Source: Cryobacterium glucosi (GTDB lineage: Bacteria > Actinomycetota > Actinomycetes > Actinomycetales > Microbacteriaceae). Taken from it: a DNA stretch of 64,000 nt. The notes under the pieces were generated by a model. That model made no database searches. It saw nothing but the letters and a program-made list of their open reading frames with translations, and had not been told where the DNA came from. The position numbers and the translations under genes are program-made. Shown here in pieces: positions 1 through 64,000 of this stretch (positions within the stretch are counted from its first letter, which is position 1; each line of letters starts with the position of its first letter). The stretch spans positions 124,001 to 188,000 of the forward strand of contig NZ_SOFS01000005.1 of the NCBI RefSeq assembly GCF_004402235.1, in the 5' to 3' direction.

Positions 1-35
1 CGTCGGATTCGGCACGGAAATCCGCTAGGCTTACC

Positions 36-160
36 CCCGTGAAGGGGAGTATCCCTCAAAGCCCACTGGGTTTAGTGATCTGATCGTCAACACGGACCGC
101 GGTGCAGGGGTTCCGGTCGGATCGGCGGCATCTTTTGTCGCGGGAGAGACTTTCAGGTTC
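36..160 (+). promoter_or_regulatory. probable yybP-ykoY manganese riboswitch upstream of terC
   Basis: The leader carries the conserved blocks of this class in order: GGGGAGTA at 44-51, GTCAACACG at 86-94 and GAGACTTTC at 146-154, the last pairing in part with the region just before GGGGAGTA. The family senses Mn2+ and commonly precedes TerC/YkoY and MntP exporters, which fits the gene that follows. A -10-like TAGGCT at 26-31 would start the RNA just before the motif. The switching helix near the GTG start was not worked out. Confidence 0.75.
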
Positions 161-195
161 TCTGCCTGCCCTCCCTCTCCTCGAAAGGCCCCTCC

Positions 196-1221
196 GTGGA
201 TCTCGCCCTTCCCCTCTGGTTCGAAATCGGCTCCCTGGTCATCCTGACCCTGGTCCTGGTCGGCGACCTGCTGATCGTGTACAAGCGCCCGCACGTGCCC
301 TCGATGCGCGAGGCCAGCCTGTGGGTCGTCTTCTACGTCGTGCTCGCCCTGCTGTTCGCGCTTGCGATGCTGCTCCTGGCCGATGCCGAACACGCCGGTC
401 AGTTCCTCGCCGGCTGGCTCACCGAGTACAGCCTCAGCATCGACAATCTCTTCGTCTTCGTCATCATCATGGCGAGATTCTCCGTGCCGCGGAAATACCA
501 GCAGGAAGTACTGATGGTGGGCATCATCATCGCGCTCGTCCTGCGCCTGATCTTCATCCTTCTCGGGGCGTCCCTCATCGAGAACTTCAGTTGGATCTTC
601 TACATCTTCGGCGCTTTCCTTCTCTATACGGCCGTGCATCAGGCCGTCGCCAAGGAACCGGACGCGAACGAGGCCGACAACGCGTTCGTGAAGATGATCC
701 GTCGCCGCCTGCGGATCTCCCCGACCTTCGACGGTTCGAAGATCCGCACCACCGTCAAGGGACGCCGGGTCTTCACCCCGATGCTGATCGTCTTCATCGC
801 AATCGGCACGACGGACCTCGTGTTCGCCCTCGACTCGATCCCCGCCATCTTCGGGATCACGACGAGCCCGTTCATCGTGTTCACGGCCAACGTCTTCGCC
901 CTGATGGGACTCCGGCAGCTCTACTTCCTGCTCGGCGGCCTGCTCGAACGGCTCGTGTACCTCAAGTACGGCATCGCCTTCATCCTGTTCTTCATCGGAG
1001 TCAAGCTCGTCTCGCACGCGCTCCACACCAATGAGGTCGCGTTCATCAACGGCGGCCATGGTGTGGGCTGGGCGCCGGAGATCGACACCTGGACGTCGCT
1101 CGGCGTGATCGTGGTCTCGATGGCCGTCGCCACGGTCGCGAGCCTGATCAAGGCGAACCGGGACGCCCGCGCCCGCGGCCACAGTCTCGGCGAGGAACTG
1201 TCGCTCACCACGAAGGAATAG
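196..1221 (+). CDS. TerC family integral membrane protein, likely Mn2+ exporter
   Basis: This 341-residue, very hydrophobic protein has the TerC family marks: an early conserved acidic membrane segment (EYSLSIDNLFVFVIIM, about residues 76-91) and a second one (DLVFALDSIPAIF, about 206-218), each with acidic residues likely to bind metal. TerC/Alx-type proteins export Mn2+ or take part in metal homeostasis during membrane protein secretion. The start is GTG after a weak AAAGG. The upstream riboswitch-like leader supports induction by manganese. The C-terminal tail (RDARARGHSLGEELSLTTKE) is polar and cytoplasmic by inference. Substrate is inferred from family and leader. Confidence 0.9.
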   Translation: MDLALPLWFEIGSLVILTLVLVGDLLIVYKRPHVPSMREASLWVVFYVVLALLFALAMLLLADAEHAGQFLAGWLTEYSLSIDNLFVFVIIMARFSVPRKYQQEVLMVGIIIALVLRLIFILLGASLIENFSWIFYIFGAFLLYTAVHQAVAKEPDANEADNAFVKMIRRRLRISPTFDGSKIRTTVKGRRVFTPMLIVFIAIGTTDLVFALDSIPAIFGITTSPFIVFTANVFALMGLRQLYFLLGGLLERLVYLKYGIAFILFFIGVKLVSHALHTNEVAFINGGHGVGWAPEIDTWTSLGVIVVSMAVATVASLIKANRDARARGHSLGEELSLTTKE

Positions 1222-1284
1222 CGCGGGCGCGACGTGTCCTGGCGGCGCGAAAAGTCCCCCCGAATTGGTACCGTGGGTCTCTGA

Positions 1285-1299
1285 CGCCTCGTCGAGGCG
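1285..1299. repeat. short inverted repeat between terC and the phosphatase gene
   Basis: CGCCTC and GAGGCG are separated by three bases. No T-run follows, so it is a weak candidate terminator for terC or an operator for the next gene; nothing else decides between these. Confidence 0.3.
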
Positions 1300-1347
1300 C
1301 GATCGGGTCGGCTCGGAACACGCGCCGCAGCACGAGGGAGTACCGGC

Positions 1348-2136
1348 TTGGTCCAGAGCGCAGACACGATGACCCTCCCAACGGTGACGGTCTCGTTCAC
1401 CGTCGGCGCGCGCAGCGAGGTCGGCCAGGTCCGGCAGCTCAATGAGGACAGCTTCATGGCGCACTCTCCGGTCTTTCTCGTGGCCGACGGGATGGGCGGG
1501 CACGCCCACGGCGACGAGGCGAGCCAGACCGTCCTGAGAGTCTTCGAAGAACACATCGAGGCTGGCCGTCCTTCAACCCCCGAGCGCATCCTCGACGCCA
1601 TCCACTCGTCCAACGACGCGGTGCGCGACCTGAGCGGCGCGGAGGACTTCGGAACCGCGGTGAGCGGCACGACGCTGGCCGGGGTTGCCTTCGTCGATGC
1701 CGGTGCGGACATCGGCCTGCACTGGATGGCCTTCAACGTGGGCGACTCCCGCATCTACACGTGGGACGGGGTTCACCTCGCCCAGCTGTCCGTCGACCAC
1801 TCCGCGGTGCAGGAACTCGTCGACGCGGGACTGATCACGCCTCGGTCCGCCGAACTGCACCCCGAACGGAACATCATCACGAGGGCGATCGGAACCGATG
1901 AGTTCGTCGACGCTGACGTCTGGCTCGTGCCGGCATCCGGTCACCGTGCCTTCCTGATCTGTTCCGACGGCCTCACCAAGGAGCTCGAGCCTGACGACAT
2001 CTCGAGGCTCCTCGCCGAGCAGCAGGCCAACGGCCAGCAGGCCGTTGTGGACGCCCTCGTCGACGAGGCGCTCGCGCGCGGCGGGCACGACAATGTCACG
2101 GTCGTCTTCGTCGAATCGGTCGTGTCACCGTCGTGA
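1348..2136 (+). CDS. PP2C-type serine/threonine protein phosphatase
   Basis: This is a 262-residue single-domain metal-dependent phosphatase. The PP2C metal motifs are visible in order: QLNEDSF near residue 32, VADGMGGH near 49, and the C-terminal GHDNVTVV. In actinobacteria such enzymes reverse Ser/Thr kinase signalling on division and cell wall proteins. No transmembrane segment is seen, so it is probably cytosolic. The TTG start is preceded by GAGGGAG at a good distance; an in-frame ATG at 1369 is the alternative. No kinase or FHA gene is adjacent, so its partner is unknown. Confidence 0.9.
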   Translation: MVQSADTMTLPTVTVSFTVGARSEVGQVRQLNEDSFMAHSPVFLVADGMGGHAHGDEASQTVLRVFEEHIEAGRPSTPERILDAIHSSNDAVRDLSGAEDFGTAVSGTTLAGVAFVDAGADIGLHWMAFNVGDSRIYTWDGVHLAQLSVDHSAVQELVDAGLITPRSAELHPERNIITRAIGTDEFVDADVWLVPASGHRAFLICSDGLTKELEPDDISRLLAEQQANGQQAVVDALVDEALARGGHDNVTVVFVESVVSPS

Positions 2137-2164
2137 CCTTCGGCGAAGACTCGGCGCGAAGTGT

Positions 2165-2170
2165 TAGCCT
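2165..2170 (+). promoter_or_regulatory. -10 box of the leuCD operon
   Basis: TAGCCT ends exactly six bases before the GTG of the leader peptide at 2177, so transcription should begin at or next to that codon and the leader peptide would be translated leaderless. No good -35 is visible. Confidence 0.5.
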
Positions 2171-2176
2171 GTCCGG

Positions 2177-2227
2177 GTGCTGTTCGGTCGACTCCTTCTT
2201 ATCTGCCGCGACGAGTCCCAATTCTGA
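2177..2227 (+). CDS. leuL: putative leucine-rich leader peptide of leuCD
   Basis: A 16-codon frame, GTG start and TGA stop, reads MLFGRLLLICRDESQF. Three consecutive leucine codons (CTC CTT CTT) followed by isoleucine stand directly ahead of a strong hairpin; CTT is a scarce codon in this GC-rich DNA, which would make translation sensitive to charged tRNA-Leu. It lies at the predicted transcript start and 62 bases before leuC. Leucine-rich leader peptides ahead of leu genes are a known attenuation device. That this one is translated and regulates leuCD is inference from position, codons and structure. Confidence 0.6.
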   Translation: MLFGRLLLICRDESQF

Positions 2228-2244
2228 GGCCTCCCTCGTCGCGG
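2206..2244 (+). promoter_or_regulatory. attenuator-like hairpin in the leuCD leader
   Basis: CCGCGACGAG (2206-2215) and CTCGTCGCGG (2235-2244) form a perfect 10-bp stem. The 5' arm lies inside the leader peptide frame, starting five bases after the last Leu codon, so a ribosome stalled on the Leu codons would cover it and prevent pairing. There is no T-run after the stem, so the output may be translational or Rho-dependent. I found no convincing alternative partner for the 3' arm. Confidence 0.55.
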
Positions 2245-2289
2245 AGACTGTCGTTGGCTGCCATCAAATCTTGAGGAAGACGCACACAC

Positions 2290-3798
2290 ATGACTAACGC
2301 ATCGATGTCCGGCGAACGCCCGCGGACCCTGGCCGAGAAGGTCTGGGACAAACACCTGGTCAGCAAGGGTTCCGACGGAACCCCGGATCTCATCTACATC
2401 GACCTGCACCTCGTGCACGAGGTCACGAGCCCGCAAGCTTTCGATGGGCTGCGCCTCGCCGGCCGGCCGCTGCGCCGACCGGACCTGACGATCGCGACCG
2501 AGGATCACAACACTCCGACGCTCGCCATCGACCGGCCGATCAAGGACCTGACGAGCCGCACCCAGATCGAGACGCTCCGCCGCAATTGCGAGGAATTCGG
2601 CGTGCGGCTGCACTCGCTCGGTGACATCGAGCAGGGCATCGTGCACGTCGTCGGACCCCAGCTCGGGCTCACCCAACCGGGCATCACCGTCGTCTGCGGC
2701 GACTCGCACACCTCCACGCACGGCGCCTTCGGGGCGATGGCCCTCGGCATCGGCACGAGCGAGGTCGAACACGTCATGGCCACCCAGACCCTGCCCCTGC
2801 AGCCGTTCAAGACCATGGCCATCACCGTCGAAGGCGCCCTGCGCCCCGGCGTCACCGCCAAGGACGTCATCCTCGCCGTGATCGCGAAGATCGGCACCGG
2901 CGGCGGACAGGGCTACGTGCTCGAATACCGCGGCAGCGCCATCCGCGCCCTCTCGATGGAGGGCCGCATGACCATCTGCAACATGTCGATCGAGGCGGGC
3001 GCCCGCGCGGGCATGGTCGCACCGGATGCGACGACGTACGCCTACCTGAAGGGTCGCGCCCACGCGCCGGCCGGTCAGGACTGGGACGACGCGGTCGCGT
3101 ACTGGGAGACCCTCGCGACCGATGAGGGCGCCGTGTTCGACGCGGAGGTCGTTCTCGACGCCGACACCCTCGAGCCCTTCGTGACCTGGGGCACCAACCC
3201 CGGCCAGGGCGTCTCGCTGAGCGAGACCGTGCCTGACCCGGCCGACGTCGCCGACGCCAACGAGCGCGCCGCCGCCGAGCGCGCCCTCGAATACATGGAC
3301 CTCGCGGCCGGCACTCGTATGAAGGACATCCGGGTCGACACCGTGTTCCTCGGCTCGTGCACCAACAGCCGCGTCGAAGACCTGCGTGCCGCCGCCGACA
3401 TCGTGCGCGGGCAGACGCTCGCCCCCGGCGTGCGGATGCTGGTGGTCCCCGGGTCCGCCCGGGTTCGCATCGAAGCGGAGGCGGAAGGCCTCGACAAGGT
3501 CTTCACCGATTTCGGTGCCGAATGGCGATTCGCGGGCTGCTCGATGTGCCTCGGCATGAACCCGGACCAGCTGGCCCCCGGCGAACGCTGCGCCTCGACG
3601 AGCAACCGCAACTTCGAGGGCCGCCAGGGCAAGGGCGGCCGCACCCACCTGGTCTCCCCGCTCGTCGCGGCGGCCACCGCCATCCGCGGCACGCTGTCGA
3701 GCCCGTGGGACCTCGTCGCGGACGGCCTCGTCCCCGCCGACGCGATCCCGGCCGAACTGGCCCCTGCTGCGGCACCGGCACTGGATGGAGCACTCTGA
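2290..3798 (+). CDS. leuC: 3-isopropylmalate dehydratase large subunit
   Basis: LeuC with LeuD isomerises 2-isopropylmalate to 3-isopropylmalate in leucine biosynthesis, using a [4Fe-4S] cluster. The 502-residue protein has the aconitase-family cluster ligands: the Cys of FLGSCTNSR and the pair in [11 protein letters not shown], plus the [12 protein letters not shown] substrate loop. The ATG follows GAGGAAG with ten bases of spacing. It is the first structural gene after the leader peptide and hairpin and is two bases from leuD, as expected for subunits made in equal amounts. Length is slightly above the usual 465-480 residues because of the N- and C-terminal tails. Confidence 0.97.
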
Positions 3799-3800
3799 CC

Positions 3801-4409
3801 ATGGACAAGTTCACAACCGTCACGGGCATCGCCCTGCCGCTGCGCCGCTCCAACGTCGACACGGACCAGATCATCCCCGCCGTCTACCTCAAACGCGTCA
3901 CCAAGACCGGTTTCGAGGACGCGCTCTTCGCCGCCTGGCGAACGGACCCCGAATTCGTGCTGAACCGGCCGGAGTACGCGGGCGCGCGCATTCTCGTCGC
4001 CGGCGCGGACTTCGGCACGGGATCGTCTCGCGAACACGCCGTCTGGGCGCTGCGCGACTACGGCTTCGACGTGGTGCTCTGCCCCCGGTTCGGCGATATC
4101 TTCCGCGGCAATGCCGGCAAACAGGGCCTCCTTGCCGCGCAGATCACCGAGGACGATGCCCAGAAGCTCTGGAGCATCATCGAGGCCGACCCGGGAATAG
4201 AACTCACCGTCGATCTGGTTGCGCGTACAGCACGCGTCGGCGATTTCACAGTGCCATTCCAGGTCGACGACTACACCCGTTGGCGCCTGCTCGAAGGCCT
4301 CGACGACATTGGCCTGACCCTGCGTGATGAAGCGCGGATCGCAGAATTCGAATCCCATCGGGAGCCGTGGCGGCCCCGTACTCTCCCCGCAAGGCAGGTA
4401 AATTTGTGA
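3801..4409 (+). CDS. leuD: 3-isopropylmalate dehydratase small subunit
   Basis: LeuD is the swivelling small subunit of isopropylmalate isomerase. The 202-residue protein starts [20 protein letters not shown] and shows the conserved DTDQIIPA and [11 protein letters not shown] segments that close the active site on LeuC. A GGAG sits ten bases before the ATG, two bases after leuC. Its stop codon overlaps the GTG of murA, so leucine and peptidoglycan genes appear to be in one transcript and translationally coupled. Confidence 0.96.
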
Positions 4410-5842
4410 GTACCATCAGCGAGATCGCCCAGAATCGTGAAGACGCAGCCGTGAAGGCGCAGCTCCTCGAAGACGAACAAAACCGTGAGAACGCACAGAG
4501 CTGGGGGGCCGCTGTGGGGCTGAAAGGCGACAAGATCACGATTCGCGGCGGCATCCCGCTGATCGGCCGGATCGAACTCAAGGGCGCGAAGAACCTGGTC
4601 ACCAAGGCCATGGTCGCCTCCCTGCTCGGCGAGAGCCCGAGCATCCTGAAGAACGTGCCCAACATCAGCGACGTGCGCATCGTGCGCGAGCTGCTCGCGG
4701 TGCACGGCGTCAAGGTGACCGACGGGCCAGAGCCCGGAGAACTCCTGCTCGACCCCGTCGACGTCGAGAGCGCGCACTTCGCCGCGATCGACGCGCACGC
4801 GGGGTCCTCCCGCATCCCGATCCTGTTCTGCGGACCGCTGCTGCACCGCCTCGGCGAGGCGTTCATCCCCGACCTCGGCGGCTGCCGCATCGGCGACCGG
4901 CCGATCGACTACCACCTCGAGGTGCTGCGCAAGTTCGGCGCCGTCGTCGACAAGCAGCCCAACGGCATCCGCATGTCGGCCCCGAACGGCCTGCACGGGG
5001 CCAAGGTCTCCCTCCCGTACCCGAGCGTCGGGGCGACGGAGCAGGTCCTGCTCACCGCCGTACGCGCCGAGGGCATCACCGAGCTCAAGGGCGCGGCGAT
5101 CGAGCCCGAGATCATGGACCTGATCAACATCCTGCAGAAGATGGGTGCGATCATCACGGTCGACACCGACCGGGTCATCCGCATCGAGGGCGTCGAACGA
5201 CTCGAGGGCTTCAACCACCGGGCGCTCTTCGACCGGAACGAGGCCGCGAGCTGGGCGGCAGCCGCGCTCGCGACCGACGGTGACATCTTCGTCGGCGGCG
5301 CACGCCAGTCCGAGATGCTGACCTTCCTCAACGTGTTCCGTAAGGTCGGAGGCGCCTTCGAGATCCACGACGACGGCATCCGCTTCTATCACCCGGGCGG
5401 CGACCTCAAGCCCGTCGTCATCGAAACGGATGTGCACCCCGGCTTCATGACCGACTGGCAGCAGCCGCTCGTGATCGCCCTCACCCACGCCCACGGCGTG
5501 TCGATCGTGCACGAAACCGTCTACGAACAACGCTTCGGCTTCGTCGACGCCCTCGTCGAGATGGGCGCGACGATCCAGATCCACCGCGAATGCCTCGGCG
5601 GCCACCCGTGCCGCTTCGGACAGCGCAACTTCAACCACTCCGCCGTCATCGCGGGGCCGACGAAGCTGCACGGCGCCGACATCGAGGTTCCCGACCTGCG
5701 CGGCGGCTTCAGCCACCTGATCGCGGCGCTCACCGCCGAGGGCACCTCGACGGTCAGCAACGTGGGAATCATCAGCCGTGGCTACGAAAACTTCATCACG
5801 AAGCTGCGGCTGTTGGGGGCGGACTTCGATCTCGAAGGATAA
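4406..5842 (+). CDS. murA: UDP-N-acetylglucosamine 1-carboxyvinyltransferase
   Basis: MurA transfers enolpyruvate from PEP to UDP-GlcNAc, the committed step of peptidoglycan synthesis. The 478-residue protein contains the [11 protein letters not shown] substrate motif and the catalytic loop [12 protein letters not shown] with the reactive Cys kept, so it should be sensitive to fosfomycin, unlike mycobacterial MurA that has Asp here. The GTG start overlaps the leuD stop and follows AAGGCAGG by about eight bases; an upstream in-frame GTG at 4367 would lie inside leuD and is rejected. The first 40 residues are a charged extension beyond the usual enzyme. Confidence 0.95.
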
Positions 5843-5849
5843 TGGCCCT

Positions 5850-6662
5850 GTGCCAGTCAATGGAGCAAGTCCGTCATCCGAACCGTCCGTCGAACCCGAT
5901 CCGTCCGCGAAACCGGTGAGGGTGCGCAAGGAAACCACACAGCCGTCGGTGTTCTGGATCCTCGCGACGATCGTGCTCCCTGCGGTCAACCTTGCGGTGC
6001 GGTACCGGGTGACCGACGTCCGGAAGTTCCCGCAGACCGGGGCGTTCGTGCTGTCGCCGAATCACTTCAGTGAAATCGACCCGATCGTCGTCGGCGCACT
6101 CGCGTGGAAGCTCGGGCGTGCTCCCCGGTTCATGGCGAAGGCATCCGTCTTCAAGATCCCCGTACTCGGCTGGCTGCTGCGCAAGTCCGGCCAGATCCCC
6201 GTCGAACGGGGCGGGGTCGCGCGTGGCAACGAACCGGTCAAGGCCGCCAGGCGGCTCGTCGAGCGCGGCCAGATGGTCATCGTGTACCCCGAGGGTTCGC
6301 TCACCCGCGACCCCGAGCTCTGGCCGATGCGCGGGAAGACCGGTGCCGTGCGGATCGCACTCGAGCAGGGCATCCCGATCGTGCCGATCGCCCACTGGGG
6401 CACCCAGGACCTGATGCCGCGGTATTCGAAACGGATCAGCCCGTTTCCCCGCAAGACCATCCACGTGAAAATCGGCGATCCGCTGTCCTTCGACGAGTTC
6501 AAGGGACGCAGCCTCGACACGGCGACCCTGAACGAGGCCACGGCCATCCTGATGGATGCCATCACCGGGCTCCTCGAGGACCTCCGCGGCGAGAAGGCCC
6601 CGGCGAAACGCTGGAACCCCTCCGAGCACGACCAGAAGGAGACCGGCCGTTTTGAAGGCTAA
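5850..6662 (+). CDS. plsC: 1-acyl-sn-glycerol-3-phosphate acyltransferase
   Basis: This is a 270-residue PlsC-family membrane-associated acyltransferase, making phosphatidic acid from lysophosphatidic acid. It has the HX4D catalytic motif in NHFSEID and the acyl-acceptor motif YPEGSLTRDP. A hydrophobic segment (about residues 30-50) precedes the catalytic motif. The GTG start lies seven bases after murA, with AGGA upstream; a longer reading would overlap murA. It is followed directly by gpsA, which makes the glycerol-3-phosphate that starts this pathway. Confidence 0.92.
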   Translation: MPVNGASPSSEPSVEPDPSAKPVRVRKETTQPSVFWILATIVLPAVNLAVRYRVTDVRKFPQTGAFVLSPNHFSEIDPIVVGALAWKLGRAPRFMAKASVFKIPVLGWLLRKSGQIPVERGGVARGNEPVKAARRLVERGQMVIVYPEGSLTRDPELWPMRGKTGAVRIALEQGIPIVPIAHWGTQDLMPRYSKRISPFPRKTIHVKIGDPLSFDEFKGRSLDTATLNEATAILMDAITGLLEDLRGEKAPAKRWNPSEHDQKETGRFEG

Positions 6663-7791
6663 ACAACGGCAGGGTGTCCCTGTCGGTACGCGCGTCGCCG
6701 TGCTCGGAGCGGGAAGCTGGGGGACGACCTTCGCCAAGATCCTGAGCGACGGCGGCGCCGACGTCGTGCTCTGGGCCCGCCGGCCGGAACTGGCCCGCGA
6801 GATCACGGAGGGCCGGAGGAACAGCGACTACCTTCCCGGCATCAACCTCCCGATCGGCCTCCGCGCGACCCCGCACCTCGACCAGGCCCTCGCAGGAGCC
6901 GAGCAGGTCTTCATCTCGGTCCCGAGCCAGTCGCTGCGGGAGAACCTCGTCCTGATGGAACCGTTCCTCGAGCCCGACGCGATCCTGGTGTCGCTCATGA
7001 AGGGCGTCGAACGCGGCTCCGGCCAGCGGATGAGCCAGATCATCGAAGAGATGCTGCCCGTCGACCCGCACCACATCGCCGCGATCTCCGGACCCAACCT
7101 CGCCCTCGAAATCGCCAGGGAGCAGCCGACGGCCGCCGTGGTGTCCTCGACGAGCCTCGAGACCGCCCAGGCCGTCGCGATCCTCGCGACCAACAGCTAC
7201 TTCCGCTCCTACGTCAACACCGACGTGATCGGCACCGAATTCGGCGGCGTGCTGAAGAACCTCATCGCCGTCGCGATCGGCATCGTCGACGGTGTCGGCT
7301 ACGGCGAGAACACCAAGGCCTCGATCATCACCCGCGGCCTCGTCGAGATGACCGACTTCGCCGTCGCATACGGCGCCCAGCCGGAGACCCTCGCCGGCCT
7401 CGCCGGCCTCGGCGACCTCATCGCCACCTGCCAGTCCCCGCTCTCCCGCAACAACACGGCCGGGCGGCTCCTCGGCCAGGGCTACAGCATCGCGGATGTC
7501 GTCAAGCAGATGCAGCAGACCACGGAAGGCCTCGCCTCCGTCGGACCGATCCTCGATCTCGCCAGGGCCAAGGGTGTCGACATGCCCATCGTCGAACAGG
7601 TGCGGCAGGTGCTGGCCGGTACGCTGAAACCGCGGGACATCGCCCCTCACCTCACCACGGATTCGGCGGAACCGCAGGGCGAAAGGACAATTGATGACGG
7701 ACAAGCTCACGGTAGCGCTGCTCTTTGGGGGTCGGTCAAGCGAACACTCGATCAGCTGCGCCACGGCCGGCGGAGTCCTGGCGGCAATTGA
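6652..7791 (+). CDS. gpsA: NAD(P)H-dependent glycerol-3-phosphate dehydrogenase
   Basis: GpsA reduces dihydroxyacetone phosphate to sn-glycerol-3-phosphate for phospholipids. The Rossmann motif is VLGAGSWGTTFAKIL near residue 14; further family marks are ISVPSQSLRENL, SGPNLALEIA and the catalytic region GGVLKNLIAVA. The chosen start is TTG, overlapping the plsC stop, with AGAAGGAG eleven bases upstream. The frame stays open for 98 bases into ddl, giving a C-terminal tail of about 35 residues beyond PHLTTDSAEPQGE, where related proteins would be expected to end. Total 379 residues against about 335 usual. Function is secure; the tail is odd. Confidence 0.93.
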   Translation: MKAKQRQGVPVGTRVAVLGAGSWGTTFAKILSDGGADVVLWARRPELAREITEGRRNSDYLPGINLPIGLRATPHLDQALAGAEQVFISVPSQSLRENLVLMEPFLEPDAILVSLMKGVERGSGQRMSQIIEEMLPVDPHHIAAISGPNLALEIAREQPTAAVVSSTSLETAQAVAILATNSYFRSYVNTDVIGTEFGGVLKNLIAVAIGIVDGVGYGENTKASIITRGLVEMTDFAVAYGAQPETLAGLAGLGDLIATCQSPLSRNNTAGRLLGQGYSIADVVKQMQQTTEGLASVGPILDLARAKGVDMPIVEQVRQVLAGTLKPRDIAPHLTTDSAEPQGERTIDDGQAHGSAALWGSVKRTLDQLRHGRRSPGGN

Positions 7792-8824
7792 CCGGTCGCG
7801 TTACGACGTGATCCCGATCGGGATCACCCGCGACGGCGCGTTCGTGCTCGAAGCGGATGACCCGGCGCACTTCGCGCTCGGATCCTCGGCAGCGGAGCTT
7901 CCCGTCGTCACCGACAACGGCAGCCGGGTGCACTGGCCGGAATCGTCCCTCGACCGCACGCTCCGTGTCGTCGACGCCCCCGGCGCCGCAGCCCGCGTGC
8001 TCGGCAGCGTCGACCTCGTCTTCCCGATCCTGCACGGCCCGTACGGTGAGGACGGCACCATCCAGGGTCTCCTCGAACTCCTCGGCCTGCCGTTCGTCGG
8101 ATCCGGCGTGCTCGCCTCGGCGCTCGGGATGGACAAGCACTTCACCAAGACCGTTTTTCAGCAGGCCTCCCTTCCGGTCGCACCGTGGCGCACGATCACT
8201 GCGGCCGACTGGGCCGAAGCGCCGGGAATGGCCTACGCGGCCCTCGCCGAACTCGGGCTGCCCGCCTTCGTCAAGCCGGCCCGCGCCGGGTCGAGCGTCG
8301 GCGTGAGCCGGGTCACAGACCCCGCCGAGCTGGTCCGTGCCATGGAGACCGCCCTCGCGGAGGACGACAAGGTCCTGATCGAGGCGGGCCTCGTGGGCCG
8401 CGAACTCGAGGTGGCCGTGCTGCAGGGCCGTCCGGGGGAGCCGTCGCGGGCATCCGTCGCCGGAGAAGTACTCGTCACCGGGCGTGACTTCTACGACTTC
8501 GACGCCAAGTACCTGGGGGCAGCGGGCATCGAACTGGTGTGCCCTGCGGCCCTGACCCCGGCCGAGCTCGCCGAGATGCAGCGGATGGCGATCCGGGCGT
8601 TCGACGCCATCGACGGCGCCGGGCTGGCGCGGGTCGACTTCTTCCTGACTGACACCGGCTGGGTCATCAACGAGATCAATACCATGCCCGGCTTCACGCC
8701 GATCTCGATGTTCCCGACGTGCTGGCTTCAGAGCGGCTACACCTATCCCGCGCTCATCGACGAATTGATCTCAGTCGCGCTCGCCCGCCGCGGCGTTCCG
8801 GCGCGGGACCCGCTTCCTGCCTGA
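7694..8824 (+). CDS. ddl: D-alanine--D-alanine ligase
   Basis: Ddl joins two D-alanines for the peptidoglycan stem. The 376-residue ATP-grasp protein has the N-terminal LLFGGRSSEHSIS, HGPYGEDGTIQGLLEL, the central VKPARAGSSVGVSRV and the C-terminal metal site RVDFFLTDTGWVINEINTMPGFT. ATG 7694 follows GAAAGGACA; a TTG one codon earlier is possible. The start lies inside the 3' end of gpsA. It ends 20 bases from the convergent DUF3515 gene. Placement after murA, plsC and gpsA makes this an envelope-precursor operon. Confidence 0.96.
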   Translation: MTDKLTVALLFGGRSSEHSISCATAGGVLAAIDRSRYDVIPIGITRDGAFVLEADDPAHFALGSSAAELPVVTDNGSRVHWPESSLDRTLRVVDAPGAAARVLGSVDLVFPILHGPYGEDGTIQGLLELLGLPFVGSGVLASALGMDKHFTKTVFQQASLPVAPWRTITAADWAEAPGMAYAALAELGLPAFVKPARAGSSVGVSRVTDPAELVRAMETALAEDDKVLIEAGLVGRELEVAVLQGRPGEPSRASVAGEVLVTGRDFYDFDAKYLGAAGIELVCPAALTPAELAEMQRMAIRAFDAIDGAGLARVDFFLTDTGWVINEINTMPGFTPISMFPTCWLQSGYTYPALIDELISVALARRGVPARDPLPA

Positions 8825-8844
8825 TCAGGGGCGGCAGGCGTCGT

Positions 8845-9357
8845 TCAGGGCGCGAGGGTTCCGCCGTCGGTCGGCAGGGTCACGTCGGCGGCCCCGAGGC
8901 ACTTGGCCGTCGCGGGGATGACCGCCATCACGGCGGCCAGGTCGACGAGCACCGTCGAGCCGCTGACCTTGCCAGAGTCGATGACGACCTCACTCGCCGG
9001 GGTGCGGCCGTAGGTCGTGTACCGGTAGAGCGGAGCGGCGGAGTCGTCTTCGATCCAGTCGATGCCGTTGACGTTGAGGCACGGCAGCGTCGTGGGGGAA
9101 GGCACCGCGACGCCGCAGTGCAGCAGCACGGCGGCCGGGCTGCCCCACGCACCCGTCGCCTGGGCGTTCGTTTCGCGTTCGGCCTGGTCGGCGACGAGCG
9201 TCGGCAGGTGAACGACGACGTCTGCACAACCGGGGTTCACTGCGTCCGCCGCGGGTTCGAGGGCGACGCTCGCCGTGCATCCGCTCAGGAGCACGACGCC
9301 GGCCAGGGCGAGCGTCGACGTGGCGAGACTGCGGCGGGTACGGGAGCGGAGAGACAT
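8845..9357 (-). CDS. DUF3515 family lipoprotein
   Basis: The 170-residue protein starts with a short basic stretch and a hydrophobic segment ending in the lipobox LLSGC (Cys about residue 27), so it is a predicted lipoprotein. It matches the DUF3515 proteins found in actinobacteria between ddl and thiL; function unknown. Further cysteines occur in GCADVV, LLHCG, LPCLNV and AKCLG, probably as disulfides. The ATG is seven bases after TAGCCT on this strand. A longer frame would cross into the divergent thiL promoter and is not needed. Confidence 0.8.
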   Translation of the reverse strand: MSLRSRTRRSLATSTLALAGVVLLSGCTASVALEPAADAVNPGCADVVVHLPTLVADQAERETNAQATGAWGSPAAVLLHCGVAVPSPTTLPCLNVNGIDWIEDDSAAPLYRYTTYGRTPASEVVIDSGKVSGSTVLVDLAAVMAVIPATAKCLGAADVTLPTDGGTLAP

Positions 9358-9364
9358 TCCATTC

Positions 9365-9374
9365 AGGCTACCGT
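9365..9374. promoter_or_regulatory. overlapping divergent -10 boxes for DUF3515 gene and thiL
   Basis: On the minus strand TAGCCT (9370-9365) stands seven bases before the DUF3515 ATG; on the plus strand TACCGT (9369-9374) stands six bases before the thiL ATG. They share two base pairs. Both genes would be leaderless and the two polymerases could not bind together. Confidence 0.5.
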
Positions 9375-9380
9375 TTGAAG

Positions 9381-10463
9381 ATGACCACTGCTGCGAGAAC
9401 CCCTGCCGCGAACGCATCCCCGGCGGCTGCGTCGGAATCGCGGGCTGTGCGAGACACCGGTGCCGCTGCGATGAACGCCGGACCGGCGACCGAGACCCTC
9501 GCCGAGCTCAGCGAGGGCGAGGTGCTCGCCCGCATCTTCCCGCGGCTGCCGGATGCTGCGACTCAGCTGCTCGGCCCCGGCGACGATGCCGCCGTGCTCC
9601 GCGCCCCCGACGGGCGATACGTCGTCACGACCGACATGATGATCCAGGGGCCGGACTTCCGGATGGCCTGGTCGACCCCGCACGACCTCGGCTGGAAGGC
9701 CGCGGCCACCAACCTGTCCGACGTCGCGGCCATGGGCGCGCGCCCGACGGCGCTCGTCGTCGCGATCGCGGCCCCGCCGTCGACCCCCATCTCCGTGATC
9801 GAGGGCATCGCCGACGGGCTCCGGGACTGCTGCGCTGCGCTCGCGCCGGGGTGTGGCGTCGTCGGCGGCGACCTGTCCGCCTCTGACGCCCTCACGCTGG
9901 CCGTGACGGCCTTCGGAGACCTGGAGGGACGGGAACCGGTTCTGCGCTCCGGAGCGCGTGCAGGCGACGTCGTGGCCCTCGCCGGGGGGCTCGGTGAGGC
10001 AGGGGCCGGCCTCGCACTGCTCTTCCGGCACGGAGTCGACACGAACGGTGTTCCGGATGCCGCGCTCGCCGCGGCCGTCCGGGAGCGCTACCCGGTCGAG
10101 GTGGGCGCCCAGCTCGCCCCGACACCGCCGATCGACCGCGGCCCTGCCGCGTCCCTCGCGGGGGCGACCGCAATGATGGACCTCTCCGACGGCCTCTTCA
10201 TCGATGCCGGGCGCCTGGCCAAGGCGAGCGGGGTCGGAATCGACTTCGCGGCGGACTCCCTCGGCGACAGCGTCGGGCTCGCGCTCGGCGGCGGCGAGGA
10301 CCACGGCCTGCTCGCGACCTTCCCTGCCGGCGCCGTGCTGCCGGAGGGCTTCCGTGTGATCGGCACGGCGACGGATGCCGCGGGCACGGTCCTCGTCGAC
10401 GGCCGCACACACGAGCAGGGCGGCTGGGACCCGTACCGCGGCTGGGACGGCGCCCTCGGCTGA
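9381..10463 (+). CDS. thiL: thiamine-monophosphate kinase
   Basis: ThiL phosphorylates thiamine monophosphate to the cofactor diphosphate. The 360-residue protein shows the PurM-like kinase marks LGPGDDAAVL, VVTTDMMIQGPDFR, KAAATNLSDVAAMGA, GGDLSAS and MMDLSDGLFIDAGRLA. The C-terminal part between GIDFAA and LGGGEDH is about 15 residues shorter than I expect for this family. The first 40 residues are Ala-rich and may be untranslated: an in-frame ATG lies at 9471. ATG 9381 is preferred because it is six bases after a TACCGT -10 box. Confidence 0.9.
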   Translation: MTTAARTPAANASPAAASESRAVRDTGAAAMNAGPATETLAELSEGEVLARIFPRLPDAATQLLGPGDDAAVLRAPDGRYVVTTDMMIQGPDFRMAWSTPHDLGWKAAATNLSDVAAMGARPTALVVAIAAPPSTPISVIEGIADGLRDCCAALAPGCGVVGGDLSASDALTLAVTAFGDLEGREPVLRSGARAGDVVALAGGLGEAGAGLALLFRHGVDTNGVPDAALAAAVRERYPVEVGAQLAPTPPIDRGPAASLAGATAMMDLSDGLFIDAGRLAKASGVGIDFAADSLGDSVGLALGGGEDHGLLATFPAGAVLPEGFRVIGTATDAAGTVLVDGRTHEQGGWDPYRGWDGALG

Positions 10464-10478
10464 CCGCGCCTGCGGCGG

Positions 10479-11057
10479 CTACGGGCCGGCGAGCACCGGG
10501 GCGGCGTACCAGACGGTCGTGTCGCCGTAGTCCTTGCGGCGCTCGGAAGCGAGGCCAGGACCCCAGGACGGCTCGGGGGAGCGGGAGCTGCGCTCGACGA
10601 CGACGAGGGCGTCCGGGTCGAGCAGGGGGGTCAGGGCGAGCAGGTTGTGCCCGAGTTCGACGTCGGAGAGCTCATACGGCGGGTCGAGGAAGACGAGTTC
10701 GAACCCGTCGCCCGTCGCCGCGAGGAATGACTGCACGGCCTGCGCGGAGACGCGGATCGACGGGGCGTCCTTCTTCGGGGCGGCCTTGAGCACCGCGTCG
10801 GTGTTCTTCCGGCACATCTGAGCGGCCCCGTAGCTGTTCTCGACAAGGGTCACGATGCGGGCACCCCTGCTCGCGGCCTCGAGCCCGAGGGAACCGGAGC
10901 CCGCGTAGAGGTCGAGCACCCGGGCGCCCCGGATGATGTCACGGGCGTCGAGGGCGGAGAAGATCGCCTCGCGCACCCGGTCGCTCGTGGGGCGTGTGCC
11001 CGACTTGGGAACAGCGAGGGGCAGGGAACCGGCGAACCCGGAGATGATGCGCGTCAT
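10479..11057 (-). CDS. rsmD: 16S rRNA (guanine(966)-N2)-methyltransferase
   Basis: RsmD methylates G966 of 16S rRNA. The 192-residue Rossmann methyltransferase has the RsmD N-terminus MTRIISGFAGSLPLAVPKSG, TRPTSDRVREAIFSAL, the SAM motif VLDLYAGSGSLGLEAASRGA and the catalytic FLDPPYEL (an N/DPPY type motif). It is convergent with thiL, 15 bases away, and divergent from recG, 55 bases away. TAGGCT on this strand ends nine bases before the ATG, so the transcript should have almost no leader. Confidence 0.95.
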   Translation of the reverse strand: MTRIISGFAGSLPLAVPKSGTRPTSDRVREAIFSALDARDIIRGARVLDLYAGSGSLGLEAASRGARIVTLVENSYGAAQMCRKNTDAVLKAAPKKDAPSIRVSAQAVQSFLAATGDGFELVFLDPPYELSDVELGHNLLALTPLLDPDALVVVERSSRSPEPSWGPGLASERRKDYGDTTVWYAAPVLAGP

Positions 11058-11100
11058 GTCCGTTCGAGCCTAGCCGGACCGCAGTGTCGGCGGCCGCGCC

Positions 11101-11106
11101 TACGAT
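11101..11106 (+). promoter_or_regulatory. -10 box of recG
   Basis: TACGAT ends six bases before the recG ATG, predicting a leaderless transcript. Confidence 0.5.
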
Positions 11107-11112
11107 CGAAGG

Positions 11113-13353
11113 ATGACGGATGCGACCGCGGCGGACGGCGAGAAGCTCACCGGCGCCCTGACCCTGGATACCCCGCTCACGGCACACGGAACGATAACGG
11201 CCGCCGAAGCGAAATCGCTCGCCAAGGCGTTCGACATGCGCACCGTCGGCGACCTGCTCAGTCATTACCCTCGCCGCTACGCCAGGCGCGGAGAGCTCAG
11301 CGCGATCAGCGAACTGCCGCTCGACGAACAGGTCACGATCTTCGCCGAGGTGCGTTCGATCTCCACCCACGACATGAAGACCCGCAAGGGCTCGATCACG
11401 ACCGTCAAGATCTCCGACGGCCGCGGCATCCTCACCCTCACGTTCTTCAACCAGGCCTGGCGCGAGAAGCTGCTCGCACCGGGCACCCGCGGCATGTTCA
11501 CCGGCAAGGTCACCTCGTTCAAGAACCAGCTGCAGCTGGCGCATCCGCACTACAAGCTCTTCGTCGCCGGGAGCGACGAGGAACAGGAACACGAGATTCC
11601 CACGGAAGGCGAGGCCTGGCTCGTCGAGCCCGTCCCGGTCTACCCGGCGACCGCCGCGGTCGCGAGCTGGGACTTCCAGACGATCGTCGGAAAGATACTC
11701 AAGCACCTCGGCCCCGTCGAGGACCCGCTCCCGCCTGCGCTCCGCTCCGAACGCGGCCTGCTGCCGCACCGGAAGGCCCTCGAGCTCATCCACCAACCCG
11801 CCGTCGACGCCGACTGGATCAGGGCCCGCGACACCCTTCGGTTCACCGAGGCATTCGTGCTGCAGAGCGCGCTCGTGCAGCAGCGAAACGCCGCCAGGGC
11901 GACGAAGTCGACCGCACGGGTGCCCGTCCCCGGCGGGTACCTCGAACGCTTCGACGCCCGCCTTCCGTTCACCCTCACCGGCGACCAGCTGACCGTCGGC
12001 GCCGAGATCGCGAGGGACCTCGCCGACACCGCACCGATGAACCGGCTCCTGCAGGGCGAGGTCGGTTCAGGCAAGACGCTCGTCGCGCTGCGGGCGATGC
12101 TCGCCGTCGCCGACACCGGGGGGCAGGCCGCCCTGCTTGCGCCGACGGAGGTGCTCGCGGCCCAGCATCTGCGGTCGATCGTGCAGATCCTCGGCCCCGA
12201 CCTGGCCGCAGAACTTGTGCCCGTGCTGCTGACCGGCAAACTGCCCGTCGCCCTTCGACGCAAGGCGTTGCTGCGAGCGGTCTCCGGCCAGGCCAGGATC
12301 GTGATCGGCACGCACGCCCTCCTGGCCGAATCGGTGTCGTTCTTCGACCTCGGACTCGTGGTCATCGACGAACAGCACCGCTTCGGCGTCGATCAGCGGG
12401 AGGCACTCCGCCTCAAGGGTGCTGTGCCACCACACCTCCTCGTGCTGACGGCGACACCGATCCCGCGCACGGTGGCCATGACGGTCTTCGGCGACCTCGA
12501 CGTGTCGACGATCGCGATGCTCCCGGCAGGCAGGCAGGGCATCCAGACCTATGTTGTGGCGCTCGCCGAAAAGCCGCAGACCTTCTCGCGCGTCTGGACC
12601 AGGCTGGCCGAGGAGCTCGCCCTCGGCCGGCAGGGTTTCGTCGTGTGCCCTGCGATCGCGCCGAAGGAACTTGAGGAGGGCGAGGAATTCGAACAGCCGG
12701 CGACAGAGAAGGGCGCCGCCGACGCCGCGCCGGCCGTGCCCCCGGAATCCGTCGAGGTCGTGCTCGAGAGGTTGCGCTCCCGGCCGGAGCTCGCAGCGGC
12801 CAGGATCGAACCGCTGCACGGCCGGATGACCGCGGACCAGAAGGACCAGACCATGCTCGCCTTCGCCGCGGGCCAGATCGATGTGCTCGTGGCCACCACG
12901 GTGATCGAGGTCGGCGTCGACGTGCCGAACGCTTCGGTGATGGTGGTGCTCGACGCCGACAGGTTCGGCGTCTCGCAGCTCCACCAGTTGCGCGGGAGGG
13001 TCGGCCGCGGCGGGGTGCCGGGGCTCTGCCTGCTCGTCACCCGTGCGGAAGTCGACTCTCTCGCCCGGTCGAGGGTCGAGGCCGTCGCCGCAACCCTCGA
13101 CGGTTTCGAGCTCGCCGAGATCGACCTCGAGCTGCGCAGGGAAGGCGATGTGCTCGGCAGCACGCAGTCCGGCGGGCGTTCCTCGCTGCGGCTGCTCCGG
13201 GTCGCGACCGACGGCGAACTCATCCTCGAGGCGCGCACCCACGCACAGGAGCTCGCGGCGGATGACCCCGAGTTCGCGAGCGTGCCTGCCCTGCGCGATG
13301 CGGTGCGCCGGCGACTCGACGACGCGGAACGGGCCTCGCTCACCAAGGGCTGA
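11113..13353 (+). CDS. recG: ATP-dependent DNA helicase RecG
   Basis: RecG drives branch migration at stalled forks and Holliday junctions. The 746-residue protein has an N-terminal OB-fold wedge domain (residues about 60-180), Walker A GEVGSGKTLVALRAML near 316, the DEQH box VVIDEQHRFGVDQ, LLVLTATPIPRT, and the C-terminal helicase half with HGRMTADQKD and RGRVGRGGVPG. A variable acidic insert of about 30 residues (EELEEG... to VPPESVE) sits between the two helicase lobes. The start is ATG with no Shine-Dalgarno, matching the leaderless -10 upstream. Confidence 0.97.
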   Translation: MTDATAADGEKLTGALTLDTPLTAHGTITAAEAKSLAKAFDMRTVGDLLSHYPRRYARRGELSAISELPLDEQVTIFAEVRSISTHDMKTRKGSITTVKISDGRGILTLTFFNQAWREKLLAPGTRGMFTGKVTSFKNQLQLAHPHYKLFVAGSDEEQEHEIPTEGEAWLVEPVPVYPATAAVASWDFQTIVGKILKHLGPVEDPLPPALRSERGLLPHRKALELIHQPAVDADWIRARDTLRFTEAFVLQSALVQQRNAARATKSTARVPVPGGYLERFDARLPFTLTGDQLTVGAEIARDLADTAPMNRLLQGEVGSGKTLVALRAMLAVADTGGQAALLAPTEVLAAQHLRSIVQILGPDLAAELVPVLLTGKLPVALRRKALLRAVSGQARIVIGTHALLAESVSFFDLGLVVIDEQHRFGVDQREALRLKGAVPPHLLVLTATPIPRTVAMTVFGDLDVSTIAMLPAGRQGIQTYVVALAEKPQTFSRVWTRLAEELALGRQGFVVCPAIAPKELEEGEEFEQPATEKGAADAAPAVPPESVEVVLERLRSRPELAAARIEPLHGRMTADQKDQTMLAFAAGQIDVLVATTVIEVGVDVPNASVMVVLDADRFGVSQLHQLRGRVGRGGVPGLCLLVTRAEVDSLARSRVEAVAATLDGFELAEIDLELRREGDVLGSTQSGGRSSLRLLRVATDGELILEARTHAQELAADDPEFASVPALRDAVRRRLDDAERASLTKG

Positions 13354-13682
13354 ACTCCGCGCCGCCGAATGAGACCTGGCCGACGCCATCGCCACCGGTC
13401 TGGGTCGTTTCGGGCACCCGGCGACCCGCGAAGTGGGGGTGATTCCCGGCCTATCCCGTCCCGCGAGCGCGGTGCTAAGGTGCCTCAACAATCAAACAGG
13501 TCCTTCCCCCGGGTTGCGCACCAGCGCGATCGGGGACGATTTGGGAGTCTATCCGGGCTCGGTGAAGAGCTTCATCGACCCGGGTGCCGTCCACCGGGAA
13601 TCGTCGACCACACAGCGCTGGAACACACCCGGCCCACGCACTCGCCCACCATTCGATTCCCGACGCCCGAACGGAAGTTGAC
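13354..13682 (+). other. 329-bp non-coding region before the deacetylase gene
   Basis: No supported gene lies here. TAAGGT at 13476-13481 is a plausible -10, which would give a leader of about 195 bases. The leader contains GC-rich segments such as ATCGGGGAC and GGCTCGGTGAAGAGC that could fold, but I could not match it to a known riboswitch. No T-tailed terminator for recG is visible. Confidence 0.4.
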
Positions 13683-16025
13683 ATGTCCCAGTCCGAACCC
13701 GCTTACACAAGCGACTCGCTGCGAGTGACCTTGCGTAGTCCCCTCCGGCGGCGGCCCAGGTGGCGCGCCTTCGGAACAGCGTCCGTGATGCTGCTGTCCC
13801 TCGGTTCCGTTCTGGGGACGGCCCTCCCGTCCCAGGCCGCGACCACCGACCCGGTGACCGTCGTGAGCCTCACGTTCGACGACGGCGACGCCGACCAGAG
13901 TGCGGCCGTTTCGATCCTCGACGCGGCGGGACTTAAGGGAACCTTCTTCATCACGACCGGCTGGATCGGCGCATCCAACTATCTGACCGTCCCGCAACTG
14001 ACCGCGATGGCAGCAAGCGGGCACGAGATCGGGGGCCACACCGTGAGCCACCCCGACCTGACGACCCTGCCCGCCGCCGAGGTCACCAAGCAGATCTGCC
14101 AGGGCCGGAATACCCTCGACGACTGGGGATTCAAGACCACGACGGACTTCGCCTACCCGTTCGCGACCGTGAGCCCCGCAGTCGCGGCGGCCGTGAGTGC
14201 GTGCGGCTTCAACAGCGGACGCATGCTCGGCGACGTCGGCGGCACGACCGGTGTGTTCGCCGAGACGATTCCGCCGGCCGACGCGTTCCAGACCCGGGCT
14301 CCCGAGGAAGTCGACTCGACCTGGACCCTCGCCACCCTGCAGAAGACCGTGACGGATGCCGAGACCCACGGCGGAGGCTGGGTCCAGCTGACCTTCCACC
14401 ACGTCTGCGACACCGCACCGGGGGTGTGCGACCCGCTGAACCTGACCATCACGCCAACGCTCTTCCAGCAGTTCGTCGACTGGCTCAAGGTCCGCACGCC
14501 CACATCCCCCCTTTCAACCACCAACACGATCGTCAAAACCGTTCACGAGGTCCTCGGCGGAACGGGGAAGCCTCTGGTGGCGTCCACGAACAGCTTCCGG
14601 GCAGCTCCGGCCGCCGGTGAGAACGGCGTGCTGAACCCCAGCCTCGAGACGGCGAGCACGGTGGTGCCGCCGGCCGGAACCACGCTGCCGCCGGAGTGCT
14701 GGCAGCAGGGCGGGTTTGGAGTGAGCACCGCGACATTCACGACGCTCACCACAGCCGCAGAAGCGCATACCGGTACGAAAGCAGAACAGCTCGTGGTGAC
14801 GGGCCTGACCAGCGGCGATGCGAAACTCGCCCTGATGCAGGACCTCGGAACCTGTGCACCGACGGCGACCCCCGGTCACACCTATTCCCTGAGAGCCTGG
14901 TACAAATCGACCGTGCCCACCCAATTCGACCTCTACTATCGCAACGCGGACGGTGGCTGGATCTACCAGACCTCTGGCCCGTTGTATAACGCGGCGACCG
15001 CGTACACCCAGGTGGCCTGGACGACGCCGGTCGTGCCTGCCGGCGTCACCGGGATCAGCTTCGGACTCAACCTGATCAGCAACGGCACGCTCGTGACTGA
15101 CGACTACGCCCTGTACGACACCGTCGGGGCCCCTGCGACCCTCGTGACGCCGGCCGTCCCGACCATCACAGGTGTTGCCGCGGTCCGACAGGTCCTCACC
15201 GCCGTTCCCGGAGCCTGGACCCCGGTTCCGATCGTTTTCACCTACCAGTGGTCGGTTGGAGGGGTCGCCGTTCCCGGTGCAACAGCCGTGACGTATACAC
15301 CCGTCCTCGCCGACCAGGGGAAGACCGTCACCGTGACGGTCACCGGCACGGCCACCGGCCTTCCCGCGGTTTCCGCGACGAGCGTCGCGAGCGCCGCAGT
15401 GGCTGCGCCCGCCGCGGCGACGGCCACGCGGTTGTGGGGTCAGGATGCCTATGGCACGTCGGCCGCGATCTCCGCTGGGACGTTCCCGACGCCGGGTGTG
15501 CCGGTCGCGTACGTTGCGACGGGTGAGACGTACCAGGATGCATTGTCCGGTGCCGGTGCTGCCGGGGTGAACAAGGGTCCGGTGCTGCTCGTCCAGCCCA
15601 ATGGGATCCCGGGTGTCATCGCGGCAGAGCTTGCCCGGTTGAAGCCGGCCAGGATCGTGGTGCTCGGCGGCAATCTGGCTGTCTCGGATGGTGTCTTCGC
15701 GAGCCTCTCCGGGATCGCGCCGACGACGCGGTTGTGGGGTCAGGATGCCTATGGCACGTCGGCCGCGATCTCCGCTGGGACGTTCCCGACACCGGGTGTG
15801 CCGGTGGTCTATCTGGCCACGGGCGAGACTTACCAGGATGCATTGTCCGGTGCAGGTGCCGCCGGCGTGAACCAGGGACCGGTGCTCCTCGTCCAGCCCA
15901 ACGGCATTCCCGCCGTCATCGCGGCGGAGCTCGCCCGGTTGAAGCCGGGCCGGATCGTGATTCTCGGCGGAAACCTCGCGGTGTCCGACGCGGTCATGGC
16001 CCAGTCGCTGGCCCTGGTCGGCTAG
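13683..16025 (+). CDS. secreted polysaccharide deacetylase with two cell-wall-binding repeats
   Basis: The 780-residue protein has a twin-arginine-free signal peptide (basic RRRPRWR, hydrophobic core, cleavage after LPSQAA near residue 56). A NodB-type deacetylase domain follows: [10 protein letters not shown] supplies the catalytic Asp pair, HTVSHPDL the metal histidines, and [11 protein letters not shown] the last motif. Next come a carbohydrate-binding-like domain (about residues 320-490), an Ig-like segment with [12 protein letters not shown], and two CWB2-type repeats starting [18 protein letters not shown] that should hold it on the wall. Likely substrates are peptidoglycan or other N-acetylated wall glycans. 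It interrupts the recG-coaD neighbourhood and is closed by a strong terminator. Confidence 0.88.
15426..16025 (+). repeat. two tandem 300-bp repeats encoding cell-wall-binding modules
   Basis: Copies at 15426-15725 and 15726-16025 have an exact 300-bp period. About the first 65 bases are identical, including CGGTTGTGGGGTCAGGATGC, with scattered differences later. At the protein level the copies match across [37 protein letters not shown] and [11 protein letters not shown]. The near-identity of DNA in silent positions suggests recent duplication or gene conversion. Confidence 0.9.
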
Positions 16026-16035
16026 ATCGCGCACG

Positions 16036-16066
16036 AAGGCCAGGCGGGAGACTCCGCCTGGCCTTT
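16036..16066 (+). terminator. rho-independent terminator after the deacetylase gene
   Basis: AAGGCCAGGCGG pairs with CCGCCTGGCCTT over 12 bp around a six-base loop, followed by a short T-run. It separates the deacetylase from coaD. Confidence 0.85.
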
Positions 16067-16158
16067 CGCGCGCGATCGCTGGCCGGCGAATTTGGCCTCC
16101 CAGCAGGGCGAATGCCGAGAGTGTGCCGCCCGGGGAGGCGCGAGACGTGCTCGCGCGT

Positions 16159-16164
16159 TAGGGT
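16159..16164 (+). promoter_or_regulatory. -10 box of coaD
   Basis: TAGGGT ends seven bases before the coaD ATG; no ribosome binding site is present, so a leaderless transcript is likely. Confidence 0.45.
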
Positions 16165-16171
16165 ATTGCGT

Positions 16172-16656
16172 ATGCGCAGGATCGCCGTTGTCCCTGGTTC
16201 ATTCGACCCCGTCACCCTGGGTCACCTCGACGTGATCGAACGGGCGGCGGGCCTCTTCGATGAAGTGCACGTGCTCGTCGTGCACAACCCCGACAAGACG
16301 GCCCTCCTGCCGATCAGCCAGCGCGTCTCCCTTCTGCAGCGGGCGATCGCAGACGCCGGCCTCCCGGACACCATCATCGTCGCGTCCTGGAGCATGGGAC
16401 TGCTCGTCGACTACTGCCTCGAGGTCGGGGCAAGCGTGCTCATCAAGGGCATCCGTTCCCAGGTCGACGTCGCATACGAGACACCGATGGCGATCGTGAA
16501 CCGCAACCTCGCGGGCGTCGAGACCATCTTCATGCTGCCTGACCCTGCGAATGCCCACGTGTCCAGCTCCCTCGTGCGACAGGTCGCCGCGCTCGGCGGC
16601 GACATCTCGCCATACGTGCCCCGCGTCGTCGCGCAGTACCTGCAAAAGGCACCCGT

Positions 16657-16660
<4 letters not shown>
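16172..16660 (+). CDS. coaD: pantetheine-phosphate adenylyltransferase
   Basis: CoaD transfers AMP to 4'-phosphopantetheine, the penultimate step of coenzyme A synthesis. The 162-residue protein is the usual size and has the nucleotidyltransferase motif [14 protein letters not shown] at the N-terminus, [16 protein letters not shown] for substrate binding and the [10 protein letters not shown] motif near the end. Its stop overlaps the GTG of the MoxR gene by four bases, so the wall-cassette genes downstream may be read from the coaD promoter. Confidence 0.96.
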
Positions 16661-17754
<1,094 letters not shown>

Positions 17755-17759
17755 CCGCC

Positions 17760-19250
17760 ATGTCTGCGCGGCGACCTCCCTCGCGGCCGGTTCGGTTTCC
17801 CCGGCTCACCCTCCGGGGTGGCGCCTTCCTCAGCGGGGGAGCGGTGCTGACGGTGGTGTCATTCTCGGAGAACCGGCGGGACCTGCTGTTCATCGCCCTC
17901 CTGCTGGTCTCGGTGCCGATCGTCGCCGGGCTGTCGGTGGCCCTCCGACCCGTCCGGGTGCGCGTCGGCCGTGACTTCCGCCCCAACCTCGTCTCCGCGG
18001 GCGGGCAGACGACTGAGCTGCTCACCGTCGAGAACGTCGGGGTGCAGCCGCTTTCCGGGGTGCGCTGGCGCGAGACCGGCCCGATGGGAACGACACCGAT
18101 GCCCAGGGATCTCCCGTTGCCGCCGCTCTCCGGGCTCGGCGGCGCGTGGGGCCGCAGCGGCGGCTGGGACGGTTTCGGCGAGGGCCCTGACGCGGCAGCC
18201 CGGACCGTGCGCCTCGAGTTCCCGCTCGCACCGCACGCGCGGGGACGGTACGAGTACGGGCCGGTCGTGCTCGCCCGGTCCGACCCGTTCGGACTGGTGA
18301 TGGCGCGCTGGGCGGTCGGCGGCCGGCATGAACTGGTCGTGACTCCCCGGGTGACGCCCCTTCCCGGCCGGGGGCACGCGAGCATGCTCGGTGGGGGAGA
18401 AGCCCTCGAACGGCAGCGACTGCTCAACCAGAATTCGGACGAGCTGATCGCTCGCGAGTACCGGCCAGGGGATTCGCTGCGCCGGGTGAATTGGCCGGCC
18501 ACCGCACGCCACGGCGAGATCATGGTGCGGCAGGAGGAACACCGGAGCGACTCAGGGGTGCGGTTCGTGCTCGACACGCTCGCGCCCGCCGAATCGGGCG
18601 CTCGCGAGGTCGACCGGGCGCGGCGAGCGAGTGCGTTCGAGCTCGGGGTGGAAGTGGCGGCATCCGTCTGCACGCACCTGCTCGCAGCCGGTTACCGGGT
18701 CGATGTCGTCGAGCTCGGCCCTGCCCAACTCGGAACTGCCCGGCTCGGCCGTGCCTCGAACGGTGCCACGGCCGCAACCGATGCCGCCCCGCTCGGCGCG
18801 ACCGGGCTCGGCGGCTCTCCCGTGGCCGGGAACGGTGCGGGAGGTACGGCCGGGTCGGGAGATCCGGTCTCCTATCGCGGATCAGGCGGCATTTCGCACC
18901 TGCTCGAGGACCTCGCGGGCATCCTCCAGGTCCCTGCTGAAGCCAGGGACGCCGGCACCGGCGAACCCAATGGGCCCCTCGCGCCCCCGCGCTCACGCGT
19001 CCCCCGCGGGGCGCTTCCGACCTTCGCTGTACTCGGCGCCGGGGCAGCCCTCGACCTCGCCGTTCTCGCCGCGCTCGCGGCAAGTGCCCGGCCGGCGATT
19101 GCATTCGTACTCGAACCTGTGCCGACGGATGCCTCTGAGCGGCTCAGGGAGGCCGGCTGGCGGTGCATACCGGTGCGTTCGGCTATCGCACTGCCCGAGG
19201 CATGGCTCGACTCCGTCGGCGGGAGAGGGGCGCTGCATGAGCCTGCGTGA
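17760..19250 (+). CDS. DUF58 domain protein
   Basis: The 496-residue protein begins with two hydrophobic segments (about residues 18-60), followed by a beta-rich region and the DUF58 core around residues 205-245 containing EYRPGDSLRRVNWPATARHGEIMVR, here cited by its RPGDSLRRVNW core. DUF58 proteins are von Willebrand-like partners of MoxR ATPases. A low-complexity stretch rich in Gly, Ala and Thr lies at about 320-365. It starts five bases after the MoxR stop and its end overlaps the next gene by 14 bases. Confidence 0.88.
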   Translation: MSARRPPSRPVRFPRLTLRGGAFLSGGAVLTVVSFSENRRDLLFIALLLVSVPIVAGLSVALRPVRVRVGRDFRPNLVSAGGQTTELLTVENVGVQPLSGVRWRETGPMGTTPMPRDLPLPPLSGLGGAWGRSGGWDGFGEGPDAAARTVRLEFPLAPHARGRYEYGPVVLARSDPFGLVMARWAVGGRHELVVTPRVTPLPGRGHASMLGGGEALERQRLLNQNSDELIAREYRPGDSLRRVNWPATARHGEIMVRQEEHRSDSGVRFVLDTLAPAESGAREVDRARRASAFELGVEVAASVCTHLLAAGYRVDVVELGPAQLGTARLGRASNGATAATDAAPLGATGLGGSPVAGNGAGGTAGSGDPVSYRGSGGISHLLEDLAGILQVPAEARDAGTGEPNGPLAPPRSRVPRGALPTFAVLGAGAALDLAVLAALAASARPAIAFVLEPVPTDASERLREAGWRCIPVRSAIALPEAWLDSVGGRGALHEPA

Positions 19251-21636
19251 ACGGATCCTGCCAGAGCAGACGATGACGGCCAGGCCGTCGCCGTCACCGG
19301 AAACGCCTGGTGGCCGGAGAACAGGGAAGCGCTCCTCCGGCTCCCGCTGGCCCGTGACCGGTGCGCTCGCGCTGCTCCTGCTCGTCGGGATGACCGCGCT
19401 GGGTCCTCTCCTGCAGGGCACCGGCTGGTGGTGGCTGATGGCGGTCGAAGCGGGAGCCGTCTTCGTCGTCTCCGCGGGCATCCGCTCGCTCGGCCCCAGG
19501 CCCTGGGTCGTCCCACTCGCCGGTGCCGGCGTGATCGTCGGGAGCGTCACCCTGCTCTTCGGCGGCGGAACAGGGCTGCTCTGGCTCGTGCCGACCGGCG
19601 ATACGATCGACCGGTTCCGTACCCTCGTCGAATCGGGGATCGCCTCGGTGCAGTCCCAGGGCACCCCGGCCGATCCCGAGACCGGCATCCTGTTCCTGCT
19701 CTGCATCGGGGCCGGTGTGATCGCCGTGCTGATGGACGCCCTCGCGATCACCCTGCGGGCGCCGGCGCTCGCTGGGCTGCCCGTACTGGTGCCTGTCGGC
19801 GTCCCCGGCCTCATCCTCGACAACGGTGCGGAGAAACTGACCCTCGTGCTCACGGCCGCGGCATTCCTGCTGCTGCTGCGGATCGACGTCCTCGGCCGGC
19901 GCGGCGGGGTCACAGCGGGAACGGGCGAGGGCATCGGGATCGCCGGCTCTCGTGGGCCTGCCGGGCGGAGCTGGTCCGTCACCGGGGCCTTCCTGATCGG
20001 CGGGCTCGGCATCATCACGGCGCTCGTGCTCAGCATCGCGGTTCCCAACCTGCCCGGCGACGGGCGCGTCGGCGGCCGGGCCACCGGACCGCTGCTCTTC
20101 GGCGACGGCGTGAGCGCCATGGTCAACCTCGGGCAGGATCTCCGGAGTTCGCAGGCCGGCGCCGCGCTGCACTACCGGACGAGTGCCGCTCAGCCGCCCT
20201 ACCTCAAGCTGCTCACCCTGGACCGGTTCGTCGGGCCGAGCTGGACCGCCCGCCTCGAGCCGACCAACACCGGGAACACCGTCGACGCAATCGACCGGCC
20301 GCCCGGGCTCTCCGCCCAGGTCGCCACGACGGAGGAGTCCACCCAGGTCGTCATCGACGGGGTCGCCTCGGCCTGGCTGCCCACCCCTGGCGCGGCCACG
20401 AAGGTATCCGGGCTCGTCGGCGACTGGTACTGGAACGGGCCCACCGGGACGATTGCGAGCACGAACAGCAGCACCCGGGGCCAGGAATACACCGTCACCT
20501 CGCTCGCCCTCGAGCCCACTCCCGAGCAGCTTCGCGCGGCGACGGGCCGGTACCCGGTCAGCGTCGAGTCGAGCCTTCGCCTGCCCCGGAGCAGCCCCCT
20601 GATCATCGAACAGACCGCGCGCGCGGTGACATCGGGAACGACGACCCCGTATGACGCTGCCGTCGCCCTGCAGGAGTACCTGCGGGGGAGCGAATTCACC
20701 TACGACACCACCGCACCGGTCGAGGACGGCTATGACGGCGGCGGGGTCGACGTTGTCGGTACCTTCCTCGAGGTCAAGCGCGGTTACTGCGTGCATTTCG
20801 CCTCCGCGATGGCGGTGATGGCCCGGTCGCTCGGCATCCCGGCGCGCATCGCGATCGGCTATCTGCCCGGTTCCCGCTCCTCGGACTTCATCGAGGGCAG
20901 GGACCGTTTCAACGTCGACGCCCATGACCTGCACTCGTGGCCGGAGCTGTACTTCACCGGCATCGGCTGGTTGCCGTTCGAACCCACCCCCGGGCGCGGG
21001 ACCGTTCCGAGCTACACCCAGCCGGCCGGTCAGTCCACCCCACTCGGCGGCACGGTGGCCGGTGCGCCGTCGTCCGCGCCGCGCCCGTTCGACGACCCCG
21101 GCCAGGCCCTGTCGACGGGAAGCGGAGCCGCGAAGACGCCCGGGAACGATGCAGGCACGCCCGGACGCGTTGCGCTCATCCTCGGAGCGCTCGTCGTCGT
21201 ACTCGCCGCTCCGGGTGGCATCCGCCTGCTTCGGAGCAGACGACGGCGCAGGGACCTCGCCAGGGGCACGGCAGGGGGCGCCGATGCCTGGCGGGAGCTC
21301 GTCGACACGGCCGTCGACTTCGGGGTCAGCGTGCGCGCCACGGAGACGCCCCGGGAATTCGCGGCGCGGATCGGCGCCCTGCCCGGCCTCACGGGCACCG
21401 GTGGGGCGGCAGCCGGTGCAGCACTTGCCCGGTTGCTGGCCGCGGCCGAGCGACACCGGTACGGCCGCCCGGTCGCCGGGGCGCCGCAACCGGCGCTCCT
21501 CGGCGACCTCGACACGGTCTCGACGAGGATCAGCATGGGTGCGAGCACGGCTGTGCGCTGGCGTGCGCGCCTCCTTCCCGCGTCCCTGTGGCTCTTCCTC
21601 GGCGAACGGGGGCGCGCACCCGTCACGGACGCGTAG
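19237..21636 (+). CDS. transglutaminase-like membrane protein (TgpA type)
   Basis: The 799-residue protein has a cluster of hydrophobic segments in the first 270 residues, an extracellular transglutaminase-like domain, another membrane segment near 640-660 and a cytoplasmic C-terminal domain of the DUF4129 type. The catalytic Cys is in KRGYCVHFASAMAVMARS (about residue 518) and the His in AHDLHSWPELYF (about 566). GGGAGAGGGG precedes the ATG. It forms a cassette with the MoxR and DUF58 genes. The reaction, protein crosslinking or proteolysis of wall peptides, is unknown. Confidence 0.9.
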   Translation: MSLRERILPEQTMTARPSPSPETPGGRRTGKRSSGSRWPVTGALALLLLVGMTALGPLLQGTGWWWLMAVEAGAVFVVSAGIRSLGPRPWVVPLAGAGVIVGSVTLLFGGGTGLLWLVPTGDTIDRFRTLVESGIASVQSQGTPADPETGILFLLCIGAGVIAVLMDALAITLRAPALAGLPVLVPVGVPGLILDNGAEKLTLVLTAAAFLLLLRIDVLGRRGGVTAGTGEGIGIAGSRGPAGRSWSVTGAFLIGGLGIITALVLSIAVPNLPGDGRVGGRATGPLLFGDGVSAMVNLGQDLRSSQAGAALHYRTSAAQPPYLKLLTLDRFVGPSWTARLEPTNTGNTVDAIDRPPGLSAQVATTEESTQVVIDGVASAWLPTPGAATKVSGLVGDWYWNGPTGTIASTNSSTRGQEYTVTSLALEPTPEQLRAATGRYPVSVESSLRLPRSSPLIIEQTARAVTSGTTTPYDAAVALQEYLRGSEFTYDTTAPVEDGYDGGGVDVVGTFLEVKRGYCVHFASAMAVMARSLGIPARIAIGYLPGSRSSDFIEGRDRFNVDAHDLHSWPELYFTGIGWLPFEPTPGRGTVPSYTQPAGQSTPLGGTVAGAPSSAPRPFDDPGQALSTGSGAAKTPGNDAGTPGRVALILGALVVVLAAPGGIRLLRSRRRRRDLARGTAGGADAWRELVDTAVDFGVSVRATETPREFAARIGALPGLTGTGGAAAGAALARLLAAAERHRYGRPVAGAPQPALLGDLDTVSTRISMGASTAVRWRARLLPASLWLFLGERGRAPVTDA

Positions 21637-21647
21637 AATCTCCCCCC

Positions 21648-22223
21648 GTGACCAAGTTTCAGAAGACCCCGTACAAGGTCGACGTGCGTGACCTCATCAA
21701 CCGCCCCGGCACCATGCGTGAGCGCCACATCGACCTCATCGTTCCCGACGACCTCGGCGAGGGACTCGTTGCCGTCAAGGCCGGGTCGACGCTCGACGTC
21801 AACATCCGCCTCGAAACCCTGCACGAGAGCCTTCTGGTGTCCGCGCAGATCTCCGGAATCGCGTCCGGCGAGTGCGGAAGATGCCTGATTGACATCGACT
21901 TGCCTGTCCGAGTCGAGTTTCACGAGGTTTTCGCGTACTCTCTTGATGAAGCTTATGAGTGTGCGGTTGTCGAGGACCATGTGGATCTTGAACCGCTCAT
22001 CAGGGATGCAGTGGTTCTGTCACTGCCTTTCCAGCCGGTCTGCCGGCAGGATTGCCCGGGTCTCGACCCCGAGACCGGGCAGCGGCTTGCCGTTTCCCCT
22101 GAATTCGAACCAGAACAGATGCGCGATCCCCGGTGGGCAGCGCTTGTGAATTTCCAGGCTTCCGAAAGCATCGGCACGGATGAAGACATCCGCGCTGAAA
22201 CGGATAGAAGAGAAGAGAAGTAG
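21648..22223 (+). CDS. YceD family (DUF177) protein
   Basis: The 191-residue acidic protein is the conserved partner encoded before rpmF and is thought to act in 23S rRNA homeostasis. Family marks are SGECGRCL in the middle and PVCRQDCPG after an acidic stretch. Related proteins usually have a second Cys pair in GLCPxCG; here the sequence reads GLDPETG, so that pair is lost. GTG start, eight bases after a TAGAAT -10 box. It is followed by rpmF with two bases between. Confidence 0.88.
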
Positions 22224-22225
22224 TC

Positions 22226-22429
22226 ATGGCAGTCCCGAAGCGCAAGCAATCACGCTCCAACACCCGCTCACGTCGTTCCTGCTGGAAGGCCGAAGCCCCC
22301 ACCCTGGTCAAGACCATGGAGAACGGCAAAGTCGTCTACAGCCTCCCGCACCGCGCCAAGGTCGTCACCGACACCGCCGGAACCGCGATGTTCATGGAAT
22401 ACAAGGGCCGCAAGGTCGCCGACATTTAA
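22226..22429 (+). CDS. rpmF: 50S ribosomal protein L32, zinc-free form
   Basis: The 67-residue protein begins [18 protein letters not shown], the universal L32 N-terminus. It lacks the two CxxC pairs of the zinc-binding form; the only Cys is in [10 protein letters not shown], and the region reads [10 protein letters not shown] instead. It is therefore the C-minus paralogue type. It is coupled to the DUF177 gene, the usual arrangement. Confidence 0.96.
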
Positions 22430-22534
22430 TTCGGCGATGTACACGCCCCAGGTACCGCTCCTCCGACGGATACCGCGTCTTCTGACCCGGAACATCCGCT
22501 CGTCGCGTCGCGGTACCGTCGGGGCGGTCGCCGT

Positions 22535-23254
22535 ATGACCGGGCACGCCGCAGCCGGTCACCCGATGACCGGCGCGGAAGCCGACCCCTCGGCCCTCGTG
22601 TCCGCGCTCGGCGTGCAGATCGACGAGAGCCTGCTTCGGCTGGCGCTCACCCATCGGTCCTTCGCGTACGAGAACGGCGGAGTGCCCACGAACGAGCGCC
22701 TGGAATTCCTCGGCGACTCGATCCTGGGCCAGGCCGTCACGGTCATGCTCTACCGCACGTATCCGCTGCTCGACGAGGGCGACCTGGCCAAGCGCCGGGC
22801 CAGCCTGGTCTCGAGTGTCGCCCTCGCTGAAATCGCCAGGGGCCTCGGCCTCGGCGCCTACGTTCGGCTCGGGCGGGGCGAGATCCTCACGGGTGGTCGT
22901 GACAAGTCATCGATCCTCGCCGACACCGTCGAGGCGCTCATCGGTGCCGTCTACCTCGACACGGGTCCGGACGCCGCCACGGCTTTCGTGCTGCGGCTGA
23001 TCGCGCCCATGCTCAACGACCCTGGTCACTTCGGAGTCTCGATGGATCCGAAGACGAGCCTGCAGGAAGCGGCGGCCCGGCTCGACGCCGGCGTACCCGT
23101 CTATGCGATCGCCGAGAGCGGCCCCGACCACTCCAAGGTGTTCATCGCGACCGTGACCGTCGGCATCGTCGTCGCAACGGGAGAAGGCACCAGCAAGAAG
23201 CACGCCGAGATGGCCGCCGCCCTCGAGGCGTGGAACCGGCTCGTCCCGCGCTGA
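22535..23254 (+). CDS. rnc: ribonuclease III
   Basis: RNase III cuts double-stranded RNA in rRNA maturation. The 239-residue protein has the signature NERLEFLGDSILG with the catalytic Glu/Asp, then DTVEALIGAVYLD, and a C-terminal double-stranded RNA-binding domain (about residues 165-235, ending GTSKKHAEMAAALEAW). ATG 22535 gives a ten-residue longer N-terminus than ATG 22565. The 105 bases after rpmF hold TACCGT at 22515-22520, a possible -10. Confidence 0.95.
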   Translation: MTGHAAAGHPMTGAEADPSALVSALGVQIDESLLRLALTHRSFAYENGGVPTNERLEFLGDSILGQAVTVMLYRTYPLLDEGDLAKRRASLVSSVALAEIARGLGLGAYVRLGRGEILTGGRDKSSILADTVEALIGAVYLDTGPDAATAFVLRLIAPMLNDPGHFGVSMDPKTSLQEAAARLDAGVPVYAIAESGPDHSKVFIATVTVGIVVATGEGTSKKHAEMAAALEAWNRLVPR

Positions 23255-23323
23255 CCTGGCCGATGTCCGCTCGACTCATTCCCGCGCATCCGACGGCACC
23301 GCCACCATCGTCTGGACGCTTCC

Positions 23324-24229
23324 TTGCCAGAACTTCCTGAGGTCGAGGTGGTGCGCGCGGGCGTCGAACCCGCCGTGACCGGTGCTCGCGTCACCGCCGT
23401 TGAGGTTTTCGAGCCACGCTCCCTCCGCAGGCACGACCCCCTGACCGGCCCGTTCGCCCCGCAGCTCGAGGGGCATCGCCTGCTCGGCGCCGTCCGCCGC
23501 GGCAAATTCCTCTGGCTGCCGATCGACACCGGACGCGCCCTCGTGATCCACCTCGGCATGAGCGGCCAGGTCCTGCTCCGGGAACCGGGCTCGGAGGCAG
23601 ACCGTCAGTTGCGCATCCGCCTGCACCTCGAACACCCCGACCACGGGGAACTGTGGCTCAACTTCGCCGACCAGCGGATCTTCGGCAGCATGGCGATAGA
23701 CCGGATGCAGCCCACCGGCGACGGACTGCCAGGAGGGTATGCCGGGGCGGGCACGGGTGCGTGGAGCGGGCTGATCCCCGACCAGGTCGCCCACATCGCC
23801 CGTGACCTCATCGACCCCGACTTCGGAACGGATGCCGCCCTCGCCGCCCTGGCCCGGCGCGGCTCAGGGATCAAGCGGGTGCTGCTCGACCAGACCTGGG
23901 TCAGCGGCATCGGGAACATCTACGCCGACGAAGCCCTGTTCGCGGCCGGACTGCACTACGAGCAGCCGGCGTCGTCCCTGTCACGCACCGAAGGCATCCG
24001 GTTGCTCGACGCCGTGCGCACGGTGCTGATGCGCGCCCTCGCCGAGGGCGGCACGAGCTTCGATGCGCAGTATGTGAACGTCAACGGCCAGTCCGGTTAC
24101 TTCTCGCACAGCCTCGCCGTCTACGGCAGGCAGGGCACCGCGTGCCCGCGGTGCGGAACCCTCCTCGTGCGCGAGCAGTTCATGAACAGGTCCTCGCACC
24201 TCTGCCCGGTCTGCCAGCGCCTCCACTGA
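23324..24229 (+). CDS. mutM: formamidopyrimidine-DNA glycosylase
   Basis: MutM (Fpg) removes 8-oxoguanine and cuts the abasic site. The start must be TTG because the catalytic nucleophile is Pro2 and Glu3 follows: PELPEVEVV. The 301-residue protein also shows the helix-two-turn-helix region with GNIYADEALF and the C-terminal zinc finger CPRCGTLLV...CPVC with four cysteines. No ribosome binding site is visible. It follows rnc as in many actinobacteria and ends 16 bases from the convergent GNAT gene. Confidence 0.97.
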   Translation: MPELPEVEVVRAGVEPAVTGARVTAVEVFEPRSLRRHDPLTGPFAPQLEGHRLLGAVRRGKFLWLPIDTGRALVIHLGMSGQVLLREPGSEADRQLRIRLHLEHPDHGELWLNFADQRIFGSMAIDRMQPTGDGLPGGYAGAGTGAWSGLIPDQVAHIARDLIDPDFGTDAALAALARRGSGIKRVLLDQTWVSGIGNIYADEALFAAGLHYEQPASSLSRTEGIRLLDAVRTVLMRALAEGGTSFDAQYVNVNGQSGYFSHSLAVYGRQGTACPRCGTLLVREQFMNRSSHLCPVCQRLH

Positions 24230-24245
24230 CCGAGTCAACCAGGGT

Positions 24246-25415
24246 TCACGCGTCCGTAAGGGGCGTGCGCCGCCGCCAGGCGCCCTCGTAGCCGATCGGC
24301 AGGAAGCCGAGCTCCTCGTTGATGTCGAGCATGTGCCGGTTCTCCTCCGCGTTGAAGGTGATCACCGACGGATGTCCTGGCTCGTTCCGGAGGATGCTCT
24401 CCAGGTTCCAGGCCTTGAGCAGCAGGCCGAGCCGGTGCCCGCGATGTTCCCGCACCACGAGGGTGTCCTCCTGGTCGACCGGCCTGTCGGTCTCAGCGGG
24501 AACGGAGAGTTCGGTGAACCCGACCAGTGCGCGGGACGGGCGGTGCACGACGGCTGTGGTGTAGACGGTCCGTGGTCCGTCCGCGAGCCGGGCCTGCCTG
24601 TCGAGGAACCGATCGAGGGGCCAGGACTCTGCGGGTTCCTCGAGGCCGGCGGTGGGAGCGTCCGTGCTCATTCTTTCGTAGAGCATCGCCATGTCCGGCT
24701 GCCACCGGATCGGCGTGAAGCCGTCCCAATGAATGATCTCGTATTCCTTTCCCGCGCGCTTCTCTGCCGCGCGCAGCAGCCGGTCCAGCCGCTCGCGGTC
24801 GTAGGGAAGTGCGAGGCGGTTGCCTCGCTCGACCTGCTCGAGACGGTAGCCGCGCCGGAGCAGGAAGCGCACCTCGGGGTTCCGCAACGGCAGTGAGCCG
24901 AAACCGGTCGGGGCGACCAGGCGTTCGCCCGGTGAGTCCGGCGAGGCCGCGTAGACGATCTGATTCACGCACCCGTCGGCCTCGGCGACCGACTCGAGCA
25001 ACGCGAACAGGGCGGTACCGATGCCGCGGTTGCGGTATCCCGGCAGGACATCGGCGCGAAGCCACGCAGTCTCCGAGCCGGGGCCCTGAAACTCACACAC
25101 ACCGCGCGCGACGATGTGGGTCACGTCGGCCGCGGCGGGGTCGTCCGCCGGGGCGTCAGCCGCAGCCTCGTCGCTCCCGCCGGCAGGAGCTGAACCGTCC
25201 GCGGCCCGCACCACGAACAGCCTCCTCGGCTCCCAATCCTGGTCGAGCCACTCCGGGAGTGCCTCCTCCGCCGTCACGGTCAGCTCGTGGGTCCCGTAGG
25301 CATCCGCTTCGACCGTGTTGTGCACCTCGGCGGCGGCGACGAAGTCGTCCCAGCCCTCGGCACCCGGCTCCTCCGGGATCGAGAGCTCCTCGATCCTGGG
25401 CACGAGGTCGTCCAT
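24246..25415 (-). CDS. tandem GNAT-domain acetyltransferase
   Basis: The 389-residue protein looks like two GNAT folds in a row. The N-terminal one has the acetyl-CoA loop PGYRNRGIGTALFALL (about residue 125); the C-terminal one has REHRGHRLGLLLKAWNLE (about residue 335) and ends with NEELGFLPIGYEGAW. Substrate unknown. The first 110 residues include an Ala/Pro/Asp-rich stretch likely to be a linker or insert. TACTCT stands exactly six bases before the ATG on this strand, so it is probably leaderless. It is divergent from smc. Confidence 0.85.
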   Translation of the reverse strand: MDDLVPRIEELSIPEEPGAEGWDDFVAAAEVHNTVEADAYGTHELTVTAEEALPEWLDQDWEPRRLFVVRAADGSAPAGGSDEAAADAPADDPAAADVTHIVARGVCEFQGPGSETAWLRADVLPGYRNRGIGTALFALLESVAEADGCVNQIVYAASPDSPGERLVAPTGFGSLPLRNPEVRFLLRRGYRLEQVERGNRLALPYDRERLDRLLRAAEKRAGKEYEIIHWDGFTPIRWQPDMAMLYERMSTDAPTAGLEEPAESWPLDRFLDRQARLADGPRTVYTTAVVHRPSRALVGFTELSVPAETDRPVDQEDTLVVREHRGHRLGLLLKAWNLESILRNEPGHPSVITFNAEENRHMLDINEELGFLPIGYEGAWRRRTPLTDA

Positions 25416-25421
25416 GCAGGC

Positions 25422-25427
25422 AGAGTA
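25422..25427 (-). promoter_or_regulatory. -10 box of the GNAT gene
   Basis: TACTCT on the minus strand, six bases before the ATG. Confidence 0.45.
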
Positions 25428-25541
25428 GCGTCCGGTCGGCACTGCCGAAACCCCCGCGGGCAGCGCCGCGCCTCCCGGGCCCGGGCGGCTGCGTCCGGTA
25501 CCGTGGGAGAGCCGATATCTACTCACGGGAAGGGCGCAACG

Positions 25542-28500
25542 GTGTACTTGAAGAGCCTCACCCTCAAGGGGTTCAAATCGTTCGCGCAGCCCACGACCTT
25601 CGCTTTCGAGCCCGGCGTCACCTGCGTCGTCGGCCCGAACGGCTCCGGCAAGTCCAACGTCGTCGACGCTCTCGCCTGGGTGATGGGGGAGCAGGGCGTC
25701 AAGACGCTCCGCGGCGGCAAGATGGAAGACGTCATCTTCGCGGGCACCTCGACGAAGGGCCCACTCGGCCGCGCCGAGGTGACGCTCACGATCGACAACA
25801 CGGATGGCGCGTTGCCGATCGACTACACCGAGGTCACCATCTCGCGCACCCTGTTCCGCAACGGCGGAAGCGAGTACGCGATCAACGGCCAGGGCTGCCG
25901 GCTGCTCGACGTGCAGGAGCTCCTGAGCGACTCCGGCCTCGGGCGGGAGATGCACGTGATCGTCGGCCAGGGCCAGCTTGACGCGGTCCTGCGCGCAAGC
26001 CCAGAGGACCGGCGCGGTTTCATCGAGGAGGCCGCCGGAATCCTCAAGCACCGCCGCCGCAAGGAGAAGACCCTGCGCAAGCTCGACGCGATGCAGGCCA
26101 ACCTGACCCGGCTGAGCGACCTCGCCGGGGAGATCCGCCGCCAGCTCAAGCCGCTCGGGCGCCAGGCCGAGATCGCCCGCGAGGCCCAGACCATCGCCGC
26201 CGTCGTGCGTGATGCCCGCGCCCGCCTGCTCGCCGACGACGTCGTCGGCCTGCGCAGGACCCTCGACGCCCACGGCCGCAGCGAGAGCGAACGGCACTCC
26301 GAACGCATCGTGCTCCAGGAACAGCTCGACCAGAAGCAGTTGCGCCTGCACCGCCTCGAGGAGGCCCAGATCGGCGACGCCGTCGACGCCGCCCGGCGCA
26401 CGAGCTTCGGCCTCGAATCCGTGCAGGAACGCCTCCGCGGGCTGTACACGCTCGCGAACCAGCGCCTCGCCCTTCTCGGTTCCCAGTCCGAATCGGTCGA
26501 CGCCGGCCCGAGTGTGACCCCGGCGATGCTCACGGACGCCGCGGCGGAGATCGTGCGGCTCACCGAACGCATCGCCGTCGCCGAGTCCGCCTGGGCCGCC
26601 GCGCGGGCGGCCACGTCGACCGCGCGCCGCGATCTCGACGCCGTCGACGAGGACATCGCCGCACAGACCGCGCTCATCTCCCGCCACGACCTCGAAGCGT
26701 CCAAGCTGCGCGGCCAGGCCGAAACCGCCGCCTCCCGCCTCGCCTCTGTCCGCAGCGACGTGCTCCGCCAACAGAACACCCGGAATGCCGCGGCCGGACG
26801 CGTGCAGGAAGCAGAGGCCCTCCTCGCCACCCTGGAAGCGGAGACCGAGCAGGCGAACGCGGAGAACGCAGGGACCGGCGCGGTGAACGGCGATCCGGGC
26901 GACACCGGCGCGGCCGACGGGAACACCCGGCTGTCCGAAGACTACGAGGCGGCCCAGGCCGTCGTGTCCGCCGCGGAGGGCGAAGTCGAACGCCTCCGCG
27001 AAGAACTCCACCTCCTCGAACGCGAACGTGACGCCCTCGCCGCGCGCGCGAGCGCCCTGTCCCTGGCCCTCGACCAGAAGGACGGATCCTCAGCCCTCCT
27101 CGGCGCCCGGCTGGACGGCATCCGCGGGCTCGTCGCAGAACACGTGCGGGTGCATCCCGGTTACGAGGCGGCGATCGCCGCCGCGCTCGGCTCCCTCGCC
27201 GATGCCGTGCTCGCGGATGACAGCGCAGCCGGCTTCGCAGCACTCGACCGGGTCAGGGCAGACGACCTCGGCCGGGTCGAGCTCATCCTCGCCACGCCAG
27301 CGACTCCCGACGCTGACGACGCCCCAGCTGATGCTGCCGGCGGAACCCCCGATTGGCGCGCGTCGGGCGCGCACGCACGCCCGAGCATCGCCGAACGGGC
27401 AGGCCTGGTCTGGGCCGCCTCTGTCCTCGATGCCCCTGCCGGTGTCCTCGGACTCCTCGAGAACACCGTCATCGCCGAAGACCTCGACTCCGCCCTGGCC
27501 GCGGCAGACCTGCTCACGTCCGGCCATTCCACCCCGGGGACGGCTGCCACCGGCCCCCGCGCGGCGAGCATTCCGCTGACGATCATCACCCGGGCCGGCG
27601 ACGTGCTGAGCGAGTTCGTGCTCCGCGGCGGATCCGGGGCCCGGCGCAGCAAGCTCGAACTCGTCGCGGACCGCGAGACCGCGGCAGACCGTCTTGGCGA
27701 AGTCCGATCCCGCATCGAGCAGGTCAGCGGCGACCTCGCTGAGCAGCGCAGCCTGCTCCGCCTCGGCAAGGACCAGTCCGTCGCGGCGCTCGCCGCGCTT
27801 CGCGCCTTCGACGCCCGCCTCTCGGCCCAGGCAGAGAAGACGAACCGGGCAACGGTGCGGCTCGAGGCCGCAACGGCGGAGCTCGAGCGCATCTCCGCCG
27901 GCGTCCTTGTCGCCGAACAGGCCGTCGCCGGTGCGGAAGCAGAGGCCGAGCGCACCAAGGCCGGTCTCGTCACCCTGCTGTCCCGCCCCCGCCCGATCCT
28001 CGACGTTTCGGTTCGTGACGCGCTCCACGCCGAACTCGAAGCTGCGCGCGAACACGAGGTCGAGGCGCGGCTCCGCGTCGAGACCGCGCGCGAGCGCGTG
28101 CGCTCGGGTGAGGCCCGCGCCGCAGGCCTCGCGAGGCAGTTCGAGCGCGACCAGGCCGCAGCCGAGGCCGCCGCCCGGCGTGCGGTCATCCGCCGTCGCC
28201 AGGTGGATGCCGCGACCCGCGTCGCCGAAGCGCTCCCCGCCGTGCTCGCCGCGGTCGACGTCTCCGTCAGCGAGGCACGCCTCCGCCTCGCCACCGCCGA
28301 GGCCGAGCGCCTGAGCCAGAATGAGGAACTCGCGGCCCTGCGCCGCGAGGACGGTGCCCTCCGCAGCCGACTGCAGGCCGTGACCGAGAGCGTGCACGGC
28401 CTCGAACTGCAGATCTACGAGAAGAAGCTGCACCTCTCCGGCCTCCTCGAACGCGCCGGCAGCGAACTGGGCCTCGTCGAAGATATCCTCGTCGCGGAAT

Positions 28501-29228
28501 ACGGTCCGGACCAGCCGGTGCCGCCCGACGACGACCCGGATGGCGAGCCGGTGGCCTACGACCGCGAGCAGCAGCAGCGCCGCCACGCCTCCGCCGAGCG
28601 CCGGTTCGCCCAACTCGGCAGGATCAACCCGCTCGCCCTCGAGGAATTCGCCGCGCTCGAGCAGCGGCACAAATTCCTCACCGAGCAGCTCACCGACCTG
28701 ACCAACACCCGGGCCGACCTGCTGACGATCATCGACGACCTCGACGTCACGATGGGCGCCATCTTCGGAAGCGCCTTCGAGGACACCCGCCTGGCCTTCG
28801 CCGAGGTCTTCCCCGTCCTGTTCCCCGGCGGGTCTGGCAGCATCCGCCTGACCGATCCCGACGACCTGCTCACGACCGGCATCGAGATCAGCGTCAAGCC
28901 GGCAGGAAAGAAGATCGAGCGGCTCTCACTGCTGTCCGGCGGGGAGCGTTCCCTCGCCGCAGTCGCGCTGCTGATCGCGATCTTCAAGGCCCGCCCGAGC
29001 CCGTTCTACATCATGGACGAGGTCGAGGCTGCCCTCGACGACGCCAACCTCGGCCGGCTGCTCACGATCTTCCAGAGCCTCCGCGAGGCCAGCCAGCTCA
29101 TCATCATCACGCATCAGAAACGCACGATGGAAATCGCCGACGCCCTCTACGGTGTCTCGATGCGCCAGGACGGGGTATCGGCGGTCGTCGGCCAGCGGAT
29201 CGTGCGCGAGGAGGAACGGGCGTCCTGA
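25542..29228 (+). CDS. smc: chromosome segregation protein SMC
   Basis: SMC is the ATPase of condensin and organises the chromosome with ScpA and ScpB. The 1228-residue protein has Walker A GPNGSGKSNVVDALAW at residue about 32, a first coiled coil, a hinge near 500-650, a second coiled coil, then the signature LLSGGERSLAAVALL and Walker B FYIMDEVEAALDDANL. The hinge contains short Ala/Pro/Asp-rich inserts. GTG start is preceded by AAGG; TACCGT at 25498-25503 or the TATCTA ahead of the start are possible -10 boxes. Length is in the family range. Confidence 0.97.
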   Translation: MYLKSLTLKGFKSFAQPTTFAFEPGVTCVVGPNGSGKSNVVDALAWVMGEQGVKTLRGGKMEDVIFAGTSTKGPLGRAEVTLTIDNTDGALPIDYTEVTISRTLFRNGGSEYAINGQGCRLLDVQELLSDSGLGREMHVIVGQGQLDAVLRASPEDRRGFIEEAAGILKHRRRKEKTLRKLDAMQANLTRLSDLAGEIRRQLKPLGRQAEIAREAQTIAAVVRDARARLLADDVVGLRRTLDAHGRSESERHSERIVLQEQLDQKQLRLHRLEEAQIGDAVDAARRTSFGLESVQERLRGLYTLANQRLALLGSQSESVDAGPSVTPAMLTDAAAEIVRLTERIAVAESAWAAARAATSTARRDLDAVDEDIAAQTALISRHDLEASKLRGQAETAASRLASVRSDVLRQQNTRNAAAGRVQEAEALLATLEAETEQANAENAGTGAVNGDPGDTGAADGNTRLSEDYEAAQAVVSAAEGEVERLREELHLLERERDALAARASALSLALDQKDGSSALLGARLDGIRGLVAEHVRVHPGYEAAIAAALGSLADAVLADDSAAGFAALDRVRADDLGRVELILATPATPDADDAPADAAGGTPDWRASGAHARPSIAERAGLVWAASVLDAPAGVLGLLENTVIAEDLDSALAAADLLTSGHSTPGTAATGPRAASIPLTIITRAGDVLSEFVLRGGSGARRSKLELVADRETAADRLGEVRSRIEQVSGDLAEQRSLLRLGKDQSVAALAALRAFDARLSAQAEKTNRATVRLEAATAELERISAGVLVAEQAVAGAEAEAERTKAGLVTLLSRPRPILDVSVRDALHAELEAAREHEVEARLRVETARERVRSGEARAAGLARQFERDQAAAEAAARRAVIRRRQVDAATRVAEALPAVLAAVDVSVSEARLRLATAEAERLSQNEELAALRREDGALRSRLQAVTESVHGLELQIYEKKLHLSGLLERAGSELGLVEDILVAEYGPDQPVPPDDDPDGEPVAYDREQQQRRHASAERRFAQLGRINPLALEEFAALEQRHKFLTEQLTDLTNTRADLLTIIDDLDVTMGAIFGSAFEDTRLAFAEVFPVLFPGGSGSIRLTDPDDLLTTGIEISVKPAGKKIERLSLLSGGERSLAAVALLIAIFKARPSPFYIMDEVEAALDDANLGRLLTIFQSLREASQLIIITHQKRTMEIADALYGVSMRQDGVSAVVGQRIVREEERAS

Positions 29229-29271
29229 ACCGCGGACAGGCCGGGACAGTGGCCCCCGCGTCACGGCCGGG

Positions 29272-29661
29272 TCACAGCAGGGCGAGTACCTCCGCACAGG
29301 CGTCGGTGACCCTGCGGCACTCGGGGGCGCAGCTCGTCCAGTCCGGCCGGTGCTGCAGCATCCGCTCGCAGGCGATGGACGAGGAGCGGCACGCCTCCAT
29401 GCAGGTGTCGAGCATGGAGGCGGCGGTCGTCCCGTCTGTCCGGGTGTGCCAGGACAGCACCCGGCTCGTCGTGGTGCAGATTTCGATGCAGTCGAGGTCG
29501 GCGAGGAAGCACGCGGTGACATCGCCGTCGCCGGACTGGGCCAGGCAGGCGTCAGCGCAGTCCTCGCTCGCGGCGATGAGCGCGTCGCAGGCGGCGACGC
29601 ACGCCGCGGTCCGTGCCGAGAGCGCGTTGAACTCGCTCCCACCGAACCCGCCACCGAACAT
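29272..29661 (-). CDS. four-helix-bundle copper-binding protein (Csp/DUF326 type)
   Basis: The 129-residue protein holds 13 cysteines, most in CxxxC pairs: AACVAAC, DCADAC, DCIEIC, TCMEAC and SCAPEC, spaced as on the inner faces of four helices. This matches Csp copper storage proteins, which bind many Cu(I) ions in the core of the bundle. No signal peptide is seen, so it would be a cytosolic Csp3-like form. TACAGT lies six bases before the ATG, giving it its own leaderless promoter 32 bases after the ferredoxin gene. Metal and capacity are inferred from the family. Confidence 0.82.
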   Translation of the reverse strand: MFGGGFGGSEFNALSARTAACVAACDALIAASEDCADACLAQSGDGDVTACFLADLDCIEICTTTSRVLSWHTRTDGTTAASMLDTCMEACRSSSIACERMLQHRPDWTSCAPECRRVTDACAEVLALL

Positions 29662-29667
29662 GCCACC

Positions 29668-29673
29668 ACTGTA
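29668..29673 (-). promoter_or_regulatory. -10 box of the Csp-like gene
   Basis: TACAGT on the minus strand, six bases before the ATG. Confidence 0.45.
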
Positions 29674-29693
29674 GCCCGGTCGGTGGCGCCCGG

Positions 29694-30011
29694 TCAGGCC
29701 TGCGGGGGCAGCGCCGCGATCAGCGGGTGGTCGAACGTCAGCACACCGGTCTTGGCCGCGCCTCCCGGCGACCCGATCTCCTCGAAGAAGTCCACGTTCG
29801 CGCGGTAGTACTCGCTCCACTGCTCCGGAAGGTCGTCTTCGTAGTAGACCGCCTCGACCGGGCAGACCGGCTCGCAGGCACCGCAGTCGACACATTCGTC
29901 GGGGTGAATGTACAGGGACCGTTCGCCTTCATAGATGCAGTCGACCGGGCACTCGTCGACGCAGGCGCGGTCCTTGACATCCACGCACGGCAGCGCGATG
30001 ACGTACGTCAC
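29694..30011 (-). CDS. fdxA: 7Fe ferredoxin
   Basis: The 105-residue protein has the actinobacterial 7Fe ferredoxin pattern: CVDVKDRACVDECPVDC, where a Cys is missing from the first set so a [3Fe-4S] cluster is expected, followed by CVDCGACEPVCPVEA for [4Fe-4S]. It should carry electrons from the FprA-type reductase to sulfite reductase. Its ATG overlaps the stop of that reductase gene (ATGA), making it the last gene of the sulfur operon. Confidence 0.93.
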   Translation of the reverse strand: MTYVIALPCVDVKDRACVDECPVDCIYEGERSLYIHPDECVDCGACEPVCPVEAVYYEDDLPEQWSEYYRANVDFFEEIGSPGGAAKTGVLTFDHPLIAALPPQA

Positions 30012-31411
30012 GAGGCGACGAGTTCCACGGACCGGCTGATGTCGACCTGCTCGTCCCGCGGAACGACCTTGACCCGCTCACGATCGGCCGCCGAGCCGTC
30101 CGCGGCTCCGAGGGCACGTTCGTGGGCATCGAGCACGAGCCAGCCGTCCCATTCGGTGAAGCGGATGCCGCGGGCGGAGAGCACGGCCAGGATCGCGTCC
30201 GCGTCGTCTTCGACCGGCTCCGGCAGGAGGCCGTTGCCGAGGTCTTCGACGAGCCGCGTGACGGTCTCGAGCGCGTCGCTCTTGGTGTGGCCGATCAGGC
30301 CGACGGGGCCACGCTTGATCCAGCCGGTGGCGTACAGGCCGGGAATGGGCCGCGCGGCCGGGTCGAGGACCCGACCGCCGTCGTTCGGGATCACGCCGCG
30401 CGTCTCGTCGAAAGGCACCTCGGCGAGGGGGCTGCCGCGGTAACCGACGGCGCGGTAGACCGCCTGGAGCGGGTAGTCGAGGATCTCACCTGTCCCGGTG
30501 ACACCGCCGGGGTTGGCGGGATCGGGCGCGGTGCGCTCGAAGCGCATGCCTTCGACACTCTCGGTGCCGTAGACCTCGAGGGGAGAATGCAGGAAATGCA
30601 GGTGCAGGCGGCGCGAGGCCCCGCTCGGTTCCTTCGTGAGCCATCCGTTCAGGGTGCGGCTCATCACCTTGACCTGGTTGTTGGACGCGGCGAGGAACTG
30701 CTCGGAGGCCTCGTCCCTCGGGAAGTCCTCCTCGTAGACGATCACGTCGACGTCCGGCACCGCGCCGAGCTCCCGGAGCTCGATCGGGGTGAACTTCACC
30801 TGGGCAGGCCCGCGTCGACCGAAGATGTGCACGTCGGTGACTGCCGAGGCGGCCAGGCCGGAATAGACGTTCTCGGGGATGTCGGTGGGCAGCAGGTCGT
30901 CCGCATGCTTTGCGAGCATCCTGGCGACGTCGAGGGCGACGTTGCCGTTGCCGATCACGGCGACCTGGTGGGCGTCGAGCGGCCAGTCGCGCGGGGCGTC
31001 CGGGTGTCCGTCGAACCAGGAGACGAAGTCGGCGGCCCCGAAGCAGCCGGGCAGCTCGGTGCCGGGGATCGGCAGCTTCGCGTCGCGGATCGCCCCGGTC
31101 GCGAAGATGACTGCGTGGTAGTGGGCCCGCAGGTCGTCCAGGCTCAGATCGGTCCCGTAGCCGACGTTGCCGAGGAACCGGATGGTGCCGGCATCGAGCA
31201 TCTCGTGCAGGCTTGTGACGATGCCCTTGATCCGCGGGTGGTCGGGGGCGACGCCGTATCGAATCAGGCCGTATGGAGCGGGGAGGGTGTCGAAGAGGTC
31301 GATGCCGATCGTGCCGCCGGCGTCGCGCACGGCCTTGCCGAGGATGTTGCCGGCGTAGATTCCCGCGGGACCGGCGCCGATGATGGCGACGCGGAGAGTA
31401 TGGGGGGTCAT
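30008..31411 (-). CDS. fprA: ferredoxin--NADP+ reductase, FprA type
   Basis: The 467-residue flavoprotein resembles mycobacterial FprA and adrenodoxin reductase. It has the FAD motif IIGAGPAGIYAG at the N-terminus, the NADP motif VIGNGNVALDVARML near residue 155 and ATGWIKRGPVGLIGHTKSDA near the end. It passes electrons from NADPH to the ferredoxin encoded next. The start overlaps the cobA stop (ATGA). Operon context indicates a supply of six electrons per sulfite. Confidence 0.93.
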   Translation of the reverse strand: MTPHTLRVAIIGAGPAGIYAGNILGKAVRDAGGTIGIDLFDTLPAPYGLIRYGVAPDHPRIKGIVTSLHEMLDAGTIRFLGNVGYGTDLSLDDLRAHYHAVIFATGAIRDAKLPIPGTELPGCFGAADFVSWFDGHPDAPRDWPLDAHQVAVIGNGNVALDVARMLAKHADDLLPTDIPENVYSGLAASAVTDVHIFGRRGPAQVKFTPIELRELGAVPDVDVIVYEEDFPRDEASEQFLAASNNQVKVMSRTLNGWLTKEPSGASRRLHLHFLHSPLEVYGTESVEGMRFERTAPDPANPGGVTGTGEILDYPLQAVYRAVGYRGSPLAEVPFDETRGVIPNDGGRVLDPAARPIPGLYATGWIKRGPVGLIGHTKSDALETVTRLVEDLGNGLLPEPVEDDADAILAVLSARGIRFTEWDGWLVLDAHERALGAADGSAADRERVKVVPRDEQVDISRSVELVAS

Positions 31412-32214
31412 GAAAAAGCCTTTCGGGATGGTTCTGGGATGAGCCGGCCGGAACGGGGTTCGTCGGACGCGAGCTGGTTGCTGTACCGGGGGTGGAGCGG
31501 GCTCAGGGTGACGACGTCCCCCACCACGACGACGGCGGGGGAGCGGACGCCGCGTTCGGCGGCGAGTCCGGCGATGGTTGCGAGACTTCCGAAGGTGACC
31601 CGCTGGTTCGAGCCGTAGCCGTCCTCGATGATGGCGACCGGGCAGTCTCCGCCGCGGGGTCCGTCCGCGAGCATCGCCGCGGAGGCGGCGAGGCCGGAGA
31701 TGCCCATCAGGAGCAGGACGGTGTGGTCGCTGCCCCCTGGCAGGGACGGAAGCAGCTCGTGGCCCGTCACGACGGTGAACCCGTTCGCCACCCCGCGATG
31801 GGTGACCGGGATGCCGGCCGCAGCAGGCACCGAGATGGCGCTCGTGACGCCGGGGATGACCTCGACGGGGATACCGTTGCTGCGGCAGTACGCTGCTTCC
31901 TCGCCGCCGCGACCGAGCACGTACGGGTCGCCGCCCTTGAGGCGCACGACCCGGCGGCCGGCACGGGCGTGCTCGACGAGGAGTGCGTTGATCTCGTCCT
32001 GGGGCACAGGGTGGTGGCCGGGCAGCTTGCCGACGTCGATCACGAGAACGCCGGGATCGAGCTCGCCGAGCAGGGAGCGCGGGCCGAGCCGGTCGGCGAT
32101 GACGACATCCGCTTCGTCGAGCAGCCGGCGGCCGAGCACGGTGATCAGGCCGGGATCGCCGGGTCCGCCACCGACCAGGTGCACGGTGCCGGGGCGCACG
32201 GTGTCGGGGCTCAC
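31408..32214 (-). CDS. cobA: uroporphyrinogen-III C-methyltransferase
   Basis: This enzyme makes precorrin-2, the branch point to siroheme, by two SAM-dependent methylations. The 268-residue protein shows HLVGGGPGDPGLITV, VVRLKGGDPYVLGRG, VIPGVTSAISVPAAAGIPVTHRG and TVLLLMGI, and has no dehydrogenase/chelatase extension, so it is the short CobA form. GTG start overlaps the permease stop. Its place in the sulfur operon indicates siroheme supply for sulfite reductase rather than cobalamin. A precorrin-2 dehydrogenase is not in the window. Confidence 0.94.
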   Translation of the reverse strand: MSPDTVRPGTVHLVGGGPGDPGLITVLGRRLLDEADVVIADRLGPRSLLGELDPGVLVIDVGKLPGHHPVPQDEINALLVEHARAGRRVVRLKGGDPYVLGRGGEEAAYCRSNGIPVEVIPGVTSAISVPAAAGIPVTHRGVANGFTVVTGHELLPSLPGGSDHTVLLLMGISGLAASAAMLADGPRGGDCPVAIIEDGYGSNQRVTFGSLATIAGLAAERGVRSPAVVVVGDVVTLSPLHPRYSNQLASDEPRSGRLIPEPSRKAFS

Positions 32215-33155
32215 CGGCCGGCCGTCAGGTAGAGGCCGCGGCGGCGGAGCAACCGGCGTTCTGCCGGGGCGAAGAGCACGAGCTCGACGAGGATGCCGAC
32301 GAACAGGATCACCAGGATCGTCGCGAGCACCCCGGGCAGGTCGGCGAGCTCGCGGCTCTGCTGCAGCATCGAACCGAGGCCGAAACCGATCGAGCCGCCG
32401 ACGGCGATGATCTCCGCTGCCATCAGGGACCGCCAGGAGAAGGCCCAGCCCTGCTTGAGGCCCGCGAGGTAGCCGGGCATCGCGGCGGGCAGCACGACGA
32501 GGGTGGCCATCTCGAAGCGGTTCGCGCCGAGCACGGTGCCCACGCGGCGCAGCTGCGGCGGGATCTGGTCGACGCCGGCGACCAGCCCGTTGGCGATCGA
32601 GGGGACGGCGCCCATCAGCACGACGAAGTACACGGTCGCATCGCTCAGGCCAAACCAGAGGATCGCAGCGGGCACCCAGGCGACGGAAGGAAGCACCTGC
32701 AGCCCGGAGAGCAGCGGTCCGAGCGCGCGGCGGAGCAGCCGCCACTCCGCAAGGAGAAGGCCGAGCGGGGTTCCGATCGCGACGGCGATCAGGAACCCGA
32801 TCCCGCCGCGGGAGAGGCTCGTGACCACAGCCGTCTGCAGGTGACCGGTCGACCAGAGGTCGGTGATCGAGGTGAGCACGTCGAGCGGACCGGGAGTGAG
32901 GTCGGGGCGCGGCTTGGCGATCACGATATAGAACTGCCACGCCGCGATGAGGGCGAGCAGGAGCACGACCGGCGGCAGGACGCCGTCGGCGAACCGGCGC
33001 CACGGGCCCTTCTCGACGAGGGGGGACGTCTGCAGGGCGTCGAGCCCGGCTTCGAGCGTACGGAAGTCCGCCCGGGTGCTCACCGAGGAGCCGGACGCGG
33101 CGTCGGGCTCCAGGGAGCCGGGGGTGATGGTCTCGGAACGGGTCTCAGGCGGCAT
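32211..33155 (-). CDS. ABC transporter permease, sulfonate/nitrate/sulfate type
   Basis: The 314-residue protein has about six hydrophobic segments and the EAA-like loop of the SsuC/TauC/NrtB class (LKQGWAFSWRSLMAAEII region). The N-terminal 60 residues are polar and cytoplasmic. GAGAGGAG precedes the ATG, which overlaps the ATPase gene by 11 bases. The operon suggests import of sulfate or an organosulfur compound. A substrate-binding protein is not encoded in the operon, which is unusual for this class. Confidence 0.88.
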   Translation of the reverse strand: MPPETRSETITPGSLEPDAASGSSVSTRADFRTLEAGLDALQTSPLVEKGPWRRFADGVLPPVVLLLALIAAWQFYIVIAKPRPDLTPGPLDVLTSITDLWSTGHLQTAVVTSLSRGGIGFLIAVAIGTPLGLLLAEWRLLRRALGPLLSGLQVLPSVAWVPAAILWFGLSDATVYFVVLMGAVPSIANGLVAGVDQIPPQLRRVGTVLGANRFEMATLVVLPAAMPGYLAGLKQGWAFSWRSLMAAEIIAVGGSIGFGLGSMLQQSRELADLPGVLATILVILFVGILVELVLFAPAERRLLRRRGLYLTAGR

Positions 33156-33996
33156 TACGGCGGATCTCCTCTCGGAGGTGGTTGGTGATCTCGATGGAGA
33201 GGCGGGAAACCTCTGGGGATTCGATCCGGCGCGGACCGTTGTCCTCGATGCGCCACTCGTTCCTGATCCGGCCGGGACGGCTCGACATCAGCAGCACCCG
33301 CTGCCCGAGCCGTGCGGCCTCGCGCACGTTGTGCGTGACGAACACGATCGTGCGGCCGGTTTCATGCCAGACCCGTTCGAGTTCCTCGTGGAGCAGATCG
33401 CGGGTGATCGCGTCGAGGGCGGCGAAGGGCTCGTCCATCAGCAGGACCTTGCGGTCCTGCGCGAGTGACCTGGCGAGGGCGACACGCTGCCGCATGCCCC
33501 CGGAGAGCTCGTGCGGGCGCTTGTTCGCGGCATCCGCGAGGTTGACCAGGTCGAGGAGCTCGAGTGCCTCGCCGCGACGCCGGCCGCGCGGGACCCCGCG
33601 CAGCTTGAGGGCGAGTTCCACGTTGCGGCTCGCGGTCAGCCAGGGGAACAGGGCCGACTCCTGGAACATGACGGCGCTCTTCCCGCTCGCGACCGTGACG
33701 GTGCCCTCCGACGGGTGTTCGAGGCCGGCGATGATGTTGAGCAGGGTCGACTTGCCGCATCCGGATGCGCCGAGCAGGCAGACGAATTCGCCCGGCTTGA
33801 TCGTGAGGTTGATGTTGTCGAGCACCACGGGTCCGGCCTTGCCGAACCGCTTGGACAGTCCCTCGACCCGGATCGCGGTCTCGACGTCCGCTGCGACGAC
33901 CGCGGCAGGCGCGGTGTTTGTGCTGACGCTGATGCCCTGCGGCCGGTTCCCTGAACCGTCGGTGCGGTCGCGCTCTGTCACGGACACGGCGCTCAC
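33145..33996 (-). CDS. ABC transporter ATP-binding protein, SsuB/TauB type
   Basis: The 283-residue protein has Walker A GASGCGKSTLL, the signature LSGGMRQRVALARSLA and Walker B VLLMDEPFAALD, with the Q-loop FQESALFPW. It energises the permease encoded next. The first 40 residues are a low-complexity extension before the domain (AIRVEGLSKRFG). GTG start overlaps the cysN stop. Class assignment rests on sequence and context; sulfate, sulfonate or nitrate remain possible substrates. Confidence 0.9.
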   Translation of the reverse strand: MSAVSVTERDRTDGSGNRPQGISVSTNTAPAAVVAADVETAIRVEGLSKRFGKAGPVVLDNINLTIKPGEFVCLLGASGCGKSTLLNIIAGLEHPSEGTVTVASGKSAVMFQESALFPWLTASRNVELALKLRGVPRGRRRGEALELLDLVNLADAANKRPHELSGGMRQRVALARSLAQDRKVLLMDEPFAALDAITRDLLHEELERVWHETGRTIVFVTHNVREAARLGQRVLLMSSRPGRIRNEWRIEDNGPRRIESPEVSRLSIEITNHLREEIRRNAA

Positions 33997-35351
33997 CGTG
34001 CTCCAGAGCCGGTGACGATCCCTGCGGCCAGGGTGGCACCGTCCTGCGCGTTGATCACGAGGAACGCGCCGGAACGGCGGTTCTCGGTGAAGGTCTCGAT
34101 CGGCAGCGGAGCCGCGAGGCGCAGGCCGACCTCGCCGATGTCGTTGACCTCGAGGCTGCCGGCCGGTTCGAGTTCGAGCGTGTCGAGGTTGAGGCGCCCG
34201 GTGACGGCGGCTACGAGGGCCTGGACGGTGTTCGTGCCGAACTTGACCAGGGTGCGGTCGCCCGGCCTGAGTGCCCGCGGGTCCAGCCAGAACAACGCGG
34301 CGGTGAGTTCCCTGGTCGATTCGGGCAGGGTGCCCGCTGCGCCGATGACCGCACCGCGGGCGATGTCGAGGTCGTCGGAGAGGCGCACGGCGATCGACAT
34401 CGGTGCGAACGCCTCGGTGAGTTCGATGCCGGCGAAGTCGATGCCGGTCACGACGGTCGTCGCCCCGCCCGGGGCGACGCTCACGCTGTCGCCGACCCGG
34501 ACGGTGCCCGAAGCGACCTGCCCGGCGTACGCCCGGTAGTCGCGGAAGGAGTCCGCATCCTCCGGTGCGACGGCGACGGCGCCCTGGGGCCGGAGCACGA
34601 GCTGAACGGGCAGCCGGAACGCCTCGATCGCGGTCTCGACCTCGTCGACGACCGGGAGGCTCTCGAGCAGTTCGAGCAGGCTCGGCCCGTCGTACCAGGG
34701 GGTCCGTGGCGAACGGTCGACGACGTTGTCTCCGACGAGCGCAGAGACGGGCAGCACGTGCACGGCACCGAGGCCGAGATCGGCCGTGACGGCGCGCACC
34801 GATGCTGCGACCGCTGCGAACGCGGACTCGTCGTAGTCGAGGAGGTCGATCTTGTTGACCGCGATGATCACATGCGGCACGCGCAGCAGGGACACCACGG
34901 AGAGGTGCCGCCTGGTCTGCTCGAGCACGCCCTTGCGCGCGTCGATGAGCATGATCACGGCGTCGGCCGTCGTAGCGCCGGTGACCATGTTGCGGGTGTA
35001 CTGCACGTGCCCGGGGCAGTCGGCGAGGATGAAGGAGCGGCGCGCTGTCGCGAAGTAGCGGTACGCGACGTCGATCGTGATGCCCTGCTCGCGTTCGGCG
35101 CGGAGGCCGTCGGTGAGCAGCGCGAAGTCGATGCCGCCGTCGTCGCCGCCGAAGCCGCGCTCCGTGGACGTTCGGGTGACGGACTCGAGCTGGTCGGCGA
35201 GGATCGCCTTCGAGTCGTGCAGGAGACGCCCGACGAGGGTCGACTTGCCGTCGTCGACGGAGCCGGCGGTCGCGAACCGGAACAGGGTTCCCGGGGCGTC
35301 TGCGCCGTCGTGGGTGCCGGCATCCGCCGGGCTGAGGAGTGCCTGAGTCAT
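33993..35351 (-). CDS. cysN: sulfate adenylyltransferase subunit 1 (GTPase)
   Basis: CysN hydrolyses GTP to drive APS formation by CysD. The 452-residue protein has the GTPase motifs GSVDDGKSTLVGRLL, ADCPGHVQYTRNM and NKIDLLDY, and beta-barrel domains as in elongation factors. There is no C-terminal APS kinase fusion, consistent with direct reduction of APS by the neighbouring CysH. The ATG shares one base with the cysD stop (TGATG), so the subunits are translationally coupled. Confidence 0.95.
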   Translation of the reverse strand: MTQALLSPADAGTHDGADAPGTLFRFATAGSVDDGKSTLVGRLLHDSKAILADQLESVTRTSTERGFGGDDGGIDFALLTDGLRAEREQGITIDVAYRYFATARRSFILADCPGHVQYTRNMVTGATTADAVIMLIDARKGVLEQTRRHLSVVSLLRVPHVIIAVNKIDLLDYDESAFAAVAASVRAVTADLGLGAVHVLPVSALVGDNVVDRSPRTPWYDGPSLLELLESLPVVDEVETAIEAFRLPVQLVLRPQGAVAVAPEDADSFRDYRAYAGQVASGTVRVGDSVSVAPGGATTVVTGIDFAGIELTEAFAPMSIAVRLSDDLDIARGAVIGAAGTLPESTRELTAALFWLDPRALRPGDRTLVKFGTNTVQALVAAVTGRLNLDTLELEPAGSLEVNDIGEVGLRLAAPLPIETFTENRRSGAFLVINAQDGATLAAGIVTGSGAR

Positions 35352-36319
35352 CAGAAGTACCCGTCCTTCTTGCGGTCTTCCATGGCCGCTTCGGAGATGC
35401 GGTCGTCGGCGCGCGTCGCGCCGCGTTCGGTGATGGTGGAGAGGGCGACCTCGCGCACGACGGCGGCGACGGATGCGGCGTCCGATTCGACGGCGCCGGT
35501 GCAGCTCATGTCGCCGACCGTGCGGTAGCGGACGGTGCGGGTCTCGACTGCTTCGCCCGGGCGCGGCTCTGAGACGGGGCCGATCGCCCGCCACATGCCG
35601 TCGCGGCGGAAGACCTCGCGCTCGTGGGCGTAGTACAGCGGCGGCAGTTCGATGCCCTCGCGTTCGATGTAGCGCCAGACGTTGTACTCCGTCCAGTTGC
35701 TGATCGGGAACGCGCGCACGTGCTGGCCGACCGTGTGACGGCCGTTGTAGAGGTTCCAGAGTTCGGGGCGCTGGTTGCGGGGATCCCACTGGCCGAATTC
35801 GTCGCGGAGCGAGAGGATGCGCTCCTTCGCGCGGGCCTTGTCCTCGTCGCGGCGGGCGCCGCCGAAGACCGCGTCGTGGCGGCCTGCGGCGATCCCGTCG
35901 AGGAGCGGGAGCGTCTGAAGCGGGTTGCGGGTGCCGTCGGCGCGCTCCTGCAGGCGGCCGTCGTCGATGTAGTCCTGGACCTTCGCGACGGTGAGGCGGA
36001 GGCCGAGGCGCGCGACCGTCGCGTCCCGAAACGCGAGGACCTCTGGGAAGTTGTGGCCGGTGTCCACGTGCAACAGCCCGAACGGCACCTTGCCGGGCCA
36101 GAAGGCCTTCGCGGCGAGGTGCAGCACGACGACGGAGTCCTTGCCGCCGGAGAACAGCAGGACGGGACGTTCGAATTCTGCGACGACCTCACGGATGATG
36201 TGGATCGCCTCGCTCTCGAGCACGTCGAGCTGGGAAAGCCGGTGGCTCCCGGCCGCCTGCACGGGCGGCGCGGATGTCATGGCGGTCGTGGTGGTCGTGG
36301 CTGTCGTGACGGCGTTCAC
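35351..36319 (-). CDS. cysD: sulfate adenylyltransferase subunit 2
   Basis: CysD is the catalytic subunit that makes APS from ATP and sulfate. The 322-residue protein has the PP-loop SGGKDSVVVLHLA, HVDTGHNFPEV, FGGARRDEDKARAKER and the C-terminal AMEDRKKDGYF. GTG overlapping the cysH stop was chosen; an ATG 13 codons later (MTSAPPVQ) is a real alternative because the first residues are a Thr/Ala stretch. It is coupled to cysN. Confidence 0.94.
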   Translation of the reverse strand: MNAVTTATTTTTAMTSAPPVQAAGSHRLSQLDVLESEAIHIIREVVAEFERPVLLFSGGKDSVVVLHLAAKAFWPGKVPFGLLHVDTGHNFPEVLAFRDATVARLGLRLTVAKVQDYIDDGRLQERADGTRNPLQTLPLLDGIAAGRHDAVFGGARRDEDKARAKERILSLRDEFGQWDPRNQRPELWNLYNGRHTVGQHVRAFPISNWTEYNVWRYIEREGIELPPLYYAHEREVFRRDGMWRAIGPVSEPRPGEAVETRTVRYRTVGDMSCTGAVESDAASVAAVVREVALSTITERGATRADDRISEAAMEDRKKDGYF

Positions 36320-37071
36320 TCGTGGAGCCCGCATTCTGTCTTGGCCAGGTTCGCCCAGCGTCCGGATCGGGGATCGTCGCCAGCGGCGACGGGCTTCGTG
36401 CACGGCGCGCAGCCGATGGAGGGGTACCCCTGCTCGAGCAGCGGGTTCACCGGAACCTGGTGGTAGCCGGCGTAGTCGAGGATGTCGTCGAAGCTCCACG
36501 CCGCGAGCGGGTTGACCTTGACGAGGCCGTTGCGCTCGTCCCAGGTCACGAGCGGGGTGTTCGCCCGGGTCGGTGCCTCGTCGCGTCGCACGCCGGTGAA
36601 CCAGAGTTCGTAGCCCGTGAGCGAGCGCTGCAGGGGTTCGACCTTGCGCATCGCGCAGCAGAGGTTCGGGTCGCGGCTGAAGAGTTCCGCGCCGTGCTCG
36701 GCGTCCTGTTCCGGGACGGTCTTCGCGGGGAGCACGTCGACGATCCGCACCGGGAGAAGCCGGGCGACGGTGTCGCGGGTCTCGTAGGTCTCGGCGAAGT
36801 GGTACCCGGTGTCGAGGAAGAGCACGTCCACGCCGGGCAGCTGCGCGGCGACGACGTGCGGGAGGACGGCGTCGGCCATCGAGCACGCGACGGCGACGTG
36901 GGCGACGGGGAAGTTCGCCGCGACCCAGGCGACGACCTCGGCGTAGCCGGCCTCGCCGAGCTCAGCGGCTCCGCGGGCGGCGAGCGCCTTGAGTTCCTCG
37001 GCGCTCCGCCGGGGAGCGACGGCCGTCGTGGTGACGGTCGTGGGTCCGGTTCCGGTTGTGGTGTCGCTCAT
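36316..37071 (-). CDS. cysH: adenylylsulfate reductase, thioredoxin-dependent
   Basis: The 251-residue protein reduces APS to sulfite. It carries the CC...CxxC set of [4Fe-4S]-type APS reductases: NLCCAMRKVEPL and CAPCTKPV, and the catalytic C-terminal Cys in TECGLHE. The cluster and the absence of an APS kinase in the operon point to APS rather than PAPS as substrate. The N-terminal 20 residues are Thr-rich. ATG overlaps the sulfite reductase stop. Confidence 0.93.
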   Translation of the reverse strand: MSDTTTGTGPTTVTTTAVAPRRSAEELKALAARGAAELGEAGYAEVVAWVAANFPVAHVAVACSMADAVLPHVVAAQLPGVDVLFLDTGYHFAETYETRDTVARLLPVRIVDVLPAKTVPEQDAEHGAELFSRDPNLCCAMRKVEPLQRSLTGYELWFTGVRRDEAPTRANTPLVTWDERNGLVKVNPLAAWSFDDILDYAGYHQVPVNPLLEQGYPSIGCAPCTKPVAAGDDPRSGRWANLAKTECGLHE

Positions 37072-38777
37072 TGCAGGGCCTCCTCGTCGGCTCGGTGCGC
37101 CCAGACGGCAAAGGTCTCTGTCTCGCCGCGGTCGGCGAGGAAGCGGAGCACAATGCGTTCGACGTAGTCGGCGATGTCGTCAGCGGTCACCTTGAGGCCG
37201 CGGACGGTTCGGCCGAGACCGGCCTCTTCGCGGTCCTGCGAGGCGAGGCCGCCGCCGAGGTGCACCTGGAAGCCGGGGACCTGACCGCCGTTCCCGTCGG
37301 GGAGGAGCTGGCCCTTGAGCCCGATGTCCGCCGTCTGGATACGGGCGCAGGAGTTCGGGCAGCCGTTGACGTGCAGGCTGATCGGCTGGGGGACGTCGAT
37401 GGACGCGAGCCGCTTCTCGAGCTCGAGCACGGCATCCGTCGCAGACTTCTTGGTCTCGACGATCGCGAGCTTGCAATACTCGATGCCCGTGCAGGCGATC
37501 GTCGACCGGCGGAACAGGCTCGGGCGCGCGGCGAGGCCGATCTCGTCGAGGGCCACGATCAGGGATTCGACGTTCTCCTCCGGGATGTCGAGGAGCACGA
37601 GCTTCTGGTGCGGGGTCGTGCGCAACCGGGTCGAGCCGTTCGCCTCGAGCAGGTCGGCGAGGCTGAGCAGGGTCGGGCCGGAGACGCGGCCGACGAACGG
37701 GGTGACACCGATGTAGTAGCGGCCGTCGGCCTGCTTGTGCACGCCGACGTGGTCGCCTGCGCGGGTGGGCGGCGGGGCGGCCGGGCCGTCGGGCAGCGAT
37801 GAATCGAGGAACTCGTCTTCGAGGATCTGCCGGAACTTCTCGGGTCCCCAGTCGGCGAGCAGGAACTTGAGGCGGGCTTTGTTGCGCAGGCGCCGGTAGC
37901 CGTAATCGCGGAACAGGCTCGCGACGCCGTGCCAGACCTCGGCGACCCGGTCGGGAGTGATGAAGACGCCGAGCCGTTCGGCGAGGCGTGGGGCGGTGGA
38001 AAGGCCGCCGCCGACCCAGAGATCGAAGCCGACGCCGAGTTCGGGGTGCTCGACCGCGACGTAGGAGATGTCGTTGATCTCGTGCACGACGTCCTGGCTG
38101 GGACTTCCGGTGATGGCCGTCTTGAACTTCCGCGGCAGGTTCGCGAGGCTCTCGTCGCCGATGTAGCGTGCGGTGATGTCGGTGATCAGCCCGCTCGGGT
38201 CGATCAGTTCGTCCGCGGCGATGCCGGCGACGGGGGAGCCGAGGATGACGCGGGGTACGTCGCCGCAGGCCTCCGTGGTCTGCAGCCCGACCGCTTCGAG
38301 GCGGGTCCAGATCTCGGGGACGTCCTCGATCCGGATCCAGTGCAGCTGGATGTTCTGCCGGTCGGTGAGGTCGGCGGAGTCGCGGCCGAATTCATGGGAG
38401 ATCTCGCCGATGACCCGGAGCTGGGTGGTCGTGAGCTGGCCGCCGTCGATGCGCACCCGCAACATGAAGTACTTGTCTTCGAGCTCGTGCGGCTCGAGGG
38501 TCGCGGTCTTGCCGCCGTCGATACCGGGCTTCCGCTGCGTGTAGAGGCCCCACCAGCGCATCCGGCCGTGCAGGTCGGTCCCCTCGATCGAATCGAAACC
38601 CTGCTTCGAGTAGATGTTCTCGACTCGCTCGCGGACGCTCAGGCCGCCGTCCTCCTGCTTCCAGGCTTCGTTGCCGTTGAGGGGGGCGGTTCCGTCCACC
38701 TTCCACTGGCCGTTGGGACGGCCGGCCTGGCGGTGGGGCCTGGCCGGCGTGGCCGCTTCGGTCTGGTTCGGTGACAC
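37068..38777 (-). CDS. sir: ferredoxin-dependent sulfite reductase
   Basis: The enzyme reduces sulfite to sulfide with siroheme and [4Fe-4S]. The 569-residue protein has both cluster motifs, ACTGIEYC (CX5C) and NGCPNSC (CX3C), and the Tyr in GLYTQR and Cys in TEACGDVPR that correspond to the crosslinked pair of mycobacterial NirA. The GTG start is chosen because AAGGAGG stands five bases upstream; a longer ATG reading adds only 12 residues without such a site. It is first in the nine-gene sulfur operon, so it also marks the promoter side. A nitrite activity cannot be excluded from sequence. Confidence 0.93.
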   Translation of the reverse strand: MSPNQTEAATPARPHRQAGRPNGQWKVDGTAPLNGNEAWKQEDGGLSVRERVENIYSKQGFDSIEGTDLHGRMRWWGLYTQRKPGIDGGKTATLEPHELEDKYFMLRVRIDGGQLTTTQLRVIGEISHEFGRDSADLTDRQNIQLHWIRIEDVPEIWTRLEAVGLQTTEACGDVPRVILGSPVAGIAADELIDPSGLITDITARYIGDESLANLPRKFKTAITGSPSQDVVHEINDISYVAVEHPELGVGFDLWVGGGLSTAPRLAERLGVFITPDRVAEVWHGVASLFRDYGYRRLRNKARLKFLLADWGPEKFRQILEDEFLDSSLPDGPAAPPPTRAGDHVGVHKQADGRYYIGVTPFVGRVSGPTLLSLADLLEANGSTRLRTTPHQKLVLLDIPEENVESLIVALDEIGLAARPSLFRRSTIACTGIEYCKLAIVETKKSATDAVLELEKRLASIDVPQPISLHVNGCPNSCARIQTADIGLKGQLLPDGNGGQVPGFQVHLGGGLASQDREEAGLGRTVRGLKVTADDIADYVERIVLRFLADRGETETFAVWAHRADEEALQ

Positions 38778-39025
38778 GGGATCCTCCTTCGGCGCCGGCA
38801 CAGCGCGAGCCATAGAGCAGCGTGAGCCGGGGTGCGTTGAAAGAATCTATCGAGAATGAGGTGGAATCACTCGTGTGCGTCGTAACGACCAGTCACGCAC
38901 CGTAGCAGAGCGTCACACGGATGCGTCGGGCGGCATCCGCTCCTATAGTGTCGGTCGTTGCCGTAACGGCCCCTGTCCTGTTCTGGTCCCTGTCCGCTGT
39001 CGGAGGGTGGGCATAGTCTCGCCCC
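38778..39025. promoter_or_regulatory. divergent promoter region of the sulfur operon and the DHFR-like gene
   Basis: A TATA-like palindromic stretch CCTATAGTG at 38942-38950 could serve as -10 for either strand. GGATGC/GCATCC (38919-38924 and 38933-38938) form an inverted repeat beside it. On the minus strand TACGGT (38904-38899) and TAGATT (38849-38844) are further -10 candidates for sir. A leader of 70-160 bases would result. No riboswitch or known regulator site was recognised. Confidence 0.35.
39014..39019 (+). promoter_or_regulatory. -10 box of the DHFR-like gene
   Basis: TAGTCT ends six bases before the ATG; predicts a leaderless transcript. Confidence 0.45.
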
Positions 39026-39580
39026 ATGACCCAGGTGATCTACAACACGGCGACCTCGTTTACCGGCTTCATCGCGGACGAGTCGAATTCGCTGAGCTGG
39101 CTCTTCGCCGTCGACACGGCGGGACTCGAAGACCAGGACCTCTTTCTCGCCGGCATCGGCGTTGTCGTGGAGGGCTCCACGACATACGAGTGGGTGCTGC
39201 GTGAGGAGGAGCTGCTCGCCAATCCGCACAAGTGGCGGGAGTTCTACGGCGACCGGCCCACGTTCGTCTTCACCTCGCGCGACCTGCCAACGCCGGACGG
39301 GGCAGACGTGCGTTTTGTGCGCGGGAACGTCGCTGCGGCACTGCCGGCGATTCTCGCCGCTGCGGGGGAGAAAGACGTGTGGGTGGTCGGTGGGGGCGAC
39401 CTCGCCGGCCAGTTCCTCGATGCCGACGCCCTCGACACGATCATGCTCTCGGTGGCGCCGGTCGCCCTGCCCGGTGCGGCACCGCTGCTGCCCAGGAGGG
39501 TGGAGTCCGACCGCCTCGAGCTCGTGAGTGCGACGGCCCAGGGCCAGTTCGCGATCCTCACCTATCGCGTGCGCCGTTAG
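39026..39580 (+). CDS. dihydrofolate reductase family protein (RibD C-terminal type)
   Basis: The 184-residue protein resembles the YyaP/RibD-C group of NADPH-dependent reductases: N-terminal MTQVIYNTATSFTGFIADES, a central EGSTTYEWVL and the NADPH loop VWVVGGGDLAGQFL. These proteins have a DHFR fold but unclear substrates; the true FolA motifs are absent. It is divergent from the sulfur operon and convergent with the MFS gene. Nothing nearby gives a pathway. Confidence 0.85.
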   Translation: MTQVIYNTATSFTGFIADESNSLSWLFAVDTAGLEDQDLFLAGIGVVVEGSTTYEWVLREEELLANPHKWREFYGDRPTFVFTSRDLPTPDGADVRFVRGNVAAALPAILAAAGEKDVWVVGGGDLAGQFLDADALDTIMLSVAPVALPGAAPLLPRRVESDRLELVSATAQGQFAILTYRVRR

Positions 39581-39648
39581 CCGCGTCTCGCCGGCGCCGC
39601 CACTGTTCCGTGCCGCCGACCGCCGCGTCTGTTTCCGCAGGCCGCACC

Positions 39649-40923
39649 CTAAGCTGCGGGCGCGGGCTGCGAAAACGGGCGCGGTTCCATTTCCCGGAAG
39701 ACCGGGATGCCGAGCGGCAGGAGGGTGACGACCACATAGAGCACGCCGATGATGAAGAAGGAGGCCTGCAGACCGACGGTGTCGGCGCCGATTCCGCCGA
39801 GCAGGGCCCCTGCAGGTACGCCGGCCCAGGCCCCGGCGTTGATCAGCCCGAACACCCGTGCGCGCATGCCCTCGGGTACTCGTTCCAACTCGACCGTGCC
39901 GAGAATCGGGTTGATGGCACCCGCGGCGACGCCGGAGAGGGCTGTCGCCGCGATCAGCCACGGGAAGGGGAGTCCGGCCGCGAACGCGAAGAGAGACGGA
40001 CCACCGGCGAGGGCGAAGCAAACCGAGAACGTGACCCGTCGCGGCAGCCGGTGCGCGAAGAACCCGAAGACGACGGTACCGAGCAGCGCGCCTCCGCCCA
40101 TCACGGCCACGAGTACCCCGAATGCCGCGGCGCCGCCCAGCGAATCGTGGGCGTAGAGCGGAAGCAGGGAGGAGCCGCGGGCGGCGTCGAACACGTTGGT
40201 GACGAGAACCAGGAGCACGACCGCACGCAGGAGCGGATCGCGCGTGACGAACCGGAAACCCTCAGCGAGTGCCGACCAGTAGCCATCGTTTGCCGGGAGC
40301 TCGGCCGCGGCGGGCATCCGCTCGCCGGTGAGGGGACGCGCGACGAACAGCCAGGTGATCATCGCCGAGAGCGCGAAGGTGCCCGCGTTGACGAAGAGGG
40401 CGTTCAGGGGGCCGATGCCGGCGATCAGGATGCCGCCGAGCGGGGCGCCGAGGAGGCGGGCGAGGCGTTCGGCTCCGTCGAGGAACCCGACGGAGCGTTC
40501 GAGACGGACGTGCGCCTCGGCAGAGAACGCGGGCAGCATGACCCGCCGCGCGGTCTGGCCGGGGGTGTCGAGGAGGCCGCTCAGGAAGACCAGGGCGAGC
40601 AGGCCCCAGAACGGGAGTCCGATCGTGAGCGCGAGGACGGGGATGGCGAGAACGGTCACCCCGCTGATCAGGTCGGCGAGGATGCTGGCGCGCCGGTAGC
40701 CGATCCGGTCGACGACGACCCCGCCGAGGGGGCCGCCGATGATGACCGGCGCCGTCGCGAAGAATGCCGCGGTGCCGACCTCGATCCCCGTTCCGCCCGT
40801 CGCGAGCACATAGAACGGAACCGCAAAGAGAGTGACGACGTTCCCGGTCTGAGACACGACGTGCGCCGCGAGCAGTGCGGTGAGAGACCGCAGCGCGCGG
40901 GTGGTCGCGACGGTCTTCGTCAC
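39649..40923 (-). CDS. MFS transporter
   Basis: The 424-residue protein has about 12 hydrophobic segments and the motif-A-like loop VVDRIGYRRASILADL after the second one. It matches the MFS_3/DHA3 type of exporters (macrolide efflux-like). The GTG start overlaps the stop of the ArsR-type gene, so the regulator and pump are made together. Likely role is drug or metabolite efflux under control of that regulator; substrate unknown. Confidence 0.88.
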   Translation of the reverse strand: MTKTVATTRALRSLTALLAAHVVSQTGNVVTLFAVPFYVLATGGTGIEVGTAAFFATAPVIIGGPLGGVVVDRIGYRRASILADLISGVTVLAIPVLALTIGLPFWGLLALVFLSGLLDTPGQTARRVMLPAFSAEAHVRLERSVGFLDGAERLARLLGAPLGGILIAGIGPLNALFVNAGTFALSAMITWLFVARPLTGERMPAAAELPANDGYWSALAEGFRFVTRDPLLRAVVLLVLVTNVFDAARGSSLLPLYAHDSLGGAAAFGVLVAVMGGGALLGTVVFGFFAHRLPRRVTFSVCFALAGGPSLFAFAAGLPFPWLIAATALSGVAAGAINPILGTVELERVPEGMRARVFGLINAGAWAGVPAGALLGGIGADTVGLQASFFIIGVLYVVVTLLPLGIPVFREMEPRPFSQPAPAA

Positions 40924-41501
40924 GGGGTTCGGTAGGCCTGGTACACCAGGCTGACCCGCTCGGAGCCGTCCGCTTCGGTGTGGGCGGCGCTGAGTGCCAG
41001 GAACTTCTCGGTGATGACCTCGAGATCCTTCCGCAGCTCCGCGAGCTCGGCGACCGTGAGGCGCAGCCCTCGGTCGGAACTGGGGGCTGCACGCACCCAG
41101 TCCACGGGAAGAGCGGGCACGTTGTCGAGGTAGTGCGTGAAGTTGGCGGCGTAGATCTGCACGATCGCGCGCTGGAGAGCGGTCGATGCTGCCAGTGCCG
41201 AGGGGTCGCCGAGCAGGTCCGCCGGCTCCCAGGATGTGAGCGCGTGGCTCGACCGCCACCAGCGTTCGCGGCGATCGGTGCCAACGTCCGCGGCCTCCTG
41301 GATCAAACCGATGGACGCGAGTTTGGCCAGGTGGTAGCTCACAGTGCCCGGGGCCTCGTCGACGATGTCGCCGAGCAGGGCGGCGGTCTGGGGGCCGAGC
41401 TCGCGCAGGAGGCCGAGCAGACGCAGCCGGGTCGGGTGAGCCAGGACGCGCATGGATGCTGCGCTCGTGAGGTGTGCGGTACCACCGGTTTCAGGAGACA
41501 T
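40920..41501 (-). CDS. ArsR-type winged-helix transcriptional regulator
   Basis: The 193-residue protein has a winged-helix DNA-binding domain in its first 95 residues (MRVLAHPTRLRLLGLLREL, recognition helix near APGTVSYHLAKLASIGLI) and a helical C-terminal effector domain. There are no cysteine metal sites, so the ligand is probably organic. A 28-bp palindrome overlapping its -35 box suggests repression of its own operon, which includes the MFS pump. Confidence 0.9.
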   Translation of the reverse strand: MSPETGGTAHLTSAASMRVLAHPTRLRLLGLLRELGPQTAALLGDIVDEAPGTVSYHLAKLASIGLIQEAADVGTDRRERWWRSSHALTSWEPADLLGDPSALAASTALQRAIVQIYAANFTHYLDNVPALPVDWVRAAPSSDRGLRLTVAELAELRKDLEVITEKFLALSAAHTEADGSERVSLVYQAYRTP

Positions 41502-41507
41502 GCCGCC

Positions 41508-41536
41508 ACGCTATCTCCACAACAACTATTGCGCAA
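41508..41536 (-). promoter_or_regulatory. promoter of the ArsR-MFS operon
   Basis: On the minus strand -35 TTGCGC (41536-41531), a 17-base spacer and -10 TAGCGT (41513-41508) are followed by exactly six bases and the ATG. The transcript should be leaderless. Confidence 0.65.
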
Positions 41537-41546
41537 TAACTGTTGT
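41519..41546. promoter_or_regulatory. 28-bp palindromic operator
   Basis: ACAACA and TGTTGT flank the perfect inner palindrome ATTGCGCAAT with exact symmetry about 41532/41533. It covers the -35 of the ArsR-MFS operon, as expected for a repressor site bound by a winged-helix dimer. Confidence 0.7.
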
Positions 41547-41590
41547 GTTATTTGTTGGGGACGGGGAGTCGTGCCCTGAGGTGCAGACGG

Positions 41591-42334
41591 TCAGTCGGCG
41601 GAGGCGGAGGCGGCGGTGAGTGCGGTGCGATAGCGGTCGGTGACGACGGCGACGAGAAGCGGGCTCGCCGGCTCGGTGGGGAGGAGCAGGGGCGCCGTGA
41701 CGGCATCCGCTCCTGCCTTCTCGACCAGCCGTTGGAAGAAGCCAGGGGCCAGCAGATAACTGCTCACCACGACCCGACGGCCGGGCCGCAGGATCCGCTC
41801 GATCGTGATGGCGCACGCGAGGCGTGGGCGCGCGGCGGACAGGAAACCGAGGGCGACATGGCGTCCGGCGGCGAGGGACAGCCGCTCGGCGACGACGCGG
41901 CACGCGGCGACTGCGCGGGCGTCGCTCGAGCCCGCGACCGCGAGCACGAGCGAGTCGTCGGCGTGGAGTGCGACCTCGTCGAGTCGTTCGCGGAGGAGCT
42001 CGATGAGGCGGTCGTCGGGTCCGAGCGCCTCGGTCAGGATGACCGAACGCGCGGAGGCCTCGGTTTCGCCGGTCACGGCATCGGTGAGATCGACGTAGAC
42101 GTGGTATCCGGCGGACAGCAGCAACGGGACCACGACGGCCGGCACACCGGCCGGGAGCGTCGCCAGCGTCGAGGGTGCGTCAGGCTGCTGGACGTCGACA
42201 TAGCCGAGGGCGGTGAGGAGCTCGGGTTCCGCCAGGGTCACGGCAGCCATGAGCCCGGCGACGGCCGCCTGCCCGGCCGCGGACGAGGTGCCATGGGCGA
42301 TGCCGACGAGGGCGGGAGTGGTTGAGGCCGTCAC
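41591..42334 (-). CDS. CbiX-type sirohydrochlorin chelatase
   Basis: The 247-residue protein matches the CbiX/SirB family that inserts metal into sirohydrochlorin. Marks: IAHGTSSAAGQAAV with the active-site His, VPLLLSAGYHVYVDL with the second His, and a duplicated half with ALGFLSAARP and VVSSYLLAPGFF. It may complete siroheme for the sulfite reductase 3 kb away, iron being the expected metal. Start GTG 42334 is six bases after CAGAAT; GTG 42349 is possible. Confidence 0.82.
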   Translation of the reverse strand: MTASTTPALVGIAHGTSSAAGQAAVAGLMAAVTLAEPELLTALGYVDVQQPDAPSTLATLPAGVPAVVVPLLLSAGYHVYVDLTDAVTGETEASARSVILTEALGPDDRLIELLRERLDEVALHADDSLVLAVAGSSDARAVAACRVVAERLSLAAGRHVALGFLSAARPRLACAITIERILRPGRRVVVSSYLLAPGFFQRLVEKAGADAVTAPLLLPTEPASPLLVAVVTDRYRTALTAASASAD

Positions 42335-42414
42335 CCCTCTATTCTGCACGCGCAGGCCGTTCGCGTGGCGACCGGTTGCCCGGTTCGGTTCGCTGCTTCC
42401 CTGTCCCGCCCGGT

Positions 42415-42454
42415 CGTGCTCGTCAGTCCGTGCCCGTGCTCGTCAGTCCGTGTC
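42415..42454. repeat. 20-bp tandem repeat spanning a stop codon
   Basis: CGTGCTCGTCAGTCCGTGCC is followed by a copy with one difference. The second copy contains the stop codon of the FAD oxidoreductase gene; the first contains an identical in-phase-looking TCA beyond it. Confidence 0.7.
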
Positions 42455-43855
42455 CGTGGTCGCGGCGGCCCCGGGCCCGAGGGGCCGGTTGCCGACGAAG
42501 ATCCCGCCGGGATCGAGCCTGCGCTTGACGTTCGCGAGGCGCTCGAGCGATTCAGGAGGGAAACTGAAGGTCAGATCCTGGCCGGCGGTGAGGAAGGTCG
42601 GGACGGTCAGGCCGAGGGTGCTCCCCTCGAGCGCCCGGCGGAGCGGACCGAACACGGCCTCCGGGTCGGCGGGCCGCTGTTCCGTGAGGAACGAACCGGC
42701 GCAGGCCAGGAAACGTGCGTCGAGACGGCCGGCGACCGCCGCCGCATCCGCCCCCTGCTCGGCAATGGCACCGCCGAGGGCACGCAGGCCGAGAACGGTC
42801 ACGCCCGCAGGAGTGGCCTCCTGGAAGGCCCGCGCGAGGGCGCCGAGGCCCGCTTCGTCTCCACCGGCGAAGGACGTGATCGCGGCCGTCCACTCGATTG
42901 TGGCGGCCGGTTCGGTCGGTTCGGCCGCGACCTCGGCGAGGTGCCCGATCGTGAACGGCCGGGTCTCGTCGGCGAGCACCGGTGTGCTTGCGAGCAGCGG
43001 TGCGAGGAGGGGCGCGGCGTCCTCAGCGGTTCCGACGAAGACCACCTCGGCGCTCGCGATCGTCTGGCCGCGGAGCGGCGCGGGCACCTGTACGATGTCG
43101 GGCAGATTGGTCAGGCCGAAGAAGATACTCAACTCGGGCGGGGCATCCGCCATGATCGCCGCAACGCTACCGAAGACGGTCCCTGCGGCGGACGCGGGGA
43201 AGACGATCGTTCCGCCGAAGAGGTCGGGAGCCGCATACAGGTCGATCTCGAGCGTGGTCACGATGCCGAACAGCCCGCCGCCGCCGCGCAGCGCCCACAG
43301 CAGTTCCGGATCGCTGTCCGCGGTGACCCGGCGCGGCTCACCGCCTGCATCGACGAGTTCGACCGCACGGATGCTGCGGGCCGCGATCCCGCGCCAGCGG
43401 CTGAACCAGGAGTGACCGCCCCCGAGGACGTGACCTGCGACGCTCACATCGGGATTGGACCCGGCGAGCGCCACGAGCCCGGAACCATCGAGGCGGCTCA
43501 GCAGGGCACCCCAGGACACGCCGGAGCCGACCCTGGCCACGCGTCGTTTCTGATCGATCACGATCTCGTCGAACGCGCTCGTGCGGACGAGGATGCATCC
43601 GGCGAGGTCGCCGCTCGGGCCGTGTCCGCGCGGCTGCACCACCACCCGGTGCCCGTCGGCGCGGGCGGCGGCGAGGATCCGCCGCAGGTCCTCCGGCCCG
43701 GCCGGGTACGCGACGGCGACCGGCCGTTGGTCGATCGCGAGGTTCCAGGGGGCGCGGGCACTGTCCCAGTCATCGTCGTATGCACGGACGAGCCTGCCGT
43801 CCATGGTCTCCGCGAGGTCGGTGAGCGCGCGGTCGGACGGAGATTCAGGTGTCAT
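42443..43855 (-). CDS. FAD-binding oxidoreductase (PCMH/berberine-bridge type)
   Basis: The 470-residue protein has an N-terminal FAD-binding PCMH domain: VVQPRGHGPSGDLAG with a His placed for covalent flavin, RVGSGVSWGALLSRLDGSG and VAGHVLGGGHSWFSRWRG. The C-terminal half is a substrate domain ending LDPGGIFVGNRPLGPG. Such enzymes oxidise sugars, alcohols or alkaloid-like compounds; substrate unknown. Two consecutive ATG codons occur; the second is better spaced from GGAGG. No signal peptide. Confidence 0.87.
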   Translation of the reverse strand: MTPESPSDRALTDLAETMDGRLVRAYDDDWDSARAPWNLAIDQRPVAVAYPAGPEDLRRILAAARADGHRVVVQPRGHGPSGDLAGCILVRTSAFDEIVIDQKRRVARVGSGVSWGALLSRLDGSGLVALAGSNPDVSVAGHVLGGGHSWFSRWRGIAARSIRAVELVDAGGEPRRVTADSDPELLWALRGGGGLFGIVTTLEIDLYAAPDLFGGTIVFPASAAGTVFGSVAAIMADAPPELSIFFGLTNLPDIVQVPAPLRGQTIASAEVVFVGTAEDAAPLLAPLLASTPVLADETRPFTIGHLAEVAAEPTEPAATIEWTAAITSFAGGDEAGLGALARAFQEATPAGVTVLGLRALGGAIAEQGADAAAVAGRLDARFLACAGSFLTEQRPADPEAVFGPLRRALEGSTLGLTVPTFLTAGQDLTFSFPPESLERLANVKRRLDPGGIFVGNRPLGPGAAATTDTD

Positions 43856-43992
43856 CATTCCTCCACAACGAGTCGGAAACGCGTACACGGCCGAGTCTCG
43901 GCCTATCCCGCCTCGCAGCCAACCCCGCGACTGAAACCGCGGCCGACCCGGTGTCGATGGCACGCTCGCGCCCGGAGGCAGGGTCCCGCGCT

Positions 43993-43998
43993 TAGGGT
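43993..43998 (+). promoter_or_regulatory. -10 box of ftsY
   Basis: TAGGGT ends six bases before the ftsY ATG; leaderless transcript predicted. Confidence 0.5.
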
Positions 43999-44004
43999 AG
44001 AGAC

Positions 44005-44880
44005 ATGGCAGAACGCACCCCGTGGTCACTCTCCGGCGCATTGCGCGGCATGTTCGCGAAGAAGACGATCGACGCCGACACCTGGGACGACCTCGAGGAC
44101 GCACTCATCCAGGCCGACTTCGGCCCCCAGATCACCGAGGACATCGTCGCTGACCTGCGCGCCAAGGTCGCCAGGTACCACACGACAGACCCGGCCGACC
44201 TGCAGCGGATGCTGCGCGAAGGCCTCGAGGAACGCCTCTCCCGGCTCGACTCGACCCTCAACCTCAGCGCGCGCCCCGCCGTCGTGCTCGTCGTCGGCGT
44301 GAACGGCGTCGGGAAGACCACCACGATCGGCAAGTTCGCCAAGTTCCTGCGCGTCTATGACCGCAGCGTGCTGATCGGGGCTGCGGACACGTTCCGGGCC
44401 GCCGCTGTCGAGCAGCTCGCCACCTGGGCCGAACGCGCGGGCGCCGAGATCGTGAAGCCGCAGGCCCAGGGCCAGGACCCGGCATCCGTCGCCTTTCAGA
44501 CCGTCGAGCGCGCGATCGCGACCGGCACCGAGATCGTGATCATCGACACAGCCGGCCGCCTGCAGACCAAGGGCGGCCTGATGGACGAGCTGACCAAGAT
44601 CCGTCGCGTCATCGAGAAGCAGACGCCGATCGCCGAGGTGCTGCTCGTGCTCGATGCGACCACCGGCCAGAACGGACTGGCCCAGGCCGAGGCCTTCATC
44701 GAGCACGCCGGGGTCACCGGGCTTGTGCTCACGAAGCTCGACGGGTCCGCCAAGGGCGGATTCGTGCTCGCAGTGCAGGAGAAGACCGGTATTCCGATCA
44801 AGCTCGTCGGCCAGGGCGAGGGCATCAACGACCTCACCGGATTCACCCCGCACGTCTTCGCGCAAAAACTCGTCGGATAG
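44005..44880 (+). CDS. ftsY: signal recognition particle receptor FtsY
   Basis: FtsY docks SRP-ribosome complexes at the membrane. The 291-residue protein is the short form with only the N and G domains: VVGVNGVGKTTTIGKFAKFL (P-loop, about residue 96), AADTFRAAAVEQL, DTAGRLQTK and TKLDGSAKGG. The acidic A domain of enterobacteria is absent. It lies two genes before ffh, its partner GTPase, separated by a DUF2004 gene. Confidence 0.97.
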   Translation: MAERTPWSLSGALRGMFAKKTIDADTWDDLEDALIQADFGPQITEDIVADLRAKVARYHTTDPADLQRMLREGLEERLSRLDSTLNLSARPAVVLVVGVNGVGKTTTIGKFAKFLRVYDRSVLIGAADTFRAAAVEQLATWAERAGAEIVKPQAQGQDPASVAFQTVERAIATGTEIVIIDTAGRLQTKGGLMDELTKIRRVIEKQTPIAEVLLVLDATTGQNGLAQAEAFIEHAGVTGLVLTKLDGSAKGGFVLAVQEKTGIPIKLVGQGEGINDLTGFTPHVFAQKLVG

Positions 44881-44887
44881 GACGACC

Positions 44888-45391
44888 ATGACCATCGAAC
44901 ACGATTTCTTCGGAATCCTCGGCAGCGACGACGAAGGCGAGATCTACTGGTCGGATTCGGCGGAACTGGGCGACCAGGACATCGAGATCGACCTCAGCTC
45001 GCCCGATGAATCCTCGGTTTCCGTCGAGGCGCTCGACATCGCGGCGTTCATGATCAATTCCCTCGAAGACCTCGACTCGCAGGCCCGCGAATCGCTCGTC
45101 GCCGAGCTCAGCGCCGAGGGGTCCGTCACCGCGCTCTACATCAACCAGTGCCTCGAGGAACTCGATGAGGAGGTCATCGACGACGCCCTGATCTGGGACT
45201 CCGGCGACAAGCAGATCGACTTCCTCCGCTCCATCCAGCTGCAGCGGATCGGCTTCCACCCGCACCACATCAAGAACGACGAGCACTTCGCGGTGCTCGA
45301 CTATTCGATCAGCCCCACCGAGACCGACGCCCTGATCGTCGTGACGCTCGACGTGCACGGCGACACGATCGTGATCTCGCTCGACAGCTGA
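44888..45391 (+). CDS. DUF2004 domain protein
   Basis: The 167-residue protein is strongly acidic with no membrane segment. It resembles DUF2004 proteins: MTIEHDFFGIL at the start, an acidic middle and the closing ETDALIVVTLDVHGDTIVISLDS core, cited by its VVTLDVHGD motif. Function is unknown. It lies seven bases after ftsY and 40 before ffh; whether it relates to protein targeting is not known. Confidence 0.75.
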   Translation: MTIEHDFFGILGSDDEGEIYWSDSAELGDQDIEIDLSSPDESSVSVEALDIAAFMINSLEDLDSQARESLVAELSAEGSVTALYINQCLEELDEEVIDDALIWDSGDKQIDFLRSIQLQRIGFHPHHIKNDEHFAVLDYSISPTETDALIVVTLDVHGDTIVISLDS

Positions 45392-45431
45392 GGATTCGAG
45401 ACCGGGCAACACCGGTTAAAGTAGAACCACA

Positions 45432-47024
45432 ATGGCTACTTTTGGAAACCTCTCAGATCGCCTGGCCGAGACGTTCAAGAATCTCCGCACCAAGGGCAAG
45501 CTCAGTGCGGCGGATGTCGACGGCACCGTGCGCGAGATCCGTCGCGCCCTCCTCGACGCCGACGTCGCCCTCGACGTCGTCAAGGACTTCACCGCGCAGG
45601 TGCGCGAGCGCGCCCTCGGCGACGAGGTCAGCAAGGCGCTCAACCCGGCCCAGCAGGTCGTGCAGATCGTCAACGAGGAACTCATCCGCATCCTCGGCGG
45701 CCAGCAGCGCCGTCTCGAGTTCGCGAAGAAGCCGCCGACCATCATCATGCTCGCCGGCCTTCAGGGCGCGGGCAAGACCACCCTCGCCGGCAAGCTGGCG
45801 AAGTGGCTCGCCAAGGACGGGCACACCCCGATCCTCGTCGCCGCCGACCTCCAGCGTCCGAATGCCGTCACCCAGCTCCAGGTCGTGGGGCAGCAGGCCG
45901 GCGTGCCCGTGTATGCACCGGAACCGGGCAATGGCGTCGGCAATCCCGTCACGGTCGCCCGCGACGGCGTGAAGTTCGCCCAGCAGAAGCTCCACGACGT
46001 GGTCATCGTCGACACGGCCGGCCGCCTCGGCGTCGACGCCGAGATGATGAAGCAGGCCGCAGACATCCGCCGGGCCATCGACCCCGACGAGGTCCTCTTC
46101 GTGATCGACGCGATGATCGGCCAGGACGCCGTCGCGACCGCGAAGGCGTTCCAGGACGGCGTCGACTTCACCGGCGTCGTGCTGACCAAGCTCGATGGTG
46201 ACGCCCGCGGTGGAGCAGCCCTCTCGGTCGCCTCGATGACGGGACGCCCGATCATGTTCGCGTCGACGGGTGAGAGCCTCGACGACTTCGAGCCCTTCCA
46301 CCCCGACCGGATGGCGAGCCGGATCCTCGACCTCGGTGACATCCTCACCCTGATCGAACAGGCCCAGGGCGCCTTCGACGAGGACGAGGCGCGCAAGCTC
46401 GCCGAGAAGTTCCAGACCGACACCTTCACCCTCGACGACTTCCTCGGCCAGATGCAGCAGCTGCGCAACATGGGCTCGATCAAGAAGATGATGAGCATGC
46501 TCCCGGGCGCCGGGGCCATGAAGCAGCAGCTCGAGAATTTCGACGAGCGCGAGATCGTGCGCACAGAGGCCATCATCCAGTCGATGACCAAGGCCGAGCG
46601 CACCACCCCGAAACTCCTGAACGGATCACGCAGACTGCGCATCGCGCGGGGCTCCGGCTCGAGCGTGACCGAGGTGAACCAGCTCGTGCAGCGCTTCGAG
46701 CAGGCCGCGAAGATGATGAAGACCGTCGCCCGAGGTGGAATGCCGAACATCCCCGGCATGGGGCCGATGCCCGGCCTCGGCGGTGGGCGCGGCAAGCCCC
46801 AGCAGGCGAAGAAGAAGGGCTCGAAGTCGGGCAACCCGGCCAAGCGTGCCGCGGAGAACCTCGCGATCGCGTCCGGTGAGAAGCCGGCGGGCGCCGGCGC
46901 TGAGGCACCGACCGGCGGCGGCACCGGTTTCGGCCTCGGCGGCCGCAAGCCGGCAGTCGCCGGCAAGCCCGGCGGTCCCACCGACGAGGAGATGGCCGCC
47001 CTGCAGAAGATGCTCGGCCGCTAA
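45432..47024 (+). CDS. ffh: signal recognition particle protein Ffh
   Basis: Ffh binds signal sequences and 4.5S RNA. The 530-residue protein has the N domain, P-loop GLQGAGKTTLAGKLAKWL (about residue 107), DTAGRLGVD, TKLDGDARGG, then the Met-rich M domain with FLGQMQQLRNMGSIKKMMSMLPG, cited by MQQLRNMGSIKKMM. A Gly/Pro/Met- and Lys-rich tail of about 90 residues follows, common in actinobacteria. TAAAGT at 45417-45422 is a possible -10, nine bases before the ATG. Confidence 0.97.
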   Translation: MATFGNLSDRLAETFKNLRTKGKLSAADVDGTVREIRRALLDADVALDVVKDFTAQVRERALGDEVSKALNPAQQVVQIVNEELIRILGGQQRRLEFAKKPPTIIMLAGLQGAGKTTLAGKLAKWLAKDGHTPILVAADLQRPNAVTQLQVVGQQAGVPVYAPEPGNGVGNPVTVARDGVKFAQQKLHDVVIVDTAGRLGVDAEMMKQAADIRRAIDPDEVLFVIDAMIGQDAVATAKAFQDGVDFTGVVLTKLDGDARGGAALSVASMTGRPIMFASTGESLDDFEPFHPDRMASRILDLGDILTLIEQAQGAFDEDEARKLAEKFQTDTFTLDDFLGQMQQLRNMGSIKKMMSMLPGAGAMKQQLENFDEREIVRTEAIIQSMTKAERTTPKLLNGSRRLRIARGSGSSVTEVNQLVQRFEQAAKMMKTVARGGMPNIPGMGPMPGLGGGRGKPQQAKKKGSKSGNPAKRAAENLAIASGEKPAGAGAEAPTGGGTGFGLGGRKPAVAGKPGGPTDEEMAALQKMLGR

Positions 47025-47040
47025 CCGTACCGCTCCCTGT

Positions 47041-47092
47041 ACCTTTCCGGTCGAGAGTGACCGCTCAGCGGGTAACTCTCGACCGGACAGGT
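47041..47092. repeat. large inverted repeat after ffh
   Basis: CCGGTCGAGAGT (47047-47058) pairs with ACTCTCGACCGG (47075-47086). The outer ACCT/AGGT and inner ACC-GC/GC-GGT continue the helix, so the whole 52 bases fold. No T-run follows. It may end the ffh transcript, since the next promoter starts just beyond. Confidence 0.7.
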
Positions 47093-47106
47093 ATGCCTCG
47101 GGCGTT

Positions 47107-47112
47107 TAGGCT
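47107..47112 (+). promoter_or_regulatory. -10 box of the LLM oxidoreductase gene
   Basis: TAGGCT ends six bases before the ATG; leaderless transcript predicted. Confidence 0.5.
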
Positions 47113-47118
47113 GGGCGC

Positions 47119-47910
47119 ATGACACTCACGAAGCCCGGTCCCGTCCGCATCGGCGCGCAGGTGGCGCCCCAGCATGCCGAGTACACGAAGATCCGCGACA
47201 CCGTCGCAGAGGTCGAAGCACTCGGCACCGACGTCGCCTTCAACTGGGACCACTTCTTCCCGCTTTCCGGTGACCCGGACGGGCTGCACTTCGAATCCTG
47301 GACGATCCTCGCCGCGTGGGCTGAGCAGACCTCCCGGATCGAGATCGGCGCCCTCGTCAACTGCAACAGCTACCGCAACCCCGACCTGCAGGCCGACATG
47401 GCCCGCACGATCGACCACATCAGCGGCGGCCGCTTCATCTTCGGCACCGGCTCCGGCTGGTTCGAGCGCGACTACGACGAGTACGGCTACGAGTTCGGCA
47501 CCGTCGGCAGCCGGCTCGACGCCCTCGCGGAGAACCTCCCACGCATCGAGGCGCGCTGGGGCAAGCTCAACCCGCCGCCCACCCGGAAGATCCCGGTGCT
47601 GATCGGCGGAGGTGGGGAGAAGAAGACCCTGCGCATCGTCGCCAAGCACGCCGACATCTGGCATTCCTTCTCGAGCCCCGAGGTACTCGAGCACAAGCTC
47701 GGCGTCCTCGCAGACTGGTGCGCGACGGTCGGGCGCGACCCGGCCGAGATCGAGGTGTCCACGGAGCTGCGCGGCCGCACGGTCGACGAGGCAGACGAGC
47801 TCTATGCGCTCGGGGCCCGCCTATTCACGATCGGGCTCTCCGGGCCGGCGTATGACCTCGCCCCGCTGACGGACTGGCTGGCCTGGCGCGACGCCAAGAA
47901 CGCCGCCTAA
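47119..47910 (+). CDS. LLM class F420-dependent oxidoreductase
   Basis: The 263-residue protein has the luciferase-like monooxygenase TIM barrel: VGRDPAEIEV and GGGGEKKTLRIVAKHADIWH near the end, GRFIFGTGSGWFERDYDEYGY in the middle, cited by FGTGSGWFERDY. The short C-terminal form matches F420-dependent members of actinobacteria. Substrate unknown. Its stop codon overlaps that of the convergent ybdK-type gene. Confidence 0.87.
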   Translation: MTLTKPGPVRIGAQVAPQHAEYTKIRDTVAEVEALGTDVAFNWDHFFPLSGDPDGLHFESWTILAAWAEQTSRIEIGALVNCNSYRNPDLQADMARTIDHISGGRFIFGTGSGWFERDYDEYGYEFGTVGSRLDALAENLPRIEARWGKLNPPPTRKIPVLIGGGGEKKTLRIVAKHADIWHSFSSPEVLEHKLGVLADWCATVGRDPAEIEVSTELRGRTVDEADELYALGARLFTIGLSGPAYDLAPLTDWLAWRDAKNAA

Positions 47911-49046
47911 ACGGGCAAGGTGCCGCCGCGGAGTTCCGCGCTGAGCGCGGCCACGACGGCGGGCAGGCTGCCGCCGTTCGCCGCGGCGACGCGCAGCTGG
48001 CGCTGGTAGCTTGCGCCGGCATCCAGGATGCCGTTCAGCTGCAGCAGTTCGGTGAGGCAACCGAGGCGTTCCGCGGTGGGGGAGAGCACGCCGATCAGCC
48101 GGCGCACGTCGTCGGTCACGAGTCGTTCGGCGCCGCTCGAGTCGAGGATGATCTCCGCATCGAGCCCATATCGCGACGCACGCCACTTGTTCTCGCGCAC
48201 GAACCACGGCTGCATGCTCGGGACCGGGCGTCCTGCGTCGAGCTCGGTGGACATCCACTCGACGAGGCACTGGATGAGCGCGGCGATCGCCCCGAGTTCG
48301 GTGGCCGTCGACACGCCGTCGCAGGCGCGAATCTCGATGGTGCCCCAGCGGGCAGAGGGGCGGATGTCCCAGCGCACCTCGGTCATGTCGTCGATGATCC
48401 CGGTTCGGGTCATGTCCTCGACATACCGTTCCCAGCTCGCCCAGTCCTCGAGGATCCAGGGCAGCCCCGCCGTCGGCAGCTGCTGGAACATCTGCGCGCG
48501 ATTCGACGCATAACCGGTCTCGACGCCCGCCCAGAACGGACTGGACGCCGAGAGCGCCTGCAGGTGCGGGAGATAGCCGAGCAGGCCGTTCAGGATCGGG
48601 ATGACCTTGTCGCGGTCCTCGATGCCGACGTGCACGTGGATGCCCCAGATCATCATGTTCCGGCCCCACCACTGGGTGCGGTCGATGAGCTTGTGGTACC
48701 GCTCCTTGTCCGTGACCTCCTGGTCGAACCACTGGCCGAACGGATGCGAGCCGCTGCAGATGAGGTCGACGCCCCGTGGGTCCGTGATCGCCCTGACCTC
48801 GTCGACCTGGCCGTAGACATCCGCAACGGCGCCCGCCACGGTCGTGTGAACACCGGAGACGAGCTCGACGGTGTTGAGCAGCAGCTCTCCGGTGATGTGC
48901 GGGTGCGGCGACCCGTCGGGGCCGCGCAGGGCATCGAGCACCTCGTCGGCGATGCAGACGAGGTCACCGGTCGACCGGTCGACGAGCGCGATCTCCCATT
49001 CGATGCCGATCGTCGATCGCGCTGATCGGGCGAATTCGATTCCCAC
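47907..49046 (-). CDS. YbdK family carboxylate-amine ligase (GCS2)
   Basis: The 379-residue protein belongs to the glutamate-cysteine ligase 2 family: IGIEWEIALVDRSTGDLV at the N-terminus, GSHPFGQWFDQEVTDKERYH, GIHVHVGIEDRDKVI, RWDIRPSARWGTIEIRACDG, cited by RWGTIEIRACDG. Members form weak glutamate-cysteine or related amide bonds, and in many actinobacteria the product is uncertain. GTG start follows AAAGGA. A longer N-terminus with many Cys residues has no ribosome site and is rejected. Confidence 0.88.
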   Translation of the reverse strand: MGIEFARSARSTIGIEWEIALVDRSTGDLVCIADEVLDALRGPDGSPHPHITGELLLNTVELVSGVHTTVAGAVADVYGQVDEVRAITDPRGVDLICSGSHPFGQWFDQEVTDKERYHKLIDRTQWWGRNMMIWGIHVHVGIEDRDKVIPILNGLLGYLPHLQALSASSPFWAGVETGYASNRAQMFQQLPTAGLPWILEDWASWERYVEDMTRTGIIDDMTEVRWDIRPSARWGTIEIRACDGVSTATELGAIAALIQCLVEWMSTELDAGRPVPSMQPWFVRENKWRASRYGLDAEIILDSSGAERLVTDDVRRLIGVLSPTAERLGCLTELLQLNGILDAGASYQRQLRVAAANGGSLPAVVAALSAELRGGTLPV

Positions 49047-49326
49047 GTGCGGTCCTTTGGTCGCGTGGCACCCGGCTGGGTGCTGGTCACAATCCTGACA
49101 CCGATTGCAGGCGGCCTCCCGCACGAACGCGGAATCCGCTTTCGGCGGACACCCGGTGCCCGGTCGATTATCACATTGGGGCCGACATCTGACAGAATGA
49201 TTAGTCGAGTTCTCCTGCGCCCGACCCTCTACTCTGACGCAGGAAAAAACCATCTTGAGCTTGTGCCGAGTGTGCCCCCACGCTCACGGCCCTCAGTTCG
49301 CCAAAAATCAAATACACAGGAGAATT
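49047..49326 (+). promoter_or_regulatory. promoter and leader region of rpsP
   Basis: TACTCT at 49230-49235 and CAGAAT near 49194 are candidate -10 boxes. The following leader of about 85 bases contains a bulged stem (GCCGAGTGTG with CACGCTCACGGC, about 49266-49290), then an A-rich segment and the AGGAG of rpsP. No known ribosomal protein leader was recognised. The left part belongs to the divergent ybdK-type gene. Confidence 0.35.
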
Positions 49327-49746
49327 GTGGCTGTCAAAATCCGTCTGAAGCGCATGGGCAAGATTCGTGCGCCGTACTACCGCATCGTTGTGGCCGACTC
49401 GCGCACCAAGCGCGACGGTCGCGTCATTGAAGAAATCGGCATCTACCACCCCACGCAGGAGCCCTCGGTCATCGAGATCAAGTCCGAGCGTGCACTGTAC
49501 TGGCTCGGCGTTGGCGCCCTGCCCACCGAGCAGGTTGAGGCTCTCCTCAAGCTGACCGGCGACTGGGGCAAGTTCAAGGGTGACAAGAACGCCGTCAGCA
49601 CCGTCAAGATCAAAGAGGCCAAGGTCGCTTTCGTCGCCGACGAGAAGAAGAAGCCGGTTCTCAAGCCCAAGGCTGAGAAGCCCGTTGTCAAGGAAGAGGC
49701 GCCCGTCGCCGAAGCCGCTGACGCAACAGAAGAGGACAAGGCGTAA
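49327..49746 (+). CDS. rpsP: 30S ribosomal protein S16
   Basis: The protein starts [20 protein letters not shown], typical S16, and is 139 residues long because of a Lys/Glu/Ala-rich C-terminal tail (after about residue 90), a feature of actinobacterial S16. GTG start has AGGAG five bases upstream; a longer reading without a ribosome site is rejected. First gene of the S16-KhpA-RimM-TrmD cluster. Confidence 0.97.
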
Positions 49747-49748
49747 TT

Positions 49749-49985
49749 TTGCTCGCACCCGCGCTTGAGCACCTCGTCAAGGGAATCGTTGACCACCCGG
49801 ACGATGTGCACGTTGCTGCCCAGAACTCACCGCGTGGCGAGGTGCTCGAGGTTCGCGTGAACCCCGAGGACCTCGGCCGCGTCATCGGTCGTTCCGGACG
49901 GACCGCAAAGGCCCTGCGCACCCTTGTGGCTGCCCTGGCCGATGGCAAGCGCGTGCGGGTCGACGTCGTCGACACCGATTTCTGA
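49749..49985 (+). CDS. khpA: KH-domain RNA-binding protein KhpA
   Basis: The 78-residue protein is a single KH domain with the GxxG loop in RVIGRSGRTAKALRTL. KhpA with its partner binds many RNAs and affects division and wall synthesis in other bacteria. TTG start two bases after rpsP; no other start keeps the conserved N-terminus. Confidence 0.93.
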   Translation: MLAPALEHLVKGIVDHPDDVHVAAQNSPRGEVLEVRVNPEDLGRVIGRSGRTAKALRTLVAALADGKRVRVDVVDTDF

Positions 49986-49992
49986 GCCGGCG

Positions 49993-50676
49993 GTGAGCCT
50001 CGTGAACGACACTCTGGTACCCAGAGCCCAGTCGCCCCGAGCCCAGCTGCGGGTTGGTCGCCTGACCAAGGCCCATGGCCTCAAGGGCGCCATCAAGCTC
50101 GAACTGTTCACGGATGACCCGGGGCGACGTTTCGTCCCGGGCGCCGTGTTCACGCTTCAGGTTCCCACCGGGTCCCCGTGGCACGGTAAGAAGATCGAGC
50201 TCGTCGAGCTCCGCTGGTACAACCAGCACGCCGTCGGCTTCTTCAAGGATGTCCCCGACCGGGAAGCGGCTGAGGCACTCGCCAAGGCCATCCTGTGGAT
50301 CGACCAGGACGACGACGAAGAATCCGACGAAGAAGACGCCTGGTACGACCACCAGCTCGTCGGCCTCAAGGTCGTGCGTGACGGGGTGCAGATCGGTACC
50401 ATCGGCCGTCTCGAACACCTTCCGGCCCAGGACCTCCTGATCGTCAAGACCGCGACCGGTGACGTCATGGTGCCCTTCGTGAAGGCAATCGTTCCCTCCG
50501 TCGACATCGCGACGGGTATCGTCACGATCACCCCTCCGCCCGGACTGCTCGAAGAGCTCCCCGAGGAGCCGGACGACGAGCCCGAAACCCCGCTCGAAGC
50601 GGATGCCGCAACCCACGAACCCGACGCCGGTGCCGAGCCGGACGCCGAGCACACACCAGACCAGAACGGCGCATAG
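49993..50676 (+). CDS. rimM: ribosome maturation factor RimM
   Basis: RimM helps assemble the 30S head and binds S19. The 227-residue protein has the N-terminal RVGRLTKAHGLKGAIKLELFTDDP, cited by GRLTKAHGLKGAIKLE, and a C-terminal PRC barrel with YDHQLVGLKVV and DLLIVKT. An acidic, low-complexity tail of about 45 residues follows. GTG at 49993 or three codons later at 50002 may be the start. Confidence 0.94.
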   Translation: MSLVNDTLVPRAQSPRAQLRVGRLTKAHGLKGAIKLELFTDDPGRRFVPGAVFTLQVPTGSPWHGKKIELVELRWYNQHAVGFFKDVPDREAAEALAKAILWIDQDDDEESDEEDAWYDHQLVGLKVVRDGVQIGTIGRLEHLPAQDLLIVKTATGDVMVPFVKAIVPSVDIATGIVTITPPPGLLEELPEEPDDEPETPLEADAATHEPDAGAEPDAEHTPDQNGA

Positions 50677-50768
50677 GCGCGACCGGGATCAACCCGGGGG
50701 AAGGCGCGCCGCGCCCGCTGGCTCCTCCACTCCCCACGACGCGGCAGCCCTTGCAAGGAGAACCGCCT

Positions 50769-51638
50769 GTGTCGTACGTCCAGCCCGACAAACTCATCGA
50801 TGACATCATTCATTCGGGTGTCGTTAAATCGAACCTGACCATTAAGCAGATGATCATCCGCGGAACCCTGTCCGGGGCGATCCTGGGCGCGGCAACGGCG
50901 GTGTCCCTGACCGCGGCCGCCCAGACCGGGCTTCCCATCGTGGGCGCCGTGCTGTTCCCGGTCGGATTCGCCATTATCCTGCTGCTCGGACTCGAGCTCG
51001 TCACGGGAAGCTTCGCGCTGATCCCGCTCGCGATCCTCGAGGGACGAACGACCATTAAAAAGGGCCTCACCAATTTCGGTGTCGTCATCGCCGCCCACCT
51101 GTTCGGCGCCGTGCTCTTCGGCTTCCTCTACGTCGTCTCGATCACCTACATGGGCACCGTGACCACAGACCCGATGGTCCAGGCCATCGTGCATCTAGCC
51201 GAGCACAAGGTTCTGCCGTATGAAGCGGTCGGCCCTGGCGGAATCGTCGTCGCGATCATCAAGGCGATGCTCTGTAACTGGATGGTCGCGATCGGCACGA
51301 TCATGTTCTACACGTCGAAGTCCACCGCAGGAAAGATCCTCGCGATGTGGCTTCCGGTCACGATCTTCTTCAGCCTCGGACTCGAGCACGCGATCGTGAA
51401 CATGTTCGTCATCCCCGCCGGCATGATGCTCGGCGCCCCGATCAGCATCGGCCAGTGGCTGCTCTGGAACCAGATTCCCGTTCTCGTCGGCAACCTGCTC
51501 GGTGCGATCCTTTTCACCGCCCTGCCGGTGTACTTCTCGCACCGCACCCGGGTCAACCGTGCCGCCCACCTGGAAGCGAGCGCTACGACCGCGACCGACG
51601 CCGAAACCGCGGACGAGTCCGTTCCCGTCCACGCCTAG
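50769..51638 (+). CDS. formate/nitrite transporter family channel
   Basis: The 289-residue protein has six hydrophobic segments and FNT marks: the central His in LEHAIVNMFVIPAGMM and the loop motif MLCNWMVAIGTIMFY. FNT channels pass formate, nitrite, lactate or hydrosulfide with proton coupling. AAGGAG lies eight bases before the GTG. It sits between rimM and trmD, a place where no such gene is expected, and its stop TAG forms part of the trmD promoter. Nearby sulfur assimilation makes nitrite or hydrosulfide possible, but formate fits equally. Confidence 0.88.
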   Translation: MSYVQPDKLIDDIIHSGVVKSNLTIKQMIIRGTLSGAILGAATAVSLTAAAQTGLPIVGAVLFPVGFAIILLLGLELVTGSFALIPLAILEGRTTIKKGLTNFGVVIAAHLFGAVLFGFLYVVSITYMGTVTTDPMVQAIVHLAEHKVLPYEAVGPGGIVVAIIKAMLCNWMVAIGTIMFYTSKSTAGKILAMWLPVTIFFSLGLEHAIVNMFVIPAGMMLGAPISIGQWLLWNQIPVLVGNLLGAILFTALPVYFSHRTRVNRAAHLEASATTATDAETADESVPVHA

Positions 51639-51641
51639 GCT
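51636..51641 (+). promoter_or_regulatory. -10 box of trmD overlapping an upstream stop codon
   Basis: TAGGCT begins with the TAG stop of the FNT gene and ends six bases before the trmD GTG. Confidence 0.5.
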
Positions 51642-51647
51642 TTCTTC

Positions 51648-52424
51648 GTGCGCATCGATATCCTCACCATCTTCCCGGAGTTCTTCTCTGTCCTCGACGT
51701 CTCCCTGCTCGGCAAGGCCAGGCAGTCCGGACTCATCGAGGTGCTCGTGCACAACCTGCGCGACCACACCCACGACCGGCACAACACCGTCGACGACACC
51801 CCGTACGGCGGCGGCGCCGGCATGGTGATGAAGCCGGAACCCTGGGGCGAGGCTCTCGACGCGATCCTCGACGAGACCACCGACGCGCCCACTGAAGCTG
51901 GCGGCGACGCGGCAGCGGATGCCACGGCGAACGACGCAGGGCCGCTCCTGATCTTCCCGTCCCCGGCCGGCGACCTCTTCACCCAGAAGATGGCCCGCGA
52001 ACTGGCCGCCGAACCGCACCTCGTCTTCGGCTGCGGGCGATACGAAGGCATCGACCAACGCGTCTTCGACCACTTCGCCTCCCGCGGGCGCGTCAGGCTG
52101 GTCAGCCTCGGCGACTATGTGCTCAACGGGGGAGAGGTCGCGGTGATGGCCATGATCGAGGCCGTCGGCCGGCTCATCCCCGGCATGGTCGGCAACCCCG
52201 AGAGCCTCGTCGAGGAGTCCCACGAGGACGGACTCCTCGAATACCCGAGCTACACCAAGCCGTCCAGCTGGCGCGGTCTCGACGTACCCCCGGTGCTCCT
52301 GAGCGGCAACCACGGTGCCATCGCTACGTGGCGCCACGACCAGCAGCTCGAGCGCACCATGCGGGTCCGGCCCGACCTTCTGCCTCCAGCGAACGCAGAG
52401 CCAGCCGAAGGCGTCCGCGAGTAG
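51648..52424 (+). CDS. trmD: tRNA (guanine-N1)-methyltransferase
   Basis: TrmD makes m1G37 in tRNA, guarding the reading frame. The 258-residue knotted (SPOUT) enzyme has ILTIFPEFF at the start, [22 protein letters not shown] and [20 protein letters not shown], cited by [13 protein letters not shown]. An Ala/Asp-rich insert lies at about residues 80-100. GTG start, no ribosome site, consistent with the leaderless -10. Confidence 0.96.
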
Positions 52425-52427
52425 TCT
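52422..52427 (+). promoter_or_regulatory. -10 box overlapping the trmD stop codon
   Basis: TAGTCT begins with the TAG stop of trmD and ends six bases before the GTG of the next gene. Confidence 0.45.
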
Positions 52428-52433
52428 GGCTTC

Positions 52434-52949
52434 GTGTTCCTACGCAGGGTCTTCTATCGCTGGCAATTCCTTGCCGTGCTCGTGCTTCCGGCGTGGCTCC
52501 TGATCGGCGCGTCCCTCTTCAAGTCGAGCGGATGGGCCGTGCTCGGCAGCTTCTTCGGCGGCATCGTGCTCGGCCTCGGCCTGCTGGCCGTCGCCCTGCT
52601 CTTCTTCGCCCGCACCGAGGTGCGGCTGGAGCGGGCAGTGTCCTGGCGTGACGTCGGCGTGCTCACCCTGTGGCACGCCCTGATCGTGGCCTTCGGCTTC
52701 ACGGCGGGTGCGAGCTGGCTGCCGTTCCTGGTCGTGCTCGTCGGGCTCGCAGCCTTCTGGTTCGCCATCTGGGAGCTCTTCGCGAGTGCCAGGAGCCGGA
52801 TGCAGGCGATGATCGTGCTGATCGACGAGACCGCCAGAGGTGGGGCCCCGACCGAACCGGCCGCGGGGGAGCATCCGTCGCCCATCGGCTTCGAACCCAC
52901 CCCGGACCCGTCGGTCATCGTCGTGCGGGAGAAGCCGAAAGACACCTAG
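52434..52949 (+). CDS. hypothetical four-helix membrane protein
   Basis: The 171-residue protein has four hydrophobic segments (about residues 12-30, 34-60, 78-98 and 100-115) and a polar, Pro-rich C-terminal tail. I do not recognise a named family. It lies between trmD and rplS, where actinobacteria often carry a small membrane protein. GTG start is six bases after a TAGTCT -10 with no ribosome site. Confidence 0.7.
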   Translation: MFLRRVFYRWQFLAVLVLPAWLLIGASLFKSSGWAVLGSFFGGIVLGLGLLAVALLFFARTEVRLERAVSWRDVGVLTLWHALIVAFGFTAGASWLPFLVVLVGLAAFWFAIWELFASARSRMQAMIVLIDETARGGAPTEPAAGEHPSPIGFEPTPDPSVIVVREKPKDT

Positions 52950-52960
52950 CCGGCCCGGTT

Positions 52961-52988
52961 TTGCCGGAGGCGCGGATCGTGACATAAT
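52961..52988 (+). promoter_or_regulatory. promoter of rplS
   Basis: TTGCCG, a 16-base spacer and CATAAT form the best-matching sigma-70-like pair in the window. A start near 52995 gives a leader of about 140 bases that folds as described in the next entry. Confidence 0.55.
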
Positions 52989-53011
52989 CAGCGATTGTGC
53001 CGTAGCATGCC

Positions 53012-53116
53012 TCTGCCACAGGGGAGCTGCACCGTTCGGCACGGTCTTAACCTCATCAGTCGTCGCCCAGCACGTGTGTGCGCGGGCGACCTCAGCCGTC
53101 TTCGTCCTGTGGCGGA
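53012..53116 (+). ncRNA. candidate structured RNA leader of rplS
   Basis: TCTGCCACAGGG (53012-53023) pairs with TCCTGTGGCGGA (53105-53116) in 12 pairs, two of them G-U, closing a domain with two internal hairpins: ACCGT/ACGGT (53031-53045) and GTCGCCC-a-GCAC/GTGC-gc-GGGCGAC (53062-53090). The closing helix ends 18 bases before the rplS ATG. This three-way arrangement is typical of autoregulatory ribosomal protein leaders. I do not recognise it as a known class; L19 as ligand is inference. Confidence 0.5.
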
Positions 53117-53134
53117 TACAGAGAGCGAACAAAT

Positions 53135-53479
53135 ATGCATATTCTCGACCAGGTGGATGCCCCATCACTCCGGAAGGACATCCCGGCGTTCCGCGCCGGC
53201 GATACCGTCAAGGTTCACGTCAACATCGTTGAAGGCGCACGCTCGCGCGTGCAGGTCTTCCAGGGTGTCGTCATCGGCCGTTCCGGCGAAGGCGTCCGCG
53301 AAACGTTCTGCGTTCGCAAGGTCAGCTTCCAGGTCGGCGTCGAGCGTACCTTCCCGGTGCACTCCCCGGTTATCGACCACATTGAGGTCGTCACCCGCGG
53401 AGACGTGCGTCGCGCGAAGCTGTACTACCTGCGCAACCTGCGTGGCAAGAAGGCCAAGATCAAGGAAAAGCGCGACTAA
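53135..53479 (+). CDS. rplS: 50S ribosomal protein L19
   Basis: L19 sits at the 30S-50S interface. The 114-residue protein shows [26 protein letters not shown] and [18 protein letters not shown] at the end, the normal size and ends. ATG is preceded by AGAGAGCG, a weak ribosome site. An extended frame upstream would overlap the RNA leader and is rejected. Confidence 0.97.
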
Positions 53480-53520
53480 GACTCGTCACACCCGATTCCC
53501 AGCCCCGGCTGCGTTTCACC

Positions 53521-53557
53521 CTGAGCTCCTGACCCGTACACTGGGTCAGGAGCTCAG
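53521..53557. repeat. perfect 15-bp inverted repeat between rplS and lepB
   Basis: CTGAGCTCCTGACCC and GGGTCAGGAGCTCAG flank the seven-base loop GTACACT. No T-run follows. It may end the rplS transcript. The loop holds TACACT, a good -10 for lepB, so the promoter would lie inside the hairpin. Confidence 0.7.
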
Positions 53558-53565
53558 GCGGTTTA

Positions 53566-54315
53566 ATGACAGACAATTCTCTGCCCACGCGATCGGATCG
53601 CCTGGCATCAGAAGCACCACAGCGCGGCAAGCGCGGCGTTGCGATCTTCTTTCGCGACCTCTTGATCATTTTTGTGGTGGCGCTGCTCATCTCGTTCCTG
53701 ATCAAGACCTTCCTCGTCCGGTCGTTCTACATCCCCTCGGGGTCGATGGAGAACACCCTCCTGGTCAACGACCGCATCATCGTGAACGAGCTGGAACCGA
53801 AGCTCATGCCCATCCAGCGCGGTGACGTCGTCGTGTTCCGCGATCCCGGCGGGTGGCTCCTCCCGCAGGCTGCCGTGCAGCAGAACCCCGTCGCCGCCGG
53901 CCTTGACTGGCTCCTTTCCGTCGTCGGCCTCTCCGCGCCGGACAGCAACGACCACCTGATCAAGCGCGTCATCGGACTGCCCGGCGACCACGTCAGCTGC
54001 TGCAACGCCCTCGGCCAGCTGAGCGTCAACGACGTGCCCCTCTCTGAGCCGTATGTGAACCTCCCTGCCGGGGCGAGCGCCGTGTCCAAGGACAACTTCG
54101 ACGTCGTCGTACCGGAGAACTCGCTCTGGGTGATGGGCGACAACCGGTACAACTCCAAGGACTCCCGGTACAACGGGGACACCCCTGGCAAGGGCTTCGT
54201 GCCGATCGACAACGTCGTCGGCCGCGCCCTCGTGATCAGCTGGCCGCTGTCCCGCTGGACCTGGCTCGACGACTACCCGGAAGTCTTCCGAGGGGTTTCC
54301 CCGGAGACGAAGTAG
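53566..54315 (+). CDS. lepB: signal peptidase I
   Basis: LepB removes signal peptides outside the membrane. The 249-residue protein has one N-terminal membrane segment (about residues 27-48), the catalytic Ser in FYIPSGSMENTLL (about residue 60), the Lys in LIKRVIGLPGDHV (about 133) and the GDNRYNSKDSR box. It is followed without spacing by rnhB. Confidence 0.96.
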   Translation: MTDNSLPTRSDRLASEAPQRGKRGVAIFFRDLLIIFVVALLISFLIKTFLVRSFYIPSGSMENTLLVNDRIIVNELEPKLMPIQRGDVVVFRDPGGWLLPQAAVQQNPVAAGLDWLLSVVGLSAPDSNDHLIKRVIGLPGDHVSCCNALGQLSVNDVPLSEPYVNLPAGASAVSKDNFDVVVPENSLWVMGDNRYNSKDSRYNGDTPGKGFVPIDNVVGRALVISWPLSRWTWLDDYPEVFRGVSPETK

Positions 54316-54960
54316 ATGGCCGTCTGCGATCCGACCCTCGAGGTCGAGCTCGGCCTGCTCGCCGAAGGCGCGAGCTGCGTGATCGGCTGCGACGAGGTCG
54401 GACGTGGTGCCCTCGCCGGACCGGTCGGGGTCGGCGTCGCCGCGATCGACGGCACGCACGGCGCGATGCCGGTCGGTCTCCGCGACTCGAAGATGCTCAG
54501 CGAGCGGCGCCGTGAGGCCCTCGCACCGCTCGCGGTCGCCTGGGTGCTGCACTCCGCGGTCGGACTCGCCTCCGCGAAGGAGGTGGACGAGATCGGCATC
54601 ATCGCCGCACTCGGGCTCGCGGGCAAACGGGCCCTCGCCGAACTGTTCGCCGCCGGCGTGGACGTCCGGGGGAGCGTCGTGCTGCTCGACGGCAACGACG
54701 ACTACCTCAACAAGGCCCTCGCGACGCCCCTCTCCGTGCTGACCCGGATCAAGGCCGACCAGGACTGTGCGTCCGTGTCCGCGGCATCCGTGATCGCGAA
54801 GGTGCACCGCGACCGGCTGATGATCGCAGCGGATGCGGTCACGCCCGGCTACGGGTGGGCGGGCAACAAGGGCTACGGCAGTGCGGAGCACATGGCTGCG
54901 ATCGGGCGCCTCGGACCGACAGGGCTCCATCGCAAATCGTGGCTGACCATCTCAGCGTAG
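54316..54960 (+). CDS. rnhB: ribonuclease HII
   Basis: RNase HII removes ribonucleotides from DNA. The 214-residue protein shows the catalytic GCDEVGRGALAGPVGV with the DE pair, DSKMLSERRRE and KADQDCASVSAASVIAKV. The ATG follows directly after the lepB stop. Its TAG stop opens the TAGGAT -10 of the DUF2469 gene. Confidence 0.96.
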   Translation: MAVCDPTLEVELGLLAEGASCVIGCDEVGRGALAGPVGVGVAAIDGTHGAMPVGLRDSKMLSERRREALAPLAVAWVLHSAVGLASAKEVDEIGIIAALGLAGKRALAELFAAGVDVRGSVVLLDGNDDYLNKALATPLSVLTRIKADQDCASVSAASVIAKVHRDRLMIAADAVTPGYGWAGNKGYGSAEHMAAIGRLGPTGLHRKSWLTISA

Positions 54961-54963
54961 GAT
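54958..54963 (+). promoter_or_regulatory. -10-like box overlapping the rnhB stop codon
   Basis: TAGGAT begins with the rnhB stop and ends nine bases before the DUF2469 ATG. Confidence 0.35.
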
Positions 54964-54972
54964 TGTCTCACC

Positions 54973-55296
54973 ATGGAAGAAGAAGAGTTCGAAGACTACG
55001 ACCGCGAGGTCGAGTTGGCCCTGTACCGCGAATATCGGGATGTCGTCGGGCAGTTCCAGTACGTCGTCGAGACGGAACGGCGCTTCTACCTGGCCAATGA
55101 GGTCGAACTCGTGCGCCGGGACACCGAGCACGACTTCTACTTCGAACTGAACATGAAGGACGTCTGGGTCTGGGACGTGTACCGGTCGGACCGTTTCGTG
55201 AAGTCCGTGCGCGTGCTGACGTTCAAGGACGTCAACGTCGAGGAACTCGCCTCGAAGGAATTCGAACTGCCCAAGGAACTCGCGCTCGACGAGTAG
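54973..55296 (+). CDS. DUF2469 family protein
   Basis: The 107-residue acidic protein (MEEEEFEDYDREVELALYRE at the start) is the conserved actinobacterial protein encoded after rnhB. No known motif or activity; no membrane segment. It may be expressed from its own promoter overlapping rnhB as well as from the operon. Confidence 0.88.
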   Translation: MEEEEFEDYDREVELALYREYRDVVGQFQYVVETERRFYLANEVELVRRDTEHDFYFELNMKDVWVWDVYRSDRFVKSVRVLTFKDVNVEELASKEFELPKELALDE

Positions 55297-55309
55297 CCGG
55301 CTGGTCGTT

Positions 55310-55750
55310 CTAGCGGGGCTCGCAGACCACGACGGGGATGTCCCGGCTGGTCTTCTGCTGGTAGCCCTCGTACCCCTTGTATGCGGCGACGATCTGCGGC
55401 CAGAGTTCCGCCTTCTCCGCTGCTTCTGCCGTGCGTGCCCTCAGCTTTTTCGTCGTGCCGTGCACGGTGAGTTCGACGTCGGGGTTCGCAACGAGGTTGA
55501 GGTACCACTGCGGGTTCCGGTCGCTGCCGCCCTTCGAGGCGATCAGCACGAAGCGGTTCCGGTCGTGGATCGGGGCCGTGAGCATGGTCGTGCGGCGCTT
55601 GCCCGTCGAGCGGCCGATCGTGTGCAGTTCGACCACCGGGATCGGCCCGAACGAGGCGAGCAAACGTCCACCGGATGCCTTGAGCACGGCCCGGTGCATC
55701 AGGCTCATCGTCTTCATGCCGAGGTCGACCAACCTGTCGCGTAGTCCCAT
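55310..55750 (-). CDS. nitroreductase/deazaflavin-dependent oxidoreductase family protein
   Basis: The 146-residue split-barrel protein matches the Ddn-like F420 family: VELHTIGRSTGKRRTTML, FVLIASKGGSDRNPQWYLNL with the cofactor-binding loop, and a helical end. F420 is the likely cofactor, FMN possible. Substrate unknown. It is leaderless by a TAGGCT box and lies convergent with DUF2469 and divergent from the dipeptidase. Confidence 0.85.
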   Translation of the reverse strand: MGLRDRLVDLGMKTMSLMHRAVLKASGGRLLASFGPIPVVELHTIGRSTGKRRTTMLTAPIHDRNRFVLIASKGGSDRNPQWYLNLVANPDVELTVHGTTKKLRARTAEAAEKAELWPQIVAAYKGYEGYQQKTSRDIPVVVCEPR

Positions 55751-55756
55751 GGGTCC

Positions 55757-55762
55757 AGCCTA
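55757..55762 (-). promoter_or_regulatory. -10 box of the Ddn-like gene
   Basis: TAGGCT on the minus strand, six bases before the ATG. Confidence 0.5.
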
Positions 55763-55774
55763 GTAACCTGCATC

Positions 55775-55810
55775 GGTGTCGGTGCCGGTGCCGGTGCCGG
55801 TGCCGGTGCA
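55775..55810. repeat. GGTGCC hexanucleotide repeat
   Basis: Six hexamers: GGTGTC, four of GGTGCC, then GGTGCA. It lies between two divergent -10 boxes, so copy number would change the distance between promoter and any upstream site. Confidence 0.85.
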
Positions 55811-55847
55811 CACGGGAACCCGGGTTCCGCGCGGGGAACCCCGGCAC

Positions 55848-55853
55848 TAGCGT
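55848..55853 (+). promoter_or_regulatory. -10 box of the dipeptidase gene
   Basis: TAGCGT ends six bases before the ATG. The perfect palindrome GGAACCCGGGTTCC at 55815-55828 lies near the expected -35 position and may be an operator. Confidence 0.5.
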
Positions 55854-55859
55854 TGGACC

Positions 55860-56984
55860 ATGCCCCCCGCATCCGCTGCCGAGAACCATGCCGCCACGAC
55901 CGCCCCAACGAACCCTGTTGGCGCGGTCGTCGACCACGCCCTCGAACTCGCACCCCTCGTCGACGGCCACAACGACTGGGCCTGGGAATGCCGGGAGAAC
56001 CGCGCGTACTCGGTCGAGGGACTCGAACGGGGACTGACGACCGACACCGACATCGAGCGCCTCCGGGCCGGCCGGGTGGGCGCACAGTTCTGGTCGGTCT
56101 ATGTGAGCGACGAATCCCTCGGTGCCGACGCCGTTCAGGGCACCCTCGAGCAGATCGACTGGGTCTACCGCCTCGCCGCCCGCTACCCGGACGACTTCCA
56201 GATCGCCCGCAGCGCCGCCGACGTCGAGTCGGCCAGGTCCCACGGCCGGATCGCGTCGCTCCTCGGCGCGGAGGGCGCGCACAGCCTCAACGACTCCCCG
56301 GCCGTGCTGCGGATGTTCGCGCGGCTCGGCGTGCGGTACCTCACCCTCACCCATGTGCACAACACGACCTGGGCCGACTCGGGCACCGACGAGCCCGTGC
56401 ACGGCGGCCTGTCCGCGCGTGGCGTCGAGTACGTGCGGGAGATGAACCGGCTCGGCATGCTCGTCGACCTGTCCCACGTGTCCCCGGCGACCGCGCACGC
56501 GGCGCTCTCCGTGACGACGGCGCCGGTGATCTTCAGCCACAGTTCGTGCGCCGCCGTCACGGACCACCCGCGGAACGTACCGGACGACGTGCTCGAGCGC
56601 CTGCGCGACAACGACGGCGTGCTCATGCTCACCTTCGTGCCGCAGTTCCTCTCCCCGGACTTCGCCGCCTGGTTCGACGGGCCCAGGGACAGCGCTGCGC
56701 CGACGGTGACCCTCGACGAGGTTATCGCCCACATCGAGCACGCTCGCCGGGTCGCGGGCATTCGGCACATCGGGCTCGGCGGCGACTTCGACGGCACAGA
56801 CGAATTCCCGGTCGGTCTCGAGGGCGTCGACGGCTACCCGGCGCTCCTGACCGAGCTCGCCGCGCGGGGCTGGACCGCCGTCGAGCTCGCCGCCCTCGCC
56901 GGGGCGAACGTACTGCGCGTGCTCCGGGCGACGGATGCCGCGTTCGCGGCAGCGGGGAACGGCACGCCGCTGCTGGTGTCGTGA
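55860..56984 (+). CDS. membrane dipeptidase-type peptidase (M19)
   Basis: The 374-residue protein belongs to the renal dipeptidase family: LVDGHNDWAWE with the metal His-x-Asp, the bridging Glu in LLGAEGAHSL, LTHVHNTTWADS, DLSHVSPATAHAAL and GLGGDFDGTDEFPVG. The family splits dipeptides, often with a D-residue. No signal peptide, so it is likely cytosolic, possibly recycling wall or salvaged peptides. Confidence 0.92.
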   Translation: MPPASAAENHAATTAPTNPVGAVVDHALELAPLVDGHNDWAWECRENRAYSVEGLERGLTTDTDIERLRAGRVGAQFWSVYVSDESLGADAVQGTLEQIDWVYRLAARYPDDFQIARSAADVESARSHGRIASLLGAEGAHSLNDSPAVLRMFARLGVRYLTLTHVHNTTWADSGTDEPVHGGLSARGVEYVREMNRLGMLVDLSHVSPATAHAALSVTTAPVIFSHSSCAAVTDHPRNVPDDVLERLRDNDGVLMLTFVPQFLSPDFAAWFDGPRDSAAPTVTLDEVIAHIEHARRVAGIRHIGLGGDFDGTDEFPVGLEGVDGYPALLTELAARGWTAVELAALAGANVLRVLRATDAAFAAAGNGTPLLVS

Positions 56985-57033
56985 CCGGTCCTTTCCCGCA
57001 TTGCCGGGCAAACCAGAACGGATCCCGCTCCGA

Positions 57034-57753
57034 ATGACTGGTGTGAGTGCACCCCGACGAATGACCCGAACCGTCATGGCCCTCTGGGTGGGGTCCGTGG
57101 CCGTCGTCGTTGGACTCGTCGCCGTGATCGGTTCGGTTGGACGTGCGGTACCGGCCGAACCGATTCCGGTGACTCCTGCGGGGTCTCCGGGTACCGGTCC
57201 CGTCGTGGCGTTCTACGGGGACTCGTACACGCTCGGGACCGGGGCTTCGAGCCCCGAACGCCGGTGGTCGACGCTCCTTTCCATCGAGCACGGCTGGACC
57301 GAGGTGAACCCGAGCGTGAACGGTCTCGGTTTCGTGAACCACCGGGCAGACGTGTCAGAGGACCTCGTCGAACAGGTCATCGCCGCCCGCCCCGACATCG
57401 TGATCGTGACGATGGGTCTCAACGACAACTTCTCGATGCCCGCTCGCGCCGACCGCATCCGCTCCGCCATCACGGCCGACTTCACCAGGATCAGTGAAGC
57501 GCTGCCGGTCGCACGCGTCATCGTGGTCGAGCCGTTCTGGTACACCGACGATCGACCCGGCTCGGTTCAACAGATCATCGAGTGGGTGAGCGCGGGCGCT
57601 GCGGCGATCGACGCCGACTACATTCCCGGCGCCTCGCACTGGCTCGACGGCCACCCGGAATGGAAGGCCGGCGACGGCCTGCACCCGAACGATGAGGGGT
57701 ATCGGGTGCTCGCCGATCGCATGGACGAGGCACTCAGGAGCCTCGGCATCTAG
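57034..57753 (+). CDS. SGNH/GDSL hydrolase with N-terminal membrane anchor
   Basis: The 239-residue protein has one hydrophobic segment near residues 15-35 and an SGNH fold outside: FYGDSYTLGTG (block I Ser), VTMGLNDNF (block III Asn) and GDGLHPNDEGY (block V Asp and His). Such enzymes are esterases or acyl hydrolases, some acting on wall glycans or lipids. ATG 57061 is a possible second start. It follows the dipeptidase after 49 bases. Confidence 0.85.
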   Translation: MTGVSAPRRMTRTVMALWVGSVAVVVGLVAVIGSVGRAVPAEPIPVTPAGSPGTGPVVAFYGDSYTLGTGASSPERRWSTLLSIEHGWTEVNPSVNGLGFVNHRADVSEDLVEQVIAARPDIVIVTMGLNDNFSMPARADRIRSAITADFTRISEALPVARVIVVEPFWYTDDRPGSVQQIIEWVSAGAAAIDADYIPGASHWLDGHPEWKAGDGLHPNDEGYRVLADRMDEALRSLGI

Positions 57754-57901
57754 GAGTCGCCCCTCGACGGTGTACGGACTTTCCGAAGGCGAATTCCCGA
57801 CTCTCCCCACCAGGCGTCGACGTCTGCCCGCTGTCCACCGGTCGACGACGGCCCCCGCGGATGCTCGCCCACCCCCGGCATCCTGTCCGTGGGAGGCACT
57901 C

Positions 57902-58258
57902 GTGGCACGCAAAGATGATCTGGGCAGGCTCGGTGAGGAGCACGCGGCGCGGTACCTCACCGACGCCGGGTATACGCTCCTCGCCCGCAACTGGCGGTGC
58001 GAGCAGGGCGAAATCGACCTGATTGTCGAGCAGGACGGCGAAGTCGCCTTCGTAGAGGTGAAGACGCGCTCGGGGATCGGCTTCGGGCATCCGTTCGAGG
58101 CGATCACCGTCGTCAAGCTCGCCCGGCTCCGCCGGCTTGCGGCGGCGTGGTGCGAGCAGGCGGATGCCTGGCCGGAGCGAATCAGGATCGACGCGATCGC
58201 GGTGATCCTCGCCCCCGGCGCCGTTCCGGTGATCGAGCACCTGCCCGGAGTGTTCTAG
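57902..58258 (+). CDS. yraN: YraN family (UPF0102) endonuclease-like protein
   Basis: The 118-residue protein has the YraN pattern: LGRLGEEHAARYL, then the nuclease-like EGQEIDL variant EQGEIDLIVEQDG and FVEVKTRSG. The Holliday-junction resolvase-like fold suggests DNA processing, unproven. GTG start with GGGAGG five bases upstream. It precedes yifB and dprA, the usual trio. Confidence 0.9.
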   Translation: MARKDDLGRLGEEHAARYLTDAGYTLLARNWRCEQGEIDLIVEQDGEVAFVEVKTRSGIGFGHPFEAITVVKLARLRRLAAAWCEQADAWPERIRIDAIAVILAPGAVPVIEHLPGVF

Positions 58259-58274
58259 TGAGCGTGTTCTAGTG
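58250..58274 (+). repeat. GTGTTCTAGTG direct repeat at the yraN stop
   Basis: Copies at 58250-58260 and 58264-58274 have a 14-base period. Each contains a TAG; the first is the yraN stop. Confidence 0.8.
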
Positions 58275-58299
58275 CGTGCCGTCTGATGGGCGCAGCCTG

Positions 58300-59844
58300 A
58301 TGGGTCTCGCCCGTACCCACGCCGTCGCCCTGCTCGGGCTGACGGGCGCGCTCGTCGAAGTCGAGGCCGACATCTCGGGTCAGCTCCCCGGCATGGTGCT
58401 GATCGGCCTGCCGGACGCCGCGCTCTCCGAAGCGACGGAGCGGGTCAGGGCCGCGGCCAAGAACTCCGGCTGCCCACTGACCCACAACAAGCTCACGATC
58501 AACCTGTCGCCGGCGGCGCTCCCGAAGCACGGTTCGGGATTCGACCTCGCGATCGCGCTCGCGTGCCTCGCCGCGGACGGGGTGGTCGCGGCCGGGTCGG
58601 TCGGCTCGGTCGTGCACATCGGCGAGCTCGCCCTCGACGGGCGCCTTCGACCAGTCCCGGGCATGCTGCCGGCGGTGATCGCGGCGTCGCGTCTCGGCCA
58701 CCGAACCGTCATGGTTCCGGCCGGAAACGCCGCGGAGGCGGAACTCGTGCCCGGCATCACCGTGATCGGGGTCGCCTCCCTCCGCGAGGCGGCGATCTGG
58801 CACGGGGCGGAGCTGACGCCCGTGCCGGTCGAAACCATCGAGTGGCCCACCGAAGCCGGACCCGCCGGGAACGACGTCGTCGAAACCGGTTCGATGGACC
58901 TTGCCGACGTCATCGGCAATGAGGACGCCATCCTGGCCCTGCAGATCGCCGCAGCAGGCGGCCACCATCTCTTCATGCTCGGCCCGCCAGGCTCCGGCAA
59001 GACCATGCTCGCCGCCCGCCTGCCCGGACTCCTGCCCGACCTCGACCCGGCCGCCTCCCTCGAGGCGAGTTCGCTGCGCTCCCTCGCCGGGCGCGGACTC
59101 GGCCGGTCCCTCGTGACCCGGCCGCCGCTCGAATCGCCGCACCACACCGCGACGGCGGCGGCCATGGTCGGCGGCGGCAGTGGACAGATCCGGCCGGGTG
59201 CAGCCGCCCGCGCCTGTCACGGGGTGCTCTTCCTCGACGAGGCTCCCGAGTTCGCATCGGCCGTGCTCGACGCCCTCCGGCAGCCGCTCGAATCCGGGAT
59301 GATCAGCATCCACCGCGCCAACGCCGTCGCCCACTTCCCGGCGCGGTTCCAGCTCGTGATGGCCGCGAATCCGTGCCCGTGCGGGCAGTACGGCGTCGCC
59401 GGCCTCGAGTGCTCGTGCCCGCCGAGCGCGCGCCGGCGGTACCTCGCCCGAATCTCCGGGCCGCTCCTGGACCGGATCGACATCCAACTTCACGTGAACC
59501 GGATCACGGCGGCCCAGCTGCGGCTCGCCGCCGAAGAACCGCGCCTGACGACCTCGGCTGCGCGGGAACGTGTGATCCGGGCCCGGCGCGCCGCACGGGA
59601 GCGCCTCGCCGGCACACCCTGGTCGCTCAATTCAGCGGTCCCAGGGTCCTGGCTCCGCAGCAGGCACCTGCGGCTGGACCGGGCGACGACCGCTGCGCTC
59701 GATCGAGCGCTGGAGCGCGGCGGCATCACTATGCGCGGCTATGACCGGGTGCTCCGCGTCGCCTGGTCGATCGCCGACCTCGAGGGCGCCGATCGGCCGG
59801 GTGTCGAGCAGCTCGGACAGGCGCTCTACCTGCGCACCGGCTGA
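58300..59844 (+). CDS. YifB/ComM family magnesium-chelatase-like ATPase
   Basis: The 514-residue protein has an N-terminal Lon-like fold (GLARTHAVALLGLTGALVEV), the AAA+ P-loop LGPPGSGKTMLAARLPGLLP (about residue 229), Walker B GVLFLDEAPEF and the cysteine-rich NPCPCGQYG...CSCPP zinc-like site. ComM-like proteins help branch migration of incoming DNA in transformation. ATG 58300 fits the family N-terminus; GTG 58276 adds eight residues. Confidence 0.93.
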   Translation: MGLARTHAVALLGLTGALVEVEADISGQLPGMVLIGLPDAALSEATERVRAAAKNSGCPLTHNKLTINLSPAALPKHGSGFDLAIALACLAADGVVAAGSVGSVVHIGELALDGRLRPVPGMLPAVIAASRLGHRTVMVPAGNAAEAELVPGITVIGVASLREAAIWHGAELTPVPVETIEWPTEAGPAGNDVVETGSMDLADVIGNEDAILALQIAAAGGHHLFMLGPPGSGKTMLAARLPGLLPDLDPAASLEASSLRSLAGRGLGRSLVTRPPLESPHHTATAAAMVGGGSGQIRPGAAARACHGVLFLDEAPEFASAVLDALRQPLESGMISIHRANAVAHFPARFQLVMAANPCPCGQYGVAGLECSCPPSARRRYLARISGPLLDRIDIQLHVNRITAAQLRLAAEEPRLTTSAARERVIRARRAARERLAGTPWSLNSAVPGSWLRSRHLRLDRATTAALDRALERGGITMRGYDRVLRVAWSIADLEGADRPGVEQLGQALYLRTG

Positions 59845-59880
59845 AGCCGGACATCCACCGACGGAAGGACACGACGCACG

Positions 59881-61128
59881 ATGCCATTCGAACCCGATGA
59901 GACCACCATGATCGACCTCGCGACCGGCGTGCGCGCACCCGGGGCCACCCTGACCCGGGAACTCGCGGCGGAGCTGCACGCTCGAGCGGCGTGGTCGTGC
60001 ATCAGCGAACCCGGCGACGGAACTGCGGGCCTCGTTGTCGCGGCGCTCGGCGCCGTTCGCGCCCTGCGGATGATTATCGAGGCCTGGACCCACGACCATA
60101 TCGCCGGGGAACTCCTGACCGCCGGGGTGGCGGAGGGTGTGATCGCTGCCGCCGGACTCGACCGCGCTCTGGAGCGCTGGCGTCCGCGGCTCGATCCCAT
60201 CGTCGTCACGATTGCGATGCGGCAGGCAGCCCGATCGGGGGCACGGCTGGCGATTCCCGGTGACCCCGACTGGCCGGCCGGGCTTGAGGACCTCGGGGTA
60301 CACGCCCCGCTCGCCCTCTGGTGGCGCGGCCCTGCACATGCCCTCGGCGCGTTCGCCCAGTCGATCGCCCTCGTCGGCGCCCGGGCTGCTACCCGATACG
60401 GCGAGCATGTCGCGATGGAAGCCTCTGCCGGCCTCGTCGACCGCGGATTCGCGATCGTCAGCGGCGCGGCGTACGGGATCGACGGGATGGCGCACAAAGC
60501 GGCACTCGCGAGCCGTGGTCGAACCGTGGCGTTTCTCGCCGGGGGAGTGGACCGGCCATATCCGAGCGGGCACGTCGACCTCCTCGAACGGATCGCCGGG
60601 GAGGGGGCCGTCATTTCCGAGCTCCCGTGCGGGGCCGCGCCCACCAAGTGGCGGTTCCTACAACGGAACCGGCTGATTGCGGCGACCAGCCTGGCCACCA
60701 TCGTCCTGGAGGCCGGGTGGCGCTCCGGATCGCTCAACACCGCCGGGCACGCGGCCACCCTCGGGCGGTCGCTCGGCGCCGTACCCGGCCCGGTCACGTC
60801 ACCGGCCTCGGCCGGGTGTCACCGGCTGATCCGCGAGTACGACGCCGTCTGCGTGACGACGGCCGCCGAAATGGCGGAACTCGTCGCGGAGCACCTGGTC
60901 CAGGTGACACTGGACTTCCCCGAATCGGAACTCGGGCTCGAGGGTTCCGGGCGCACAAGCGAACAGGTGCGGGTCTTCGACGCCCTGAGCGGGCGGTCCC
61001 CGCGTGGGATCGGCGACCTCGCCCGCCGCGCGGGCCTCTCCACCATGTCCGTGCGCGCCGCCCTCGGCGCCCTCGGGCTCGAAGGCGCCGCGCGCGAGCG
61101 AGAGACCGGCTGGGTGCGGAACGCCTGA
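59881..61128 (+). CDS. dprA: DNA-processing protein DprA
   Basis: DprA loads RecA on single-stranded DNA taken up by the cell. The 415-residue protein shows the Rossmann DprA core SIALVGARAATRYGEHV, VSGAAYGIDGMAHKAAL, LAGGVDRPYPSGH and FLQRNRLIAATSLATIVLEA, cited by QRNRLIAATS, with a C-terminal winged helix (VFDALSGRSP to GLEGAA). GGAAGGA precedes the ATG. It closes the yraN-yifB-dprA group. Confidence 0.94.
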   Translation: MPFEPDETTMIDLATGVRAPGATLTRELAAELHARAAWSCISEPGDGTAGLVVAALGAVRALRMIIEAWTHDHIAGELLTAGVAEGVIAAAGLDRALERWRPRLDPIVVTIAMRQAARSGARLAIPGDPDWPAGLEDLGVHAPLALWWRGPAHALGAFAQSIALVGARAATRYGEHVAMEASAGLVDRGFAIVSGAAYGIDGMAHKAALASRGRTVAFLAGGVDRPYPSGHVDLLERIAGEGAVISELPCGAAPTKWRFLQRNRLIAATSLATIVLEAGWRSGSLNTAGHAATLGRSLGAVPGPVTSPASAGCHRLIREYDAVCVTTAAEMAELVAEHLVQVTLDFPESELGLEGSGRTSEQVRVFDALSGRSPRGIGDLARRAGLSTMSVRAALGALGLEGAARERETGWVRNA

Positions 61129-61154
61129 GCCAGGCTCGGCCTGCCGCGAAACCG

Positions 61155-62582
61155 TCAGCCCTGGTACAGGCCCCCAGGCGTCTCCTCGCCGTCGTGGCCT
61201 GCGGCCTCGCACGCCCGCCGCACAGCCGCGAGGGAGTCGGCGACATCGGCGGCATCCGTCGACCAGTTGCTGACCGAGATGCGCAGCACCTCGCGCCCGC
61301 GCCAGACGGAACCGGACATCCACGTGGTGCCCTGGCCGAGCAACAGCTCCGTCACCCGCCGGGTGCGGGCATCGCTTCCGAAGCTCACGCACACCTGGGT
61401 GAAGACCACGTCGTTGACGACCTCGGCGCCGGGAATGCGCGCGAGGCCCTCGGCAAGCGAGCGGGCGTGACCGGCCAGGCGCTCGACGAGGTCGATCGTG
61501 CCGGATCGCCCGAGCGAGCGCAGTGCCGCCCACACCGGGATGCCCCGTGCCCGGCGGGAGAGCTCCGGCACCTTCTCGAAGGGGTCGCCCGGACCGTCCG
61601 TCGCCGGTTTCAGTAGATAGCTCGTGTGCACGCCGAACACGGACCGGACAGTCGCCGGTTTCTCGACGATCGCGATCCCGCAGTCATAGGGCACATTGAG
61701 CGTCTTGTGCGCGTCGGTCGCCCAGGAGTCGGCTCCCTCGACGCCTGCCACGAGCCCGCGGTACTTCGGGCTCGCCGCGGCCCAGAGGCCGAACGCGCCG
61801 TCCACGTGCACCCAGGCGTGGTGTTCCCGCGCCACCCGGATTGCCGTCGTCATCGGATCGAAGGCACCGGAGTGCAGGTTCCCCGCCTGCAGGCAGACGA
61901 TGGCCGGACCCTCGCCGTCCTGCATCGCAGCCGCGAGGGCACGGGGATCAAGTCGGCCCTGCTCATCGGCCGCTACGGCGACGGGTTCGCCGAGGCCGAG
62001 GTACCGGAGTGCGAGGTCGATCACCGCGTGCCGCTCCTCGCCCACGAACACCCGCACGCGGGGCGAACCGGAAAGTCCGTCCCTGCTGAGATTCCAGCCC
62101 ACCCGCTCGAGCACTGACTGGCGCCCGGCTGCGAGCCCGACGAAATTGGCCATCGTCGCCCCGGTGGTGAATCCGACATCCGAACCGGACGGCAGCCCGA
62201 GCAGGTCGAGCACCCACGCTCCGGCGGCCTCCTCGGCCGCGGCAGTGGCCGGCGTCGCGAAGCGCATGGCGGCATTCTGGTCCCAGGCGCTGACGAGCCA
62301 GTCTGCCGCCAGCGCTGCCGGGAGGGTGCCGCCGATCACCCAGCCGAAGAACCGACCAGACGGCATGGCCATCAGCCCGGGTTCGGCGAGGGCGGCCAGC
62401 TCGTCGACCACGGATGCCGCGGCGGTGGGGGACTCAGGCAGCGGACCGGCGAACATCCCGGAGAGGGTGTCGGCGTCGGCGCGCGGACCGACCGGGCGGG
62501 TACCGAGCGAACCAAGCCACGCGAGAGCGTGCTCCCTGGCTCGCCCAAGTGCTTCGTCGTATGCGCCGGGCTGAGCTGACAT
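61155..62582 (-). CDS. PLP-dependent decarboxylase (group II, aromatic/tyrosine type)
   Basis: The 475-residue protein is an AADC/GadB-like enzyme: PLP Lys in TDAHKTLNVPYDCG, HVDGAFGLWAA with the cofactor Asp, FFGWVIGGTLPAALAADWL and DVGFTTGATMANFVGLAAGR, cited by TTGATMANF. Substrate may be an aromatic or acidic amino acid. TACCAT lies six bases before the ATG. It is convergent with dprA. Confidence 0.9.
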   Translation of the reverse strand: MSAQPGAYDEALGRAREHALAWLGSLGTRPVGPRADADTLSGMFAGPLPESPTAAASVVDELAALAEPGLMAMPSGRFFGWVIGGTLPAALAADWLVSAWDQNAAMRFATPATAAAEEAAGAWVLDLLGLPSGSDVGFTTGATMANFVGLAAGRQSVLERVGWNLSRDGLSGSPRVRVFVGEERHAVIDLALRYLGLGEPVAVAADEQGRLDPRALAAAMQDGEGPAIVCLQAGNLHSGAFDPMTTAIRVAREHHAWVHVDGAFGLWAAASPKYRGLVAGVEGADSWATDAHKTLNVPYDCGIAIVEKPATVRSVFGVHTSYLLKPATDGPGDPFEKVPELSRRARGIPVWAALRSLGRSGTIDLVERLAGHARSLAEGLARIPGAEVVNDVVFTQVCVSFGSDARTRRVTELLLGQGTTWMSGSVWRGREVLRISVSNWSTDAADVADSLAAVRRACEAAGHDGEETPGGLYQG

Positions 62583-62588
62583 GGCGCC

Positions 62589-62594
62589 ATGGTA
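62589..62594 (-). promoter_or_regulatory. -10 box of the PLP decarboxylase gene
   Basis: TACCAT on the minus strand, six bases before the ATG. Confidence 0.4.
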
Positions 62595-62668
62595 GTCCGG
62601 GCCGTCCCCGGCAACCAGTGCCTGCGCGCATCGCGGGCCCGCGGCCAGGTGCCGCCCGCCGCTGGTCC

Positions 62669-62727
62669 GCGAGAGTGCGCTTTTGGCCCATGAAACGCGG
62701 GTTAAAGGGCCGAAAGCGCACTCTCGC
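62669..62727. repeat. large 21-bp-stem hairpin between divergent genes
   Basis: GCGAGAGTGCGCTTT plus GGCCC (62669-62689) pairs with GGGCC plus AAAGCGCACTCTCGC (62707-62727), with a single G-U pair and a 17-base loop. It sits between the divergent decarboxylase and DinB genes, so it does not close any transcript. Confidence 0.85.
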
Positions 62728-62747
62728 GAAACAGGATACAAAGGGGT

Positions 62748-63305
62748 ATGCCTGATTACGCGAACCCGGCCTCCGACGGCTCCGGCAGCATCAACGGCGT
62801 GCGCGTCGGAGTCACCGAAGCCGCGCACTTCGGCGATGAACGCACGACGATAACGGGGTTCCTGCAGCGTCAGCGGGACCTCGTTGCATGGAAGGTCGGC
62901 GATGCCTCCGACGTGGCTCTCCGGCCCGTCGCCACTCCGACCGGCATGACCGCGCACGGCATCGTCCGACATCTCATGAACGTGGAGCGATCCTGGCTGC
63001 GCGATGTCTTCGCCGGTGAGGAGGGTCTGAGCTTCGACTGGACCGACGCGGATCCTGACGGGGAGTTCCACGTGCCGCCCGAAGTGACCATGGCCGAGCT
63101 GCTCGCCGACTATGCGGAGGAGGCGCGCCGCTGCGACGCGATCATCGCGGCAGCGAACTCGCTCGACGTCGTCTCGGTGCGCCGCAGTTTCAGCCTGCGC
63201 TGGATCCTGATTCACCTGGTCGAGGAGACCGCACGGCACGCGGGTCACCTCGACCTGTTGCGCGAACGCGCCGACGGCAGCGTCGGAGAAGACCCGCAGG
63301 ACTGA
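62748..63305 (+). CDS. DinB/DUF664 family protein
   Basis: The 185-residue protein has the four-helix DinB fold with metal His residues: TAHGIVRHLMNVERSWL and VEETARHAGHLDLLRE. The latter is the classic end of mycothiol-dependent DUF664 members of actinobacteria. Possible thiol transferase or hydrolase; unproven. ATG is close to AAGGGG, and the hairpin lies 20 bases upstream. Confidence 0.88.
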   Translation: MPDYANPASDGSGSINGVRVGVTEAAHFGDERTTITGFLQRQRDLVAWKVGDASDVALRPVATPTGMTAHGIVRHLMNVERSWLRDVFAGEEGLSFDWTDADPDGEFHVPPEVTMAELLADYAEEARRCDAIIAAANSLDVVSVRRSFSLRWILIHLVEETARHAGHLDLLRERADGSVGEDPQD

Positions 63306-63374
63306 TCGACGCGGCCGGGGCGCCGGGGGAGTGTCGGCGCCAGGCCCTAGTCTGGAGCGGACGAAGGGTGAGTC

Positions 63375-64000
63375 ATGAGTGGCGTTCCAGTGGGGCAGGT
63401 TCAGTTGGGCCAGTACGGGCCGGCGAGCCACGTGATCGCGCACATCAGCGACACGCACTTCCTCGGTGCCGGTAGACCCCTCTATGGCACCGTCGACACC
63501 GACACGCCCCTGCACGAGGCCCTCGCCCAGCTGGAACGTTCGGGGCAGCCGATCGACGCCCTTATCTTCACCGGTGATATTGCCGACACCGGCGAAACGG
63601 ATGCCTACCGGCGCATCCGGGACCTCGTCGAGTCCGCGGCCGACCGGCTCGGGGCCCGCGTCATCTGGGTGATGGGTAACCACGACAAACGGGCGCCCTT
63701 CCGCAGCGAACTGCTCCGCGAAACCGGGAACGGGGCATCCGCTGCCGCACCCGTCGACGCGGTGCACGACCTTGACGGACTCCGCCTGATCGCTCTCGAC
63801 ACGAGCGTTCCCGGCTACCACCATGGCGCGATCTCCGCCGAGCAACTGGCCTGGCTCGCCGAGGTGCTGCGCGAACCAGCCCCGCACGGCACGCTCCTCG
63901 CCCTGCATCACCCGCCGATCCCGACCATGGTTTCCCTCATGAGCCTTCTCGAACTCCGAGACCAGGCCGGCCTGGCCGAGGTCATCGCCGGAAGTGACAT
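63375..64000 (+). CDS. calcineurin-like metallophosphoesterase, 3' end outside the window
   Basis: At least 208 residues are visible and the frame is open at the window edge. The metal motifs appear in order: ISDTHF, TGDIADTG, VMGNHDKR and ALHHPPIP, as in cyclic-nucleotide phosphodiesterases of the CpdA/Rv0805 type. AAGGG precedes the ATG, with TAGTCT at 63348-63353 as a -10 box. Product is likely a cAMP or other phosphodiester hydrolase; substrate not shown. Confidence 0.88.
   Translation, partial: MSGVPVGQVQLGQYGPASHVIAHISDTHFLGAGRPLYGTVDTDTPLHEALAQLERSGQPIDALIFTGDIADTGETDAYRRIRDLVESAADRLGARVIWVMGNHDKRAPFRSELLRETGNGASAAAPVDAVHDLDGLRLIALDTSVPGYHHGAISAEQLAWLAEVLREPAPHGTLLALHHPPIPTMVSLMSLLELRDQAGLAEVIAGSD

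Follow-up and report, generated by a model that had tools for sequence, protein, structure and literature searches.

A structured rplS mRNA leader in actinomycetes whose loops covary as a seven-pair helix, likely an autogenous translational switch for ribosomal protein L19

The stretch of DNA analysed here (the window, 64,000 nucleotides in full) is Cryobacterium-like; the closest named locus is that of C. algoricola, whose L19 protein is 100% identical. Around rplS, which encodes ribosomal protein L19 and is the putative controlled gene, the window holds the following row of genes.

49255: rpsP
49924: rimM
50751-51638: formate/nitrite-family transporter gene (TIGR00790 match below the cut-off of that model)
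51648: trmD
52434: gene of a small protein with no family match
52961-52988, + strand: promoter TTGCCG, 16-base spacer, CATAAT, with TG before the -10 element (consensus scan)
53135-53479, + strand: rplS, ribosomal protein L19 (TIGR01024, 160.9 bits, cut-off 90.7)
Downstream of rplS: signal peptidase I gene, then ribonuclease HII gene

The transporter gene sits between rimM and trmD, and we know of no formate/nitrite-family transporter gene in the usual rpsP-rimM-trmD-rplS cluster. The promoter at 52961-52988 is one of two promoter-like sites found, where shuffled sequences average 0.1, and a scan of 52850-53250 found no terminator-like site. Between this promoter and the ribosome-binding site of rplS lies a leader of about 140 nt.

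An earlier note on this DNA had placed a candidate control RNA in this leader, drawn as a 12-pair closing helix around two hairpins, behind the promoter listed above and in front of a gene it read as L19. Every part of the drawing can be found in the letters. The closing helix pairs 53012-53023 with 53105-53116, including G-U pairs 53014/53114 and 53023/53105, and encloses a hairpin of 5 pairs and one of 11 pairs (7+4); the rplS ATG stands at 53135, 18 bases past 53116, and the promoter and the gene are as the note named them. The predicted minimum-energy fold contains 11 of the 12 closing-helix pairs. The segment folds at -49.1 kcal/mol; dinucleotide shuffles average -38.7 (sd 3.6), which gives z -2.9, and 1 in 200 of them was as stable. 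Taken alone, this difference would be weak evidence. The form that relatives conserve is a different one, as described below.

For the comparison, loci were fetched by L19 from 60 relatives (30 loci kept), from 80 named loci, nearly all titled as Microbacteriaceae genera and sharing some genomes with the 60-relative set, and from a class sample in which 97 of 98 genomes had rplS. In total, 234 loci with rplS located were obtained, some genomes being represented twice. The class is taken to be the actinomycetes, to which Cryobacterium belongs. A first motif finder, which looked for an 8-mer complement near the ATG, was loose (86 of 1170 shuffles also reached 8 of 8 pairs) and, judged by eye, misplaced or falsely called the 5' site in at least nine loci; it served for seed choice and for setting up the P1 test described below, and presence was scored by a covariance model. 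Alignment A1 was made with MAFFT from 67 diverse leaders. The covariance model R1 includes helices P2 and P4 as pairs and excludes P3. Alignment A2 comes from running R1 on 100 non-seed loci, of which 96 matched with 97 matches (locus L121 matched twice, half a leader each time) and four, L113, L116, L130 and L157, were missed. The seeds carry some selection for P3, and P3 was therefore recounted on A2, where it was not modelled as pairs, while the P2 and P4 counts in A2 lean towards R1. Many A2 rows are near relatives of the seeds or of each other, so A2 is new in rows and not in ancestry.

A1 was read as a helix P1, a hairpin P2 with a 10-base loop, a hairpin P4 with an 8-base loop and a helix P3 of seven loop-loop pairs. 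In the window these elements lie as follows.

52997-53001, + strand: core GUGCC of the P1 5' strand, near the inferred transcription start (duplex energy test)
53005-53013, + strand: P2 hairpin, 5' strand (covariation; 8 of 9 pairs changed on both sides in A1)
53014-53023, + strand: P2 loop UGCCACAGGG, in which CCACAGG (53016-53022) is one P3 half (P3 pairing, covariation)
53024-53032, + strand: P2 hairpin, 3' strand (covariation in A1, A2 and the tree-aware test)
53038-53042, + strand: core GGCAC of the P1 3' strand (same duplex energy test)
53062-53090, + strand: middle (11-pair) hairpin, a Cryobacterium insert outside the conserved core (20 leaders aligned, by eye)
53097-53104, + strand: P4 hairpin, 5' strand (7 of 8 pairs changed on both sides in A1)
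53105-53112, + strand: P4 loop UCCUGUGG, in which CCUGUGG (53106-53112) is the other P3 half (covariation)
53113-53120, + strand: P4 hairpin, 3' strand, directly adjoining the ribosome-binding site (in this genome 6 of 8 P4 pairs form)
53121-53128, + strand: best Shine-Dalgarno-like stretch, GAGAGCGA (duplex with the 16S 3' end)

P2 is weak in this genome, where an internal loop separates CUC/GAG from GCA/UGC. Measured from the start codon, the loop-closing C of P4 has a median position of -22, and the best match to the anti-Shine-Dalgarno sequence begins at a median of -14, so that the 3' strand of P4 runs into the Shine-Dalgarno sequence.

The two loop halves can be followed by eye through the upstream regions of Microbacteriaceae, where a CUCUGCC-N-CAGGGG-like stretch is accompanied by a GACCUGUGGC-like one 20-30 bases before the ATG, and a change in one half is often followed in the other. 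Pairs of loop halves include GCCACAGG/CCUGUGGC, GCCUCUGG/CCAGAGGC in L061, GCCAUGAG/CUCAUGGC in L105, GCCGCGAG/CUUGCGGC in L106 and GCCGCAUA/UAUGCGGC in L113. In four loci (L091, L112, L123 and L185) CCUGYG and then YGCA replace CCUGUGGC as the 3' loop half, apparently a P4 loop variant that the four have in common.

P1 was evaluated by duplex energy on 120 of 129 non-redundant matches; the other nine were excluded because their 5' site was wrong or false. The 5' and 3' strands of the same leader form a duplex of -15.5 kcal/mol on average, compared with -13.5 (sd 0.23) for permuted partners and -14.3 for the best of 2000 permutations. Single leaders are indecisive in this test, with 9 of 120 beating 95% of swaps.

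Covariation was counted on both alignments. Paired cells in A1 amount to 64.7% for P2, 98.7% for P3 and 83.5% for P4, and 20 of the 24 pairs have changed on both sides. Overall 80.9% of cells are paired, compared with 69.7 (sd 0.7) in shuffles and 37-48% when partners are slid by 1-3 columns, and the covariation score is 0.377 compared with 0.179 (sd 0.009), a value reached by none of 500 shuffles. The 97 rows of A2, which lie outside model building, give 65.1% for P2, 94.7% for P3 and 86.5% for P4, with a score of 0.343 compared with 0.149 (0 of 500 shuffles as high) and 18 pairs changed on both sides, a number that 1 of 500 shuffles reaches. Within P3 only three of seven pairs show both-side changes in A2, and pair 23-216 is broken in 29 of 95 rows; the P3 failures are mostly one U-U combination (27 rows), seen by eye mostly in relatives of Microbacterium and Agromyces.

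To these counts a tree-aware null was added, of the R-scape type and distinct from R-scape itself, in which Fitch changes are re-dealt along a tree of rplS coding DNA. On A1 the best eight of all column pairs are model pairs, as are all four with E<0.05. The combined test covers 162 sequences (A1 plus A2, with the two L121 rows dropped) and 2030 column pairs. The top 10 of the 2030, and all six with E<0.05, belong to P2, P3 or P4: 164-175, 162-178 and 163-176 in P4, which are three of the top four, 16-29 and 14-31 in P2, and 24-169 in P3 (E 0.005). No P3 pair besides 24-169 is individually significant in this test (22-171 has E 6.3 and 25-168 has E 25.7), and two P3 pairs hardly vary at all among the 162 sequences. 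In one parsimony reconstruction, changes of both bases that yield a new pair fall on 5, 2, 9, 3 and 2 branches for the P3 pairs 22-171 to 26-167. Across these alignments P2, P4 and the predicted loop-loop helix P3 demonstrably covary, and the RNA is real and conserved. That the signal reflects only a GC-rich intergenic region being stable by chance, or conservation of a promoter or of the DNA itself, might be suggested by the high GC content and the conserved promoter element nearby; it is refuted by the compensatory changes in three helices together with the slid-partner and tree-aware controls, and next to no weight is left on it.

The closing helix of the earlier drawing can be judged on the same columns. 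Across the 67 aligned leaders its eight middle pairs are kept, each being paired in 63 to 67 of 67, and its ninth pair, 18-175, is kept in 61 of 67 leaders, U-G and U-A being its usual forms. Pair 27-166, the innermost, is formed in 3 of 67, the outermost 16-178 in 22 of 65 and the next, 17-176, in 31 of 67. The nested fold was rejected as the conserved form in respect of three closing-helix pairs (the outer two and the innermost) and of both enclosed hairpins, the 5-pair hairpin not being kept, by eye, among 20 Cryobacterium leaders. The check that the note had asked for, covariation or loss of pairing in relatives, was thus passed by the loop-loop core and failed by the two enclosed hairpins; what is conserved is P2 and P4, two hairpins that the drawing lacks, with kissing loops. 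The hairpin at 53062-53090 is strong and fast-evolving, lies between P1 and P4, and is present in most of the 20 Cryobacterium leaders and absent in L015 and L232.

The seven P3 pairs may also be read as part of a nested long-range helix that alternates with P2 and P4, a two-state switch and not a simultaneous kissing complex. In this genome the predicted minimum-energy fold is of this kind, being nested with an extended P3 and without P2 or P4; pair 19-174 is invariant and 18-175 is kept as given above. Because this extension competes with the inner P4 pairs, P3 may form as an alternative to P4. The remaining pairs by which P3 could be extended (16-178, 17-176 and 27-166) are, however, unconserved, the inner pairs of P4 are those that covary most strongly, and seven paired bases fill the 8-base P4 loop. 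In kissing complexes the paired bases likewise fill the loop. An alternating helix is accordingly regarded as possible and rather doubtful, and the reading carried forward is that of a simultaneous kissing complex.

The distribution of the leader was obtained with R1. The genome of the window has one strong match (E 5.7e-10); a further candidate copy of 22.7 bits (E 0.18) was taken as chance. Matches were found in 141 of 296 class genomes and 48 of 105 genera, one match in each genome, and rplS itself is present in 294 of the 296. All 108 matches that were checked, out of the 141, lie directly upstream of rplS on the same strand; 101 of these were checked by the printed position of rplS, at -2 to +31 nt upstream, and seven through the loci with the same result. 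In a sample of 198 genomes of the phylum, 10 matches were found, all inside the class and none outside it. These whole-genome searches used stricter filters that lose weak matches, and genomes G037 and G053 were missed although they have the leader. When R1 was run directly on rplS upstream regions, 50 of 97 class genomes gave a match and 47 gave none. Since those 47 have rplS and no recognisable copy, the leader would there be dispensable, replaced or too diverged. At closer range, counting by R1 on loci with the seeds included, the leader is present in 36 of 36 loci of the same genus (a 37th genome, G030, in which rplS is truncated at the end of a contig, was left out), in 80 of 80 named loci, and in 20 of 23 loci from other families of the order, L121 having it in halves only. 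The range of the element therefore extends far beyond Microbacteriaceae, to about half of the sampled class genomes. Presence in many families, with no match in families f22, f32, f33 and f34, would fit an old element with losses. Among class genomes, the promoter sequence TGNGGMANNNT stands no more than 300 nt before rplS in 26 of the 50 that have the leader and in 29 of the 47 that gave no match (27 of 1940 mononucleotide shuffles as background); as this extended -10 element is found in both groups, the rplS promoter seems to be more widespread than the leader.

Several loci were also inspected individually. L113 and L130, from the same order and from genomes of 1.8 and 2.7 Mb, have diverged leaders with loop halves CCGCCGCAUA/UAUGCGGC, apparently of the same architecture, and the model misses both. 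Family f22, which is presumably Mycobacteria-like (a guess from the start of the protein), has no R1 match; in its locus L160 a possible loop-loop pairing of different sequence, CCGCCUGC/GCAGGUGG, was seen by eye, with a GCGCAG/CUGCGC stem shortly before the Shine-Dalgarno sequence, and in sister loci of L160 an analogous loop-loop pairing is not clear. One leader-bearing genus, with genomes of 5.8-11 Mb, is presumably Streptomyces.

As is general for leaders of ribosomal-protein genes (r-leaders), the RNA is a structured 5' UTR element found consistently before an r-protein gene, in every checked copy, with a secondary structure supported by covariation. By position and structure it is, in kind, a ribosomal-protein leader. 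The intrinsic terminator that marks a transcription attenuator was not found in 52850-53250, and control of translation is therefore preferred over attenuation. The main reading, to which we give a probability of roughly 0.7, is a structured rplS mRNA leader whose loops covary as a seven-pair helix and which acts as an autogenous translational switch for L19. P2, P3 and P4 would form simultaneously as a kissing complex; L19 in excess over free rRNA would bind this complex and lock it, and the locked complex would keep the 30S subunit from loading at the Shine-Dalgarno sequence next to it. With little L19 present, opening of the loops or melting of P4 would allow rplS to be translated. Both L19 as the ligand and the L19-dependent repression of rplS are what we infer; short loop motifs compared with the 23S locus by simple string matching gave nothing convincing as an rRNA mimic. 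A leader with covarying structure yields a sharp prediction, that of two loops whose pairs can be swapped. If L19 is the ligand, structural studies would gain a compact RNA-protein pair, and the leader would be a point at which high-GC bacteria control ribosome assembly.

The same hairpin beside the Shine-Dalgarno sequence could instead serve a riboregulator of rplS that senses a signal other than L19, such as the 30S subunit, another assembly factor or temperature. Linkage reveals the controlled gene only, any protein could have its site in the unpaired loop bases, which hardly vary, and assigning the ligand by the only regulated r-protein gene is a rule that its own users call uncertain in the part of their paper available (PMC7247131). 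With one match per genome, at rplS in all 108 checked, and with precedent favouring r-proteins that bind their own leaders, a signal other than L19 is considered unlikely. A leader acting mainly in processing or stability, with a ribonuclease such as RNase J setting the rplS mRNA level, is less likely still. In Streptomyces venezuelae, a species that may carry the leader, the L19 transcript drops 9.3-fold on RNase J induction and is one of 14 r-protein targets among 28, according to the sections available of PMC12096830. Those sections name no cleavage site in an rplS leader, and the 13 other r-protein transcripts drop as well, whereas checked model matches lie at rplS only; the covarying loops beside the Shine-Dalgarno sequence point to control of initiation.

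A broader proposal, which we hold to be slightly favoured, is that of a new r-leader class: an ancestral actinomycete L19 sensor with two hairpins clamped by a kissing loop next to the Shine-Dalgarno sequence. It would predate the families that retain it, would have been lost or rewritten elsewhere, and would give the last r-protein gene of rpsP-rimM-trmD-rplS its first control element. The earlier note took this RNA to control rplS and to differ from known ones; at the level of sequence comparison, that claim is supported by strong covariation, by linkage to rplS in every checked copy and by the lack of an Rfam match. At gathering score, neither the window nor any of 16 diverse loci matched an Rfam 15 family, and six loci searched up to E 0.5 also gave nothing; with the limit raised to E 5, the one match close to the leader was the snoRNA family sR21, on the opposite strand (E 0.83). 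An actinobacterial L19 leader is absent from Table 1 of Eckert and Weinberg (2020; PMC7247131), supplements aside, and a term look-up found L19 not mentioned in the main text, as available, of large noncoding-RNA surveys. No actinobacterial L19 leader was found described in the literature covered, most subscription papers, preprints and supplements lying outside that scope. As far as checked, the fold and range of the leader are new.

The nearest counterpart by gene is the L19 leader of Firmicutes (RF00556, L19_leader), which was extended to Flavobacteria according to the available part of PMC7247131 and which, like the present RNA, is a presumed autogenous r-protein leader of the same gene. 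It differs in form: RF00556 is a 42-position model, whereas the present fold consists of two hairpins joined through their kissing loops. RF00556 did not reach its cut-off in any of 59 class genomes and had no match in the genome of the window, under filters that may lose weak matches; sub-threshold matches (E up to 1) occur in 14 of the 59, and the controls Bacillus subtilis and Lactococcus lactis both match, one of them over the cut-off. The nearest counterpart by mechanism is the mycobacterial rpsO (S15) leader, in which, as described in the part available of PMC8470358, a pseudoknot stabilised by uS15 hides the Shine-Dalgarno sequence, possibly through kissing loops in M. tuberculosis. The present proposal would hide the Shine-Dalgarno sequence in a like manner; rpsO differs in gene and ligand, and the likeness is one of proposed mechanism. 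Within the same phylum, the L31 and L17 leaders listed in Table 1 of Eckert and Weinberg (2020) are r-leaders of single r-protein genes, as the L19 leader is here, and by that table regulate rpmE and rplQ instead of rplS. The same source, as far as available, describes r-leaders as typically not widespread, whereas the rplS leader is found in about half of the sampled class genomes.
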